The position numbers and the translations under genes are program-made. Under the pieces are notes generated by a model. It saw only the letters and a program-made list of their open reading frames with translations. It did no database searches and was not told the origin of the DNA. This document shows, piece after piece, positions 1 to 64,000 of a stretch of 64,000 nt of DNA; position 1 is the first letter of the stretch, and each line of letters starts with the position of its first letter. The stretch is from Meiothermus sp. (GTDB lineage Bacteria > Deinococcota > Deinococci > Deinococcales > Thermaceae): contig NZ_BPIK01000001.1 of NCBI RefSeq assembly GCF_026004075.1, positions 1,466,041 through 1,530,040 of the forward strand. The letters are read 5' to 3'.

Positions 1-212
1 GCCGTGGCGATGAGGGCGGCCACCAGGGCCAGAAAAAAGCCAATGGCAGGCAGGTAAACCCAGATGGAATTTTGCACCACATGACCCATCGGGCCTATCC
101 CCGGATACCAGACATAACTGCTGGAGCGCCCGCTTTGCATGCGCCAGTACAGCACAGCCAGCAGCACCAGAACTAGCAGGCTTAGCAGGTTCCAGGGCGC
201 GAGAAAACCCAT
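1..212 (-). CDS. vWA/BatA-type membrane protein, N-terminus only
   Basis: The first 70 codons of a gene that runs off the left edge. It begins MGFLAPWNLLSLLVLVLLAV, a hydrophobic segment, followed by a short polar loop and a second hydrophobic stretch ending near the window edge. This matches the N-terminal region of BatA/BatB-type proteins, where a von Willebrand A domain would follow; the vWA part itself is outside the window. The start follows the stop of the upstream vWA gene by 13 bases and has a purine-rich Shine-Dalgarno stretch (AAAGGGG) 7-8 bases ahead, so it is the last visible gene of the MoxR/DUF58/vWA operon. The family call rests mainly on context. Confidence 0.6.
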   Translation of the reverse strand, partial: MGFLAPWNLLSLLVLVLLAVLYWRMQSGRSSSYVWYPGIGPMGHVVQNSIWVYLPAIGFFLALVAALIAT

Positions 213-225
213 GGTCTGGCCCCCT

Positions 226-1287
226 TTACGGCACCCGTCGCTGCCAGCGCAGGCTCAGCCCAGCCGCCATAATCATCAACACGGCGGCCAGGGCCGAAAG
301 CAGCGAGGAAATCTCGGTCTTGGTGCCCTCCCAGCGGATCACCACGCCCAGCTCCTGTACAATCGCCCGCAGGGCTTCCTCGGTAGGGGGGTAGGTATTC
401 TTGCCGCCGGTAGCTTGGGCAAGCTGCTCGAGGTTCCGGGACTCGAAGGGGATGTAGTAGTTCCGGCCCTCGATCTGGGCTACTGCGCCGCCGGGCTGGC
501 CCATGGGAAAGGTGTAAAGCCGGACGTTGGCGTTATTGGCAAACCGCGCCGCAATCTCGAGGCTGTTGCGGGTGGGCAGGCCGGGGTTGGTGCTCACGTT
601 GGAAGCCCCGTCCGACAGGATTACCACGCTACCGGGCAGCAGGTCCTGGGGGGGCTGGGTCTGGGGGGTGGGGAGATCGGGCACCCCCTGCAAGGGATCG
701 GGCTGCTGCAAACCGGGCGGCTGGAGCTCGGCGGGGGGTTTGAGGTTTTTGCGCCCCGGCAGCATCCGCACCCCGGTGATGATGGCGTTCTCGATGGAGG
801 TGTTCTGGGCCGGTTTAAGCCGCTCGATGGCCTCCAGAAGTTTCTGGCGGTCGGTGGTGGGCATCACCAGGGCCGAGGCCGAGTCGGAAAAGCTCACCAG
901 GCCAATCTGGGTGGTGGGCGGGGCCAGCTCGATAAACTTGCGGGCCGTGGCCTTGGCGGCTTCCAGGCGGCTGGGGTTCAGGTCGGCGGCCAGCATCGAG
1001 CGCGAGGTATCCACCGCCAGCACCACCGCCGCTTTGTTGGTGGGTAAGGGTGGGCTGGCCACCGGGCGGGCCGCCGCCAGCAAGAGCAGAAACAGGGCCA
1101 GCAGTTGCAAAGCCAGCGGCCAGCGCACGTGGGCTTTGGGCGGCTGGTGTACTACCACCCTGCGCAAACGCTCATCGGCAAAAGCCTCGGCAGTGCGCTC
1201 GCGCCGTCTTTTAGCCCAGACCAAAAACCCTAGCAGCAGCGGTAATAGCAGCAGCAACCATAAGAAAACCGGCCAGGTAAAGCTCAT
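226..1287 (-). CDS. vWA domain membrane protein (BatA/BatB-like)
   Basis: 353 residues. An N-terminal hydrophobic helix (about 5-25) and Arg/Lys-rich loop are followed by a second helix (about 58-75), a von Willebrand factor A domain beginning near residue 88, and a C-terminal helix (about 328-346). The metal-dependent adhesion site is intact: the DxSxS motif reads DTSRSM. A proline/glutamine-rich insert (about 185-215) sits inside the vWA domain. The family usually acts with a MoxR ATPase and a DUF58 protein in envelope or metal-cofactor assembly; the substrate cannot be read from sequence. The start overlaps the stop of the DUF58 gene by 4 bases (ATGA), indicating translational coupling. 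Confidence 0.85.
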   Translation of the reverse strand: MSFTWPVFLWLLLLLPLLLGFLVWAKRRRERTAEAFADERLRRVVVHQPPKAHVRWPLALQLLALFLLLLAAARPVASPPLPTNKAAVVLAVDTSRSMLAADLNPSRLEAAKATARKFIELAPPTTQIGLVSFSDSASALVMPTTDRQKLLEAIERLKPAQNTSIENAIITGVRMLPGRKNLKPPAELQPPGLQQPDPLQGVPDLPTPQTQPPQDLLPGSVVILSDGASNVSTNPGLPTRNSLEIAARFANNANVRLYTFPMGQPGGAVAQIEGRNYYIPFESRNLEQLAQATGGKNTYPPTEEALRAIVQELGVVIRWEGTKTEISSLLSALAAVLMIMAAGLSLRWQRRVP

Positions 1288-2291
1288 CTTCGCCCCCTTC
1301 TGCGTAGGGTGAACTTGAGGAGTGGCTCCACAATTTCCTGTGCGGTGGACAGGCTGAGCACATCCACCTGAGCAGCCCGCAGGGTACGTTCTAGCATTGC
1401 TTCGCGGGCCTGCACCAAGGCCGCGTAGGCCCGACGTACCCTGGGGTCGCTGGTATCTATCCAGATTTCCTCACCGCTCTCGGGGTCGCGCAGGCGCAGC
1501 TCACCCGCGTTGGGCAGCTCTTTTTCCGCGGGATCGAAGATGCGCACAGCCACCACATCGTGCCGGTAAGCCAGCCGCCGGAGCCCCTGGGCCCATGGGG
1601 GCTCTTGCTCGGGCTGGGGATTGAGAAAGTCGGAGACCACAAACAGGAGGGCCCGGCGCTTGAGGGTTTTGGCCACGTGCTCGAGGGCATCTTCCAGCGA
1701 GCCTGTCTCCACAGGTTTCGACCGCGGTTTTGTGACTGGAACAGCCTCGCTCTGTGACGCCATAAGCCCGTACAGCTCGTGCAGAATCCGCAGCGCCTGC
1801 CTGCGGCCGGTACCCGGCGGTATCACCCGCATCCCGGCCTCGGAAAACCCGATTGCGCCCACCTTGTCGCCGTGCCGCCCTACTATGGCCGCCGCCGTGC
1901 CCACAAACTCCAGGGCCTCCTCGAGCTTGAGCACCCGCCGGGTGCCAAAGCGCATCGAGGCGGAGAGATCCACCATCAGCCAGACCGTGACCTCTTTTTC
2001 TTCGCGGTACTGTCGGATGTGGATCTTGCCGGTGCGGGCGGTTACGTTCCAGTCAATGCGGCGCACCTCGTCGCCAGGCTGGTACTCCCGCACCTCGGCC
2101 AGATCCAGGCTGGGGCCGTAGAAAAAGCCGGTGTAGTCGCCAAACAAAAACCCGTCCAGCCGCTTCAAGACCCTGAACTCGAGCCTGCGCAACAGCTCGG
2201 CAGGCAGCTCGCGCGGGCGGGGTGGGGCCGCCTTGGGCTCGGCCTCGAGGGCCACCTCTATCTGGCTTTTGCGTGATCGTCGCAGCAGCAT
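1284..2291 (-). CDS. DUF58 domain protein
   Basis: 335 residues, cytoplasmic. The DUF58 core motif is present (DEVRRIDWNVTARTGKIHIR region, about residues 74-94), followed by a vWA-like fold with an intact MIDAS motif (DLSASM, near 110). DUF58 proteins are encoded beside MoxR ATPases and are thought to bridge the ATPase and membrane vWA partners. It starts 12 bases after the stop of the moxR gene and overlaps the next vWA gene by 4 bases. No membrane segments are seen, unlike many longer DUF58 proteins that carry two N-terminal helices. Confidence 0.9.
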   Translation of the reverse strand: MLLRRSRKSQIEVALEAEPKAAPPRPRELPAELLRRLEFRVLKRLDGFLFGDYTGFFYGPSLDLAEVREYQPGDEVRRIDWNVTARTGKIHIRQYREEKEVTVWLMVDLSASMRFGTRRVLKLEEALEFVGTAAAIVGRHGDKVGAIGFSEAGMRVIPPGTGRRQALRILHELYGLMASQSEAVPVTKPRSKPVETGSLEDALEHVAKTLKRRALLFVVSDFLNPQPEQEPPWAQGLRRLAYRHDVVAVRIFDPAEKELPNAGELRLRDPESGEEIWIDTSDPRVRRAYAALVQAREAMLERTLRAAQVDVLSLSTAQEIVEPLLKFTLRRRGRR

Positions 2292-2303
2292 AGGTGGTTC
2301 TGC

Positions 2304-3356
<1,053 letters not shown>

Positions 3357-3396
3357 AACAACCTCTCTTATGGCGGGATGCAAGGGGTTGACGGGT

Positions 3397-3900
3397 TCAG
3401 ATACTCTGGTCGGGGTTGCTGTCGGGAGGGGTGGGTGCAGGCGCAGGGGTGGGTTGCGAGGGAGGGCTGGGCAACGCGGGTGCGTTGGGGTCGAGCGGGA
3501 TCAGCTCCGGCGAGCCCCCCGGCATCCCAGGCCCCGGCAGCGGGCCTCCGGGCCCCGGTAGGGGTTGTCCGGGCAGGTCGAAGCGGAACAACTGGCCATC
3601 CTGGTAAATCAGAAGGGGGCACTCCTCCCCCTGTCCCTGTCCAGGCTGCGGCTGGCCAGGCCCCTGACCTGGGCCTGGCTGTAGTGGGATAAGCTCGCGC
3701 GGGTCGGGCGCAGGTGTGGGCTGCTGTTGCTGATCGAACTGCACCAACTCAAACTGCCCTGTGTGCTGCCCTGAGCCCACCGACCCCTGGATACCCGATA
3801 CCGAGCGCAGGCCTGCCCAATAGCCAGCGCCAAAGGTCGCCAGTACCAGCAAGGCCATTACAGCCGGTTTGCGCAGCCAATTCAGCCTGAGCTGTTCCAT
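3397..3900 (-). CDS. Membrane-anchored Pro/Gln/Gly-rich protein
   Basis: 167 residues with no family recognised. An N-terminal positively charged segment is followed by one hydrophobic helix (about 13-31), probably an uncleaved anchor. The remainder is low complexity, dominated by Pro, Gln and Gly (runs such as PGPGQGPGQPQPGQGQGE), so it is likely extended and unstructured outside the membrane. It lies 40 bases upstream of the moxR start in the same direction and is probably the first gene of that operon. A TAAAGT box lies five bases before the ATG, consistent with a nearly leaderless promoter. Its role may be to present or tether the vWA proteins, but that is a guess. Confidence 0.6.
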   Translation of the reverse strand: MEQLRLNWLRKPAVMALLVLATFGAGYWAGLRSVSGIQGSVGSGQHTGQFELVQFDQQQQPTPAPDPRELIPLQPGPGQGPGQPQPGQGQGEECPLLIYQDGQLFRFDLPGQPLPGPGGPLPGPGMPGGSPELIPLDPNAPALPSPPSQPTPAPAPTPPDSNPDQSI

Positions 3901-3988
3901 GCCTTACTTTATGACGCAATACTGGGTTCAATCTGAGAATGTCCTACGTTTAGGCCCACAATCTCTCATCCCTGCCGAGGAATGTTTC

Positions 3989-4861
3989 TTATTTGATTTC
4001 GACACCCGACCAGCGCTCGAGCAGCCGGGCTACCGCGGTGTGATCGACCTCGGTATTGCCTACCTCGCGCTTGGCAACCTCGAAGAACTCCCGCACCTGC
4101 CGCAGCATGGGGGCCGGGGTTCCGGCGGCCTCGAGCACCTTGGCACAGATGCCCACATCTTTAGCCAGCAGTCCCAGGGCAAAGGTATTGGGGAATTGGC
4201 GCGAAACCACCCGCTGACCAAACAGATTCTCGCTCACGTTGGAACGCCCCGAAGAGGCGTTGATGACCTCGAGGGCCAGCCTAGCATCCACTCCTTGCTT
4301 GACCAGGGCCACCATCCCTTCGCTCAGGGCCCACAGGTTGACCGCCAGCAGGGCGTTGTTCACCGCTTTGACCGCATGCCCCGAGCCCAGCGGCCCCACG
4401 TGCACAATCTTGGCAGCATAAACCTCCATCACCGGCCTGGCACGGGCAAAGTCCTCGGCTGAACCTCCGGCCATCACGGTGGCCCTGGCCTGCACCGCGC
4501 CAGCCACACCGCCGGATAAACAAGCATCGAGGTAGGAAACCCCTTTCTCTTGAAGCATCCGGGCGGTCTTCCGGGCCAGCTCGGGCTCGCCCGAGGTGTG
4601 ATCCACCCAGAGCGTACCGGGGCGCAGGTAGGGCAGCAGCTTATGGGCGATCTCGTCCACCTCGAGGGAGGTGGGCAGGCAGGTGAACAGAATATCGGCC
4701 TGCGCCACCTCGGGCAGCTCCACGGCCCTCGAGCCAAACTCTTTGGCATGGGCTTCGGCCTTGGCAAAGGTACGATTCCAGACCAGGGTCTCGTGGTGTT
4801 GTGCCAGGTGACCGGCAATCGGATACCCCATCGCGCCAAGTCCGATAAAGGCAACTTTCAT
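3989..4861 (-). CDS. 3-hydroxyisobutyrate dehydrogenase-like oxidoreductase
   Basis: 290 residues. The N-terminal Rossmann motif is GLGAMG at residues 7-12. The substrate signature ([11 protein letters not shown] region, about 113-123) and a catalytic lysine in [11 protein letters not shown] (about 165) identify the beta-hydroxyacid dehydrogenase family (HIBADH, GlxR, GarR relatives). The exact substrate cannot be assigned; HPPLTT-type discriminating residues are not decisive here. The chosen ATG is preceded by TATTAT plus six bases, a leaderless promoter; an upstream TTG is less likely. A small inverted repeat (CCGAT-GTTT-ATCGG) lies just ahead of the promoter and could be an operator. Confidence 0.85.
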
Positions 4862-4874
4862 GCCCAAATAATAA

Positions 4875-4888
4875 CCGATGTTTATCGG
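4875..4888. promoter_or_regulatory. Inverted repeat upstream of HIBADH-like gene
   Basis: CCGAT GTTT ATCGG, a perfect 5+5 bp inverted repeat placed just upstream of the TATTAT -10 box of the oxidoreductase gene at 4861. A repressor or activator site is possible. The right arm is also part of a 14-base string (ATCGGCTAATTTGT) found again near 49.16 kb on the other strand. Confidence 0.3.
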
Positions 4889-4911
4889 CTAATTTGTCTA
4901 TAGAGGCCATA

Positions 4912-5103
4912 ATACCAGCTTCGGTCAGTTCGCCACCGAGCGGTAGCAAGCTAACCCAGCCGAAGTTATCCGCGTGGCGGAGGGCAATACCCGTCTCTTG
5001 GAACGGGATGCGCTTTCTTCGCTAAGCAGAGCGAGGGATGTACTCAAGAATTCAAAAAGATAATCTCACAAGGTTTATGTTCTAGCTTTTTTGAATCCGA
5101 CAT
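4912..5103 (+). repeat. Dispersed MITE-like repeat, copy A
   Basis: About 192 bp non-coding element. It begins ATACCAGCTTCGG and ends TTTTTTGAATCCGACAT. Its last 55 bases align closely with the last 55 bases of copy B (13.7-13.8 kb), and its central 100 bases align with the reverse complement of copy C near 49.2 kb (shared block CCGAAGTT-R-TCCG, then GGAGGGC and AGCAGAGC). The ends are imperfect inverted repeats. The right part can fold (AAAAAGATA with TAGCTTTTTT) and may terminate the mmsB-side or GH26-side transcripts. No ORF is credible inside. Confidence 0.6.
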
Positions 5104-5110
5104 CGACCGT

Positions 5111-6169
5111 TCAAAGTGGATGATCCACTATCTGCGGTGAAGCCAGTTTCTGGCGAAATACTTCTTTGAGGCCCGGTATGGCTTGAACCCGCATCTCTGT
5201 CTGGTCAAAAGCCTCATTCCACCATGCAAATCCGCGAACTTGCGGCCACCGGTTAGATAGAATCTCGGCAAGAGCGGCCTCGGCCCACTTCACCGCACTC
5301 ACTCCGGGATTGCCCGCGGTAACGCCAAATTCTGCCACTACCACGGGCTTGGTTGGGGCCAGTTGTGCCAGGCGGAGCATAACTGCATTCATTCCATCGG
5401 CAAAGGTCTGGGGATTGTTCTCAGTGGGTTCCTGGGCCCCATAAACAGAAACACCAATCCAGTCCACCACGTCGTCACCCGGGTAGTAATTTTCCAGGCG
5501 GTTCCACTCAGTAGCGGGGTCGTCGTAGGCATCGACGTGCCAAACCCAGGTCAGGTTGTCTGCCCCGCTCGATCGAATGGTCTGAACAATATGGCGGTAA
5601 GTGTCGCGAAAGCGCTTGGGGCCCAGGACTGAGCCTCCGTTCCACTTGCCATTCCAGGAGAACCATTGGCCGTTAGCCTCTGTACCCCATTCAACCAGCA
5701 CCGGTGTACCAAAAGCCTTGGCAGCCTGACCCCAGGCTCTGAGATCAGCGTCAAAATCGCCTCGCAGAATGGCCTCGAGGCTATACAACGGCTCGGTCAC
5801 GTATGTCTCGCTACTGCTGCGCAGCATTAGCCGGATATACGGAACTGCACCTTTGGCGCGTATCCATTCTGCAGTTGCCTTGGGGAAGGCCCGGCTGGCA
5901 AACCAATCGTTGGAGAAGTATACCCAAGCCACCTTGCGCCCAACTGCTTCTGTATACGCATCCAGCGCAGCCGGTGTAACCTGGTACTCTTCCAGATTTT
6001 TTTGCCCAGGGTAGACCCCATGGTAATACGAGCCTGGGGGAGGAATCCCTATCTGTTTAGCCAATGGTGGGCTGGGGTCAACCGGTGGTACTGGGAAGGT
6101 AAAATCTTGACACCCTCCCAGCATCAGCACCACCAGCAAGAAACTTTTATGGGGCATAGCGTAGCGCAT
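5111..6169 (-). CDS. GH26-like glycoside hydrolase lipoprotein
   Basis: About 352 residues (348 from an in-frame ATG four codons later). A short signal peptide ends in a lipobox, LMLGGC, so the protein should be lipidated and periplasmic. The catalytic domain has the GH26 (endo-mannanase-type) acid/base region VEWGTEANGQWFSW and nucleophile region VVVAEFGVT near 280; both glutamates are present. It begins nine bases after the stop of the DUF2334 gene and is the third gene of an exopolysaccharide-type operon. By analogy with PgaB and PelA, which join deacetylase and hydrolase activities, it may trim or release the polymer made by the upstream glycosyltransferase. True GH26 membership needs a profile search. 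Confidence 0.75.
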   Translation of the reverse strand: MRYAMPHKSFLLVVLMLGGCQDFTFPVPPVDPSPPLAKQIGIPPPGSYYHGVYPGQKNLEEYQVTPAALDAYTEAVGRKVAWVYFSNDWFASRAFPKATAEWIRAKGAVPYIRLMLRSSSETYVTEPLYSLEAILRGDFDADLRAWGQAAKAFGTPVLVEWGTEANGQWFSWNGKWNGGSVLGPKRFRDTYRHIVQTIRSSGADNLTWVWHVDAYDDPATEWNRLENYYPGDDVVDWIGVSVYGAQEPTENNPQTFADGMNAVMLRLAQLAPTKPVVVAEFGVTAGNPGVSAVKWAEAALAEILSNRWPQVRGFAWWNEAFDQTEMRVQAIPGLKEVFRQKLASPQIVDHPL

Positions 6170-6178
6170 CTACTGGGT

Positions 6179-7990
6179 CTACTGGGTTGAAACCGTAGTG
6201 GGGTCTACGTAAGTATAGCCCAGGGTATTGCGAACATAGCGCAAAAAGCCCTCGAATTGTGCTGCCGAGTAAGCATTGGGGCCATCGTACTGGGGGTTAA
6301 TCGTGTAAGCGTGGAAAAAGTGGCCTGCCCAAGGACAGCGCAGCACTCGGTTGGCTCGAGCCGCCTCTTCTACCATAGGCAATAAATAATTAGGCTGCAC
6401 GCTGCCCAGGTTTTCAGGCAACATTAAGGTACCATTTACATCCCGCACTGGATAAGGGAAGAACTGGCCTGCAATTACCGAGCCTACTCGGTAAATGCGT
6501 CGCTCCATAACCCGGCTGTAAGTCTGGTTGAAGGTAGCATAGTAGCTGGGATCGGCCTCGTAGTGGGGCGTTGTCCAGCCTACAGGCGTGAGGTTGGCGG
6601 TGGACGTGCTCAGGTTTACCAGGATTGAGCGCCCAGTCAGAATGCGTTGCAGCGCGCTGCTGGCTGTCATCCCAGGGATTGGTGTGCTGGTAATGCGGTT
6701 ACCGTTAGAATCCAGCTCGACCCGCCAGAATTCCCAGTCATCGCCCGAAATACCCGAGGGATTTTTCAGGTTTTCAAATTGGTGGGTGTAACCATGCTGG
6801 AAGATTTTGCCACGGATTCTGGGGATGCGGCGAAGCTGGGTGAGGGCTCCGCTGTTTTGCGTCCATTGAATCTGGGTAACCGGAACGGTATTGTTGTCCA
6901 CGTACAGCGGTATTGCGGTCGCAAGGAACGGAATCCCCACCTTATTGATGATGTCCAGCATCCGCTTGAGGTCTGCTCCTGCATCATTGGGGCTCAAGTC
7001 CTCCATCCGGGCCAGCGCCCTGGGGGTGCAGGTCACATCCCGACCCATCATGGGCGCAATCAGGTCTGCAAAAATCAGATAGCGATCCTGCTCGTGAATA
7101 TATGTGAAGGGATTGTCAGCTATATACCAGAAGTTGCCGCTTTGTAGGGCATAAGGAATCTGCCGTCCTGCACTATTTTTAGCCCAGGCGTGCACCACAA
7201 CGCTCGGGGCGTCTGCAGCAACTTCAATCATTTCGATCGGCACTTCCAGCAACCCTGGTATGTATTTCTTGAAGGTATAGCCCCGGTAGTCGATTTTGTT
7301 GAAGCCTGTCGCAAACTCGGATGGCTGGTACTCTGGGTACAGCGCCACATAGCGCAGACCCAGTTGGCTCAGGCTGGCTCCGATGGCCGTGTTGTCCAGA
7401 CGCCAGATGTTGTAGTTGAGCCAAGTCACCTTGGCTCCAGCCATAATGTCGGTGATAAAAGCTGGGGGAATGGGATCTTCGTAGGTGCTGCCAATATAAA
7501 AGGTACGGTAGTACTGGTTGGCCTCCCCGGGCGTATAGGCAGATATTGGCTTGCGGGTTACGGTTACATCGGCATAGCGACCCAGCAAGTTGGTAAGCAT
7601 GATGGCATAAATCTGAGCTGCATCGGGATAAGAGAAAGCTTGAGCCTGGATCTCGCCCAGTGCTTGCGCCCCGGCCTGGTCGCCCTTGCCTTTGCCTCCT
7701 TTTTTGGGTTTTGTCGAATCGTCGTAGGCTAGGCCCGGTTTGAGTTGTATAGAACCAATTTTGGATTTTCCTTGCAAAGAAACCCCGTCGGATTCAGCAA
7801 ATGTACCCGGCCCATCAGGATAAAGAATCAGTACCGCGGTAACGGCTTGCGCATTGACACCGTTGCCCTGATTGTCTTGCACGCCTGGGTTTGGAGAGCT
7901 ACCACAAGCTGCAAAAATTAGTACCCCAACCAATAAGAGCAGAATCTTGCTGAAGTTGTTAACCGCCTCGAGCCACTTTGTTACGTTCAT
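6179..7990 (-). CDS. DUF2334 polysaccharide deacetylase-like lipoprotein
   Basis: 603 residues. The chosen ATG has an AGAGGTGG Shine-Dalgarno site 4 bases ahead. A signal peptide ends in a lipobox (LIFAACGSS), so it is a lipoprotein. An N-terminal region (to about 330) resembles the beta-rich domain found with DUF2334. The C-terminal part has the DUF2334 metal-type motifs: ARMEDLSP (Asp), FLATAIPLYVDNN, and HGYTHQFEN (His-x-x-x-His). DUF2334 is a divergent branch of NodB-type polysaccharide deacetylases. It sits 38 bases after the NfrB-like glycosyltransferase and just before a GH26-like lipoprotein. The GC content looks lower than in flanking genes. Substrate unknown. Confidence 0.82.
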   Translation of the reverse strand: MNVTKWLEAVNNFSKILLLLVGVLIFAACGSSPNPGVQDNQGNGVNAQAVTAVLILYPDGPGTFAESDGVSLQGKSKIGSIQLKPGLAYDDSTKPKKGGKGKGDQAGAQALGEIQAQAFSYPDAAQIYAIMLTNLLGRYADVTVTRKPISAYTPGEANQYYRTFYIGSTYEDPIPPAFITDIMAGAKVTWLNYNIWRLDNTAIGASLSQLGLRYVALYPEYQPSEFATGFNKIDYRGYTFKKYIPGLLEVPIEMIEVAADAPSVVVHAWAKNSAGRQIPYALQSGNFWYIADNPFTYIHEQDRYLIFADLIAPMMGRDVTCTPRALARMEDLSPNDAGADLKRMLDIINKVGIPFLATAIPLYVDNNTVPVTQIQWTQNSGALTQLRRIPRIRGKIFQHGYTHQFENLKNPSGISGDDWEFWRVELDSNGNRITSTPIPGMTASSALQRILTGRSILVNLSTSTANLTPVGWTTPHYEADPSYYATFNQTYSRVMERRIYRVGSVIAGQFFPYPVRDVNGTLMLPENLGSVQPNYLLPMVEEAARANRVLRCPWAGHFFHAYTINPQYDGPNAYSAAQFEGFLRYVRNTLGYTYVDPTTVSTQ

Positions 7991-8028
7991 ACGACCACCT
8001 CTTTGACCAACTAAGCGCAATAAGCCAT

Positions 8029-9663
8029 TTAATCGCTGTAATCCACAGCTAAGGCCGATACTTTGGGTTCGTTCTGTAGGCGTTCTTGGGTTTCGGTAAT
8101 GCGCAGCCTGAGGCGATCGGGATCAAGAGTTTGGTTGCGCAATAAAATTTCACCCAATGGCACCCCTGAAGGCTTTGTGCGCAGGGCTAAAGCCAGCTCT
8201 TGGGGGCTGACATCACCGTAAAAGAGCAGCACATCCCCCAAGCGGCGGCGGACGGACTCGAGCACCTCAGTAGGCACATAGCTCTTCCGCTCGGTTTTAT
8301 CCCAGACCGGGGCCGTACCTTTGCGGGCTCCTCGAGCGGGCCAGAAGTACATGCGCCAGGCCCTCGCAGTAGCCAAAGCATTAATGATGTTTCCTACAAA
8401 CCACCTCAAGGGAAACAATGGCAGCACCAAAGTTGCCTGTAGCGCTTCGGCTACCCCATATACAGACTTGATTGCAGCAAAGCGCATCAGGAGGCGCTCG
8501 AGGGTGATCAGCATAACACCCCCACTGAGCACCAGCATTAACCTGGGATCTGCATGAGGCCAGCCAAGAAAGTAGGCCAGCACGGAGTACAAGGCCAGCG
8601 GATAACCCACAAAATGAATCAGGTTGGTGTATTTCCCTTTCCGGTCGCGCCAGAGCACCAATCGATCTTTTAAGGAGAGCCTTTTTGGTTTGATCTCCTT
8701 GGGGCTCTGCATGGTAATTCCGTAAATCCAGCGAGCCTTTTGCTTTACAGCAGTCCGTATTTCAGAAGGAAAGTACTCCTTAATTCCCACCACCTCGTTG
8801 CAAACCCGACCCCGATCATCTATGCGCTTAAGACGCTGCACGTGGAAGTGTACCCGAAAGCCTTTTTGCCACAGCCGCAAAGACATGTCGTAGTCCTCTG
8901 TCAGGCTTCCCTCACGAAAAACCGGGCCTTCGGCTGCCAAAAAGCTCACCACTTCTCGCCGCAAAGCGAAGCCCGTACCAGCGCTGGGCACAAACAAGCC
9001 AAACGACTCGCGTACCAGCATGTGATGAAGGTGGCTCTCTGCAAACTCGTCGGCATAAGTACCAGCAACGATGCGATTTAGCCACCGCCACCGAGGCAGC
9101 TTGGGAAACATGGCAATCACTGGCAACTGCACCATGTCTTTGCGACTGAGTAAGGCACTGTAGAAGCGGAATGCATAAGGGTGAATCACATCCTCTGCGT
9201 CATGTATGGCGATAACATCGAACACCTGATTCCGGATATTCTCGAGGTCTTGAATAAAAGCAAAAACTTCATTAAGGTTCTGGCTCTTACTTGTTGGCCC
9301 CGGTCTTTGATTAACCACGCAGTGTACACGAGGGTTGCTCTTGGACAGCTCGCGCACTTCACGCAATGTGGCCTCATCGTTGGGGTATACCCCAATAAAG
9401 AACTCGACCCGATCCTCCGGATAGCGCATTAAACGATACGTGGCCTTAACCATCTCGGCCACGACCCCAGCTTCCTGCCAGGCTGCCACCATAACTGCGA
9501 TACGTTTGGGGCTGTCGCTTTCGAGTTCCTCCTTCGAGAGACCAGTCTGCCGAAAACGGCCTCTTCGAAATAGATAGGTCAAGTCGAAAATCAAGTCGTC
9601 GAAGATGGCAACGAGGTACCCAAAGCAGACCAGCACCAACATTGCTCCAATAAATTCGGACAT
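8029..9663 (-). CDS. NfrB-like family 2 glycosyltransferase with MshEN domain
   Basis: 544 residues. N-terminal membrane helix (about 4-30), then a processive GT2 domain with HDAED (154-158), TEDYD (255-259) and the QxxRW polymer-binding motif QKARW (308-312). Membrane helices follow at about 348-368, 375-395 and 405-430. The C-terminus (about 470-535) has two copies of the RLG..L...G pattern of the MshEN domain: RRRLGDVLLFYGDVSPQEL and VPLGEILL. MshEN binds c-di-GMP in MshE, and NfrB of E. coli has the same GT2-MshEN layout and is activated by c-di-GMP. The start has a strong Shine-Dalgarno site (AAGGAGG, 7 bases). It heads the operon with the deacetylase-like and GH26-like lipoproteins. Confidence 0.88.
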   Translation of the reverse strand: MSEFIGAMLVLVCFGYLVAIFDDLIFDLTYLFRRGRFRQTGLSKEELESDSPKRIAVMVAAWQEAGVVAEMVKATYRLMRYPEDRVEFFIGVYPNDEATLREVRELSKSNPRVHCVVNQRPGPTSKSQNLNEVFAFIQDLENIRNQVFDVIAIHDAEDVIHPYAFRFYSALLSRKDMVQLPVIAMFPKLPRWRWLNRIVAGTYADEFAESHLHHMLVRESFGLFVPSAGTGFALRREVVSFLAAEGPVFREGSLTEDYDMSLRLWQKGFRVHFHVQRLKRIDDRGRVCNEVVGIKEYFPSEIRTAVKQKARWIYGITMQSPKEIKPKRLSLKDRLVLWRDRKGKYTNLIHFVGYPLALYSVLAYFLGWPHADPRLMLVLSGGVMLITLERLLMRFAAIKSVYGVAEALQATLVLPLFPLRWFVGNIINALATARAWRMYFWPARGARKGTAPVWDKTERKSYVPTEVLESVRRRLGDVLLFYGDVSPQELALALRTKPSGVPLGEILLRNQTLDPDRLRLRITETQERLQNEPKVSALAVDYSD

Positions 9664-9708
9664 ATTTCTCCCTCCTTAGGGGAATGTCGAGTGAAAGGTT
9701 TTATCCGG

Positions 9709-9726
9709 GTTAATTACGTTAATTAC
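9709..9726. repeat. Tandem GTTAATTAC x2 upstream of EPS operon
   Basis: Two perfect adjacent copies of the 9-mer GTTAATTAC, each nearly palindromic, lie 46-63 bases upstream of the glycosyltransferase start. The spacing and symmetry suit a transcription factor site controlling the exopolysaccharide operon. Function is inferred from position only. Confidence 0.4.
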
Positions 9727-10108
9727 CAAGGGCCGCCAACACCGCATCGAGGGTTCGTGGCCGCTAGCCAAGCCAACAGGTTATTATTGGGGAGACCAGC
9801 AGTATTTATTTGGTTTATTGTTTGAAAGCTACTGCGAGCAGACCAACCACCTAGGTAGGGTGGTTCGGCCCCAAAGGTAGAGCAAGATACGCTGGTTCAA
9901 GCTTCGCCAGTTTGCCCCTTGAAAGAATCCTCTTTTCACTGCATTCCAATAGTGCATAAATTTTCCCCCCGCTTCATTTGGCATTAATGTTTTTTTATGA
10001 TAATACGCTAATTGCTCTCGCGAATGAGTAACGCGTGAGTATCAGCTGAGGTAACAAGCTGCATTAGAACCCAAAGCAGTATTCACCGCTGTATCGCTGC
10101 GTTTTATC

Positions 10109-10136
10109 TTGCCAGATTGCGTATAACGGCTAAACT
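10109..10136 (+). promoter_or_regulatory. Probable promoter of tRNA-Leu
   Basis: TTGCCA (10109-10114) and TAAACT (10131-10136) are separated by 16 bases. The predicted start of transcription is about seven bases before the mature 5' end of the tRNA. Confidence 0.5.
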
Positions 10137-10149
10137 AAGGGACGGGTCT

Positions 10150-10235
10150 GCCGGGATGGCGGAATGGTAGACGCTACGGACTTAAAATCCGTTGCCCGCA
10201 AGGGCGTGTGGGTTCGAGTCCCATTCCCGGCACCA
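10150..10235 (+). tRNA. tRNA-Leu (UAA)
   Basis: An 86-nt tRNA with encoded CCA. The acceptor arms GCCGGGA and TCCCGGC pair fully. The anticodon stem-loop is ACGGA-CTTAAAA-TCCGT, giving anticodon UAA. A long variable arm (GCCC-GCAA-GGGC) marks a class II tRNA, as expected for leucine. The T-loop is GGTTCGAGTCC. It stands alone between the exopolysaccharide operon and acpS. Confidence 0.97.
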
Positions 10236-10252
10236 TCTTGAACAAGCTGTGC

Positions 10253-12030
<1,778 letters not shown>

Positions 12031-12038
12031 GGCAAGCC

Positions 12039-12260
12039 TTACTCTTCTTCGGCCTCGAGCCGCTTCAAAAGCGCCTTTAATTCGTCCTTCTGCTGGCCTT
12101 CTTCCATCCCATCGGCCAGCTTCTCGATGGCCAGGCGCACCACCTCCGACTTGGAAACCAGTTGCTCGGGGCTGGAAAGCTCGTAAGCCAGTTTGGTCAG
12201 GAGGGCGTCCTGGTCGTCACTGATGACAACTTGAAGGCGTTTCTTTTCCTTTTTGGGCAT
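12039..12260 (-). CDS. Small ribbon-helix-helix-like protein
   Basis: 73 residues from the ATG at 12260, starting MPKKEKKRLQVVISDDQDAL. A basic N-terminal strand, two predicted helices (SSPEQLVSKSEVVRLAIEKL) and a charged Glu/Lys helix at the C-terminus fit a CopG/ribbon-helix-helix DNA-binding protein, though the match is by pattern only. TACCCT followed by seven bases precedes the ATG, a leaderless promoter. The longer ORF upstream is ignored because it crosses the divergent murA promoter. It ends 8 bp from the rsmF stop. Confidence 0.65.
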   Translation of the reverse strand: MPKKEKKRLQVVISDDQDALLTKLAYELSSPEQLVSKSEVVRLAIEKLADGMEEGQQKDELKALLKRLEAEEE

Positions 12261-12327
12261 ATCCGATAGGGTAACGCGAAAAACTCGCTTGCGTTTCTGA
12301 CTACAGATTATCACGTTACATTTGTGC

Positions 12328-12356
12328 TTGACAATACGATTTCTACTTATTATGCT
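12328..12356 (+). promoter_or_regulatory. murA promoter
   Basis: A near-consensus promoter: TTGACA (12328-12333), 17-bp spacer, TATGCT (12351-12356). Predicted start near 12363 gives a leader of about 60 nt. Confidence 0.75.
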
Positions 12357-12422
12357 CAAGGTAAGTATGATGTGTAACATGCACAAGCATACTCAGAACT
12401 GCCCAGGAGATGAGTCCTGACT

Positions 12423-13706
12423 ATGAATAGAACCCTGATCATTCGCGGTGGTGTCCCACTGAGCGGTGAACTACGCATTTTTCCAGCCAAAAATTCGGCC
12501 CTCAAACTCATGGCTGCTAGCATTTTAACGGCGGAGCCCGTAACCCTCACAGAGGTTCCCCGCCTGCGCGATATCGATGTTTTGCTCGAGCTCCTGGGCC
12601 ACCTGGGCACCCGCCACGCCTGGGAGGGCCGTACCCTGCACCTCCATACCCCCGAAATTCGCTCCACCCAGGCCCCTTTCGAGCTGGTTAGCAAAATGCG
12701 GGCCAGCTTCAACGTTTTGGGCGCTTTGGCTGCTCGAGCTGGCGAAGGTACTGTTCCCCTACCGGGAGGCTGCAATTTCGCCGAACGTCCGGTTGATCAG
12801 CACATCAAGGCCTTGCGCAGCCTGGGCTTCGAGGTCACCACCGAAATTACTGAGCAGGGGGTCGCCTATACCGCCCGCCGCCACAAGCCCGCCGCTGGCC
12901 GGGTGGTCTACGACCTCCCAACCCTGGGCGGCACCGAGCAAGCCCTGATGGCCGCAGCCCTGGGGGGCGAAGCCGTATTGGTAAACACCCCGCAGGAACC
13001 CGAGATTGTTGATTTGTGCAACTTCCTGACCATGATGGGGGCCGAGATTAAGGGCATTGGAAGCAGCATCCTGCACATCAAGGGCAAGCCCAGCCTGCGC
13101 GGCGGACGCTACAGCGTCATCCCCGACCGCATCGAGGCCGGCACCTACCTGTTTGCTACCGCCGCTACCAAAGGCTCCATTACCCTGACCAACGTGGAGC
13201 CGTTCCACATGGATGCCGTACTTGACAAGCTCATCCAGTCGGGCCACCACATTACCACCGGTAAAGACTGGATCCGCCTGGAAGCCACCCCCAACCCCCA
13301 GCCCTTCAACCTCGAGGCCCGCGAATACCCCGGCTTCGTCACCGACCTGCAGCCCCCGGCCACAGCCTACCTGGCCACCGTACACGGCACCTCGCTGGTC
13401 TCGGATCGGGTCTACCCCGATCGCTTTACCCACGCCAGCGAACTTGCCCGTATGGGGGCCGATGTCACCCTGAAAGATCGCACCCTGGTAATCCAGGGCC
13501 GCCAGTTAACCGGGGCTGCCGTCGAGGCCCGCGATATACGTGCCGGTGGAGGTTTGATTATCGCCGCTCTGGCCGCTGAGGGCGAGAGTCACATCAGCGG
13601 AATGCAGTACATCGAGCGCGGCTACGACGACATCGAGAATCGCCTACGAAGCCTGGGGGCCCAGGTCGGGATACAGCACCCTGAGCTGGCTCTGGCCGCC
13701 GACTAA
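12423..13706 (+). CDS. murA: UDP-N-acetylglucosamine 1-carboxyvinyltransferase
   Basis: 427 residues, full length. It catalyses the first committed step of peptidoglycan synthesis, transferring enolpyruvate from PEP to UDP-GlcNAc. The Lys-Asn pair is in FPAKNSALK (23-24). The catalytic cysteine is retained at 117 (PLPGGCNFAERPVD), so fosfomycin-type alkylation chemistry remains possible. Arg93 lies in KMRASFNVLG. AGGAG is present upstream but 13 bases from the ATG, a longer spacing than usual. The final A of the stop codon is the first base of repeat copy B. Confidence 0.96.
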   Translation: MNRTLIIRGGVPLSGELRIFPAKNSALKLMAASILTAEPVTLTEVPRLRDIDVLLELLGHLGTRHAWEGRTLHLHTPEIRSTQAPFELVSKMRASFNVLGALAARAGEGTVPLPGGCNFAERPVDQHIKALRSLGFEVTTEITEQGVAYTARRHKPAAGRVVYDLPTLGGTEQALMAAALGGEAVLVNTPQEPEIVDLCNFLTMMGAEIKGIGSSILHIKGKPSLRGGRYSVIPDRIEAGTYLFATAATKGSITLTNVEPFHMDAVLDKLIQSGHHITTGKDWIRLEATPNPQPFNLEAREYPGFVTDLQPPATAYLATVHGTSLVSDRVYPDRFTHASELARMGADVTLKDRTLVIQGRQLTGAAVEARDIRAGGGLIIAALAAEGESHISGMQYIERGYDDIENRLRSLGAQVGIQHPELALAAD

Positions 13707-13825
13707 TACCAGATTCGGTTTGTTGATCACCGAATGGTGACCAACAAACCTGATCAATGGAAATGCTCTAGGAATTAAAAAGATAGCCTCTTGAGGTTTG
13801 ATGACTATCTTTTTGAATCCGGTAT
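13706..13825 (+). repeat. Dispersed MITE-like repeat, copy B
   Basis: 120 bp bounded by inverted ends ATACCAGATTC and GAATCCGGTAT (10 of 11 bases complementary). The left half folds into a strong hairpin (GGTTTGTTG with CAACAAACC, plus TCACC/GGTGA). The right half matches copy A. It abuts the murA stop codon, suggesting insertion there. Confidence 0.65.
13773..13815. terminator. Bidirectional terminator between murA and 13899 gene
   Basis: Arms AAAAAGATAG and CTATCTTTTT enclose an 18-base loop that itself contains CCTC-TT-GAGG. Either strand gives a stem with flanking U-rich sequence. It lies between convergent genes and inside repeat copy B, so the repeat may supply the terminator. Confidence 0.6.
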
Positions 13826-13898
13826 AACCCAGCCTTCCACCAGCAAACAGGCCCGTAGGGGCTCTGTCTCGAGGAGGGTCGTCGGGCCAAACCCAGCG

Positions 13899-14684
13899 CT
13901 AGCGGACGGGTTTGAAAAAGTCGGTGTCGGTAAAAATGGGGTTAATTTCCACTTCGATCACTTCGCCCCGCGCAGCGAGTACGCCGCCCACGAAGTTTTC
14001 CCACTTTTGCGGTAGCCGCACTCCCTGTACCACTCGGTAATTGGAGAAAAAGGTGATGCTCTCCCCTATCCCTGGGATGTTAAGGCGCTCACCTAGCAAC
14101 AAGCCATCGGCGTTGAACAAATAGGTGCTCACCCAGCCCTGGGTGCTAACCGTAAGGAGCTGTCCGGTCTGATTGCGCAGACTGCCCTGTGCAACGTTGG
14201 CCCGCTCTCGGTTACTGCTACCGTATTTCAGCCCCAACCAGCCCGTATAGAGGCTCGAGCGTAGGATCTCCCGCTGATCTTTTGGCAGAGGGCGTAAAGA
14301 AGTTTCACGGCTCCAAAAAAAGCTTTCCTGAGGGCTATACTGCTGCAGCGCCAGAGGAATGGGGTTGGAACCATTCACGCTTTCGGGGTCGTAGAGTTCA
14401 AGTCTTACACGGCTGTTAGCAAAATCTATGAGCAGTAAGGTTACGATGCGACTTTCTTCTTTACCATCGGGCAGGTAGTAGATGTTGGTGGTTACCTCGC
14501 GGTAGGTTTTGAGGTTAGTAAGGGCCGGCCCGCCCAGCACATTTCTCGCACGCTCGAGGAGCTGGGCCGCCTCAGTCGAAACCTGGGCCCAGCCCCAACC
14601 AACACAAGTCATCAAGCACAACGAAGCAACCGTACGCACAATCATCCTGGGGATGACCTTAGCACGGGCAGGTTGTGATTCCAT
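13899..14684 (-). CDS. Secreted protein of unknown function
   Basis: 261 residues. A signal peptide is likely (hydrophobic stretch about 14-32, ending near GWGWAQ). The mature part is beta-rich with alternating hydrophobics, beginning with a helical STEAAQLLERARNVLGG segment as seen in LolA-like and outer-membrane lipoprotein-sorting folds; this is a resemblance, not an identification. The start ATG is preceded by TACACT plus seven bases (leaderless). An internal ATG at codon 14 is possible but has no better signals. Confidence 0.65.
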   Translation of the reverse strand: MESQPARAKVIPRMIVRTVASLCLMTCVGWGWAQVSTEAAQLLERARNVLGGPALTNLKTYREVTTNIYYLPDGKEESRIVTLLLIDFANSRVRLELYDPESVNGSNPIPLALQQYSPQESFFWSRETSLRPLPKDQREILRSSLYTGWLGLKYGSSNRERANVAQGSLRNQTGQLLTVSTQGWVSTYLFNADGLLLGERLNIPGIGESITFFSNYRVVQGVRLPQKWENFVGGVLAARGEVIEVEINPIFTDTDFFKPVR

Positions 14685-14769
14685 GAGCCCTAGTGTAGAT
14701 TTTCACGATGTAACTTTTTGTGAAGAAAATACCCGCTAGAAGTTGGGTCGATAAGGTAAAGTTCCTCAC

Positions 14770-15813
14770 GTGGACTTTGCACGCTTGCTTGACGAGTACA
14801 ACCTCGATGCGCTTTTTGTCTCCAATCCCCACAACGTTCGCTATCTATCCGGTTTCGTTGAGGGCAAAGACGCCCGAATTGTCATTACCAGGAACGGCCC
14901 TACGCTCATCACCGATGGTCGTTACCTGGTAGAAGCCGCCCAGCAGCGCTTCCCATATCGCATCCTGCTTAACCGCACCGAGACGAACAAGCTTTTGGCC
15001 GAGTTTTTTCGGGGCCGGGTGGGCATCGAAGCCGAGCACCTGAGCGTTGCCGCTCTTGAGGGCTTTCAACAGGACTTTCCGAATCTCGAGTTTGTCTCTA
15101 CCAGGGGTATTTTCGAGAAGCTGCGCCGCAAGAAAAGCCCGGAGGAAATTGCACTCATCCGGCGAGCGGCCGAGTTAGCCGATCAGGGCTTTAGGCACAT
15201 CCTGTCTTTCATAAAGCCGGGTGTGCGGGAGATCGAGGTGGCCCTCGAGCTGGAGTATTTCCTGCGGAAAAACGGCTCGGAGGGGCTGGCCTTTAGTACC
15301 ACGGTGGCTTCAGGCGAACGCAGCGCCATGCCCCACGGGGGTGCCAGCAACCGCACGATACAAGCAGGAGAATTGGTCACGCTGGATTTTGGCTGTGTGG
15401 TGGGGGGCTACTGCTCTGATATGACCCGTACGGTGGCAGTGGGCCAGGTTTCAGGTGAGCTACGAAGCATCTATCAGGCCGTGCTGGAGGCCCAGACCCT
15501 GGCACTGGAAGCCGTTGCGCCTGGCAAAACCGGTCGCGAACTGGATACGCTGGCTCGAGACCACCTTACCCGCCTTGGCTACGGCGCGCACTTTACCCAC
15601 GGGCTGGGGCATGGGGTGGGCTTGTTTATTCACGAAGCGCCCAGTCTGAGTCAGGCTTCTGAGGATATTCTCGAGGCCAGCAATGTGGTAACTATCGAGC
15701 CCGGTGTCTACATTCCAAACCTCGGCGGCTGCCGCATCGAAGACCTGGTTTTAGTAACCGAACAGGGGCATGAGGTACTGTCCCACAGCCCTAAGCATCT
15801 GATTGAGCTATGA
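14770..15813 (+). CDS. M24 family Xaa-Pro peptidase
   Basis: 347 residues from a GTG preceded by TAAAGT plus seven bases (leaderless). N-terminal creatinase-type domain (to about 120), then the pita-bread M24 domain with all metal ligands visible: Asp in [18 protein letters not shown] (two), His in [10 protein letters not shown], Glu in TIEPGVYIP and Glu in CRIEDLVL. It removes N-terminal residues before proline or cleaves Xaa-Pro dipeptides; the exact specificity is not resolved. Overlaps the LysM-RlpA gene by 4 bases. Confidence 0.92.
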
Positions 15814-16409
15814 AGCGTTGGCTATCGCTGCTGCTTTTCTGTTCACTGGCCGGGGCCCAGGGCTACGTAGTGCAGCCGGGCGATACCCTCGAGCGCATCG
15901 CGCGGCTTTTTCAGGTTAGTGTCTCCGATATCATGCTGCTCAACGGCCTCATGGAAGACCCTTTGCCAGCAGGTCTACAGATAGCAATTCCCCCCTCAGA
16001 CTGGGATCCCATGAACCTGGAGGTGCTACCCTTAGCTGAGTCTGCCGAAGAGCCTCCAGCCTGGGTCTTTATTCGGCCCCCCTTAGCCCCGCCGGAGCCA
16101 CAAAAACCACCTGTGCAAGTGTATCAGCAGGGCCTGGCCTCCTGGTACGGGGCCCGGTTTCATGGGCGCCGCACGGCCAATGGTGAGCGCTTTAACAAGC
16201 ATTATTTAACCGCTGCCCATCGTAGCCTGCCCTTTAACACCCGAGTGCGGGTAACCAATCTGAAAAACGGTAAGAGCGTGGTGGTTCGGATCAACGACCG
16301 AGGCCCGTATATTCGTGGCCGTATAATCGATTTGTCGTTTGCTGCTGCGCAAATGCTTGGAATGCACCCCCATGGGGTAGTGATGGTGAAATTGGAGCTG
16401 CTCAAGTGA
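15810..16409 (+). CDS. LysM-RlpA domain secreted protein
   Basis: 199 residues. Signal peptide ([17 protein letters not shown]), one LysM domain ([16 protein letters not shown], about 19-62), a proline-rich linker, and an RlpA-like double-psi beta-barrel (about 108-199) with [19 protein letters not shown] and the Asp in [11 protein letters not shown]. RlpA proteins bind or cleave denuded glycan strands of peptidoglycan. It lacks a SPOR domain; LysM may replace it as the wall-binding module. Coupled by 4-base overlaps to the M24 peptidase before it and nfo after it. Confidence 0.9.
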
Positions 16410-17221
16410 AGTACGGCTTTCACATGTCCATTGCGGGCAAGCTCGGAATCGCCGGAGCCGCAGAGGAAGCCGAGCTACTCGGGTTGAGCGCCATCCAAAT
16501 TTTCGCCAAAAGCCCGCGCAGTTGGAAAACCCGTGGCCTCAAAGCGGGAGAAGTGGAAGAGTTCAGGGCTCGGAAGGAAAACCTGGGGGGCCTGCCTACG
16601 GTGATTCATGCGTCGTACTTGGTTAACCTGGCCGCCGAAGGCGAGCTTAGAGAGAAAAGCATCTTTAGTCTGGCCGACGACTTAGCCAAGGCGCAGGTGC
16701 TGGGCATTGAGTACGTGGTGGTGCACCCAGGTTCAGGGCCTGCAGAAAAGGCCAGGACGGCTGCCCTCAAAGCCCTCGAGCTCGCCAAGCTGGGCAAAAA
16801 TGGGCCCAGGTTGCTCTTGGAAAACACTGCAGGGGGTGGTGAAAAACTGGGGGCCAACCTCCATACTCTGGCCGAGCTGATCGAGGATACCCGGCTGGGG
16901 GTGTGTTTCGACACCTGCCATGCTTTTGCAGCGGGATACAGGCTCGAGCAGGCCCTGGACGAACTCGAGCAGACCATTGGCCTGGATCGGGTTCCGGTTA
17001 TTCACCTCAACGACTCCATGGGTGAAAGGGGTTCGCAGATCGATCATCACACCAACCTGATGGAGGGTCAAATAGGTGCGGAACTTAAGCGCTTCGTCCT
17101 TGATACTCGTGTGCGCAATAAGATTTTTATCATGGAAACCCCCCGCAGCACCCAGGACGATGCCCACAACCTGCGGGTTTTGCGGGAATGGCTGAACCAG
17201 CCCCAGGGCAGCACCTTTTAG
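16406..17221 (+). CDS. nfo: Endonuclease IV
   Basis: 271 residues from GTG. AP endonuclease of the TIM-barrel family, which incises abasic sites in base excision repair. Typical motifs: [15 protein letters not shown] at the start, [37 protein letters not shown] and [16 protein letters not shown] with the trinuclear zinc ligands. It overlaps rlpA by 4 bases upstream and the convergent miaA by 4 bases downstream. Confidence 0.95.
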
Positions 17222-18156
17222 CCCTCCCCAGGGGCTAAGGAATGCTCAAACCAACCACGCACGCCGATCCAGGCTTCATCACCACCCTGTGGCAAGAAGG
17301 TAACTGCCCCAGGTTCCTTGCGAAACCAGGTGTACTGTCGTCTGGCGTAAGCCCGCGTAGCCCTAACAATGGTTTGTCGCGCCACCTCCAGGCTATACTC
17401 GCCCTTCAGATAGCCAGCAATTTCTTTATAGCCAATGCTCTGCAAGGCTGTGGGCATCTGAGGATACCTCGCCAGCAAGGATTCAACCTCCTGCACCAAG
17501 CCCTGCTCGAGCATACGCGTTACTCGGCGTTCCAGGCGGGGCTCGAGCCAGTCCCAGGGGGGCCACAAAATGAGCTTTCGGTAGCTAAAGCGCGGCGTAC
17601 GCTTGGGAAACCTGGCTGGGGGCAGTCCAGTGCGACGCAAGACCTCTAGGGCCCGCACAATACGCCGGGGGTTGCGTTGCACCCGACGGGCATCCTCGGG
17701 GCTGGCAGCCTCGAGTTCTCCTAGCAAAGATTCAAGCCCTTGCAACTCCAGCGTTTTCCAAAGCTCCGCCTGTAGATTCAAATCGGGCTCGGGAAGCTCG
17801 TGAATACCCTCCGTTAGGGCGCGGATATAGTAACCAGTACCCCCCACCACCAATGGAATTTTGCCCTGCGTCAGGGTTTCTTGAATGGCTGCTTCAGCCA
17901 GCCCACAATACTCCGAAACGCTAAAGCTTTGGCTGGGCCACACCACATCGATTAGATAGTGTTTGACCTGTTGTCGCTCGACCAGGCTGGGTTTGGCAGT
18001 CCCGATGTCCATGCCCCGGTACACCATGCTGGCATCGGCCGAGACCACCGCTATAGGGAATATCCGGCCCAAGCGCAAGGCCAGCTCGGTTTTACCGGTT
18101 GCAGTTGGCCCGGTTAGTACGGGAATTACCGGTTTTTGCGCATCCACATCATCCAC
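17218..18156 (-). CDS. miaA: tRNA dimethylallyltransferase
   Basis: 312 residues from a GTG start with GAGGG about ten bases upstream. It adds a dimethylallyl group to A37 of tRNAs reading UNN codons. Motifs: P-loop [12 protein letters not shown] (14-25), [18 protein letters not shown], and [14 protein letters not shown]; the C-terminal [11 protein letters not shown] motif is intact. Divergent from hsp20 with 41 bp between. Confidence 0.95.
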
Positions 18157-18197
18157 AGTCGCTAGCCCTCTTTGTCATTCATGATATTCTCGAGACC

Positions 18198-18602
18198 ATG
18201 ACCATTGAACGCTTCGATGCGATTGAACGCTTGCAAACCATCCGCCAGCAACTCGATGAACTCTCGAGACGCTTTGCTTCCCAAGAGGCCCTGGGCGAGT
18301 GGGTACCAGCAGTGGATGTGATCGACGAAGGCACTCGGTTTCGCATTCTGGTGGATGTACCTGGCGTAAAGAACGAGGACCTCGAGCTCAAAGAGGAGGG
18401 CCAGACCATCATTCTGGCGGGGATACGGCATCCGCAACAGGGCGCATTTTATCGCCAAGAGCGGCCCACTGGACTGTTTCGTCGTGCCTTCACCCTACCC
18501 GAGGCTATCGTTCCAGGCAGCGCCCAAGCCTCGTTGAAGGGAGGCGTGCTCGAGCTGATATTGCAAAAAGCCCGCAAAACTTCCCGCAGAGGCAAAAAGT
18601 AG
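18198..18602 (+). CDS. Small heat-shock protein, Hsp20 family
   Basis: 134 residues. The start ATG has TATTCT plus seven bases ahead (leaderless); the longer ORF upstream would overlap miaA. The alpha-crystallin domain runs from about 34 to 122, with the VDVIDEGTRFRILVDVPGVK opening and the GVLELILQKA closing strand. The C-terminal IxI/V motif is not obvious; the tail is basic (KTSRRGKK). It is an ATP-independent holdase for unfolding proteins. Confidence 0.9.
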   Translation: MTIERFDAIERLQTIRQQLDELSRRFASQEALGEWVPAVDVIDEGTRFRILVDVPGVKNEDLELKEEGQTIILAGIRHPQQGAFYRQERPTGLFRRAFTLPEAIVPGSAQASLKGGVLELILQKARKTSRRGKK

Positions 18603-18675
18603 GGGTCGGGCCACGATTCCCCAGAACTTTTGACCCTGCTTCACAGCTTTGAGGTGCGTGGCTTTACAGGCGAGG

Positions 18676-19284
18676 CTAAAGAATCTCCTGTACCTCTTTG
18701 GTCACTACTGTGTGGCACTTGCGGCAGCGCGGCTCGTAGGCTTCGCTGGCGCCCACCAGTATCACCGGGTCGTCGTAGCGGGCTGGCTTTCCGTTTACGA
18801 AACGCTGGGTGCGGGTAGCCGGCGCACCGCATACCGGGCAAACCGCGTAGAGCTTCTCCACATACTCGGCCCGGGCCAGCAGTTGGGGCATGATACCAAA
18901 GGGCTCTCCGCGGAAATCCATGTCCAGTCCGGCGCAAATCACCCGCACGCCTCTATCGGCCAGCTCGAGCACCAGCTTTACAAGACCTTCATCGAAAAAC
19001 TGGGCCTCGTCCACGGCTACCACATCGGGCAGAGGGTTGGATAGATGCGTCTCGAGTTCTGCAGCGTCGCGCACTGCAATAGCTTCAGCCCGTCTGCCGT
19101 CATGGCTAAACACATCGGTGACATGGTAGCGATCATCCAACAGAGGCTTGAATACCAGCACCCGCTGGCGGGCAATTAGCGCCCGCTTGATGCGCCGTAT
19201 TAGCTCATCCGACTTTCCAGAGAACATCGGCCCTACCACTACTTCAATCCAACCCTGGTGATGCGGAAGATGGGGCAAACTCAT
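18676..19284 (-). CDS. tdk: Thymidine kinase
   Basis: 202 residues from the ATG at 19284. It phosphorylates thymidine in the salvage pathway. P-loop [11 protein letters not shown] (16-26), Asp-Glu in [13 protein letters not shown], and four zinc cysteines (CPVCG and CRKC) are present, as in type II thymidine kinases. In-frame codons extending up to 19425 cross the rpmE terminator and are rejected. TATGCT lies ten bases ahead of the ATG. Confidence 0.94.
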
Positions 19285-19400
19285 AGCCGGTGCTAGCATA
19301 ACACCAGATTTGGTTGATCCATCATCCATGGTTAGCAGTCTAGTCCGCCCAGGGGTGGGCGCTGCTGGAGTATCCCATCCACCTTTGGCCGGGAAGCAGC

Positions 19401-19430
19401 AAAAAACAGGTGAGCGGCTGCCCACCTGTT
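19401..19430 (-). terminator. Intrinsic terminator of rpmE
   Basis: On the minus strand, AACAGGTG and CACCTGTT form an 8-bp stem with a 10-base loop, followed by a T-run. It begins 15 bases beyond the rpmE stop codon. Confidence 0.8.
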
Positions 19431-19445
19431 CGGCCTCGAGGCAAG

Positions 19446-19670
19446 CTACTGCTTTTTGGCCTTCTTGCCGTAGGTGCCACCAAACTTCTTTTGGAATTTC
19501 TCGACCCGACCCTCAGTGTCTACAAAGCGCTGCTGGCCTGTCCAGAACGGGTGGTTGCCACTCCAGACTTCGACATGGATCTCGGGCTTGGTGCTGTAGG
19601 TCTGCATGACCACCTCACCGTTGCAGATGATCTTGCAGGGAACCAGCTTGGGGTGAATCTTCTCTTTCAT
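19446..19670 (-). CDS. rpmE: 50S ribosomal protein L31, low-cysteine form
   Basis: 74 residues, starting [18 protein letters not shown] with AGGAG seven bases upstream. The mid-region reads [17 protein letters not shown] where zinc-binding L31 proteins carry a CxxC pair, so only Cys12 and Cys16 remain and zinc binding is unlikely. This form resembles Deinococcus L31 rather than the zinc form of Thermus. It has its own promoter and terminator and is monocistronic. Confidence 0.95.
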
Positions 19671-19682
19671 ATTCTCTCCTGG

Positions 19683-19742
19683 GCACGGATTTTGCCGTGC
19701 TGTCAACTGAATAAATATAGCAGGTCTAGGCGAGAAGGGCAA
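19683..19742 (-). promoter_or_regulatory. rpmE promoter and leader hairpin
   Basis: TTGCCC (complement of 19737-19742), 17-bp spacer, TATATT (complement of 19714-19719). The short leader folds into GCACGG-CAAAAT-CCGTGC (19700-19683) just before the Shine-Dalgarno site. A hairpin at this place could be an autoregulatory L31 site; that is speculation. Confidence 0.6.
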
Positions 19743-19765
19743 GCTGCGATAAAATCGCGCACACC

Positions 19766-20134
19766 ATGATGCGAGGGGTTCGTGGCGCCATTACTGTTGA
19801 CGAGGATAGCCGGGAAGCCATTCTGAGTGCGACCCGCGAGCTATTAGAAAAGATGCTCGAGGTCAACCAGATCACTGACTTTGACAGCATAGGAGCCATG
19901 TTCTTCACCTTGACTGACGACCTGCGGGCTGCCTTTCCTGCAGAAGCCGCACGACAGCTGGGAATGCAGATGGTTCCTCTTATCAACTCTCGAGAGATCC
20001 CGGTTCCAGGTGCGCTACCCAGGGTCATCCGGGTAATGATGCTTTGGAATACCGATCTGCCCCAAAAGCAAGTTAAGCACGTTTATCTACGCGAGGCTGT
20101 ACGCCTGCGCCCCGACCTTGAGAGCGCGCAGTAG
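19766..20134 (+). CDS. aroH: Chorismate mutase, AroH type
   Basis: 122 residues. Converts chorismate to prephenate for Phe/Tyr synthesis. It matches the trimeric AroH fold: RGVRGAITVDEDSREAI at the start (Arg7 region), PAEAARQLGMQMVPL, IRVMMLWNTD and HVYLREAVRLRPDL at the end. The second ATG, one codon on, is an equally possible start. Divergent from rpmE and convergent with metG. Confidence 0.93.
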   Translation: MMRGVRGAITVDEDSREAILSATRELLEKMLEVNQITDFDSIGAMFFTLTDDLRAAFPAEAARQLGMQMVPLINSREIPVPGALPRVIRVMMLWNTDLPQKQVKHVYLREAVRLRPDLESAQ

Positions 20135-20143
20135 AGCAACGCT

Positions 20144-22069
<1,926 letters not shown>

Positions 22070-22084
22070 TTAGACTGAGTTTCC

Positions 22085-22109
22085 AAAAAAAGGGGCGCAA
22101 ACGCGCCCC
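22085..22109 (-). terminator. Intrinsic terminator in metG leader
   Basis: GGGGCGC-GTTT-GCGCCCC followed by seven T residues, read leftwards, 46 bases before the metG GTG. The first three bases of its 5' arm are also the last three of the upstream hairpin's 3' arm, so the two structures compete. It may also stop readthrough from rpiA. Confidence 0.85.
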
Positions 22110-22139
22110 GACGATAGCCTCACCACTGCTATCGTCGGG
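22107..22139 (-). promoter_or_regulatory. Anti-terminator hairpin in metG leader
   Basis: A perfect 12-bp stem: CCCGACGATAGC (22139-22128) with GCTATCGTCGGG (22118-22107), loop of nine bases. The 5' arm contains the stop codon of the leader ORF; the 3' arm shares GGG with the terminator stem. A ribosome that reaches the stop would melt this hairpin and free the terminator. Confidence 0.75.
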
Positions 22140-22176
22140 ACATTCGCATCATTCGGGCAAACCAGCCCCCTACCAT
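22129..22176 (-). CDS. metG leader peptide, Met-rich
   Basis: A 15-codon ORF, MVGGWFARMMRMSRR, ending at TAG. Three of its last seven residues are Met (MMRM at 9-12). TAAAAT is seven bases before the ATG, so it should be translated from a leaderless mRNA. The Met codons lie just before the anti-terminator hairpin and the stop codon lies within it. The peptide is probably a sensor of charged tRNA-Met rather than a functional product. It is too short for coding statistics, so the call rests on architecture. Confidence 0.65.
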   Translation of the reverse strand: MVGGWFARMMRMSRR

Positions 22177-22183
22177 AAGGCAT

Positions 22184-22213
22184 ATTTTATACCAGGTGCG
22201 ACCCATCCGTCAC
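22184..22213 (-). promoter_or_regulatory. metG leader promoter
   Basis: GTGACG (22213-22208), 16-bp spacer, TATAAA/TAAAAT (22191-22184). It lies between the rpiA stop and the leader ORF, so metG need not depend on rpiA transcription. Confidence 0.6.
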
Positions 22214-22258
22214 GGCCCGAAACCCACGCGTTGAAAGGGCTGGCCGGCCAGGATATAA

Positions 22259-22974
<716 letters not shown>

Positions 22975-22984
22975 AGCTTACTGA

Positions 22985-23012
22985 ATTTATGCTTCCATAT
23001 TTATGCTTCCAT
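22985..23012 (-). repeat. Perfect 14-bp tandem repeat upstream of rpiA
   Basis: ATGGAAGCATAAAT occurs twice with no gap, read on the minus strand. Each copy holds a mini-ORF ATG-GAA-GCA-TAA (Met-Glu-Ala-stop). It overlaps the inferred rpiA promoter region. Confidence 0.7.
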
Positions 23013-23026
23013 CTGCGTTATGCCAA
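22998..23026 (-). promoter_or_regulatory. Possible rpiA promoter
   Basis: TTGGCA (23026-23021), 17-bp spacer, TAAATA (23003-22998). The -35 box matches consensus at five of six positions; the -10 box is weak. Confidence 0.4.
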
Positions 23027-23094
23027 ATAAACACTGTGCTGCCATAAAAAAGTTTTATGGCAGGTTTGAAGGTTCGCTTCGTAAAGTATGGGCG

Positions 23095-23571
23095 TTATGC
23101 CGTCTGCCGCTGCAACTCGATCAGCGTCTCCGCCACCTCGTGTGCGTGCTCGTCGGGCTTTACTTTATCCCACGCCCTGGCCACCCGCCCCTCGGGGTCA
23201 ATCAGATAGGTGTAGCGAAAGACCCCCTCATACTCCTTGCCATACATAGTTTTTGTGCCCCAGGCACCATAAGCCCGAATCATGTCTTTTTCGGGGTCGG
23301 ACAGGAGGGGAAAGTTAAGACCATACTTGCTGTGAAACTTCCCGTGGCTGCTCACGTCGTCCGCTGAGACCCCTAAAACCACCGCCCCCAGCTCTTCCAG
23401 GCGACCTTTCTCATCGCGAAAGTTGCAGGCTTCTTTGGTGCACCCAGGCGTGTCGTCCTTGGGATAGAAATAGAGCACCACCCACTTGCCGCGGTAGTCC
23501 TCTAAGGTATGCAGCTTGCCTTCCTGATCAGGAAGGGTGAAGTTTGGGGCAGTATCGCCAACTTTCAGCAT
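23095..23571 (-). CDS. bcp: Thiol peroxidase, Bcp/PrxQ type
   Basis: 158 residues from MLKVGDTAPNF. Reduces peroxides using thioredoxin. The peroxidatic cysteine is in the PxxxTxxC motif (DDTPGCTKEACNFRD), and the resolving cysteine follows five residues later as in atypical two-Cys BCP proteins. A TATTAT box precedes the ATG by nine bases. An ORF start seven codons upstream is less likely. Confidence 0.95.
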   Translation of the reverse strand: MLKVGDTAPNFTLPDQEGKLHTLEDYRGKWVVLYFYPKDDTPGCTKEACNFRDEKGRLEELGAVVLGVSADDVSSHGKFHSKYGLNFPLLSDPEKDMIRAYGAWGTKTMYGKEYEGVFRYTYLIDPEGRVARAWDKVKPDEHAHEVAETLIELQRQTA

Positions 23572-23603
23572 AGCAATCGGATAATAACCCATACGCTCGC
23601 AGG

Positions 23604-23801
23604 CTAATGTTGCCTGTGTTGCAAGCTCGAGCCAGCAAATTTGCTACAAGACAGTCTCCTGAGAGACTGCCCATACCGACCAAGGGAGCGATTCATCTCA
23701 ACACCAGCAGGTACATTTCCATAGCCAATCACAGCAATGGATACGGGGGTTTTGCCCTGCTTTGACTCTAGGGGTATCTGTTTGAAGCCGCCATCAGGCA
23801 T
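23604..23801 (-). other. Short ORF, doubtful (65 codons)
   Basis: A 65-codon reading frame in a 235-bp gap between bcp and the adenosine-kinase-like gene. Its protein (with GYGNVPAGVEMNRSLGRYGQ) has no recognised family, no start signals and unusual composition. It resembles the ragged 3' end of a decayed mobile-element gene, but this is only an impression. Confidence 0.2.
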
Positions 23802-23806
23802 AGCCG

Positions 23807-24295
23807 TTAACCGACTTTATAGCCAAACCTGCGCAAAATGTCCTTGCGCCAATGAATATCTTCCTCGGCCTCAACTCCCAGTGGCTTGTATCCGTCCAGA
23901 ACCCCTAAAATTCCACGCTGATCGTCTTCTTCAGCCACGATTACCGAGAGCGGGTTAGCGGTTGCGGCAAAAATTCGAACCACCTCGGGGCAGGCCTTGA
24001 CGGCATGTAGCACATTAATGGGGAAATAGCCCTCACCCAGCACAATCAGAAAGGAGTGACCCGCCCCGATGGCCTGGGCATTTTTGACCGCCAAATCCAC
24101 CAGCTCGTCGGCGGTTCCGGTCTTGCGTATCAGGCGTTTACCTGAAGCCTCGCAAAAAGCCAGTCCAAACTTGATTCCTGGAACTGCCGTGACCAGGGCT
24201 TCGTGCACATCCTCGACGGTTTTGATGAAGTGGCTTTGGCCCAGGATTACATTCAGGTTTTCTGGTTTCTCCACTTTGACAATTTGAAGTTCCAT
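23807..24295 (-). CDS. Adenosine-specific kinase family protein (PF04008)
   Basis: 162 residues, matching the whole length of the adenosine-specific kinase family: an opening VKVEKPENLNVILGQSHFIKTVED region, central GIKFGLAFCEASGKRLIRKTG, and C-terminal ATANPLSVIVAEEDDQRGILGVLDG. Members bind adenosine or AMP; the physiological reaction is not well established. Its start lies three bases past the stop of the secreted-protein gene, so the two are probably translated from one transcript. Confidence 0.85.
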   Translation of the reverse strand: MELQIVKVEKPENLNVILGQSHFIKTVEDVHEALVTAVPGIKFGLAFCEASGKRLIRKTGTADELVDLAVKNAQAIGAGHSFLIVLGEGYFPINVLHAVKACPEVVRIFAATANPLSVIVAEEDDQRGILGVLDGYKPLGVEAEEDIHWRKDILRRFGYKVG

Positions 24296-24298
24296 ACC

Positions 24299-24847
24299 CT
24301 ATTTAGGCACACTAAACTTCACTAGGTCAACCGCCGCACCATCCGGGGTGGCGTAACGAACAATCCCCACCCCGGGGACAAAGTAAATCTCCATCACCTG
24401 GCTACCACCGGTACTGGTCACGGTAGAGGTGCGAATCACATAGGCATTGAAGCGCCCTGCCGGAACGCTAACACCCTCGATGCGCAAAACCTTTCCCAGC
24501 AAAGCCACGCTTTGTCCGCCAAAAGTGCTGCGTCCACCCCATTCCTGACCCAGCACCAAGGGCGGTGCCGGGTATAGCTGAAGAGGAGGGTTATACCGCT
24601 GCACCACCTGCCCTATAATCAAGCCCTCAAGAAACACGCCATTATCGCTATAGCGAAGCAGATCAGCGCTTACTGGCTGCTTTGCCAGCCGCCGCTCAAA
24701 CACCAGCAGGCCGTTTTGTTCGCGGGTAAACACCTGTTCCATGCCAGAGGAATATGTCCAGGAGTATCCGATACCGTTGGGGTAGTAGGCCGTGGGCGCG
24801 GCCAGCACGAAAGCGGTCAGCAAACCAAGGGTTAAGTAGCGCTTCAT
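24299..24847 (-). CDS. Secreted protein of unknown function
   Basis: 182 residues. Signal peptide MKRYLTLGLLTAFVLAAPTA. The rest is beta-rich and resembles a small periplasmic beta-sandwich (YYPNGIGYSWTYSSG, QEWGGRSTFGGQ, MEIYFVPGVGIVRY motifs); DUF3108-like folds have a comparable ending, but no firm family assignment is made. TAGCAT plus seven bases precedes the ATG (leaderless). Confidence 0.65.
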   Translation of the reverse strand: MKRYLTLGLLTAFVLAAPTAYYPNGIGYSWTYSSGMEQVFTREQNGLLVFERRLAKQPVSADLLRYSDNGVFLEGLIIGQVVQRYNPPLQLYPAPPLVLGQEWGGRSTFGGQSVALLGKVLRIEGVSVPAGRFNAYVIRTSTVTSTGGSQVMEIYFVPGVGIVRYATPDGAAVDLVKFSVPK

Positions 24848-24915
24848 CGGTTTTATGCTACGCCCTTATTGAAGAATTCAAGGTGCATTAAGGCGCTCAA
24901 CTGTTGCCGGGCAAA

Positions 24916-25698
24916 TCACTCATCTTTCCCCAGCTCATGTCCCCTCTGGGTAGCGGCTTCTACAGCCTCAATTAGGGCGGCGCGAACCCCACGGGCCTCG
25001 AGGGCAGCCAGACCATGGATGGTGGTTCCGCCAGGGCTGCTAACCTCATCTTTCAGCACCGCAGGGTGTTTTCTTCGCAGAAGCTCGCCAGTTGCAATAA
25101 GCACATCAGCAGCCAGTTGCAAGGCCTGGCCCCGCGGAATACCCTGCTTGACCCCCCCATCGGCCAGGGCCTCTGCTACCACCGCCACATAGGCCGGAGC
25201 GGAGGCCGACATTCCAGTAAAGGCATCGAACAGCCGCTCCGGCAAGTCGTAGACATCCCCGACTGTTGCAAACAACGCCCGCGCAAACTCCAGGTCGCCG
25301 GCCTCATCGGCTTCGCGAGGGCCGGTAATTGCAGTAGAACTTTTGCCAATGGTAGCCGCCAGGTTGGGCATGCAGCGTACCACCCGGCGGGTGCCCAGTC
25401 GTCGGGACAACACCGCTGTAGATACTCCGGCCATGATGGAAATATAGCCTACGTTGGGGTGGGCAATCTGGGGGGCCAGGGTGGCCAGGTCTTTGGGCTG
25501 TACGCTGAGCAAAATTCGCCCATATCGGCGCAGATCCTCTAAGCGCAAGGGGTTGACTCCGGTCTCCTGGGCCACCTCCTGGGTTCGCGCTGGAGTATCG
25601 AGGATGCCAATATCGCTGGGCTCGAGCATCTCGGCCCGCAGTAGCCCTTCCAAAATGCTTTTACCCATCTTTCCCACACCCACAATGGCCAATTTCAT
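24916..25698 (-). CDS. proC: Pyrroline-5-carboxylate reductase
   Basis: 260 residues from [14 protein letters not shown]. Last step of proline synthesis. N-terminal NAD(P) fold with GVGKMG (6-11), then [17 protein letters not shown], and the C-terminal catalytic domain with [15 protein letters not shown] and [20 protein letters not shown] plus seven bases precedes the chosen ATG; the ATG two codons earlier would lie inside that spacing. Divergent from tsaB with 73 bp between. Confidence 0.95.
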
Positions 25699-25771
25699 GG
25701 CCATAAGTTTAGCAGCAGGCCGGTGTCAGGGAAACCGACCTCGAGCCCACCTCAGTTGCTATACTCCTGTG

Positions 25772-26302
25772 GTGTTGGTTCTTGCCCTGGACACCGCCAC
25801 CTCTTACCTGGTACTGGGATTACCCCACACCGAGCACGCAGTGCGGCTGGAGCGCCGCCATGCCGAAGTGCTGTGGTCGGAGCTCGAGGCCTTCTTGCAG
25901 CAAGCAGGTGTAGAGCTACAGGCCCTCGAGGGGATAGCCGTAGGACGCGGCCCCGGCTCGTATACCGGATTGCGGGTGGGCATCGCAGCCGGGCTGGGGC
26001 TGGCCCGGGGGCTGGGCGTACCGATAACCGGCATTGACACCCTGGAGGCTGTAGCCTTGCGCTACCAGGGACTGGTAACAGTCGTACATCGTACCCGCAA
26101 CGAGCTTTGCTATACCGCCTGCTATGCCGTCGAGGGAGAGCAGGCCCAGATTGTGCACCCCCCCCAACGGGCCCGGCTTGCCGAGGTGCAGCCAAAGGGC
26201 CTTGTAACGATAGACGAACCTCCTTCGGGCCGTGCCCTAGCGGCCTTGGGCTGGGCTGCACTCAAAGCCCGTCGCGCCGAGGTGGAGCCCCTGTATCTAT
26301 GA
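25772..26302 (+). CDS. tsaB: tRNA threonylcarbamoyladenosine synthesis protein TsaB
   Basis: 176 residues from a GTG preceded by TATACT plus six bases (leaderless). ASKHA-fold pseudo-peptidase that partners TsaD in making t6A37 of tRNA. Motifs LALDTATSYLVLGL and GRGPGSYTGLRVGIAAGLGLA are typical. At 176 residues it is shorter than many TsaB proteins (about 220-230), lacking most of the C-terminal part. Overlaps the next gene by 4 bases. Confidence 0.9.
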   Translation: MLVLALDTATSYLVLGLPHTEHAVRLERRHAEVLWSELEAFLQQAGVELQALEGIAVGRGPGSYTGLRVGIAAGLGLARGLGVPITGIDTLEAVALRYQGLVTVVHRTRNELCYTACYAVEGEQAQIVHPPQRARLAEVQPKGLVTIDEPPSGRALAALGWAALKARRAEVEPLYL

Positions 26303-27399
26303 GCCTCGAGACCTACCATACCTTGCGCAAAACCCCTGTAAAAGGTGGCTTCCTGTATACCAAACCCGGCGCACGGGGCCTTAATAACCCAGCCTACGAG
26401 TTGCTGGCGGAAGCACTTGAGCCGCATGGTCAAGAAGCAGTCGACCTCAACCCCGGTATCGGGCTGGTTGCCCACAGCCTGCACCAGCACGGGCTGAACG
26501 TGCGGGCCATAGAGACCTCGAGGGCATCGCTACGCTGCTTGGAGGCCAGTTTCGGCTCGGCGGTGCGGGTTGCTCGAGGGTTACCATGGGAAACCGAGCC
26601 CGACTCGGTGGATCTAGTCGCTATGGTGTTGCCAGCTAGCCGAGGCACGCGCTACGTAGAACTTTCGTTGCTAGGCGCAGCCAGAGCCTTGCGCGTTGGT
26701 GGGCGCTTGTGGATTGCTGGCAGCAAGGATAAGGGCTTTGAGCATTACTTCAAGATGGCTCAGAGCCTGCTCGGCTACGGCGTACTCGTGCGCCGGAACG
26801 GCGCATTCCGGGTAGCTGTATTGGAAAAAGAGCAACCTGCACCCGAAGTACCCCCGGTCTGGCAGTCTTTCGACTGGGAATTCTCGGGTGAAGCCCTACA
26901 CTTTTCTTACTTACCTGGTGTTTTTTCAGGCGGTCAGCTCGACCCCGGAAGCGCCATGCTGCTGCTCGAACTCCCCCACGACCTGGGCCGCGTGCTGGAC
27001 ATCGGCGGGGGATATGGGGCACTCAGCCGCCCTCTAGTAGGTCGGGCCCAAAGTCTGACCCTATTGGAAGACGATTGGGTCAGCGTACTGTCTGCTCAAA
27101 AGAATCTGGGCGAGCTGGCTACCGTTCTGCACTCGGATGTAGACGAAGCCTTGACAGAAGGCCAGACCTTCACTACCATTGTATCGAACCCCCCGTTTCA
27201 CGTGGGGGGCCTTGTCGTGTTAGAAACCGCCACCGCTTTTATCGAAGCCGCCTACGCCCGCCTGGAGAGGGGCGGGAAATTTTATCTTGTGGCAAACCGT
27301 TTTCTCCCCTATGAGCCCCTTCTGGAAGCGCGTTTTGCCACCGTACGCACCGTAGCCGTGAAGAGCCACAAAGTTCTGATGGCCCAAAAGCTGGGCTGA
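26299..27399 (+). CDS. RsmC-like rRNA (guanine-N2) methyltransferase
   Basis: 366 residues. Two tandem Rossmann-type methyltransferase modules, as in RsmC: a degenerate N-terminal one (about 30-165) and a catalytic C-terminal one with SAM-binding [15 protein letters not shown] (about 233-247) and the NPPFHVGG active-site motif (about 298). Thermus relatives methylate G1207-type positions of 16S rRNA; the target is inferred. The ATG overlaps the tsaB stop (ATGA). It precedes sigA by 43 bases. Confidence 0.85.
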
Positions 27400-27442
27400 C
27401 CCGGCTTCGCCAAGGGCCCTGGATTACTGGGAGGTGAGCAGC

Positions 27443-29299
<1,857 letters not shown>

Positions 29300-29321
29300 A
29301 GTCGGAGCCCAGGGGCCGCCG

Positions 29322-29350
29322 AACACCCAACCGATTGGTTGGGTGTTTTT
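29322..29350 (+). terminator. Intrinsic terminator of sigA
   Basis: AACACCCAACC-GATT-GGTTGGGTGTT, an 11-bp perfect stem, then a T-run, 22 bases after the sigA stop. Confidence 0.9.
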
Positions 29351-29566
29351 ACTACAAGGCCTCGAGCCTGGATACAGCCCCCGGCATGTGCAGGAGCACC
29401 AGCACAGGCCAGTACCCCATGTGGCCCCAACAGCCACCGGATCAAGATTTCCAAGCACAGCCTGCCAAAGCCAAGCAAAACCGCTACCTGAATCTGAACG
29501 GTGAAATGAGCGCTTTGTTGAACAGCTCTCACATTCTTGTTTTAGTCTACGGGCTCGAGGTGACGA

Positions 29567-30244
29567 GTGAAACACTATCTGTTCGCCGCAATCGCAATGC
29601 TGGGTCTCTTGGGTGGGTGCTCGAGCCCGCCCCAAGCCAAACTTCAGGCCTCTATCGGAACCTACAACGCCACCACCGCCGGGCGGTCGTACGTGCTGGT
29701 GCTGCGCCCCCAGCAGCAGCCCAACAGCATTACGGTAAATGTAAGCGGGCCGGGTGGCTACAGCGAGAGCATCACCCTGCAGAGCGCCTCCTCCCGCACC
29801 CCCTCGGGGGTGTGGTGGCAGGTGGGCTGGGATGCTGGCCCCAGCCTGAGCAGCGGCACCTATACCTTCTCGGCGCTCATAGACGGCCAGACCGAGCAGG
29901 TCTCGGTGGAGGTAGACGCCAGCAGCACCCTGACCCAGCCCACCGTCAGCATCGGGAACAATCCCACCACCCGTTCGGTTACGGCCTCCTGGAACCAAAT
30001 ACCGGGCGCTCGGGCATTCCTGGTACGGCTGGTCAACCGCACCACCGGTAGCGTGGTCGCCAGCGCGCGGGTCACTGCGTTCACCGCCACCTTTGGTAGC
30101 CTGAACCTCAACACCAGCGACCAGTACGCAGTGGAGGTGTACGCTGCCAGCAGCAACATCGCCAACGATCCGCCCATCGTTGCGGGCCAGTTCAATATGT
30201 CGCTGGGTGAGAGCGCCAGCTTCACCGTGAGTCCAGCGCCGTAA
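29567..30244 (+). CDS. Lipoprotein, unknown function
   Basis: 225 residues from a GTG with GAGG about eight bases upstream. Signal peptide with lipobox LLGGCSS (cysteine 18). The mature protein looks like two beta-sandwich domains: about 25-115, then a fibronectin-III-like domain (about 125-220) with the SVTASWNQIPGARAFLVRL strand pattern. Probably surface or periplasmic binding. No specific family recognised. Stands alone after the sigA terminator. Confidence 0.75.
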   Translation: MKHYLFAAIAMLGLLGGCSSPPQAKLQASIGTYNATTAGRSYVLVLRPQQQPNSITVNVSGPGGYSESITLQSASSRTPSGVWWQVGWDAGPSLSSGTYTFSALIDGQTEQVSVEVDASSTLTQPTVSIGNNPTTRSVTASWNQIPGARAFLVRLVNRTTGSVVASARVTAFTATFGSLNLNTSDQYAVEVYAASSNIANDPPIVAGQFNMSLGESASFTVSPAP

Positions 30245-30284
30245 GGCCGGAAGAACCCCGTGGTTCGCCCGGTATGCTGTTGAT

Positions 30285-30548
30285 ATGCAAGACCTGGCCG
30301 CACAGGTGCAAACCTACCTGCAAATCTACGACCCCCTGGGCATGGGCGAGCTGGCCCCCCCAGAGCAGCTTTATGGGCCGGTGGTGGCGGAAATCATCGA
30401 GCGGTTGGCGCTCGTCCATAGCGCCGAGGAGGCCGCCCAGGCCATCCACCGCGTGCTGTACCTGACCTACGGCAACCAGGCCGGCCCTGTGCGCAACTAC
30501 GCCGACCTGGGCCGGGATCTATTCAGGCTGGTACAGCAGGGCACATGA
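30285..30548 (+). CDS. Small protein of unknown function
   Basis: 87 residues, acidic and helical (LAAQVQTYLQIYDPLGMGEL, VVAEIIERLALVHSAEEAAQ), no signal peptide or membrane segment. TATGCT plus six bases precedes the ATG exactly, a clear leaderless start, which supports it being real. No family recognised. It lies 59 bases before sufE, with a separate promoter in between. Confidence 0.7.
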   Translation: MQDLAAQVQTYLQIYDPLGMGELAPPEQLYGPVVAEIIERLALVHSAEEAAQAIHRVLYLTYGNQAGPVRNYADLGRDLFRLVQQGT

Positions 30549-30607
30549 ACCCTGCATGGTGCCCGAAGCCCTAGACCCCCATCCCCTCCGCCATTACCCT
30601 GATGCTT

Positions 30608-31045
30608 ATGACTACTGAAGAACGCCTGGCCCAGCTACCCCCCAGACTGCAAAGCGTGGTGAAAACCCTTGGGAGCGCACCCAAGGTCATCAAGACCGAG
30701 ATGCTGCTGGAGTTTGCCAAGAAGATGCCCCCTCTGCCCGAGGGTATGCAGGGCAGGCTCGAGCAGGTACACGAATGTACCACGCCCTTTTTCGTGCACG
30801 CCGAGCTCGAGAATAACCAGGTGCGCCTGTTTTTCGACGCCCCCAAAGAAGCCCCCACTGTGCGGGCTTTTGCCGGGCTGCTGGCCGAGGGGCTGGAAGG
30901 CGAAACGCCCGAGGCCGTGCTGGGCGTACCGGAGGACTTCTATACCCTCGCCAAGCTGGAAGAAATCATCACCCCCCTGCGGCTCAGGGGCCTGCAGGCC
31001 GTACTGGCCCGCATCAAGCGCCAGGTGCGCGAGGCGCAGGGGTAA
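30608..31045 (+). CDS. sufE: SufE-type sulfur acceptor
   Basis: 145 residues. SufE accepts persulfide from SufS and stimulates Fe-S cluster assembly. The reactive cysteine is in VHECTTPFF, the position equivalent to Cys51 of E. coli SufE. The chosen ATG follows TACCCT plus seven bases; an ATG two codons earlier is only one base from the same box. No suf partners are encoded nearby. Confidence 0.9.
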   Translation: MTTEERLAQLPPRLQSVVKTLGSAPKVIKTEMLLEFAKKMPPLPEGMQGRLEQVHECTTPFFVHAELENNQVRLFFDAPKEAPTVRAFAGLLAEGLEGETPEAVLGVPEDFYTLAKLEEIITPLRLRGLQAVLARIKRQVREAQG

Positions 31046-31048
31046 AAA

Positions 31049-33124
31049 TCAGGGTTTGGACGACGAGCGCTTGTCGCTAGCCGGCGCAGCCCCTGCAAAC
31101 TGCTTCAGGTAGCTGCTGCGGCCGTAGCTTTGCCGGCCCACGCGCACCACCTGGACGCCCTCGAGTTCAAAGGCAACCCGCAAAACCGCCCGCAAGAGCC
31201 TGGGGCTGTGTGGGTCTTCCAGCACCAGCACCCCACCGGCGAGCTGCCCCCAGCACGTCTCTTCGCGGCTCCAGAACTGCCACAGGCCCAGCTCTTCCTC
31301 GGCAAACACCTCGAGGCCCTCCTGCCGCACCCGGTGGCGGTAGGGGTGGGGCCGGAAAAACTCATGGGCATACTGCCGGTACAGCGCCTCTTCCAGCGCC
31401 AGCAGGTCGGCGCGCAGCCGCAGGCGGGCGCGGTCGGTCTGGTGGGGTTCGTATAAGCGCTCGAGCAGGGCCATGCGCAGGGCCTCGAGATCCTGTGCTT
31501 CGTCGGGGGGTTCTTCTTCCAGGGCCACCTCGCCGTAGGGGTCAAGCCGCAAGGCCGGTTTGCCCAGCAGGGCGGCCTCGGCCTCGGCGTAGGTGGGGTA
31601 TTCCACCAGCACCCCGTCCTCCAGGCCCCAGAAACGGGTCGCCACCTTTTTAACCAGCTCCCGGTCGTGGGAGACGAACAGCAAGGTGCCGGGGTAGTCG
31701 GCCAGGGCCCGCTCGAGGGCCTCCAGCAGCTCGAGTTCGATATGGTTGGTGGGCTCGTCCATCACCAGCAGACCGGCCCTCAGGGCCCCCAGCAAGGCCA
31801 GCCCGGCCCGGGCCCGCTCACCCCCGGAAAAGTGGCGGGGGGGATCGTTCCAGTGGGGGGGCCTGAAGCCCATTCGGCCCAGCAGGGCCGCCGCGCGGGC
31901 CTCGCCAAAGCGGGCGGCGAACTGGGCAAAGAGGGGCAGGTCGGGCTCGAGGCCGTGGTAGTGCTGGTCGAGGTAGGCCGTGCTCACCCCGTAGCCCAGG
32001 GTACGCTCCCCGGCGTCGGGTAGCTCCCTGGACAAAAGCAGGCGCAGCAGGGTAGTCTTGCCCGCCCCATTGGGGCCGAGAAGGGCAATCCGGTCGCCCC
32101 GGAAGATGCGCAGGGTGGCCTGGCGGATCACCTGCCGCGCTTCCTGACCCGCACCGCTCGGGTAGGCCTTTGCCAGCTCTTTGGCCTCGAGCACCAGTCT
32201 GGGCGTCCCCTCGGCGGCCATCTCCAGGCTCCAGCGGCGCTCGGGAGGGGGCGGGTCGGGCACCTGGATGCGCTCGGCCCGGGTTTGCAGCAGGGCCTTC
32301 TCGCTCTTGCGGCGATCCAGGCCGGGCCGCCTGCGGTCGGGCAGGGCTTGCGTCAGCCGCTCCCGCTCCTTGAGCGCTTCCAGGCGGGCTTTTTCCAGGG
32401 TTCGGCGGATGCGTTCGCGCTCTTGCAAGTACGTTGCGTAGCCGCCCGGTACGCGAAACAACCGACCGGCCTCCAGGTGATAGACCGTGGTAGCCACCCG
32501 GCGCACCAGCGCGCGGTCGTGGGAAATCAGGCCAACAGCCCCAGGGTAGACCAGCAGCAGCTCTTCCAGCCGCAGGCGCATCCGCAGATCCAGGTGGGTG
32601 GTGGGCTCGTCCAGAAGCAGCACCTCTGCCCCGGAAAGAAAGGCCATCGCCAGGCCCAGCCGCACCCCCTCGCCCCCCGAGAGCTTTTCGGCGGGCTGTT
32701 CCCACAAGGCACCCAGGCCAAAACCGGCCAGGGTACGGGTGACCTGGCCTTTCCAGAACGACAGCTCGCGGATGCGCGACCACACCTCGCCCGCGTTTTC
32801 GGGGGGGGTGTTGCGTAGCTCGAGTTCCGCCCGGTGCAAAGGGGTGACGGCATAGGCCAGCCCGTAAACGGTGCCCCCGCTCGGGCGGAAATCCTGTGGC
32901 AGATAGAAAACCCGCACACCGGATGGGCGCGCCAGGCGGCCCTGGTCGAGGGGCTTTTCCCCACAAAGCACCCGAAACAGGGTGCTTTTGCCGGCCCCGT
33001 TGGGCCCCATCAGGGCTGCCCGCTCCCCGGCCTCGAGCCAGAAATCGGCCTGCCTGAACAAAACCCGCTCGCCAAAGGACTTTTCGGCCTGGCTCAAGCG
33101 CAGCAGTACTCGAGGTCGCGACAC
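31049..33124 (-). CDS. ABC-F family ATPase
   Basis: 691 residues, two ABC domains in one chain and no membrane segment. Walker A motifs GPNGAGKSTLFRVL (about 40) and GPNGAGKTTLLRLL (about 350), signatures LSGGEGVRLGLA and FSGGERARAGLA, Walker B LLLDEPTTHLDL and LVMDEPTNHIELE. The linker between the domains (about 225-300) is Arg/Glu-rich and helical as in ribosome-binding ABC-F proteins. A C-terminal extension of about 190 residues follows the second domain. Likely acts on the ribosome; antibiotic protection cannot be inferred. Confidence 0.92.
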   Translation of the reverse strand: MSRPRVLLRLSQAEKSFGERVLFRQADFWLEAGERAALMGPNGAGKSTLFRVLCGEKPLDQGRLARPSGVRVFYLPQDFRPSGGTVYGLAYAVTPLHRAELELRNTPPENAGEVWSRIRELSFWKGQVTRTLAGFGLGALWEQPAEKLSGGEGVRLGLAMAFLSGAEVLLLDEPTTHLDLRMRLRLEELLLVYPGAVGLISHDRALVRRVATTVYHLEAGRLFRVPGGYATYLQERERIRRTLEKARLEALKERERLTQALPDRRRPGLDRRKSEKALLQTRAERIQVPDPPPPERRWSLEMAAEGTPRLVLEAKELAKAYPSGAGQEARQVIRQATLRIFRGDRIALLGPNGAGKTTLLRLLLSRELPDAGERTLGYGVSTAYLDQHYHGLEPDLPLFAQFAARFGEARAAALLGRMGFRPPHWNDPPRHFSGGERARAGLALLGALRAGLLVMDEPTNHIELELLEALERALADYPGTLLFVSHDRELVKKVATRFWGLEDGVLVEYPTYAEAEAALLGKPALRLDPYGEVALEEEPPDEAQDLEALRMALLERLYEPHQTDRARLRLRADLLALEEALYRQYAHEFFRPHPYRHRVRQEGLEVFAEEELGLWQFWSREETCWGQLAGGVLVLEDPHSPRLLRAVLRVAFELEGVQVVRVGRQSYGRSSYLKQFAGAAPASDKRSSSKP

Positions 33125-33289
33125 AGCCCTTCAAGCCTAGCGCGGCGCGGGCCCTGGGTCAAAGCTCGCGTAGTCAACGTTTCTTGAGGTCGGCCATCTG
33201 CGTAACCTAAGCGTAAAACCCGGCGAACCGGCGTGAATGATACCGAACTTCACCCTGCGCTGGCCGGGAGAGGTGTTAAGGTAACAGAT

Positions 33290-33865
33290 ATGACCGAAGT
33301 GCACCTGCGCCCACTGGTTCTGAGCGACCTACCCCGTGTGCTCGAGTGGAGCCGCGATGAGGCCTTCTGCCTGGCCAACGGCTGGCCGGTGGGACTGCCC
33401 GCCGAGCAGTTGCAGGACTGGTTTGTGCGCCTGCTCAACAATCCCCCAGTGGACCTGGTACGTAAAGGCATTGTGGTCAACACACCAGAGTACCCCGAGG
33501 GTCTCCTGGTGGGGTTTGTGGATCTGCGCGACGTTAATTTGCTGGAGAAGCGGGCCCGCTTGCGGATCGCCATTGGCGACGAGACCCACCGGGGGCAGGG
33601 GGTGGGGTATGCCGCAGGCCTGCAGATGCTCGAGCACGGCTTTGGCGAGCTGGGCTTGGAGCGCATCACCGCCGAAGTCCACAGCTCTAACAGCCGGATG
33701 CTGGCCCTCCTGGAAAAGCTGGGTTTTCAGCGCGAGGGGGTCTTGCGCCAGCACGAGACCCGGCAGGGCATCAAGGAAGACATCCATCTGTTCGGGATGC
33801 TACGCGAGGAGTTCGAGCCCCCCAGCAGCCAAGCTTGGCTCAGGGCCCTTACGTCGCGGCCATAA
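33290..33865 (+). CDS. GNAT family N-acetyltransferase
   Basis: 191 residues. RimJ/RimL-like GNAT: acetyl-CoA-binding GDETHRGQGVGYAAGLQML (about 97-115) and the closing NSRMLALLEKLGFQREGVLRQHE motif. The substrate could be a ribosomal protein terminus or a small amine. TAAGGT plus seven bases precedes the ATG (leaderless). Confidence 0.9.
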   Translation: MTEVHLRPLVLSDLPRVLEWSRDEAFCLANGWPVGLPAEQLQDWFVRLLNNPPVDLVRKGIVVNTPEYPEGLLVGFVDLRDVNLLEKRARLRIAIGDETHRGQGVGYAAGLQMLEHGFGELGLERITAEVHSSNSRMLALLEKLGFQREGVLRQHETRQGIKEDIHLFGMLREEFEPPSSQAWLRALTSRP

Positions 33866-34188
33866 AGTGTCTTCCATATCGGATTCGGGCTCGAGGCTTG
33901 CAGATCGCGCAAAAACTATAAATGGCACCTCATACCGGGACCAGGCGAAGCCAGGGTCTTCACGAGAGGAACTTGGTGAGGTTGGCCTAGCCCTGCGCGT
34001 ATTTTGACACAGACGCTGTGGCATTTTCCCATCTTCAAGTCTTGCACAATGCTGTAAAGGCTTGCGAAGTGCGGTGTGCGTTGATTGCATGGGCCGTTTA
34101 TATCGAGATTGGGTGAATAGGAGCTGTGTGTAACAAGGTTGTAACAACCCCCGGATAAACTCATCTCAATCAATTTTTGAGGTTCGAG
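33866..34188. other. 323-bp intergenic region with operator-like palindrome
   Basis: No coding ORF. Near the left edge ATATCGGATTCGG resembles an end of the dispersed repeat family. The right end carries a perfect palindrome (34137-34149) and a TAAACT box ahead of the FabH-like gene. Confidence 0.5.
34137..34149. promoter_or_regulatory. Palindrome upstream of acid-catabolism operon
   Basis: GGTTGT-A-ACAACC, a perfect 13-bp palindrome, is 39 bases ahead of the first ATG and six bases before a TAAACT box (34156-34161). A second partial copy (GTGTAACAAGG) lies immediately to the left. The placement suits a TetR- or GntR-type repressor controlling the operon; no regulator gene is adjacent. Confidence 0.5.
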
Positions 34189-35202
34189 ATGGCATACCTT
34201 CGGGGCCTGGGCATCTATCTACCCACACCGCGCATGCATAGCAGCGAGATTGCTGCGGCCAGCCAGCTACCGGAATGGGTGGTACGGGAGAAACTGGGCA
34301 TTCACCAGAAACCCATTCCCGGCCCCAACGACCATCCGGCCCATATGGGGGGCTGGGCTGCTCAGGCTGCGCTCGAGGAGGCGGGCCTCGAGGGGGCTGC
34401 GCTGGATGTGGTCATCAGCATCACCGATGAACACAAGGACTACCCGGTCTGGTGCAGCGCACCCCTCATCGCCCAGATGGTGGGGGCCCGCCGGGCCTGG
34501 GCCTTCGATCTGAACCAAAAGTGCGCCAGCTTTATCAGCGCTCTGGCAGTCGCCGAGGGGCTTTTGGCGAGCCAGCCCGACCTGCAGCACATCCTGATAG
34601 CGGGCGGCTATCGCAACGGCGACCTGATTGACTACACCGACCCGGCTGTGCGCTTCATGTACGACCTGGCCGCGGGCGGCGGAGCTGCGCTGATAGGGCG
34701 GGAAGGGCCGGGATTCAGGCTGCTGGCCGCGCAGCTCAAAACCGACCCCAGCCTGGCTACCAGCGTGCGGGTGCCGGTAGGGGGCACGGTAGAGCCCCTA
34801 ACTCCAGCCAATGTAGATCGGTACAGGCTGCGGGTGGCCGAGCCCGAGCTGATGAAAGCCCGCCTCGAGCAGGTCTCACTGCCCGGTTTCCTGGAGGTCA
34901 TTCAAGGTGCCCTGGGACGGGCTGGGTACACCGCTGCCGATCTGGACTACCTGGCCCTGCTGCACATGAAACCCTCGGCCCACCAGGCGGTGCTGGCCGG
35001 ACTGGGGCTATCGGAAGAGCGCGCCATTTACCTGTCTGACTACGGTCACCTGGGCCAGCTCGACCCCATTCTTTCGCTCAAGCTGGCGGTGGATGCAGGC
35101 AAGCTGGGCCCCGGAAGCCTGGTGGCCCTGGCTGCGGCTGGGGTGGGCTACCACTGGGGGGCCGCGGTTCTTCGCCTGGAGGAGGGGCGCCAATGGAGCT
35201 AA
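34189..35202 (+). CDS. FabH-like 3-oxoacyl synthase III family protein
   Basis: 337 residues from the ATG with TGAGG six bases upstream. Thiolase-fold KASIII. The nucleophilic cysteine is Cys112 (NQKCASF) and a histidine follows at 259 (LLHMKP). The third residue, Asn in the YGNTS motif of FabH, is replaced by His in YGHLGQ (about 287). Decarboxylating FabH enzymes need that Asn, so this protein may instead carry out acyl transfer or a thiolase-like reaction. It overlaps the acyl-CoA ligase gene by ten bases. Confidence 0.82.
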   Translation: MAYLRGLGIYLPTPRMHSSEIAAASQLPEWVVREKLGIHQKPIPGPNDHPAHMGGWAAQAALEEAGLEGAALDVVISITDEHKDYPVWCSAPLIAQMVGARRAWAFDLNQKCASFISALAVAEGLLASQPDLQHILIAGGYRNGDLIDYTDPAVRFMYDLAAGGGAALIGREGPGFRLLAAQLKTDPSLATSVRVPVGGTVEPLTPANVDRYRLRVAEPELMKARLEQVSLPGFLEVIQGALGRAGYTAADLDYLALLHMKPSAHQAVLAGLGLSEERAIYLSDYGHLGQLDPILSLKLAVDAGKLGPGSLVALAAAGVGYHWGAAVLRLEEGRQWS

Positions 35203-36668
35203 ACGCCAACTGGCTGGCGCGGCTGGCCGCCTATCATCCCGAGCGGCCAGCGGTCTACTGGCGTGGGGGTTGGCTTAGCTACGCAGACCTGTACCAGCGG
35301 GCCCAGCGGGCCGCGGCCTCGCTGGCCGGCCTTGGGGTCGCCCGGGGGGATCGGGTCGCGGTGCTGGGGCCCAACCACCTGGGCTACCTCGAGCTCTACT
35401 TTGCCGCGCCCTTGCTGGGCTTTATTCCCACCCTGCTCAACCACCGCCTGAGCGAGGCCGAGCTTAAGGGGCTGCTCGAGTACACCCGGCCCAGAGTCCT
35501 TTTCTACACCGAAGACTTCGCGGTGCCGGCCCAGCAACTGCACCCCCAGGCGCATCCTCTGGAGGCCCTGCAAACCCTGCCCGAAAAAGAAATTCCAGGT
35601 TTTACCCCCAGCTTAGAGGATCCGGCCCTGCTGCTCTTTACCGGCGGCACCACCGGGCTGCCCAAAGGGGCCCTCATCCCCTACCGCCAGCTTCTGGTCA
35701 ATGCCATCCAGACCTGCATGAGCTGGGGGCTTTCCCCCAATGATCGCTACATCGTAGCCACCCCCATGTTCCATGCGGCCCTGAACGCCCTGACCACGCC
35801 CCTGCTCTACCTGGGCGGCCAGGTGCTTATACAGGAAAGGTTCGACCCCGCTTTGTACCTGGCCTGGGTTCGGGAACACCGGGTGAGCCTGCTGTTTTTG
35901 GTGCCCACCATGTACCAGATGCTGGCCCAGCACCCCGACTTTGCCCAGGCCGACCTGCGCACGGTGCGCTGGGCCATCTCCGGCGGGGCCCCCTGTCCGC
36001 ACCCGGTGCGGGCCGCCTTCAAGGCCAGGGGTGTGCGCTTCAAGCAGGGCTATGGCCTGACCGAGTGCGGTGTCAACTGCTTTACCCAGAGCCTCGAGGA
36101 GGCCGAAGCTTTCCCCGAATCGGTGGGCCGCCCCATGCCCCACCTCTGGGCCCGGCTGGTCGGGGCCGGGGGCCAGGAGGCGCTCGAGGAGGGTGAACTC
36201 TGGCTCTCCGGGCCGGTGGTGATGTCGGGCTACTTTGAGCGCCCCACCGAGACCGCTCAGGCCCTGGTTGTGCAGAATGGCCGCACCTGGCTGCGCACCG
36301 GCGACCTGGCCCGGCGCGACGCCGAAGGGCGCTACTACATCGTGGGGCGGGTCAAGGAGATGTTCATCTCGGGGGGAGAGAACGTCTACCCCATCGAGGT
36401 GGAACGGGCCCTTTACGATCATCCCGCGGTGCTCGAGTGCGCGGTGCTGGGGGTTCCCGACGCCCGCTGGGGCGAGGTGGGCCTGGCTGCGGTCGTACTC
36501 AAATCGCCGATTGGCGAGGAAGAGCTGAAGCGTTTTCTGAGGGCCCGGCTGGCCGGCTATAAGGTGCCCAAACATTTCCTTTTCCTCCCCGAGCTACCCA
36601 AAAGCGGCCCCGGCAAGATTTTGAAAAGTGCGCTGTATCAGAAGTTTATGGAGGAATTCCATGCCTGA
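35193..36668 (+). CDS. AMP-forming acyl-CoA synthetase
   Basis: 491 residues. ANL superfamily: P-loop-like LLFTGGTTGLPKGA (about 149-162), YGLTECG, GDLARRDAEGRYYIVGRVKEM, and the C-terminal lysine in PKSGPGKILKSAL. It activates a carboxylic acid to its CoA thioester; chain length is not clear from sequence. It overlaps the gene on each side, so it is part of a coupled operon. Confidence 0.92.
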   Translation: MELNANWLARLAAYHPERPAVYWRGGWLSYADLYQRAQRAAASLAGLGVARGDRVAVLGPNHLGYLELYFAAPLLGFIPTLLNHRLSEAELKGLLEYTRPRVLFYTEDFAVPAQQLHPQAHPLEALQTLPEKEIPGFTPSLEDPALLLFTGGTTGLPKGALIPYRQLLVNAIQTCMSWGLSPNDRYIVATPMFHAALNALTTPLLYLGGQVLIQERFDPALYLAWVREHRVSLLFLVPTMYQMLAQHPDFAQADLRTVRWAISGGAPCPHPVRAAFKARGVRFKQGYGLTECGVNCFTQSLEEAEAFPESVGRPMPHLWARLVGAGGQEALEEGELWLSGPVVMSGYFERPTETAQALVVQNGRTWLRTGDLARRDAEGRYYIVGRVKEMFISGGENVYPIEVERALYDHPAVLECAVLGVPDARWGEVGLAAVVLKSPIGEEELKRFLRARLAGYKVPKHFLFLPELPKSGPGKILKSALYQKFMEEFHA

Positions 36669-37464
36669 GCAAGCCGTCAATGGAACCCGCCTTTTCTACC
36701 GGCTGGATGGCCCCGAAGAAGCGCCGTGCCTGGTGCTGCTCAATGGCATCTTTCAGCGCACCGAGGCCTGGGAGCCCCTCATGCCCTACCTGAAGAATTT
36801 CCGGGTGCTGCGCTACGACATGCGCGGCCAGGGGCAAAGCGCCGTACCCCCGGGGCCCTACCCCCCCGAACAGCACGCCAGCGACCTGGCCGCCCTCCTG
36901 GAGGCTCTAAAGATCCCGCGCTACCACCTGCTGGGCCTGTCCAACGGCGGGGTGGTGGCCCAGGTATACGCCGCACAACAACCCGCCGGCCTGGAAAAGC
37001 TCATCCTGCTGTGCACCACCCCCCGCCTCGACCCGCTTCTACGAGCCAAAGTAGCAAGCTGGCGGCAGGCCCTGGCCTGGGGCGGCACCCGTGGACGCTT
37101 GCAGGTTGCCCTGCCCTGGATCTGGGGCCGGGCCTATCTGGAAGCCCACCCGGAGATCGCCGACGGGGCTTCACTGTCACAGATGGAGCAGGCCGCCCCA
37201 ACCCCAGAGGCCCAGCAAAACTTACTGGATGGCTTTATGGCTATGGAAGACCTGCGCCCCCGCCTGAAGCGGGTCAAAGCCCCTACGCTGGTGCTCTCGG
37301 GTGCGGACGATTTGCTCTTCCCGCCCTGCTACGGCCAGGAGATTGCGGCCGCCATCCCCCAGGCCACCCATCGGGTGCTATCCCAGGTGGGCCACGTGGC
37401 CCCAGTTGAGGACACCGCCGGGCTGGCCGGGGCCATCCTGAGGTTTTTGGAGGTACAGGCATGA
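36661..37464 (+). CDS. Alpha/beta hydrolase
   Basis: 267 residues from an ATG preceded by GGAGG. Catalytic triad visible: Ser94 in GLSNGG, Asp in LSGADDLLFP and His in VGHVAPVED. The closest pattern is the 3-oxoadipate enol-lactonase/ester hydrolase group. In this operon it could hydrolyse an ester, lactone or thioester. Overlaps the ligase by 8 bases and the MaoC gene by 4. Confidence 0.88.
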   Translation: MPEQAVNGTRLFYRLDGPEEAPCLVLLNGIFQRTEAWEPLMPYLKNFRVLRYDMRGQGQSAVPPGPYPPEQHASDLAALLEALKIPRYHLLGLSNGGVVAQVYAAQQPAGLEKLILLCTTPRLDPLLRAKVASWRQALAWGGTRGRLQVALPWIWGRAYLEAHPEIADGASLSQMEQAAPTPEAQQNLLDGFMAMEDLRPRLKRVKAPTLVLSGADDLLFPPCYGQEIAAAIPQATHRVLSQVGHVAPVEDTAGLAGAILRFLEVQA

Positions 37465-37865
37465 AGTTCCAGATAGGAGACAGCGCTTCTTACACCCAGA
37501 CCATCAGCGAGGCGCATGTGGCCCTGTTCATCGGGGCGGTGGGCGATACCAATCCGTTGCATGTGGACAGCGAGTACGCCCAAAAAAGCCGTTTTGGGGC
37601 CCGCATCGCCCAGGGCATTCTGGTGGCCGGCCTCATATCCACCGCCATCGGCACCAGGCTGCCGGGGCCGGGGGCCATCTACCTGGGCCAGAGCCTGCGC
37701 TTTCTGAAGCCCACCTACCTGGGCGACACCATCACGGCCACTGTAACGGTGCGGGCCATCCGCCCGGATAAACCCATCCTGAGCCTCGAGACCGTCTGCA
37801 CCAACCAAAAAGGTGAGCGGGTCATCGAGGGTGAGGCAACGGTGCTCTACGAGGAGGTTTTGTGA
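37461..37865 (+). CDS. MaoC-like (R)-specific enoyl-CoA hydratase
   Basis: 134 residues, a single hot-dog fold. The hydratase motif is intact: GDTNPLHVDSEYAQKSRFGARIAQG, with Asp and His at the expected positions of PhaJ-type enzymes. It hydrates enoyl-CoA to (R)-3-hydroxyacyl-CoA, fitting with the (R)-3-hydroxybutyrate-dehydrogenase-like enzyme encoded at 42.4 kb. Confidence 0.9.
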   Translation: MKFQIGDSASYTQTISEAHVALFIGAVGDTNPLHVDSEYAQKSRFGARIAQGILVAGLISTAIGTRLPGPGAIYLGQSLRFLKPTYLGDTITATVTVRAIRPDKPILSLETVCTNQKGERVIEGEATVLYEEVL

Positions 37866-37884
37866 AACCTAATAGGAGGCAGGC

Positions 37885-39048
37885 ATGAAAAAAGTTTGGA
37901 TGGTTCTTTTGGCAGTTTTGGGTCTGGCTGGGCTGGCCCTGGCCCAGACCACGGTGCGGGTGGGCGTGCTCCTGCCCATCTCGACCGTAGCGGGCAAGGC
38001 CGCTCTGAACGGAGTACAGCTCGGCGTGGATCAGGTTAACGCAGGCGGGAAGGTAAAGATTGAGCTGGTGGTGGTGGACGACGGCAACACCCCGGCCACC
38101 GCGGTGCCGGCCCTCACCAAGCTGATGACCGTAGATCGGGTGGACATCGTGATCGGCGGGCTGGCCTCGGGGGTTACCTTTGCCCTCTCGGGGCCGGTGA
38201 AGCAATACCAGCCGCTTTTCCTCTGTATCGGAGCGGCCAGCAGTGTGGTGGAGCAGGCTTTTAGCGACTACAATCGTTTCTTCCACTACCACCCCTGGGA
38301 TTACCACAACGTGGCGGCGGCCCTCGAGTTCTTCAAGTACCTCTACGACAGCGGGGCCCGGCGGGTAGCCATCCTCTACGAAGATGGGCCTTTTGGCTCG
38401 GCGGGCATCCAGACCTACCGGCAGCAGCTCGAGCGCCAGGGTTACACTGTGCAGGCCGAGCCTTTCAAGTCGGGTTCGGGTAGCTTTACCGCCATTCTGA
38501 CCCGCCTCAAGGGCTTCCGGCCCGACATTCTGTACTGGATCGGCTACGACGTGGACGCCCTGCCCATCGCAGCGCAAGCCCGGCAGGTGGGGCTCGAGCC
38601 CAAACTGATCTACGGGGCCCCCCCGGCCTGGCCGACTGGCTTTGAGAAAAACAAACTTTCCAACGACATAGCCGGCATGACCGCCTGGCTGCCCTCGGTA
38701 GCCAACAACGAAAGCCGCCGCTTCGTGAACCTTTACCGGCGCAAGTTCGGCGAAGTCACCGACGAGTACATGGCCCCCATGGGCTACGTGATCGCCCTGA
38801 GCCTGGGTAAAGCGCTCGAGGCCGCGGGCTCCACCGATAAAGACCGGGTCGCAGCCGAGCTGGCCAAGGTTCAGATGGATACCCCCTTCGGCCCCCTATC
38901 CTTCAAGCCCTCCGATACCGGGCGTACCCGCTACCAGGGCTTCAATCAGAGCATCTGGCTGCAATTCCAGTATCTGGAGGGCTCACGCCGGCCAGTCTTC
39001 CCGCCCAGCCGCTCCGCTCGGCCCCTGCGCTTCCCTGGTAACTACTAA
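37885..39048 (+). CDS. Branched-chain-type ABC transporter, substrate-binding protein
   Basis: 387 residues with AGGAGG upstream. Signal peptide ending LAGLALAQ, then a type I periplasmic-binding protein (LivJ/amide-binding family): VRVGVLLPIS opening, and the VAILYEDGPFGSAGIQTYRQ hinge strand. No lipobox. Its ligand may be an aromatic or short-chain acid rather than leucine, judging from the enzymes upstream. Followed by a stem-loop before the permease genes. Confidence 0.92.
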   Translation: MKKVWMVLLAVLGLAGLALAQTTVRVGVLLPISTVAGKAALNGVQLGVDQVNAGGKVKIELVVVDDGNTPATAVPALTKLMTVDRVDIVIGGLASGVTFALSGPVKQYQPLFLCIGAASSVVEQAFSDYNRFFHYHPWDYHNVAAALEFFKYLYDSGARRVAILYEDGPFGSAGIQTYRQQLERQGYTVQAEPFKSGSGSFTAILTRLKGFRPDILYWIGYDVDALPIAAQARQVGLEPKLIYGAPPAWPTGFEKNKLSNDIAGMTAWLPSVANNESRRFVNLYRRKFGEVTDEYMAPMGYVIALSLGKALEAAGSTDKDRVAAELAKVQMDTPFGPLSFKPSDTGRTRYQGFNQSIWLQFQYLEGSRRPVFPPSRSARPLRFPGNY

Positions 39049-39074
39049 GCCTGGGCCTGGCACTCAGCTCTGAT

Positions 39075-39101
39075 GAACCCCAACGGCCCCCGTTGGGGTT
39101 C
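39075..39101 (+). promoter_or_regulatory. Intercistronic stem-loop after binding-protein gene
   Basis: GAACCCCAACG and CGTTGGGGTTC pair perfectly around a five-base loop, without a T-run. Such hairpins typically protect the 3' end of binding-protein mRNA, giving more binding protein than permease. Confidence 0.6.
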
Positions 39102-39209
39102 CGTCCCAGGCCGAGTACAAATTGCACCAATCTCGTTGCGGTTCGGGTTGAATAAATGCTGCCTACTCGCTGGGTGTCAAACTAAACGGAGCCAATCCCG
39201 ACAAACTTT

Positions 39210-40067
39210 ATGGAATTGCTACTGCAAACCCTCATCAACGGCATCCTGGCCGCCGGCATATACGCGCTGGTAGCCAGCGGACTTGCCCTCGCGGTAGGCG
39301 TGGTAGGCATCGTCAACTTTGCCCACGGCGAGTTCACCATGATCGGGGCGTTCGTCGCTTATCTGCTCTTTGTAAGCACCGGTCTGGATCCTTTCCTCTC
39401 CCTAGGATTGGCTGCCCTAGTGCTCTTTTTGGTAGGAGCCATTACCTATCTAGGGCTAATTCAACCGGTTTTGGCCGCACCCGAGCTCAACCAGATGCTG
39501 CTTACCTTTGGTCTTTCGGTAGCCTTGCAAAACATCGCCCTGTTAGTCTTTGGCGCCGATACCCGGGTGGTCTCTACCAGTTACCAGGGGGCTACCCTGA
39601 GCCTGGGGAGCCTTTCGTTTGGCGTACCACCCTTACTCGCTTTTGGGCTTTCGGTAGGTATCTTGGGTGCGCTTTACGGCTTCCTAGATCGCACCCGGCT
39701 GGGTCTGGCCGTACGAGCCGTAGCGCAAAACCGGCTGGCGCCGGGGCTTCTGGGCATCGAGACCCAGCAGGTTTACCTGCTGGCTTTTGGGCTTTCGGCT
39801 GCCCTGGCTGGAGTAGCAGGGGTAATGCTCTCGGTCATGCTTTACGCCTCCCCTACCGTGGGCTTTGCCTACACCCTCAAGGCTTTTGCCATCATCGTAA
39901 TGGCCGGGCTGGGCAACCTGCGAGGGGTAGTACCTGCTGCTGTTATCTTGGCCATGGCCGAAGCCCTGGTCAGCACCTATGTACCAGGTGGAGGTGGGTG
40001 GGTGGAGGCCGTCTTTTTTCTGGTCATCTTCGTGGCCCTTACCTGGCGTAGCTGGAGGGCCGCATGA
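39210..40067 (+). CDS. Branched-chain-type ABC transporter permease, LivH family
   Basis: 285 residues, about eight hydrophobic segments. LivH motifs: INFAHGEFTMIGAF near 33-48 and the conserved FAIIVMAGLGNLRGVVPAA near 230. Overlaps livM by 4 bases. The 161-bp gap from the binding-protein gene holds the stem-loop. Confidence 0.93.
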   Translation: MELLLQTLINGILAAGIYALVASGLALAVGVVGIVNFAHGEFTMIGAFVAYLLFVSTGLDPFLSLGLAALVLFLVGAITYLGLIQPVLAAPELNQMLLTFGLSVALQNIALLVFGADTRVVSTSYQGATLSLGSLSFGVPPLLAFGLSVGILGALYGFLDRTRLGLAVRAVAQNRLAPGLLGIETQQVYLLAFGLSAALAGVAGVMLSVMLYASPTVGFAYTLKAFAIIVMAGLGNLRGVVPAAVILAMAEALVSTYVPGGGGWVEAVFFLVIFVALTWRSWRAA

Positions 40068-40972
40068 TACTGGTGGGACTACTTTTATTAGTAGCACTGG
40101 TACTGCCAGGACTACCGTTGGGTGAGTGGCGGGCCTTTTTGCTGGATACAGCCCAGTTTGCATTCTTGATAAGCGCTTTAGCCCTGGCCTGGGACTTGCT
40201 GGCCCGCACCGGGCAGCTCTCGCTGGCCCACGGGGCCTTCTTCGGCCTGGGGGCTTACGCTGCCGCGCTCGCGGCCCCCGCCCTGGGCACCCTTCCCGCT
40301 CTGCTGGTCGGGGGGGTGGTAGCTGGAGCCTCGAGCCTGTTTCTGGGCCTGGCCACCTTGCGGTTGCATGGGATGTATTTTGCCATCGCCACCCTGGCTT
40401 TCAGCGAGGTTATGCGTACCCTGGTACTCAAAGCAGCGTTTACCGGTGGAGCCATCGGCTTACCGGTTCAACCCGCTTTCGGTGGAGCTTTCCCCCTGGG
40501 GGGCTACTATCTAGCAGTTCTGGTACTGGCCCTGGCTGCGGGGGTGAGCCTACGCCTGGGTAGAAGCCGCCTGCACTATGCCATGGCCGCTACCCGGCAG
40601 GGCGAGGCTGTGGCGCGGGTGCTGGGGGTACCGGTGGTACGGGTTAAGCTCCAGGCTTTTATGATTTCGGCCTTTCTGGCAGGGCTAGCGGGTGGGGTCT
40701 ACGCAATGAAGACGCTGTTTCTCTCCCCTTACGATGCTTTTGGTCTGGGCCGCGCGGTGGAGGCCCTGGTAATTCCCATTTTCGGTGGGCTATATACCAC
40801 CACCGGGCCGTTGCTGGGTGGGCTGATCATCGTGGGCCTCGAGACCTGGCTACGGCTACGGATTGGCGAGGGCTACCTGGTGGTGTATGGGGTGATATTG
40901 GTGTTGACCATCCTATTTTTACCCAAAGGGCTGGTGAGCCTCTTTCGCCGCAAGGAGGTGAGGCGTGCTTAG
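40064..40972 (+). CDS. Branched-chain-type ABC transporter permease, LivM family
   Basis: 302 residues, multi-spanning. LivM motifs GQLSLAHGAFFGLGAYAAA (about 47-65) and the EAA-like loop FLAGLAGGVYAM. Pairs with the LivH protein to form the pore. Overlaps the LivG gene by 8 bases. Confidence 0.93.
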   Translation: MILVGLLLLVALVLPGLPLGEWRAFLLDTAQFAFLISALALAWDLLARTGQLSLAHGAFFGLGAYAAALAAPALGTLPALLVGGVVAGASSLFLGLATLRLHGMYFAIATLAFSEVMRTLVLKAAFTGGAIGLPVQPAFGGAFPLGGYYLAVLVLALAAGVSLRLGRSRLHYAMAATRQGEAVARVLGVPVVRVKLQAFMISAFLAGLAGGVYAMKTLFLSPYDAFGLGRAVEALVIPIFGGLYTTTGPLLGGLIIVGLETWLRLRIGEGYLVVYGVILVLTILFLPKGLVSLFRRKEVRRA

Positions 40973-41681
40973 TATCCAGGGCCTTTCCAAGCGCTTTGGC
41001 GGGGTGCTCGCGGCCAACTCGGTCAATCTCCGGGTAGAGGCCGGTGAAATTCTGGCGGTGATTGGCCCCAACGGCGCAGGCAAAAGCACTCTCCTGAACC
41101 TGATCTCAGGTCTTTTGCGGCCCGACGAGGGTCGGATCGAGTTTTTGGGTGAAGCCATTACCCAGGCCCCCCCCGAGGCGCGCACCTGGAAGGGGCTGGG
41201 GCGGGCTTTTCAGATCGTGCAGCCGTTCCCCGAGATGACCGTGTGGGAAAATCTTCTGGTCGGGGCCCTGTACGGCAAACCCAACACCCCGCTCAAAGTG
41301 GCCGAACGCGTGGTGGAGGAGGTCATCCAACTAACCGGGCTGGCCCCCAAAGCCCAGACCTCAGCTGGAGAACTCACGCTTTTAGAAGATAAACGGCTGG
41401 AGCTGGCTCGAGCCCTTTGCACCAGACCCAAGCTCTTGCTCCTGGATGAGGTAATGGCCGGGCTGCGCCCTTCGGAGGCTTTGGAGGCGGTGGAGCTGGT
41501 ACGGCGTATTCGCGATAGCGGTGTAACTGTGCTTTTCATCGAGCATCTCATGCCGGTCGTGCGGGCCCTGGCCGACAGGGTGGTGGTAATGGATTACGGC
41601 CAGGTAATAGCGGAAGGCCCCTACGACCTGGTAGCCACCAACCCCAAGGTGCGCGAGGCCTATCTAGGGAGGGCTTCGTGA
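40965..41681 (+). CDS. Branched-chain-type ABC transporter ATPase, LivG family
   Basis: 238 residues from GTG. Walker A GPNGAGKSTLLN, Walker B LLLLDEVMAGL, switch His in FIEHLMPVV. The signature motif is atypical: where LSGGQ is expected, the sequence reads GELTLLEDKRLELARAL. That LTL-type signature occurs in a subgroup of LivG-like proteins. Overlaps LivF by 4 bases. Confidence 0.92.
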   Translation: MLSIQGLSKRFGGVLAANSVNLRVEAGEILAVIGPNGAGKSTLLNLISGLLRPDEGRIEFLGEAITQAPPEARTWKGLGRAFQIVQPFPEMTVWENLLVGALYGKPNTPLKVAERVVEEVIQLTGLAPKAQTSAGELTLLEDKRLELARALCTRPKLLLLDEVMAGLRPSEALEAVELVRRIRDSGVTVLFIEHLMPVVRALADRVVVMDYGQVIAEGPYDLVATNPKVREAYLGRAS

Positions 41682-42382
41682 GGCTCAGCGTAACCAATCT
41701 AACAACCGGCTACGGCAAAGCCCAGGTGCTGTTTGGACTCACACTCGAGGTAGCCACAGGCGAGCTGGTGGCCCTTCTGGGGGCCAACGGGGCCGGCAAG
41801 ACCACAGCCTTGCGCAGCATCTCCGGCCTGCTACGGCCCTGGGGCGGCGAGGTGCGATTGGATGAGTCCAGCCTGTTGAGCCTCTCGGCAGCCCAGCGGG
41901 CCCGCCGGGGCCTGGGGCACGTACCCGAGGGACGGCAGCTTTTCCCCCTGATGAGCGTTGAGGAAAACCTGCTTCTGGGTTCAGCTTTTCTGGCCTGGCC
42001 CCAGCGGCAGGAACAGTTGGAACGCATCTACACCCTCTTCCCCCGCCTAGCCGAGCGGCGGGGCCAGATGGCCGGCACCCTTTCTGGGGGTGAGCAGCAG
42101 ATGCTGGCAATCGGGCGGGCCCTGATGGGCCGGCCCAGAATTCTGATGGTAGACGAACCCAGCCTGGGGCTTTCCCCTAAGCTGGCCGAGGAGGTGCTGA
42201 CCACCCTGGCCCAGGTGAAGGCCGAAGGGGTGGGGGTGCTGCTGGTCGAACAGAACGTGGCGCTGTCGCTGGAGGTGGCCGACCGGGGCTATGTGGTGGA
42301 GCAAGGGAAGGTGGTTCTGAGCGGTAGCGCCAAAGAGCTTTTGAGCAATCAGGGGGTACAGAAGGCCTACCTGGCTTTGTGA
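41678..42382 (+). CDS. Branched-chain-type ABC transporter ATPase, LivF family
   Basis: 234 residues from GTG. Walker A GANGAGKTTALRS, canonical signature LSGGEQQMLAIGRAL, Walker B ILMVDEPSLGL, switch His replaced by VEQNV as is usual in LivF. It forms the heterodimer with LivG. Confidence 0.93.
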   Translation: MRLSVTNLTTGYGKAQVLFGLTLEVATGELVALLGANGAGKTTALRSISGLLRPWGGEVRLDESSLLSLSAAQRARRGLGHVPEGRQLFPLMSVEENLLLGSAFLAWPQRQEQLERIYTLFPRLAERRGQMAGTLSGGEQQMLAIGRALMGRPRILMVDEPSLGLSPKLAEEVLTTLAQVKAEGVGVLLVEQNVALSLEVADRGYVVEQGKVVLSGSAKELLSNQGVQKAYLAL

Positions 42383-42407
42383 GCCTCGAGCAAGATAGCA
42401 TAGAACT

Positions 42408-43166
42408 ATGCAGCTAGATGGAAAAACAGCCCTCATCACCGGCGCTGGTAGTGGCATTGGCAAGGCCATCGCCGAAGTGTTCGTCAGGGAAGGGGCCAAG
42501 GTAATCCTGAACGACCTGTCCCCCGCAGCGGGAGAAGTCGCCGCAGCCGTGGGGGGCAGCTTTATTCAGGCCGATCTCTCCGATCAGCGGGCGGTGAAAG
42601 ACCTGGCCCGGCAGGCGCTTGAGCTAGGCCCTATCGACATCCTGGTCAACAACGCAGGCCTACAACGCATCCATCCGGTGGATGAGTTTCCCCTGGAAAC
42701 CTGGAACCTCATGCTCCAGGTGCTGCTCACTGCTCCCTTTCAGCTCATTCAATACATCCTGCCCACCATGAAGCAAAAGCGTTGGGGCCGGATCATCAAC
42801 ATCGCTTCGTTGCACGGATTGGTCGCCAGCCCTTATAAATCGGCTTACATTTCGGCCAAGCACGGTCTGTTGGGCCTGACCAAAACTGTGGCCCTCGAGG
42901 TTGGCGAGTACGGCATCACCTGCAACGCCATCTGCCCGGCCTACGTGCGCACCCCCTTGGTAGAGTCACAAATTGCCGACCAGGCCCGTACTCTGGGCAT
43001 CCCCGAAGCCGCGGTCGTTGGGCAAGTGATGCTGGCTCCCGCCGCCATCAAACGCTTGATTGAGCCCGTGGAAGTAGCTGAGTACGCGCTCTTCCTGGCC
43101 TCCGACAGGGCTGGGGCCATTACGGGTTCGGCCCAGGTGATGGATCTGGGCTGGACGGCCCGTTAG
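42408..43166 (+). CDS. 3-hydroxybutyrate dehydrogenase-like SDR
   Basis: 252 residues. Short-chain dehydrogenase with TGAGSGIG (11-18), NNAG and the YxxxK pair in YKSAYISAKHG. The segments NAGLQRIHPVDEFP, LTAPFQLIQ, WGRIINIASLHGLVASPYKSAY and TPLVESQIADQA strongly follow D-3-hydroxybutyrate dehydrogenases. It would oxidise the (R)-3-hydroxyacid, matching the MaoC hydratase stereochemistry. TAGCAT plus six bases precedes the ATG (leaderless), so it has its own promoter. Its stop overlaps the convergent dnaG stop by 4 bases. Confidence 0.88.
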   Translation: MQLDGKTALITGAGSGIGKAIAEVFVREGAKVILNDLSPAAGEVAAAVGGSFIQADLSDQRAVKDLARQALELGPIDILVNNAGLQRIHPVDEFPLETWNLMLQVLLTAPFQLIQYILPTMKQKRWGRIINIASLHGLVASPYKSAYISAKHGLLGLTKTVALEVGEYGITCNAICPAYVRTPLVESQIADQARTLGIPEAAVVGQVMLAPAAIKRLIEPVEVAEYALFLASDRAGAITGSAQVMDLGWTAR

Positions 43167-44941
43167 CGCTTATACACCCGCCGCTCCGCTTCGATGGCCT
43201 GCAGCACCTCTTGGATCTCTTTAGTTAGAGTACGAGTCTCGTCGAGGTCGGTGGTACTTTTGAGTTGGGCCTTTAGTTTGTCTAGGCGCATTTCGTAGTA
43301 CACCTCGCGTACCCGGGCCAAGGCTACGTTCAGGTGGGCCTCGAGGCTCTTTCGATCGAAGCTGGGGCTTTTCATCAGAACATCCATCAAGCGGGCCCCT
43401 TCGCCGCGTTGTTCAAAGTGCTTCAGGATACGGCTCTTGCCCTGCTCGGAACGGGCGGCCTGCATAAATTCGGCCAGTAGGCTCCCCTCCGGCGGCCAGG
43501 TGTGGTCTTCGACATAAAGCGCCCACTGCAAAAACTCTTCCTCGGGCACCGAGTATAAAAGAGCAATAACGTCCAGCTCGCGCAAAAGGCGTTTTTCCGT
43601 GAGATCAGGCCGGCTTAGACCAATGCCCTGGGTTCGATCGGGGGCAGAAGAGGCCTTTCGCTTGGGGGTACGGGCCCGGGCCAGATAATCTTCCAGCGCG
43701 CGTGGGGTCAGCTCCAGCGCACCGATGACCTTGGCCTTTAGCTTTTCGACCACCGGATCGAAGGGTTCGCTGGAGATTAGGCGGGGTTTGAGGGCCTCGA
43801 GGATTTTTTGCTTGTGTTCCGGCTTTTTGAGGTCGAGCCCCGCCGAAGCCACTTCGAAGCGGTACTCCACCTCGGGCAGCGCACTCTCCAGTGCAGTATC
43901 GAAACGGTCTTTACCATCTGGAACAAGCAGCAAGTCGCCAGGGTCTTTGCCGCCCTCGAGCAGCACTGCATACACCACAAAGCTGCGAGCAATCTCCAGG
44001 TTCAGGCTTTGCAAGGTAGCCTTGCGCCCGGCCTCGTCGGCATCGAACGCGAGATAAAGCTCGGTAGCATCGGCCCGTCTCAATAGGTGGGCCTGCTCAA
44101 CCGAGAGCGATGAGCCCAGCACCGCCACAGTCTCAGGAAAACCCATCTGGTGCAGGGCTATTACATCGAATAGTCCCTCCACCACCACCGCCCGTCCGCG
44201 CTCACGAATGGCCGCGCGGGCCTGAGGGTAGCCGTACAGCAACTGGCTCTTCTTGAACAGGGCCGTCTCTGGAGAGTTAAGGTATTTGGGATTATCGTCT
44301 TTTTCCAGGGCTCGAGCCGTAAAAGCCACGATGCGGCCCAGCGGATCCAGGATAGGAAAGGTCACGCGGTGGCGGAAACGGTCGAAGTAGCGCCCTTCGC
44401 GCTCCATGAGCACTCCCGCTTCCAGGCCTTCCTGTGGACTTACACCGTGTTCATGGAGGTACTTGACCAGGCCATCCCAGCTTTTGGGAGCATAGCCCAG
44501 GCCAAACTGCTCGATGGAGGCCGGGGTCAAACCACGCGCTTGCAGGTATTGCAGGGCCGGGCCTGGCAGGTGGGAGCGGAAATAGGCCTGGGTGAGCTCG
44601 AGGACTTGCAGAGCCTCCTTGCGCCCGGCAGAACGCCCCTTATACTGCGGCAGCTCTACTCCGGTCTCCTGAGCCAGGCGCTCCAGGGCTTCACGAAACT
44701 CGATGCCCTCGATTTTTTGCAGAAAAGCAAAGATGTCCCCTCCGCTCTTGCAGCCAAAGCAGTAGCAGAGTCCTTTGTTCTCGTCTACCTGAAAAGAGGG
44801 GGTTTTTTCCTGATGAAAAGGGCATAAACCCTTCCAGGTGCCCCGGCCGCTCGGTTTAAGCACCACGTACCGGCCCACCAGCTCTCGGATGGACATCCGG
44901 GAGCGGATAAGTTCGATGGCTTGGGCGCTTTGAGCATCCAT
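43163..44941 (-). CDS. dnaG: DNA primase
   Basis: 592 residues. N-terminal CHC2 zinc finger with Cys40, His43, Cys61 and Cys64 (CPFH...CFGC). Toprim catalytic core with VVEGLFDVIAL (Glu) and YLAFDADEAGRKA (Asp-x-Asp). The C-terminal part, which binds DnaB helicase, is helical and charged. No Shine-Dalgarno sequence or leaderless -10 box was recognised at the ATG. Confidence 0.95.
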   Translation of the reverse strand: MDAQSAQAIELIRSRMSIRELVGRYVVLKPSGRGTWKGLCPFHQEKTPSFQVDENKGLCYCFGCKSGGDIFAFLQKIEGIEFREALERLAQETGVELPQYKGRSAGRKEALQVLELTQAYFRSHLPGPALQYLQARGLTPASIEQFGLGYAPKSWDGLVKYLHEHGVSPQEGLEAGVLMEREGRYFDRFRHRVTFPILDPLGRIVAFTARALEKDDNPKYLNSPETALFKKSQLLYGYPQARAAIRERGRAVVVEGLFDVIALHQMGFPETVAVLGSSLSVEQAHLLRRADATELYLAFDADEAGRKATLQSLNLEIARSFVVYAVLLEGGKDPGDLLLVPDGKDRFDTALESALPEVEYRFEVASAGLDLKKPEHKQKILEALKPRLISSEPFDPVVEKLKAKVIGALELTPRALEDYLARARTPKRKASSAPDRTQGIGLSRPDLTEKRLLRELDVIALLYSVPEEEFLQWALYVEDHTWPPEGSLLAEFMQAARSEQGKSRILKHFEQRGEGARLMDVLMKSPSFDRKSLEAHLNVALARVREVYYEMRLDKLKAQLKSTTDLDETRTLTKEIQEVLQAIEAERRVYKR

Positions 44942-45105
44942 ATACAGTGCGGGTGTCAGACCGTTGGCCTGATGAAATTTAGAACCCTATTCTAACTCGC
45001 CATAGCAATTTGGAGGCCAAACCTAAAGGCTCCTGAAAATTGGGACTCCGGCGCCAGCTGTGGTGGGAAACGCAAAGTCCCAAGGCCCCGGTAGAGGGTC
45101 ATATA

Positions 45106-45157
45106 CATTTCGGCAGTATCGTTTAGCCTTGCCAAAGTGAAGGATACTGCCGAAATG
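45106..45157. repeat. Perfect 15-bp inverted repeat
   Basis: CATTTCGGCAGTATC (45106-45120) and GATACTGCCGAAATG (45143-45157) flank a 22-base centre. As RNA, either strand would make a stable stem. No T-run follows, so it is not a plain terminator. It could be an mRNA 3' stabiliser, a protein or recombination site, or a decayed transposon end pair. Confidence 0.7.
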
Positions 45158-45160
45158 CAC

Positions 45161-45213
45161 CCCTTTGATTACACCCAAAGGTGAAGGGTTCAAGCAGAAA
45201 TGGTATCAAAGGG
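45161..45213. repeat. 9-bp inverted repeat next to the 15-bp repeat
   Basis: CCCTTTGAT (45161-45169) and ATCAAAGGG (45205-45213), centre 35 bases. The left arm can alternatively pair locally (CCTTTG with CAAAGG at 45174-45181). Adjacent to the cyclase stop codon, it may form part of that gene's mRNA end. Confidence 0.55.
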
Positions 45214-45223
45214 CTAAGCCAAC

Positions 45224-48200
45224 CTACTCGAGCTGTTCCGAACGCGGCTCCAGATGCCTGGCGGGCTGCTGGAGATACCATCGTGCCAAAACGCCCAAGA
45301 TTCCGTATCCACGAAGACTATGGGCTCTTATGGGGGGTTTTTCACCTCTGAGCTGCCCCAGCAGCAGGGTTTTCCATAGGTGGGCCAGTGGGGTCTTGGC
45401 CTCGAGTTCCAGCAGGCTGGAAGGGTCGCGTCCAGAAGCCAGTAGAAGTTGTGCACGGAACAAACGAGCATAGTCATGCTGCACCACAAAGCCCGTAGCT
45501 GCAGTCTGACGCAACAGATAGCCCGAGATGGCCAGCGCCTTTTTGGGGTTGCGGTCTTGCTGCATAAAACCAAGCACAAGAAGCGCATAGAAGAAGAGGG
45601 TGGGATTACGGCTCCGCTTTGCCAGCAACACCGCATTACGAGCATGGACAACCCCGCCCTGCCCCTGGTATTCAGTACGGATACCCCTCGCCAGTTCACA
45701 AGCTGCCTGTAGCTCCGGATCTCCCTGGTCGTCCAGACCTTTGAGCAGTCGCTCAAACATCTGGTGGTTATGCTGTCCCGGGGCAAAAGCATAGGCCAGG
45801 GCTAGAAGGGCCAACAGACCTGGAGAGGGCATCCGGGTCACCGCCGACTCCCCAAAGTACAGCGCGTCGTCTAGCTGGCCCGACTCTAGCAAATAGCGCA
45901 AGCGGACACGGCTTACCCACTCAATCACCCAGGGGGGTGCACCCTCGAGCAGCAGCAAGCTTTCCTCCAGCAAAGCACCCGCTTCTTCCAACCGACCCAG
46001 GTCGAGCTCGAGTGCAGCCAGGTTGCTGTTATATAGGCTAGTAAACCAAGAAGGCAGTACCTCACCCGGCGGAGGGCCCAGGGCGCTTATGGCATCGCTG
46101 GGCCTGAACTGCCTCCAGAGTGCCTCGGAAAGAAGCTGACGCGCCTCGAAACTTTCAACTGGGCTATGGGTATAGGCGCTGAGACAGGCTTCGCACTCAG
46201 CCTGGGCCAGATCAAACCGCCCCATGCTCAGCCAGCCTCGAGCGCGAACCAGCATAGCGGCCCCTTCGAGGTATGCGGGGAGGCCTTCCAGCAAGTTTTG
46301 TGCTTCGTCGATGGGCAGCGTACGGGCCAGCGCCAGCACCAGGCGAGGTTCAACAATTTCCTGGGCTCTGGGCAGCTCCACCCGGCCCGCTCGAGCCGAC
46401 AAGGCGCTGACCGGCTCCGAAGGCCGGCCATACGGGCGCTCAAGAGCCAGGCTGGCCTCGAGTCGAATCGCCCAGGCCCGCTGATGCACGGTTTGAGGGA
46501 GTTCCTGGGCCTCCAGTGGAAGGTGTGCGAGCTCGAGGGCTTCCGCATAGCGGCCCAAGGCCAGGTGGGCTTCGGCTGCCTCGAGCGCCGCCTGCCAGCG
46601 CACATTACCCTCGGCCAGACGCAGAGCCTCGAGGTAGCCCAAGATGGCCGCCGAGTAACGCTCCTCTGCCCAGGTCTGCTGTGCAACCACCCGCCACATA
46701 CGGTAGGCCGTGGCGGTGTCACCCGCCGCTTCCAGGTGGGTTGCAGCCTCGGCCAGGCGGCCCTGGCGCTGATACCAGCGCGCCGCCTGCTGGTGCCAGT
46801 TTTGCACCTGCTGCCCGCCTACCTGGCCCAGAATTGCCTCGCGCAACCAGGGAATAGCAAATCGGAGCTGGCCGCGGTCGTCGGCCTCGAGATAACCCTC
46901 CCCCACCAGCCGGGTTAGATCGGCCTCCTCACCTACCAGGTGCCTTACCAGCTCGGGCGGAACTGTAGAACCCAGCACTGCCGCTGCCTGCAGGGCCACC
47001 CGGGCCAGTCGGGGCAGGCTATCCAGCCTGGGTTGAAACAGCGGAATGGGTTCAGGCTCGCCATTTGAGGTCAGGCTCAGGGCTTGCACCGCCAGGGGGA
47101 ACCCCCCGCTTGCCTCGGCCAGATGAAGGCTGGTGGCCGGGCCCAGGTCGGGCCGAATCCGCAAAATCAGGCGCTGGGTATCCTCCAGTGAGAGGGGCTC
47201 GAGCAAAAGGGGTTCTAAGTCGTCGGCGGCCTCCCAGCGGTTCTGGCGCGCCACCAATAGCAGCATGACCCCAGGGGGCGCAGGCTGTCGGGTGAACTCC
47301 AGCACGGTTGGGTCGGCATTATGCATATCTTCCAGCACCACCACAAGCGGCCCCCACTGGGCTACTCGTGCCAAAAGTGTTCTCCAGGTCTCAATCAGCA
47401 GGCGATCGAGTTCACCAGTGGGCAGGCCTGGATGGGCTTCGATACCTATGCTGAAATCCAGGATTGTACGCAGGTGCTCAGGCAGCTCGAGCTGCCTTAG
47501 TTGGGGAAGACCGCCGGGTAGTAGCTTTTGCAGAGCCTGCTGCAAAGCATAGCGCATGGTCACGCCCGTGGTTAGCCGCGGAGCCATCACGCTACGCACG
47601 CCATCCGGAAGGGTCTCGACAAAGTGGCGGGCCAGATAGGACTTTCCTACCCCCATCGGGCCATACAACACCACCCGCCGACCCGTACCTGCCCGAACCG
47701 CCTCAAGCGCCCGGCGTAAAGCGCCTATCTCCTGCTCCCGGCCCAGTACCTCCGGCGGATCCGTACGCAATCCCAAAAACCGAAACGGCGTCAAAGGTTC
47801 TGCGTAGCCTTTGAGGGGTTGGGGCGGCAGCGCCTCGGTGATCGCGCTTGGAACGAGACGCATGGTGGTTGCATCACACCAAACCTCACCTGGAGGAGCA
47901 GCCTGCGATAATCGTTGTGAAAGGTTGATGGCCGGCCCCAGCACGGTCTGATCGCCCACCAATCCCCCGCCCAGCGGTGTCCGCAAAACCAGTCCGCTGG
48001 CTACTCCAGCCCGCCCAGGCAGGGTACTCGAGGCCACCATAGCCTGTGCCGCCTCCAAAGCCGCCCGAGCATCTGATTCCTGGCTGCGGGGCACCCCAAA
48101 CACTGCCAAGAAACCGTCGCCAAAAAACTTATCGATGTGACCCCCGTAGAGCCGCACATGACTCGCAGCCATCTGCAGGGCAGTATTGGCAGCCTCCCAG

Positions 48201-48376
48201 GTATCCTCCAGTGGGTGGGCCAGCGCATACTCGGTGAACCTCGAGAGGTCAAAAAAAACTGCGCTCACCCACCGCCGTTCCTGTACAAAAGACCCCCCAG
48301 GCAACAAAGTATTTCCACAGCGAACGCAAAGTTCTTCACCTTCAGTATTGGTGTGACCGCAGCGGGGACAAATCAT
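45224..48376 (-). CDS. Zinc-ribbon, class III cyclase, AAA ATPase and helical-repeat protein
   Basis: 1050 residues. An N-terminal zinc ribbon (Cys 3, 6, 17, 20) is followed by a class III nucleotide cyclase domain (about 35-195). Metal Asp43 (FFDLSRF) and Asp87 (FFGDGF), Lys83, Asn151 and Arg155 (NLSQR) are all present, so activity is plausible. An AAA/NACHT-like ATPase follows, with Walker A GPMGVGKS (239-246) and Walker B LVVVLEDMHNADP. The remaining 500 or so residues are TPR-like helical repeats. The layout matches large cyclase-coupled STAND-type signalling ATPases. Ligand and product (cAMP or other) are unknown. Confidence 0.88.
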   Translation of the reverse strand: MICPRCGHTNTEGEELCVRCGNTLLPGGSFVQERRWVSAVFFDLSRFTEYALAHPLEDTWEAANTALQMAASHVRLYGGHIDKFFGDGFLAVFGVPRSQESDARAALEAAQAMVASSTLPGRAGVASGLVLRTPLGGGLVGDQTVLGPAINLSQRLSQAAPPGEVWCDATTMRLVPSAITEALPPQPLKGYAEPLTPFRFLGLRTDPPEVLGREQEIGALRRALEAVRAGTGRRVVLYGPMGVGKSYLARHFVETLPDGVRSVMAPRLTTGVTMRYALQQALQKLLPGGLPQLRQLELPEHLRTILDFSIGIEAHPGLPTGELDRLLIETWRTLLARVAQWGPLVVVLEDMHNADPTVLEFTRQPAPPGVMLLLVARQNRWEAADDLEPLLLEPLSLEDTQRLILRIRPDLGPATSLHLAEASGGFPLAVQALSLTSNGEPEPIPLFQPRLDSLPRLARVALQAAAVLGSTVPPELVRHLVGEEADLTRLVGEGYLEADDRGQLRFAIPWLREAILGQVGGQQVQNWHQQAARWYQRQGRLAEAATHLEAAGDTATAYRMWRVVAQQTWAEERYSAAILGYLEALRLAEGNVRWQAALEAAEAHLALGRYAEALELAHLPLEAQELPQTVHQRAWAIRLEASLALERPYGRPSEPVSALSARAGRVELPRAQEIVEPRLVLALARTLPIDEAQNLLEGLPAYLEGAAMLVRARGWLSMGRFDLAQAECEACLSAYTHSPVESFEARQLLSEALWRQFRPSDAISALGPPPGEVLPSWFTSLYNSNLAALELDLGRLEEAGALLEESLLLLEGAPPWVIEWVSRVRLRYLLESGQLDDALYFGESAVTRMPSPGLLALLALAYAFAPGQHNHQMFERLLKGLDDQGDPELQAACELARGIRTEYQGQGGVVHARNAVLLAKRSRNPTLFFYALLVLGFMQQDRNPKKALAISGYLLRQTAATGFVVQHDYARLFRAQLLLASGRDPSSLLELEAKTPLAHLWKTLLLGQLRGEKPPIRAHSLRGYGILGVLARWYLQQPARHLEPRSEQLE

Positions 48377-48586
48377 AGGGCAAAACCACGTTTAGGAATG
48401 CTGCTCGATGCGATGAAGGGTGTAAGAAGTTTACACCATGTACCGCTGGGATACTTCCTTCATTAGGAAATTATGAAGTCTTTATCTCGGCCCAGCTCAA
48501 AACCGTAGACGTGTTAAGTAAAGCTACGGATGGGATACATATTACAGGGGCAGGTATAGTCTCTGGCAAGACGCTTTCCAAGCCAA

Positions 48587-48613
48587 ATACAAACCCCACA
48601 TTTGGGTTTGGTG
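48587..48613 (-). terminator. Weak stem-loop downstream of 48621 gene
   Basis: CAAACCC and GGGTTTG with further outer pairing (CCAAA/TTTGG) lie within 10-35 bases after the stop of the minus-strand gene. The following T-run is poor. Confidence 0.35.
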
Positions 48614-48620
48614 CGAACTG

Positions 48621-49085
48621 CTACCGCAATTGCACATCTGAGCGGAAAACCATCAGCGGTGGGGCCAGGTGAACCTTAATTAGCATTCCTGGGCTTGGTG
48701 AATTTGCAGCAGCCAGGACGATTTGCAGATTTTTTTCGTTGCTTGCGTCATCTAGCTCCAATACAAAATAATGGGCATCCAGAACTTTTTCGACCCGGCC
48801 AGTTACTTTATAGCGTCCTCCACCAAGGTGCTCAACAGAGGGAGCATCTGAAGTCGGTTCCCAGTGTAGGGCCTGTCCATGCACAATGAACAAGGCTTCT
48901 TCGCCGGAAAAAGGCGTCAGAGTTCGGTCAAAAACAAACAGAGGGCCCCAGGGGGTAAGAACCTCGAGCAAAGGACTCCCCATCGGTTCAGGGCTTACAG
49001 GCCAGGTTTGGGCGTAGTTGGAAAATCGCTCCCAGAAGGATTCGGGGCTGTCCTCGAGGGCCACACGTCGGATCGTTGCATTCAT
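48621..49085 (-). CDS. Conserved-looking cytoplasmic protein, unknown
   Basis: 154 residues from MNATIRRVALEDSPESFW; TATCAT is eight bases ahead. No signal peptide or membrane segment. The C-terminal half (about 85-150) alternates hydrophobic residues like a small beta-barrel (GGRYKVTGRVEKVLDAHYFV, GMLIKVHLAPP), which might be an OB-type fold. No family is claimed. It stands between the cyclase gene and bamA, with a GC content a little below neighbours. Confidence 0.65.
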   Translation of the reverse strand: MNATIRRVALEDSPESFWERFSNYAQTWPVSPEPMGSPLLEVLTPWGPLFVFDRTLTPFSGEEALFIVHGQALHWEPTSDAPSVEHLGGGRYKVTGRVEKVLDAHYFVLELDDASNEKNLQIVLAAANSPSPGMLIKVHLAPPLMVFRSDVQLR

Positions 49086-49109
49086 CACCACTCATGATAA
49101 CGCCCACTC

Positions 49110-49309
49110 AATCCCGAAAGTCAGGGCAGCACGATCCACGTCGGGTTCTCCAACCCAACAAATTAGCCGATTTACCAGGAGGGCACCCCGGCTCTGCTCG
49201 TCGAAGCAGCCGCCTATCTTCCAAGGGGCAATGCCGCCCTCCACTATACGGACAACTTCGGTCGGGTTGATTCGCTAGCCTTCGAAGACGAACGAATCGA
49301 ATCTGGCAT
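49110..49309 (-). repeat. Dispersed repeat, copy C
   Basis: Read leftwards it begins ATGCCAGATTCG at 49309 and shares a diverged block of about 100 bases with copy A: TAGC, AACCC, CCGAAGTT-R-TCCG, GGAGGGC, AGCAGAGC in the same order and spacing. It also contains ATCGGCTAATTTGT, found next to copy A at 4884-4897. The exact far end is uncertain. No gene in this gap. Confidence 0.5.
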
Positions 49310-49336
49310 TATGCACTATTCGGCCCCAACGTGGTA

Positions 49337-51913
49337 TTAGAACCCAAGCCCCAAACGCAGCGCAAAGCGGCCCGAGGGATTGCGCTGGCTAAAGCCATAG
49401 TCCAGGCGTATGGGCGGCAGGATAGCCCCCAGCAAATCGAGATTAACCTGCAGGCCGATACCAGCACCCAGGAAAAAGGCATCTAGATCGCCCGAGGCAG
49501 GCCAGAGGCGGCCAAAGTCGGTGAATACAAAGCCGTAGACGTTGGTTCCACCCGTCGGGCTTAGTCCAAAATCGTAGCCGTACTCGATGGAGCCGTTCAA
49601 TACGGTAGTACCTTTATCGAGGAAGCGGGGGTCATAACCGCGCAAGGTAGTGATATCGGTGCTGTTACCCCCCAGGCTAAACTTTTGACTGTCTTGGGCG
49701 GTTCCTAGAATGGTGCCAAGCGAGAGCCTTAGCCCCAGAGCCTGACGTGCCGCCTGATCTAGCTGGAAGTAAGTTCTACCCGTCACCACTACCGGTACAT
49801 ACTGTGTGGGATCCTGGCCTTTGGGGAAGGTAATACCATAGCCGGTGCTGAGGTTGACCGAGAAGCCTTGGGTGGGAAAGGTTGGGCTATTAAGTGTGGT
49901 GTAGGTCGCACCAAGCGTGAGGTTCAGAGCCTGGAATTCACGCACGTTCTGGTCAAATTTGTTTTGGGCATCCTGCAGCAGGGCTTCGCTGCACGCTGCA
50001 TCCTCTGCCACAGGCGGATTGGCGGTGTTGCTCGAGTCCGGCACCTTGACCAAACAACGGGGCCGGTTGGCATCGTTGACTTCCAGTATCGGGATGTTCC
50101 ATTCCCAGCCCAGCCCTGCCGAAATCCGCAAATTGGGCAAATCGGCACTCAAGGGCCTTGAAATAGAGAAGTTGATACCTGTTTTGCGCTCGGTGTACTG
50201 CCATTGCGATGTTCTGTCCTTTTCATCAATGACGCCATCGCCGTTAAGATCGGGGGTGTTGCCGTTGTAGAGTTGCTCGAGGGGAAAGTTAATGTTGGCC
50301 TGGGGCTGGCTGTAGACATTGACTCCAAATGAGGTGCGTACCTGTTTGAAGTCGGCGAAATCGATGTATAGCCAGGGAATCCGGTACGAAGCGCTAAAGG
50401 TTAGGTACTGGCCCGCATCGTTCGGGTTAATGCCCAAAGTGACGTTGTACTGATGAGCCAATCCCCACAGATTCGTGTCGCTAATGCTAATGTTGCCTTC
50501 CCAACCAGTCAGGCTACTCCAGGAAATTCCAGGTATGAAACTGCCGGTTTGGGCCTCGCGAAAGCTAAGCACCAAAATCACATCCTCGGGCTTATCACCC
50601 TGCTGGGGTCGTACCCCTGGCGGCTCGCGCAGCAAGCCGGTACGCAGGATGTTGGTAATGCCCTGCCGCAAAGCACCGATCGAAAACAGGCTGCCAACCG
50701 GCGGCATCTCGCGCAAAAACACGCTGGGGTCGGTACGGGTTAGTGCGGGTTCGATGCGATAGCCTGCGATGCGCAGTTCGCGTAGCCGCTGCACATAAAC
50801 CCCGTCGCGAAAACTAATTTCAGGCTGCCCAACCAGGTCGTAGCCGGCGTCGCGGTATTCCCGCAGAATTCGAGCAAAGTCTTCATTAGCTAGAGCCGGG
50901 TTATATTCATCGCCGGGCTTGAGCCGTATTTTTGCCAAAAGTGATTCTGTAGGAATGGCCGTATTGCCTTCTATACGTACTTCACGAATCGCCCCGAAAC
51001 GCTGCTCACCGGCTTGAAAAACCAGGCGAACCCCTTCCTGGCTCACCCGTTCGGGCCTGAAGTCGATGACCCGGCTAATGCTGCGGGATAAAGCATTAAC
51101 CCCGTCCAGAATCTGGTCGAGGTTGAAGGGATCTCCCACCTTAAGACCCAGTGCGCTTATATCCACCCCTCGAGCGCTGATTTCCACAATTTTGAGTTCG
51201 CTAAAAGCCACCTTGAGCACGCCATCGGCCAGGGTGGTACGGGTCAGGTCAACCCCACTACCCCTAAAACCCGCCGCCGCGTATACATCGGCCGTACGCC
51301 CTACTGCATCGCGGAAGCGTTCGAATGAGAAGCGCCCGTTCTCGATCACCGGTTGAAAGAGCGGCTCGAGGCGCTCCTTGGGAACATAGGTGGCCGCTCC
51401 CACCTCCACCGACTTAACTTCTGGGCTCTCATCGATATTGAAGAAAAGCTCTACCCCACCCGCCACGTCCTTGGTCTCGGGAGTTACCTTGGGTTCAAAC
51501 GGGAATCCCTCGCTGCGATATATACGCGCCAGTGCCTGGGCAGCCTCAGTGGCTTTTTTGGGATTGAATACCGAGCCCACTCCAATGGCTTGCTCGGTTT
51601 CCAGGTAGCGAAGCACGTTGGCTTCGGGAAAAGCCTTGGCCGAGGTTGCCACCTTGGTAATGGTGGGGTTGGTTACCACCTCAACTACCAGCTTGCCGCC
51701 CTCGAGGCGCACTCTTGCCTCTCGGAAATAACCGGTATCCAGAACCGCCGCCCGGGCCTGCTCGAGGTCACCCGGCTCATCCCCTACGCCAAAAGGCAGG
51801 GAGATACGTACCAAGGCCGCCAAAACGGCGTCCGTACCCCGTACCTCCACCTCCTGTATGGGGGCTGCCAGGGCCAAGCTAAACAACACCATCAAGGTGA
51901 ACAGTCGCTTCAT
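49337..51913 (-). CDS. bamA: BamA/Omp85 outer-membrane assembly protein
   Basis: 858 residues from MKRLFTLMVLFSLALAAP, a signal peptide. TATGGT plus seven bases precedes this ATG; the ORF reaches further upstream without support. Several POTRA domains fill roughly 20-430 (recognisable IREVRIEGNTAIPTESLLAKIRLKPGD near 310). The C-terminal half is a 16-strand-type barrel with the lid motif TLRGYDPRFLDKG and a final aromatic strand ending RLGLGF. It inserts beta-barrel proteins in the outer membrane. It lies directly downstream of tamB. Confidence 0.93.
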   Translation of the reverse strand: MKRLFTLMVLFSLALAAPIQEVEVRGTDAVLAALVRISLPFGVGDEPGDLEQARAAVLDTGYFREARVRLEGGKLVVEVVTNPTITKVATSAKAFPEANVLRYLETEQAIGVGSVFNPKKATEAAQALARIYRSEGFPFEPKVTPETKDVAGGVELFFNIDESPEVKSVEVGAATYVPKERLEPLFQPVIENGRFSFERFRDAVGRTADVYAAAGFRGSGVDLTRTTLADGVLKVAFSELKIVEISARGVDISALGLKVGDPFNLDQILDGVNALSRSISRVIDFRPERVSQEGVRLVFQAGEQRFGAIREVRIEGNTAIPTESLLAKIRLKPGDEYNPALANEDFARILREYRDAGYDLVGQPEISFRDGVYVQRLRELRIAGYRIEPALTRTDPSVFLREMPPVGSLFSIGALRQGITNILRTGLLREPPGVRPQQGDKPEDVILVLSFREAQTGSFIPGISWSSLTGWEGNISISDTNLWGLAHQYNVTLGINPNDAGQYLTFSASYRIPWLYIDFADFKQVRTSFGVNVYSQPQANINFPLEQLYNGNTPDLNGDGVIDEKDRTSQWQYTERKTGINFSISRPLSADLPNLRISAGLGWEWNIPILEVNDANRPRCLVKVPDSSNTANPPVAEDAACSEALLQDAQNKFDQNVREFQALNLTLGATYTTLNSPTFPTQGFSVNLSTGYGITFPKGQDPTQYVPVVVTGRTYFQLDQAARQALGLRLSLGTILGTAQDSQKFSLGGNSTDITTLRGYDPRFLDKGTTVLNGSIEYGYDFGLSPTGGTNVYGFVFTDFGRLWPASGDLDAFFLGAGIGLQVNLDLLGAILPPIRLDYGFSQRNPSGRFALRLGLGF

Positions 51914-52062
51914 GCTGCCAACCATATGCGAAAGGCGTGAAGTGCGTGTGAGAGGCGCTGTAAATCCTTTCGCGCTAACGGAGAATCCAAACGGGTAGAG
52001 GCCTCTGAGATTAATAACACGGCTTCTGTGATTACCCTGCACTTCCAGCTTCTGATGTGGAC

Positions 52063-55000
52063 TCAATAGCGGAAGGTAAAGCCAATTCCAAACCGTATGC
52101 CGTCGCTACGGAACCCATCGCCCACACCCGTAGCCAGCTCAAGGGTCAGATCGGCCCCAATGGGACGAATTGTCCAGCCAAAAGAAATCTCTGGCCTTGG
52201 CTGCGGAAAGACCTCCGTGCTAAAGCGCAAGCGATAGTCCCCCTGCAAGTATTCAGCAAAAACCGTTTGGTAGCCGCGCAGGTCAACAGAATACGCAAAG
52301 AACAGCTCGGGCGAGAGGTAGCGGCCTATTGTAAAGCGGGTTTCCTCAATAGTGCCGCCATTTAGGGCAGGGATTTCCACGCGCACCTGATCGAGTCCCA
52401 AAACCTTGGCCAGTTCGCGCTCGAGCTGCCCGACAATAAAGTTCTGTATCGCCGCCTGTAACCCGGTTTGGGCAATATCAGCAGGCAGGGCCGACAGATC
52501 GGAACGACCGAGCAGCAGCAAGGCGTAAATTTCGGCTTCGGTGTAGGGCTGGCCGTCGGATTTGCGGGCTATTTCGTTGTTGTAGATGGCTTCAAAGGTC
52601 GGGGTCAGATTAACCTTAATCCGCCCGTTTTGCCGCAGAAATTCCCCTTTGAGGGTAAGGTAAATCTGAATTCGCCGGTTATCCTGGCCTCGATCCTGCA
52701 CCTGGGTATCGGCCACAATCTGCAGTTCGGGCAAAATTCCAGCCGCCGGGCTGAACCTCGCATAGCTGCGCTGGTCGGAACCACGATCTCGAATGGTAAA
52801 GTCGCGATCCCACAGCCTGAAGCTACCGCGCAAGGGCACCACTTCCCCAGAAAGAAAGGGGTTGGAAAAGTCGCCGTTGAGGAAAATCTCGCCTGCAAGC
52901 TCGCCCTGGGCCAGCGATTCCTGGATGATGGTGCCCCGGTCGGCCTTGAGCTGGATATTGGCGAATTCCACAGGTACGACGTTGGCTGGGCGGGGGGCGC
53001 CGGGCTCGGGGGGCGTACTAATGGTCAGTTCGCGCTGCCCCTCGGGGAAGCCCAGGCGAGCCCGTATCACATCGGCTGCACCCTGAACAATGTAGGCTCC
53101 CCGCTGGTAGCGCAAAATAAGGTTGGCCTCGAGCAGGCCCTCGAGCAAATAGTACTGGGGATAACTGACCGGCACCTGACCTTGAAGGGTCAGGATGAGC
53201 TGAGGAAAGAGCGTGCCATACAGGCGTGCATCTTGCTTTTGCAGCTTGGCATCTACGGTGTAGGCCGGGTAGTTGAAGCTGAGGTCAAAGGGTTCATTAG
53301 GGCTCAGGAGGGGCAGATTGGCCGAGCCCGTGGCCCGCACGGTGAAGTTGCTGAGATCGCCTTCGCCAGAAAGCTGGGCCTCGGCGGGGTAGGGTGCAGT
53401 CAGTTTGATGCGCCCTTCAGCACTGGCCGTGTTACCCACCCGCAACACCGCCCGGGGGGTTTCGGCCCGTACCGGGCCTAGCTTGAAGTTAAAGTTCTCC
53501 AGTGTGAGGTCGAATGACGCCCCGTTGGAGGTCAGGCGGAGCGTGCCCCCCCCCTCGGGGGCCAGAGGCTTGAGGTTCGGTATAACCTGCAGCACCGGGG
53601 TAAAACTGGTGTTCTCCAAACTGAGGCGAAGGTTGCTACCCCGCCGGCCATAGTATCCCGAGCCTGTCCAGGTGCCCTTGCCCGACAGTCCGAGTTGGTC
53701 AATATACAGCCGTTCTTGTTCAAAGCGCAGTGCAGCCGTGCCGACCAGGGTATCACCCCCCCCTTGGAAGCGTAGATACTCCCCTACCCAAAGACCCCTG
53801 GAGGCCCAGGGGTTGCGGATGTTGTAGCTAAAAGTGGCCTGGCCTGTCCAAAAGGCCTGACCGGCCAGGTCACCAGCCCAGGTAGAAAAAAGCCAGTGCA
53901 AAGGGAAAGAAGCCGCCACTGCTTCTCCTGTTAGGATGCCGTTTTCCAGGCGAACTTTAGCCGTAGTACGGTTGGAACCCAGGTTACCCTCTCCCAGTCT
54001 CCCTAGCGGGCTGGTTCTCTCAAAGTTGATCTCGGCCCATAGAACACCATCGCCATAAGTACCTCTGGCTTGTGTGGCCAATGCCAGATCGTCGCCCTTG
54101 ACTCTAAAGCCTGGGCTGCTGAAGTTGAACTCGAGCTGCCCCTGGTTGTACAGCACCAACCCACTGGCTCGCCCGGTCAGGAAGGGCAGGCGGCTAGTGA
54201 TTTGTGGAACCTCTTCGATAGCCAAGTCTTTAAAACCCGCGCGGGCTCGCAGTCCTTCCCGGTTCAGTACCCCCTGCACCTCGAGATTCCCTACATCACC
54301 GCTTAGGAGACCCGAGGCACTCAGCTCTTCCTTCCCTTCCACCAAAAGCCTAAGACGACTCGCAAGCGGCTCGAGCGGCACATCGATTTGCAAACGCCCC
54401 TGCCAGTTACCGGGCCCTGGGTATTTGAGTTGCCCTTCAATCCAGGAGCCCTTTGCAGTAATGGTAGCCTCGAGCAAGCGCCCCTCAGCCTCAATCTGCT
54501 GTTTTTGTTCGGGATCGCGGTACAGCAGCTTCCAGCCTCCATCGAGGCCAATCTGCCCGGTTAGAGCACCACTTTTCCAGGGAAGCCACTCAGTAGCAGG
54601 GTGCACCACACGGAGGTTGGCCTGCTGCCCGACCCCCTCGAGGCTCAAGGCCAGTCCGTAGGCCGTTAAGTTGAGTTCTCCCGCAAGCTGTCCCTGCTTG
54701 AAGCTCAGCTCACCCGATCCCAGTTCGGGGGCTAAGAGACGCACAGCAAGGGTAGCCAGGTTCAGGCCGGCCACCAGGCGCCCCCCGGCGAGGGGATAGA
54801 CCGCCTCGAGCTCGGGCCCCCGGCCCCGCACCTCGAGGTTGCGCACATCCAGCTCACCCGAGGCGCTGCGCTCGGAGAGATTAATCATCAGGCTGCTGGC
54901 CCGGCGGGTGCTGGCTGGGGTGGGGCTATCCAGGCTTTCGCGGTTGGGGGCCACCTGCAACATGGGGTAGCGCAGGCGCAAGGCCAAGCCCAGGATGTCG

Positions 55001-58000
55001 CCCTCCACCACGGGAATCCCCTTGCCGGAAAGCTCGAGACTCCCCTCGCGAAACTTCAGGTGCCCCGACCAGGCCTCCTGGTAGTTAAGAGACCCCTCCA
55101 GATCGCCCTGCAGGCTCGCTTGCAGGCGGCTTTGCTGCCAGGTAGCCTGTAAAGCCCCTTTGCGGCCAAATCCAGTCCAGTCCAGGGTGCTTTCCATAGC
55201 ATTCCACGGCCCGGCAATGCGCCCGCTCAGGCGCAGGCCGCTCAGGTTGTAGTCCTGCAAACGGGCCTCGAGCCGCTCGGGGGTGAGGGTGGCTTCCAGC
55301 CCCGGTGCGCGGAGGCGCAGGCGGGCATCCTGCCCCTCGAGACCGGCGGTTTGACCGGCGATCTGGTAGCGACCCACCACCCACTGTCCCGGGTATACGC
55401 CCCGGGCCTCGAGGGTGCCCAGGCCGCGCGGCAGGGCCCCCACATACGACCAGTTAAGCTGCAAAGGGCTCAGCCGCAAGCGCCCGGTGAGGGGAGCCAG
55501 CTCGTCCAGGCCGCGCAGGTCTATCTCGTTGCCCTGGGCCAGAAGCTGCACCGCTCCCCATTCCGGCACCTGCACCTGTCCGTTGCCCCGCAAGGCTAGC
55601 GGGGCAACGTCGAGCTCAAAGCGCCCCTCCAGGCTTGCTGGGGTGTTCTGGGCCGGATAGGGGCCTTTGAGGCTGGCCTCGAGCACCCAGCGGGTGGGCT
55701 GGCCCCAGCCCTCGCGCAGCCGCCCCCTCAGGCTTCCCTGCCAGCCTTCGCGGCCCTCGAGCGCCACCCGGCCCTCGTCCAGGTGGGCCTGCCCCACCAG
55801 CCGCCCGCCGGGTAAGGGCAGGTCGAGGCGCAACAACCCGCTGGGTGCATTCCCCGCCCAGCGGGCCGTGCCGGTGGCGTAAGGGCCATCGAGTTGCAAC
55901 TGCACCTGCCGGTCGTAGCGCAGGTCAAAACGCTGCTGTTCGTAGCGGCCCCGAAGCTGTACCTGTAGCCCGGCCGGGAAGGCTGTTCCGCTGGCCTCGA
56001 GGTTGGGGCCGCTCAGGGTGAGGGGCAGGCGCAGGCTCTCCCAGGGCCCCTGGCCCTGGGCCTGGAGACGGATGGGCAGGCCCAGGAAGGGCTCGAGGTC
56101 GCTGTCCATGCGGAGCTGGAGGATGCCCCGCGCCAGACGGGCCGAGAGCCCCGCCCCCTCGGCCTGGGCCCAGAGCGCCGCTGGCAGGCCTTTGGACGGC
56201 GCTGCCGCATCGGAGGATGAAGCCCAGGGAGCGCCCACCCCGTAGCCAAAGCGCAACGCCACCTCGGCCCCGCGCCCTGCCAGGCTGCCCTCGCCCTGCA
56301 AGACCGGGGCCCACAGGGTGCCGCTCAGGGCCCCACGGGCCTTGAGGGTGTTCGCGGCCAGAGTGCGGGTATAGCCGACCTGGCCACTTAGTTCGCCTTG
56401 GCGGTTGGTACGGGCTTCCAGGTAGGCCTCGTAGGCTGTTCCACGGGCCACCAGACTGGCCCCCTCGCCCCGCAGTTCCAGGGCGATCTGCTCGCCACGA
56501 GCCTGCATCTGCCCTGAGAATTCTTCGCCGGTGAGGGCCATGCTGCCCGAGAGCGCGAACAGGCGTCCCCCTATCTCAAGGTTCCCCTGCCCTGCCAGGC
56601 GCACCTGCTCGGGGTTGGCCGCCTGGCCCTGGGCTTCGAGCCGCATGGGAGCCGCCCAGGCCAGCGTCCAGCGGGCCCCTTCGCCGCCGAGCCGCAGCGC
56701 GCCGCTTTGCCGCAGGTACTGCAGGCTGGAGAGCCGCCCAGTAGCCTGATAGCGGCTCCCCACGCTCGAGAGCTCCAGGCTGGCCTGGGCATAGGGGCTT
56801 TCGAGCTGCAATTGCGCCAGCCCCTGGTTTTGCTGGAGGGCGTAGCTGCCCTGGGCCTGTAGCCGGAAGGCCAGGGCCTGGGCCTCCAGGGTGAACGCCG
56901 GACGCAGGCGCGGCCCGGTAATCTGGGCCTCCGCCTCGAGCCCTTCCACCCGGTAGGCCAGCCGGCCATTGAGCTGTTCGCCCAGCTCGAGCCGGCCCTC
57001 GAGGTTACCGAGCCCGATGACCTGGGGATGCTGGCCGGGCTCGAGCTCCACCAGAGCCCCCACCCGATAGGCCGGGAGGAAAGCCGAAAGGGAGCGGTCT
57101 TTGTAATCGAGTGCCACCTGCTGGCCGTATACCTGCAACACCCCTTCCAGCTCGCCTTCAGGTGCAGGGATGGCCCCACCACTCCGGGATAAAACCTCCG
57201 CCAGGTCGAGGCGGCCCCGTAGCCGACCCTGCACCTCGGCGTTCCACAGGCGGGCCAGGGGGGCGGTCTCGAGGTCGAAGACCGCCTGCTTTTGGGCGAG
57301 CTGCACCCGACCTTCCGGCAGCTCGAGGGTGGCCTGCAACTTCTCCAGGTCGGCGCCTTCGGCCTGTACGGTAGCGCTTACGGGCAGACCCGCGTAGGTG
57401 GTGCGCAGGCTACCCTGTACTGCCAGGCTTTCCCCCTCTACGCTGCCCTGCAAAACACCCTTGCGCTCCAGTAGTTGGTACAGCCAGTTCACCCGGCCCA
57501 CGTAGGAAAGGCCCTTGCCCTCGAGCTCCAGCGGCCCTTCCAGCTTCCAGGTTTGGGCCAGCACGTCCGCGCTCAGGCGCCAGTTCTGCGGCTCCAGGTA
57601 GGGCAGGTTGTAGCGCCCCTGCCCTTGGGCCTCCAGGTTATTCCAGGGCCCCGAGACCGCCACCGTGCCGCTCACATAGGGCAGGCGCAGGCTCCCGCGC
57701 AAGGCAATGGCCTCGGTGCCAACCATGCCACGCACCGTACCGTAGGGGCTCTGGGCCTCGAGGTTGGCCGGCCCCAGCAGGCTCGAGCCGCTTAGCTGGG
57801 CCTGCCCGTAGGGGGTGCTCAGGCTCAGGCGGCCCCCGCGCTCCGACCAGTTGCCCTTGAGGGTTCCGGGCAGCCCCCAGCGGCTCAGGTCGTAGTCGCT
57901 GGCGATGGCCCGCAGGCGCAGCCCTTCCAGCGGTTTTCCGGCCACCCACCGATAATCTCCGGCAAAGGTAAGGCGGCTGTTCTGCAAGCGCCCGGCGTAG

Positions 58001-60459
58001 CTCAGGCTGGTGCTGCGACCCCTGAACTCCAGCGCCCCCTCCAGCCTGGGCACCTGTAAGCGCCCCTGGTAGGCCAGGCCAAAGAGGTCGGCCTGCCCCT
58101 GTAGCTGGCCTGCAAACCCGGCATAGTTCAGGCTGCCCCGCACCGCCAGGTTGCGCCAGGATCCCGCCCCGTTCAAGGTTCCAAAGGGGGTGCGCAGCAG
58201 CAGGCTGCCGCGCTCGAGGTTGCCCCGGGCCTCCAGGCTGCTGGCCTCGCGGTTGACCAAAAGCGGCAAGGTGCCCTCGAAGGGAAAACCCGCCCGCAGC
58301 GCCACCCGCCCCCCCGGCCAGCGCACCTCGGTGCGGCTCACCTCGAGGGGCACCGCAGGCACCTCCACCAACCCCGATACGGGCAGGGTCAGGCGGCCCC
58401 TGAGCGCAGTGGTGGGCCAGATGGGGCCAGCGAGCTGGGCATAGCCATCGGCAATGGCCCACAGCACCGAACCGCGCCCCTCCAGCCGCCCGCTCAACCA
58501 GGGGCTGTCGAAGCGCACCTGGCCTTTGTAAAGCGAGCCCTGCAAACCCAGGTCGGCCTCGAGGCGGATCTGCGGGCCGAGCTCGAGCGGCCCCCGCAGG
58601 CGCAGCCCTTCAGGGCCGTTGGCGGTGATGCGAAGGGTATCGAGCTGGGCCTGGAGCCCCGTGCTATCGGCGGTTCCGCTCAGGGGCAGCACCCGCAAGG
58701 GGGTGCGCACCTCCCCCCGGTAGCGGGTGGCCAGATCGAAGAGTTCGCCCTCTAAGCCCAGCCGCTCCCCCTGCAGGTTCCAGTTACCCGAGAGCCTGCC
58801 CTGGGCGTAGCGCACCTCGCCGGAGAGCTTCAGGGCCTCCAGAACCTGTAAAGGCAGGTCGCGCACCCCCAGGGTAAACACCCCGCCACGGTACAGCCCG
58901 CTGGCCCAGCGGTTGGATAGCCGCCAGGTTTGTCCGTCCTGCTGCACCGAAATGGGAAAGCGGGTGTAGGGTGAGTCGTAGTTCAGGTTTGCGCTAAAGC
59001 GCCCGGCCTTGAGGGCGGCCTGGCCCGTGAGCTGGCCCACCAGAAGCTCGAGGCCCGAAAGCTGCATCTGCAGGTTGTCCCAGGTACCGCCAAAGCTCAC
59101 CGGCCCCAGCCGGCCCTCTACACTCGCTCCTTGTCCCTGCAAGCTGCCCGAGAGGCCAAAGGGTTTGGCGGTGGGGAGGCCCACGTTCTCCGACTGCACG
59201 CGCAGGTTCCAGCGCGGCCCGCGGCTCTCAAAGCGCAGCCCGGCCTCTCCCAGCAAAGGACGCGGCCAGACCAGGGTGCCCTCGGCCTGGGTATTGGGGC
59301 CCTTGCCGGTCAGGCGCAGGTTGCTCTGGAAGGAGTCGCGCAGCCGGACGGTGTACTCGTCGGTGTTGCGCAGGGCCACCGTGGCCTGAAAGGTGCGGTC
59401 GAACAAGGCCCCATCCACCACCGTGTCGAGCCGAAACTTTTTATCGAAGGCCAGCGTGCCCTCGTAGGTCAGGGGTTCGCCCAGCAGGCGGCCTTCGCCG
59501 CTGTAGCGTCCGTCTATCACGATGTTCTGCCAGCCCCGGCCCAAAAGCACCAGAGGCCCGCCCCCGCTCACCGGCAGCCGCAGGCCGAAGTGTGCGGCCA
59601 GGGCGGGTAGGGTGGGGTTGCCCTCGACCCGGAAGCGGTACTCCTGGCCCGGCAGATCCACCGTGGCCGAGCCCTTGAGGGGGCCGTCCAGGCCGCGTCC
59701 GACCAGGTTGGCGGTCACGGTCTGCCCATCGAAGTCCACCGCCCCGAAGATCTCGGTCAGGGTAAAGCCCACAATTTTGACGGCGGCGTTTTTGATCTGG
59801 TTCTTGCCCAGGATGCCGTTCTTGACCCTGGGGCCAATGGTCCAGGTGCCCTCGAGCTCCCCCGCCTCGAAGCCATCGAACCAGTAGCGGGCCGCCCGCA
59901 GCTCGCCCCTGGCCTCGATCTGCCAGGCCTCAAACTCGCGCCCGGTGCGGCGAACCGTGCCCCAGAGCTTCCCATCGGGCAGCGCCACCGCCACCTGATA
60001 GGGGCCGCTGCCGCGGATGGTGGCCCGCAGGGTAGGCAAAAAAAACTTCTGGCTTTGCTCGATCTGCACGCTCACGCGGTTCAGCACCAGCTCATCTACC
60101 CGCAACTGAAAGGGCGCAGGGGCCCCTGGCTGGTGCTGCTCGGGGATGAGGGTGTCCCAGCGCAGGAACACCTCGCCCTCCTCGGCCAGGATGCGCAGGG
60201 GCAGTTCGCGCCGTTGCAGGCTCAGCAGGTTGTACCCGATGCGTAGCCGCTGGGCCTCGAGCCGGAGCCCGTTGCCTTCCAGCTCCACCCCCCGCAGCTC
60301 GAGCCCCCCCAGCAGGTATCCCCCCACCGCCTGCCACCGACCGGTGAAATTGGCCGCTTTAAGGCCTTCCTGCAGGGCGTAGCTGATGAGCGGGGGAAAG
60401 GCCGGAAGCCCCACCAGAAGGAGGAGCAGAATTGCCGGAACCCAGCGCCAAAACCGCAC
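52063..60459 (-). CDS. tamB: Giant TamB-like protein
   Basis: 2798 residues, more than twice E. coli TamB (1259). A single N-terminal membrane anchor (RFWRWVPAILLLLLVGLPAF) precedes a very long beta-rich region of repeated short strands (LRL.A.G pattern), ending with the TamB/DUF490 C-terminal domain (about 2500-2798; LLLGRSDLSALPAD and FAEYLQGDYRLRF). TAGACT plus six bases precedes the GTG start (leaderless). TamB-type proteins form a hydrophobic groove bridging inner and outer membranes and are implicated in phospholipid transport and barrel assembly. No TamA-specific gene is seen; the neighbouring BamA is the likely partner. Confidence 0.92.
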   Translation of the reverse strand: MRFWRWVPAILLLLLVGLPAFPPLISYALQEGLKAANFTGRWQAVGGYLLGGLELRGVELEGNGLRLEAQRLRIGYNLLSLQRRELPLRILAEEGEVFLRWDTLIPEQHQPGAPAPFQLRVDELVLNRVSVQIEQSQKFFLPTLRATIRGSGPYQVAVALPDGKLWGTVRRTGREFEAWQIEARGELRAARYWFDGFEAGELEGTWTIGPRVKNGILGKNQIKNAAVKIVGFTLTEIFGAVDFDGQTVTANLVGRGLDGPLKGSATVDLPGQEYRFRVEGNPTLPALAAHFGLRLPVSGGGPLVLLGRGWQNIVIDGRYSGEGRLLGEPLTYEGTLAFDKKFRLDTVVDGALFDRTFQATVALRNTDEYTVRLRDSFQSNLRLTGKGPNTQAEGTLVWPRPLLGEAGLRFESRGPRWNLRVQSENVGLPTAKPFGLSGSLQGQGASVEGRLGPVSFGGTWDNLQMQLSGLELLVGQLTGQAALKAGRFSANLNYDSPYTRFPISVQQDGQTWRLSNRWASGLYRGGVFTLGVRDLPLQVLEALKLSGEVRYAQGRLSGNWNLQGERLGLEGELFDLATRYRGEVRTPLRVLPLSGTADSTGLQAQLDTLRITANGPEGLRLRGPLELGPQIRLEADLGLQGSLYKGQVRFDSPWLSGRLEGRGSVLWAIADGYAQLAGPIWPTTALRGRLTLPVSGLVEVPAVPLEVSRTEVRWPGGRVALRAGFPFEGTLPLLVNREASSLEARGNLERGSLLLRTPFGTLNGAGSWRNLAVRGSLNYAGFAGQLQGQADLFGLAYQGRLQVPRLEGALEFRGRSTSLSYAGRLQNSRLTFAGDYRWVAGKPLEGLRLRAIASDYDLSRWGLPGTLKGNWSERGGRLSLSTPYGQAQLSGSSLLGPANLEAQSPYGTVRGMVGTEAIALRGSLRLPYVSGTVAVSGPWNNLEAQGQGRYNLPYLEPQNWRLSADVLAQTWKLEGPLELEGKGLSYVGRVNWLYQLLERKGVLQGSVEGESLAVQGSLRTTYAGLPVSATVQAEGADLEKLQATLELPEGRVQLAQKQAVFDLETAPLARLWNAEVQGRLRGRLDLAEVLSRSGGAIPAPEGELEGVLQVYGQQVALDYKDRSLSAFLPAYRVGALVELEPGQHPQVIGLGNLEGRLELGEQLNGRLAYRVEGLEAEAQITGPRLRPAFTLEAQALAFRLQAQGSYALQQNQGLAQLQLESPYAQASLELSSVGSRYQATGRLSSLQYLRQSGALRLGGEGARWTLAWAAPMRLEAQGQAANPEQVRLAGQGNLEIGGRLFALSGSMALTGEEFSGQMQARGEQIALELRGEGASLVARGTAYEAYLEARTNRQGELSGQVGYTRTLAANTLKARGALSGTLWAPVLQGEGSLAGRGAEVALRFGYGVGAPWASSSDAAAPSKGLPAALWAQAEGAGLSARLARGILQLRMDSDLEPFLGLPIRLQAQGQGPWESLRLPLTLSGPNLEASGTAFPAGLQVQLRGRYEQQRFDLRYDRQVQLQLDGPYATGTARWAGNAPSGLLRLDLPLPGGRLVGQAHLDEGRVALEGREGWQGSLRGRLREGWGQPTRWVLEASLKGPYPAQNTPASLEGRFELDVAPLALRGNGQVQVPEWGAVQLLAQGNEIDLRGLDELAPLTGRLRLSPLQLNWSYVGALPRGLGTLEARGVYPGQWVVGRYQIAGQTAGLEGQDARLRLRAPGLEATLTPERLEARLQDYNLSGLRLSGRIAGPWNAMESTLDWTGFGRKGALQATWQQSRLQASLQGDLEGSLNYQEAWSGHLKFREGSLELSGKGIPVVEGDILGLALRLRYPMLQVAPNRESLDSPTPASTRRASSLMINLSERSASGELDVRNLEVRGRGPELEAVYPLAGGRLVAGLNLATLAVRLLAPELGSGELSFKQGQLAGELNLTAYGLALSLEGVGQQANLRVVHPATEWLPWKSGALTGQIGLDGGWKLLYRDPEQKQQIEAEGRLLEATITAKGSWIEGQLKYPGPGNWQGRLQIDVPLEPLASRLRLLVEGKEELSASGLLSGDVGNLEVQGVLNREGLRARAGFKDLAIEEVPQITSRLPFLTGRASGLVLYNQGQLEFNFSSPGFRVKGDDLALATQARGTYGDGVLWAEINFERTSPLGRLGEGNLGSNRTTAKVRLENGILTGEAVAASFPLHWLFSTWAGDLAGQAFWTGQATFSYNIRNPWASRGLWVGEYLRFQGGGDTLVGTAALRFEQERLYIDQLGLSGKGTWTGSGYYGRRGSNLRLSLENTSFTPVLQVIPNLKPLAPEGGGTLRLTSNGASFDLTLENFNFKLGPVRAETPRAVLRVGNTASAEGRIKLTAPYPAEAQLSGEGDLSNFTVRATGSANLPLLSPNEPFDLSFNYPAYTVDAKLQKQDARLYGTLFPQLILTLQGQVPVSYPQYYLLEGLLEANLILRYQRGAYIVQGAADVIRARLGFPEGQRELTISTPPEPGAPRPANVVPVEFANIQLKADRGTIIQESLAQGELAGEIFLNGDFSNPFLSGEVVPLRGSFRLWDRDFTIRDRGSDQRSYARFSPAAGILPELQIVADTQVQDRGQDNRRIQIYLTLKGEFLRQNGRIKVNLTPTFEAIYNNEIARKSDGQPYTEAEIYALLLLGRSDLSALPADIAQTGLQAAIQNFIVGQLERELAKVLGLDQVRVEIPALNGGTIEETRFTIGRYLSPELFFAYSVDLRGYQTVFAEYLQGDYRLRFSTEVFPQPRPEISFGWTIRPIGADLTLELATGVGDGFRSDGIRFGIGFTFRY

Positions 60460-60745
60460 CCATTTAGTCTAGCCCAGAACTCTGAGGGGAATCTAGGAAA
60501 AAAACCCATCCAGAGCCAATCAAATCTGACTTTTGCTCAAAGGAACTTGATCCGAGTCCAAAACCAGCCGACCCCGGTCTAGGTTTTGTATCAGCATTAC
60601 AAAACAGCTCCTGTGTGAAAGCGCGCCAGCGCCGACACTACTCTTTACACAGATGGTGCGCGAAACGCTTCACGCTGTCCAGACGGGCTCGACGACCTCT
60701 ATGGTATGACGGAGACCACTACCCAGAGTGTTGTAGATTGATGGC
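60460..60745. other. 286-bp intergenic region
   Basis: Divergent promoters for tamB and acyP lie at its ends. The centre has an imperfect inverted repeat: CTGTGTGAAAG with CTTTACACAG, around 60611-60651, with GC-rich loop. No ORF is credible. Confidence 0.5.
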
Positions 60746-61012
60746 GTGCTTCGAATTACGGTACTGGTCAGCGGGCGGGTGCAGGGTGTCGGCTACCGCT
60801 ACTTCACCCGTAAAAAAGCCCTCGAGCTAGGCCTTTCCGGCTATGCCGAGAACCTATCGGACGGTCGGGTGGAGGTGGTAGCCGAAGGTGAAAAAGCCGA
60901 TCTGGAGCTCCTGATTCATCACCTGCGCCAGGGGCCCAGGGGCGCTTCAGTCCTTCAGCTCGACGTACAGTGGAGCGAGGCTGCCGGCCTGAAGGGATTT
61001 CAAACTTTCTGA
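60746..61012 (+). CDS. acyP: Acylphosphatase
   Basis: 88 residues from a GTG preceded by TAGATT plus six bases (leaderless). Hydrolyses acyl phosphates. The phosphate-binding loop [11 protein letters not shown] has the catalytic arginine, and the Asn in [16 protein letters not shown] completes the active site. Convergent with hflX, whose stop is 8 bp away. Confidence 0.95.
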
Positions 61013-61019
61013 GGCAGCA

Positions 61020-62702
61020 TCAATCGGTGAGGGCAGCAGCCACCCCCGACTCTCTCGGCACGTAAGCCCAGGCCGCCGGACGCACCCCCTGCGCCAGCAA
61101 GGCCCCGGCCACGGCCTGCTTGAGCTCGCTCAGGCCCTGCCCCCGCACCGCCGAAACCGGCAAACCACCCAGCCGCTCCTTGAGGAACTCGAGGTCGTAG
61201 CCCCCGGCAGCATCGGCCTTGGAGAGCACCAGCACCCGCGGCGACTCCACGCCCAGTTCGGCCAGCAGGTCTTCCACCACCTGATAGCGCTCCAGCGCCC
61301 CTTCCTGCGAGGCGTCTAGCACGTGCAAAAGCACATCGGCGTCGCGCAGCTCCTCCAGGGTGGAGCGGAAAGCCTCCAGCAAGTCGCCCGGCATGTGCCG
61401 TATGAAGCCCACCGTGTCGGTGAACAGCACCTCACCTATACCCGTCAGAAAACCCCGGCGGGTCAGCGGGCGCAGGGTGGCGAACAGTTTGTTCTCCCCT
61501 TCATCGCCTTTTTTAGCCAGGGCGTGCATCAGGGTGGTCTTGCCGGCGTTGGTATAACCCACCACCCCCACAATGGGCAGGCCCGATTTGTCCCGCTGGC
61601 GGCGGGTCTCCTGGCGCCGCCCGGCAATTTCTTGCAGCTTGCGGGTGAGTTCGGCGATGCGGTCTTGCAGGCGGCGGCGGTCGACCTCGAGCTTGGTCTC
61701 CCCCGGCCCCCGGGTTCCGATACCACCCCCCAGACGCGACAGCTCTTTACCCTTACCTACCAGCCGGGGCAGCAGGTATTTGAGCTGGGCCAGCTCAACC
61801 TGCACCTTGGCCTCGGGGGTGCGGGCGTGCTGGGCGAAGATGTCCAGAATGAGCTGGGTGCGATCCAGCACCTTGAGGCCAGTAATGGTTTCCAGTTCGC
61901 GGGCCTGGGCTGCGCTCAGGTCAATTCCGAAGATGAGGGTGCCGGCGTTCTGGTGGTAAGCGTGGGAAACCAGCTCCTCCACCTTACCGCGCCCCACCGC
62001 ATAGCGCGGGTCGAGGCTGGGGCGGAAGACCAGCTCTTTGTGGGCCACCACCGCCCCCGCGGTGCGGGCCAGCTCGGCCAGCTCGGCCAGATCTACCTCG
62101 GCCTGCACCCCCTCGCCCTGGTCTACCCCCACCAGCACCGCCCGCTCCCCCGAGCCATCGCGCAGGTCAAGGCCGCGGGCCTGGCGTGAAAGCTCCTCTT
62201 CCAGCGCTGCCACCGAGGCCGCCAGATCCCACTCGAGGTACTCGTGATAGGGCTTGGAGGGGAAAATTTGCCAGTCTTCTTCATCGGCCTTGGGCGGCGA
62301 GAGCTGGGCCAGGTGCAGCCGGCCGGGGTGGCCCTGCTCGACCTCGAGGGCCGCCATGGCATCCAGGCGGTGCAGGAAGAGCACGGAGAGATCCGGGCGT
62401 GAAAGCCCCCCCGAGCCCAGGTGGGTGTGCAGGATGCGATACCCGGAGAGCCGGGTCTCCACCAGGGCCCTCTCAGGCACTGGCAGCTCTTTGGCATCCC
62501 CCACCGCCACCCGCATCACCCGTCCGCCCCGATCCAGGAGCAGGCTGATGGGCTTACCCAGCTCGCCCGACAAAGTCGCCAGGGTTCGGGCCAGCTCGGC
62601 GGTGAGCAGGCGGTTGGCCCCCACGCGGCGGTTGTACAGGTTGGCAAGGCGCTTCTTCTCGCTGGGTTTCAGACCATTGGTGCGACCGAAGATTTTCTCC
62701 AC
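61020..62702 (-). CDS. hflX: HflX family GTPase
   Basis: 560 residues from a GTG (VEKIFGRTNGLKPSEKK) with AGGTGA upstream; the frame is open to a TTG eight codons earlier. The N-terminal HflX domain and coiled linker carry GGIGTRGPGETKLEVDRR. The GTPase has G1 GYTNAGKTTL, G3 DTVGF and G4 SKAD. HflX splits stalled 70S ribosomes under heat or antibiotic stress. A uORF and terminator in its leader suggest attenuation control. Confidence 0.93.
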   Translation of the reverse strand: MEKIFGRTNGLKPSEKKRLANLYNRRVGANRLLTAELARTLATLSGELGKPISLLLDRGGRVMRVAVGDAKELPVPERALVETRLSGYRILHTHLGSGGLSRPDLSVLFLHRLDAMAALEVEQGHPGRLHLAQLSPPKADEEDWQIFPSKPYHEYLEWDLAASVAALEEELSRQARGLDLRDGSGERAVLVGVDQGEGVQAEVDLAELAELARTAGAVVAHKELVFRPSLDPRYAVGRGKVEELVSHAYHQNAGTLIFGIDLSAAQARELETITGLKVLDRTQLILDIFAQHARTPEAKVQVELAQLKYLLPRLVGKGKELSRLGGGIGTRGPGETKLEVDRRRLQDRIAELTRKLQEIAGRRQETRRQRDKSGLPIVGVVGYTNAGKTTLMHALAKKGDEGENKLFATLRPLTRRGFLTGIGEVLFTDTVGFIRHMPGDLLEAFRSTLEELRDADVLLHVLDASQEGALERYQVVEDLLAELGVESPRVLVLSKADAAGGYDLEFLKERLGGLPVSAVRGQGLSELKQAVAGALLAQGVRPAAWAYVPRESGVAAALTD

Positions 62703-62723
62703 TAATTCATCACCTAAGCCGAG

Positions 62724-62773
62724 CAAAAAGACAAACCCGCTCCTTCCACCTTTCAGGCTTCTGGGAGCGCGGT
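62724..62773 (-). terminator. Intrinsic terminator in hflX leader
   Basis: CGCTCC (62769-62764) pairs with GGAGCG (62743-62738); ACC and GGT extend it with one bulged G. A T-rich tract (TTTGTCTTTTT) follows. There is no upstream minus-strand gene for it to terminate, so it must act on hflX transcription. Confidence 0.6.
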
Positions 62774-62785
62774 TCGTAGTCTCAA
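62753..62785 (-). CDS. Possible uORF in hflX leader
   Basis: Ten codons from TTG (MRLRTALPEA) ending TGA in the loop of the terminator hairpin; its codons overlap the hairpin's 5' arm. TACTCT plus seven bases precedes the TTG. A ribosome stalled on it would prevent the terminator from folding. Very short and with a TTG start, so tentative. Confidence 0.4.
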   Translation of the reverse strand: MRLRTALPEA

Positions 62786-62794
62786 CTTGCTAAG

Positions 62795-62800
62795 AGTATA
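62795..62800 (-). promoter_or_regulatory. hflX -10 box
   Basis: TATACT, read leftwards; the -35 region is weak. It gives a leader of about 85 nt before the hflX start. Confidence 0.5.
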
Positions 62801-62893
62801 GCACCTGTTTTGTCAGGGAAAGATGATAAAGGTCACAGCAGCAGGGCCGCCTGGGCTTTTGTTTATCATTCGTCTTCCTGATAGGCTGGCGCT

Positions 62894-63475
62894 GTGGGAA
62901 GACCCAGGGCTGTGTTCTTCGATTTAGACGATACCGTACTGGCCCCGCGGGCTTCCAACCCCTGGGCCACCTTCAAGCAAGACCACCGGCTTCCAACCCA
63001 TCTGCTCATCCTGGACGGCATCGCTCTGCGCCCACCCCACGAGCAGGCCAAGCTGCACCAGCGGCTGCTGGCCTACGAACAGGCCCTGGCTGCCAGTTCA
63101 AAGGTGCGTGAAGGTATGCCGGAGTTGCTCGAGGCGCTGGCCGCTTTGGGGCTGCCCACCGCCCTGCTCACCAACAACCACCGGGCCGCCACCCAGATGG
63201 CCCTGCAAAAACACGGCCTGGCTTTTGCCCTGGTGCTCACCCGCGAGGAGGCCCCGCCCAAGCCCAGCCCGGCCCTCTTAGAGCGGGCCCTGGAGCATTT
63301 TGGCTTGCAACCCCACGAAGCCCTGTACATCGGGGACTCGGAGGGCGACTGGCAGGCAGCACAGGCCATCGGTCTGCCGGTGTGGTTTCTGGCCACGCCG
63401 CACAACTCGACCTTGCAGCCCCGTTTCGAGTATCCTTTAGAGTTGTTGCAGTCGCTCCTGCAACAGGAGGGGTAA
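62894..63475 (+). CDS. HAD family hydrolase
   Basis: 193 residues from a GTG preceded by TAGGCT plus six bases (leaderless). HAD motifs: I VFFDLDDTV (Asp11, Asp13), II LLTNN, III Lys in PPKPSPALLERAL, IV YIGDSEGD. Small helical cap between I and II. Probably a phosphatase of phosphoglycolate- or nucleotide-type; substrate unknown. Six bases from the next gene. Confidence 0.9.
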   Translation: MGRPRAVFFDLDDTVLAPRASNPWATFKQDHRLPTHLLILDGIALRPPHEQAKLHQRLLAYEQALAASSKVREGMPELLEALAALGLPTALLTNNHRAATQMALQKHGLAFALVLTREEAPPKPSPALLERALEHFGLQPHEALYIGDSEGDWQAAQAIGLPVWFLATPHNSTLQPRFEYPLELLQSLLQQEG

Positions 63476-63480
63476 AGGAT

Positions 63481-64000
63481 ATGCGCGGGTGGTGGGCCTT
63501 GGTGTTTCTGGCGGTGGGGCTGGCCTTTTTCAGCCCCAAAGCCTCGTCCAGTCCGCTGCAAAAAGCCGACTGGATTGTGGTGCTGGGAGCTGCCCAGTAC
63601 AACGGTGAGCCTTCGGTTATCTTCCGTAATCGGCTCGAGGCTGCCCTGCGCCTTTACCGGCAGGGCTACGCCCCCCGCATCGCCGTCACCGGGGGCCGCG
63701 CGCCCGGCGACCGCTACAGCGAAGGTGAGGTGGGCTGCTCGTATCTAAAAACCCGAGGGGTTCCACCCTCGGCCCTCTACTGCGAGCAACAAAGCCGGCG
63801 CACCATTGAGAACCTGACCAACATCGCCCCGGTAGTCGGCAAATCCCAGGTCATCATCGTTACTGACGAGCCGCATCTACCCCGCGCTCTCATCCTGGCC
63901 GAGCAGCTCGGCCTGCGGGCCAGCGGTTTCGCTGTGCATGGGAATTTCAAGGAATCCTACTGGCAGCGCGAAAGCTGGCTGGCCCTTCTGGCCCGGCTGG
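63481..64000 (+). CDS. DUF218 (YdcF/SanA-like) protein, partial
   Basis: 173 codons, cut by the right window edge. ATG with AAAGGA just upstream. One N-terminal hydrophobic segment, then the DUF218 core: DWIVVLGAAQYNGEPS, FRNRLEAALRLYRQGYAPRIAVTGG, RTIENLTNIA and VIIVTDEPHLPRAL. Relatives are envelope-associated and linked to peptidoglycan or vancomycin sensitivity, but activity is not well defined. Confidence 0.88.
   Translation, partial: MRGWWALVFLAVGLAFFSPKASSSPLQKADWIVVLGAAQYNGEPSVIFRNRLEAALRLYRQGYAPRIAVTGGRAPGDRYSEGEVGCSYLKTRGVPPSALYCEQQSRRTIENLTNIAPVVGKSQVIIVTDEPHLPRALILAEQLGLRASGFAVHGNFKESYWQRESWLALLARL

Follow-up and report, generated by a model that had tools for sequence, protein, structure and literature searches.

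The leader of metG in this Meiothermus genome is probably a cis-acting, ribosome-controlled and Met-tRNA-responsive leader-peptide transcription attenuator. This is the best reading of a compact unit on the minus strand between rpiA and metG, in which a putatively leaderless open reading frame (ORF) with methionine codons runs into a hairpin that overlaps an intrinsic terminator. Three hallmarks of an attenuator are present: cognate codons in a short ORF, an intrinsic terminator before the structural gene, and a conserved alternative hairpin that overlaps this terminator. An earlier note had proposed classical amino-acid attenuation for this locus, and that reading is supported by every defining feature that sequence can test, save the position of the internal Met codon in Thermus. 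All coordinates refer to the window, the whole 64,000-nucleotide stretch of DNA that was analysed.

Anatomy of the metG leader

The regulated gene, metG, encodes a methionyl-tRNA synthetase (MetRS) of 631 aa (20144-22039, minus strand) with a GTG start at 22039 and a Shine-Dalgarno sequence, AGGAG, at 22046-22050. Its directly upstream neighbour on the same strand is rpiA (22945-22259). The sole promoter-like site detected between the two genes is the -10 box TATAAAAT (22191-22184, minus strand), in which TAAAAT ends 7 bases ahead of the leader ATG at 22176; the accompanying -35-like hexamer, GTGACG (22213-22208, minus strand), is a weak match. The putatively leaderless ORF comprises 15 codons (MVGGWFARMMRMSRR, 22176-22129, minus strand) that read ATG GTA GGG GGC TGG TTT GCC CGA ATG ATG CGA ATG TCC CGA CGA TAG, with the TAG stop at 22131-22129. 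Met codons 9 (22150-22152) and 10 (22147-22149) stand in tandem, and a third internal Met codon follows at codon 12 (22141-22143). Codon 9, the proposed sensing codon, begins 12 nt 5' of the TCCC with which the anti-terminator arm opens.

The stop codon lies within the 5' arm of a minus-strand hairpin formed by TCCCGACGATAGC (22140-22128) and GCTATCGTCGGGG (22118-22106). We describe this hairpin, the putative anti-terminator, as a basal helix, TCCCG (22136-22140) with CGGGG (22110-22106), and an upper helix that includes the stop codon, GACGATAGC (22128-22136) with GCTATCGTC (22118-22110). Most Meiothermus sequences carry an A-G or G-G mismatch between the two helices; the window sequence has an A-T pair at this place (22135/22111) and is one of few in the genus with a continuous helix. 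The intrinsic terminator that follows is the stem-loop GGGGCGC-GTTT-GCGCCCC (22109-22092, minus strand) with a U tract of seven T (22091-22085). In the MFE structure, the anti-terminator may be extended by pairing of GCGAAT in the Met-codon region (22142-22147) with GTTTGC of the terminator loop (22102-22097). The promoter, leaderless 15-codon ORF, hairpin and seven-T terminator claimed in the earlier note are all present at their positions, and its placement of the stop codon inside the 5' arm of the first hairpin is borne out. It had counted three bases common to both hairpins; we observed four, GGGG at 22109-22106, which form three Watson-Crick pairs and one G-U pair.

The leader folds with z = -3.4, and none of 200 shuffled sequences was equally stable. 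A mechanical scan of both strands of the 64-kb window for a TANNNT box, a gap of 5-8 nt, a short ORF and a strong terminator returned one site, the metG leader, and the same scan returned none in reversed or complement-only control sequences. Across the related leaders described below, the TANNNT box lies 6-11 bases ahead of the leader start, at a distance of 6 or 7 in 67 of the 79 that were measured. The same arrangement, a -10 box (TANNNT) just before an ORF, is experimentally established in D. radiodurans as driving leaderless mRNA and is common in the phylum (PMC12340547). Leaderless promoters of the Deinococcus-Thermus phylum reportedly do not require a -35 element (PMC12340547). Unlike our reading of the metG leader, the main text of that study does not mention attenuation, leader peptides or terminators.

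Distribution across the Deinococcota

We searched 111 genomes of the phylum and took 80 upstream regions, which together with 18 Meiothermus regions gave a set of 98; no genome among the 111 was identifiable as Deinococcus, and Deinococcaceae lie outside the sample. The unit precedes metG in 80 of the 98 regions, from Meiothermus, Calidithermus, Thermus, Trueperaceae and other families, with 14 of these 80 recognised by eye after the automatic scan had missed them. It is present in all of the 17 other Meiothermus genomes that were found and at two Calidithermus loci (L038 and L088), where the core CGAATG(ATG)CGA..CCCCGACGATAG....CTATCGGCGGGGCGC...GCGCCCC-T7 is nearly constant and the flanks have diverged. 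Thermus carries a seven-codon version, TANNNT-7-ATGAAGGGCATGCCCCGGCGCTAG (MKGMPRR and a stop), with the terminator GGGGCGCATGCCCC-T. Versions of 12-27 codons occur in Trueperaceae and other families, for example MTWRMMGRRPGRD followed by a stop, and an AT-rich genome (L189) retains the anatomy with the peptide MNKRMISSNPVIE followed by a stop and the pair CCCTGT/ACAGGG. The earlier reader had made conservation of the ORF and of the alternative pairing in relatives a test of the proposal, and the unit passed it across the sampled Deinococcota. What persists in the relatives is the ORF with its putative leaderless start, a Met codon in frame at a fixed position, a hairpin that contains the stop codon, and an overlap between this hairpin and a U-tract terminator; the pairing is species-specific.

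The distribution also bears on what the terminator serves. As rpiA lies directly upstream in this genome, the stem-loop could be nothing but the transcription terminator of rpiA, next to an accidental ORF. However, 36 of the 80 units, four of them in Meiothermus, are not behind rpiA, from which we conclude that the unit belongs to metG. The ORF, Met codon, stop-codon helix and terminator are moreover conserved jointly and linked to metG, and one Thermus locus (L142) keeps the rpiA-metG order yet has lost the unit. We therefore rejected this reading, to which we give next to no credence: the unit travels with metG, not with rpiA.

Another use of the terminated RNA of about 90 nt would be in trans, as a small RNA or as the mRNA of a functional micropeptide. 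Termination in the leader would yield a short and stable RNA, and attenuator leader peptides can act in trans, as in the case of peTrpL (PMC7298713). Against such a role, the unit always stands directly upstream of metG, and the length (7 to 23 codons) and sequence of the peptide vary while the cis pairing is kept, which makes a trans-acting product very improbable.

The remaining 18 of the 98 regions lack the unit. In several of them (L158-L162, L165, L191, L198 and others, many in family f4), the metG start often has its own -10 box a few bases upstream, and so metG itself becomes leaderless when the attenuator is absent. A different deviation is seen in L014 and L037 (Meiothermus isolate SKYB64), whose leader has TGG in place of the TAG stop codon and maintains the hairpin by a G-U pair. 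The ORF then extends through the terminator and overlaps the metG start codon (ATGA); regulation should differ here, or the sequence contains an error.

Pairing, codon spacing and predicted folding

We compared the stability of each duplex with its own and with swapped partners, placing the segments by rule from the ORF and the terminator and ignoring kinship. In Trueperaceae, the stop-codon helix reaches -11.0 kcal/mol with its own partner versus -5.7 kcal/mol with swapped partners (sd 0.60; 0/500 permutations); the corresponding counts are 0/500 in Meiothermus and 2/500 in families f2-f4. The Trueperaceae variants of this helix include TGAGC/GCTCA, TAAGC/GCTTA, TAGGT/ACCTA and TAACA/TGTTA, among others. 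For the basal helix, own partners are better than swapped ones in Trueperaceae (0/200) and in f2-f4 (1/200), with variants such as CCCTG/CAGGG, CCTTG/CAAGG, CCTGG/CCAGG and CCCTCGAG/CTCGAGGG; the test has no power in Thermus and barely any in Meiothermus because this helix hardly varies there. Column counts for the basal helix gave shuffle results of 9/500 (cells changed on both sides) and 6/500 (covariation score), were unremarkable on two other measures, and one slid control (+3) had a comparable covariation score.

The possible extension between the Met-codon region and the terminator loop occurs as GATGATGC/GCATCATT, TGATGCA/TGCGTCA and GCGAAT/GTTTGC, and in Thermus as GGGCATGC/GCATGCCC. 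It is species-specific in Trueperaceae (1/500) and not significant in Meiothermus (49/500) or f2-f4 (137/500); in Thermus it comprises 8 bp in nearly all sequences and is invariant. RNAalifold on a mixed Trueperaceae alignment returned the terminator only, an outcome to be expected from two exclusive structures and a misregistered middle hairpin. The conserved Met codons, covarying stems and U tract for which a check in relatives had been asked are accordingly found, with the qualification that pairing variation is too low in Thermus.

An internal in-frame ATG is present in all 80 leader ORFs, versus 12.0 expected at a background Met frequency of 1.4%, a count that overstates independence since the 80 sequences are related and are not 80 independent events. 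The Met-containing leaders span five families, and their peptides otherwise share almost nothing. All Meiothermus and Calidithermus leaders retain the in-frame Met at the position of codon 9; codon 10 is present in most relatives, although not in all, and codon 12 is not conserved. Outside Thermus, the first ATG (or the first of a tandem) usually begins 10-14 nt ahead of the CCC at the start of the anti-terminator arm, and this holds for peptides of 13, 15 or 23 codons; the automatic arm call failed for some sequences, whose printed Met-arm distances are not meaningful. The usual footprint of a ribosome that holds this codon in its A site extends about 12 nt past the A of the ATG. With the spacing of 10-14 nt, it follows that the arm would stay free while a ribosome stands at the first Met codon and would be covered by a ribosome at the stop codon. 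By its geometry, a leader outside Thermus thus usually has its Met codon placed so that a ribosome there would leave the anti-terminator intact, and its stop codon so that a ribosome there would block it. In Thermus leaders (MKGMPxx and a stop), the internal Met is too near the arm or inside it for classical stalling, and it is the start codon that lies about 12 nt from the arm. The proposed stretch of sensing codons, 9 to 12, can be kept in part: codon 9 fits, as does codon 10 in part, but a ribosome at codon 12 would cover the arm, and this codon is absent in several relatives. Since codon 12 is both too near the arm and not conserved, we narrow the sensing position to codon 9, perhaps together with codon 10.

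The codon ahead of the first Met also shows a preference. CGA stands immediately before it in 41 of the 80 leaders, in distant families (GCGAATG; 22150-22155 in the window), and makes up about a tenth of the Arg codons in six genes of the window. CGA might be favoured as a slow codon, as a pause signal or for pairing with the terminator loop. This frequency, together with that of R-M and R-R in the peptides, would fit a ribosome that is stalled by the nascent peptide or by rare arginine codons rather than by Met codons, or a leader that senses arginine. In Thermus leaders, however, Arg never stands before Met and is often missing altogether (MKGMPHS, MKGMPLG). Terminal Arg codons lie within the paired arm. 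Met is the only residue common to every peptide, and the regulated gene encodes MetRS. We consider an arginine or nascent-peptide signal unlikely and retain methionine as the sensed amino acid.

Folding calculations yielded the anti-terminator as the predicted structure before the 3' arm of the terminator exists. When a stalled ribosome occupies the first Met codon, equilibrium folding still yields the terminator (median P 0.74-0.96), because only four bases are shared; with a masked ribosome that has completed the leader, the terminator is likewise favoured. As a control, E. coli trpL (sequence confirmed in an E. coli collection) gave 0.96-0.98 termination in every state. The equilibrium calculation is equally blind for this proven attenuator, and folding with a stalled ribosome therefore neither supports nor refutes a kinetic switch. 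The hairpins had been described as mutually exclusive, which is apt kinetically; in equilibrium terms, the upper hairpin is compatible with the terminator, and the same holds for trpL.

For the naked leader RNA, the median P(terminator) is 0.00 in Thermus, Trueperaceae and f2-f4, and 0.76 in Meiothermus. In Thermus, an initiating ribosome already frees the terminator (P 0.00 to 0.73). Pairing of the terminator arm is only in modest excess over shuffled leaders in the naked and initiating states, and no excess was seen in the stalled state. On these models, an untranslated leader RNA outside Meiothermus should be anti-terminated, the opposite of trp, and failed initiation should also switch metG on in most of these species.

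These results bring forward a second reading, in which the leader senses initiation more than elongation: with no ribosome the terminator would be locked and metG on, loading with fMet-tRNA would turn it off, and the Met codons would matter in part as RNA that pairs with the terminator loop. The low P(terminator) of naked leaders in Thermus, Trueperaceae and f2-f4 is in its favour, as is the Thermus start codon, which takes the place of the internal Met at about 12 nt from the arm and from which an initiating ribosome frees the terminator. The loop pairing in nearly all Thermus and in Trueperaceae points the same way, and without a 5' UTR, ribosome loading would hinge directly on the start codon. 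In contrast, Meiothermus leaders vary when naked, shuffling of GC-rich leaders still leaves much of the arm paired, and the fixed-distance internal Met of all non-Thermus lineages is left unexplained. We regard predominant sensing of initiation as possible but doubtful, and favour attenuation by a ribosome that waits at the internal Met codon.

Proposed mechanism and relation to known attenuators

From the observed anatomy, conservation, covariation, spacing and association with metG, we infer a course of events: where transcription begins, that a ribosome translates the ORF, that transcripts can end at the terminator, and that the outcome depends on methionine or on the activity of MetRS. RNA polymerase would start at or beside the leader ATG, and a ribosome would load on the 5'-terminal start codon by leaderless initiation and follow the polymerase. 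When Met-tRNA is charged, the ribosome would arrive at the stop codon in the 5' strand of the anti-terminator and open the hairpin; with the GGGGCGC arm free, the terminator would form and transcription would end after about 90 nt. When charged Met-tRNA is short, the ribosome would wait with Met codon 9 in its A site, leaving the arm 12 nt downstream single, or would alternatively never initiate, as fMet-tRNA is made by the same enzyme. The anti-terminator would then form before the 3' arm of the terminator is made and sequester GGGG, allowing metG to be transcribed.

MetRS is also the source of fMet-tRNA, so that a shortage would be felt at the start codon too. Thermus has its internal Met inside the arm and its start codon at sensing distance, and initiation may be the main signal there. 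A more tentative extension, which we put forward with low confidence, is a phylum-wide attenuator that reads its own Met start codon. Failed loading of fMet-tRNA and stalling at internal Met would both switch metG on, the Met codons would double as the strand that pairs with the terminator loop, and the seven-codon leader of Thermus would work by initiation alone. This extension builds on the leader being leaderless and its naked RNA being anti-terminated.

The metG leader shares with attenuators of the E. coli trpL type a short ORF with cognate codons, an alternative anti-terminator, a U-tract terminator and a decisive role for ribosome position. In the trp system, the untranslated leader terminates. 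Unlike the trpL type, the metG leader has a presumed leaderless start in place of a Shine-Dalgarno sequence, its Met codons control MetRS, and it is built of two main hairpins with a 4-base overlap in Meiothermus and no protecting 1:2 hairpin, whose absence accounts for the tendency of the naked RNA to anti-termination. In Firmicutes, metG/metS have T-box leaders, to which uncharged tRNA binds directly and which contain no ORF. Like the proposed attenuator, they respond to the charging of tRNA and regulate aminoacyl-tRNA synthetase genes through a choice between terminator and anti-terminator; the metG leader here differs in carrying an ORF. The T-box covariance model gave no match at the gathering score or at E <= 10, and with no Rfam match above gathering score, assignment to a T-box, a riboswitch or another Rfam family was rejected.

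Leaderless attenuators with cysteine codons are known in mycobacteria (Canestrari et al. 2020, as cited in PMC9031893), and candidates have been described (PMC4633059). As is predicted for the metG leader, a short leaderless ORF carries regulatory codons and precedes a gene for that amino acid; they differ in having runs of cysteine codons and in the genes concerned. In the open-access literature, we found no description of a Met-codon or metG attenuator for Deinococcota, in line with the earlier note, whose author knew of no Met-codon attenuator described for metG in the phylum.

A scan of the same genome around four Pfam families (PheS/LysS-like, class IIb, class I synthetases and TrpE) found no other synthetase leader of the metG kind. 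It exposed a leader directly before asd (L206:1359-1270, minus strand, near C1:1337 kb; relatives L218-L239), in which the peptide MVWYTTTTS and its stop, with four Thr codons, are followed by a hairpin and a perfect terminator. Every Meiothermus and Calidithermus-type genome examined retains the GGTTTGGTATACCAC core and the Thr codons, the latter within a changed peptide in Calidithermus; the leader was not found in the Thermus loci examined. It is a probable threonine attenuator, and this counterpart suggests a wider class of such elements in Thermaceae.

Deinococcota are an early-branching phylum. If our reading of the metG leader is true, this phylum controls an essential tRNA synthetase via the translation of a leaderless peptide, a route undescribed there in the literature searched. 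Methionine is special in that initiation and elongation draw on the same enzyme, and the metG leader therefore offers a way to ask by experiment whether the charging of initiator tRNA can be sensed by a leaderless mRNA.
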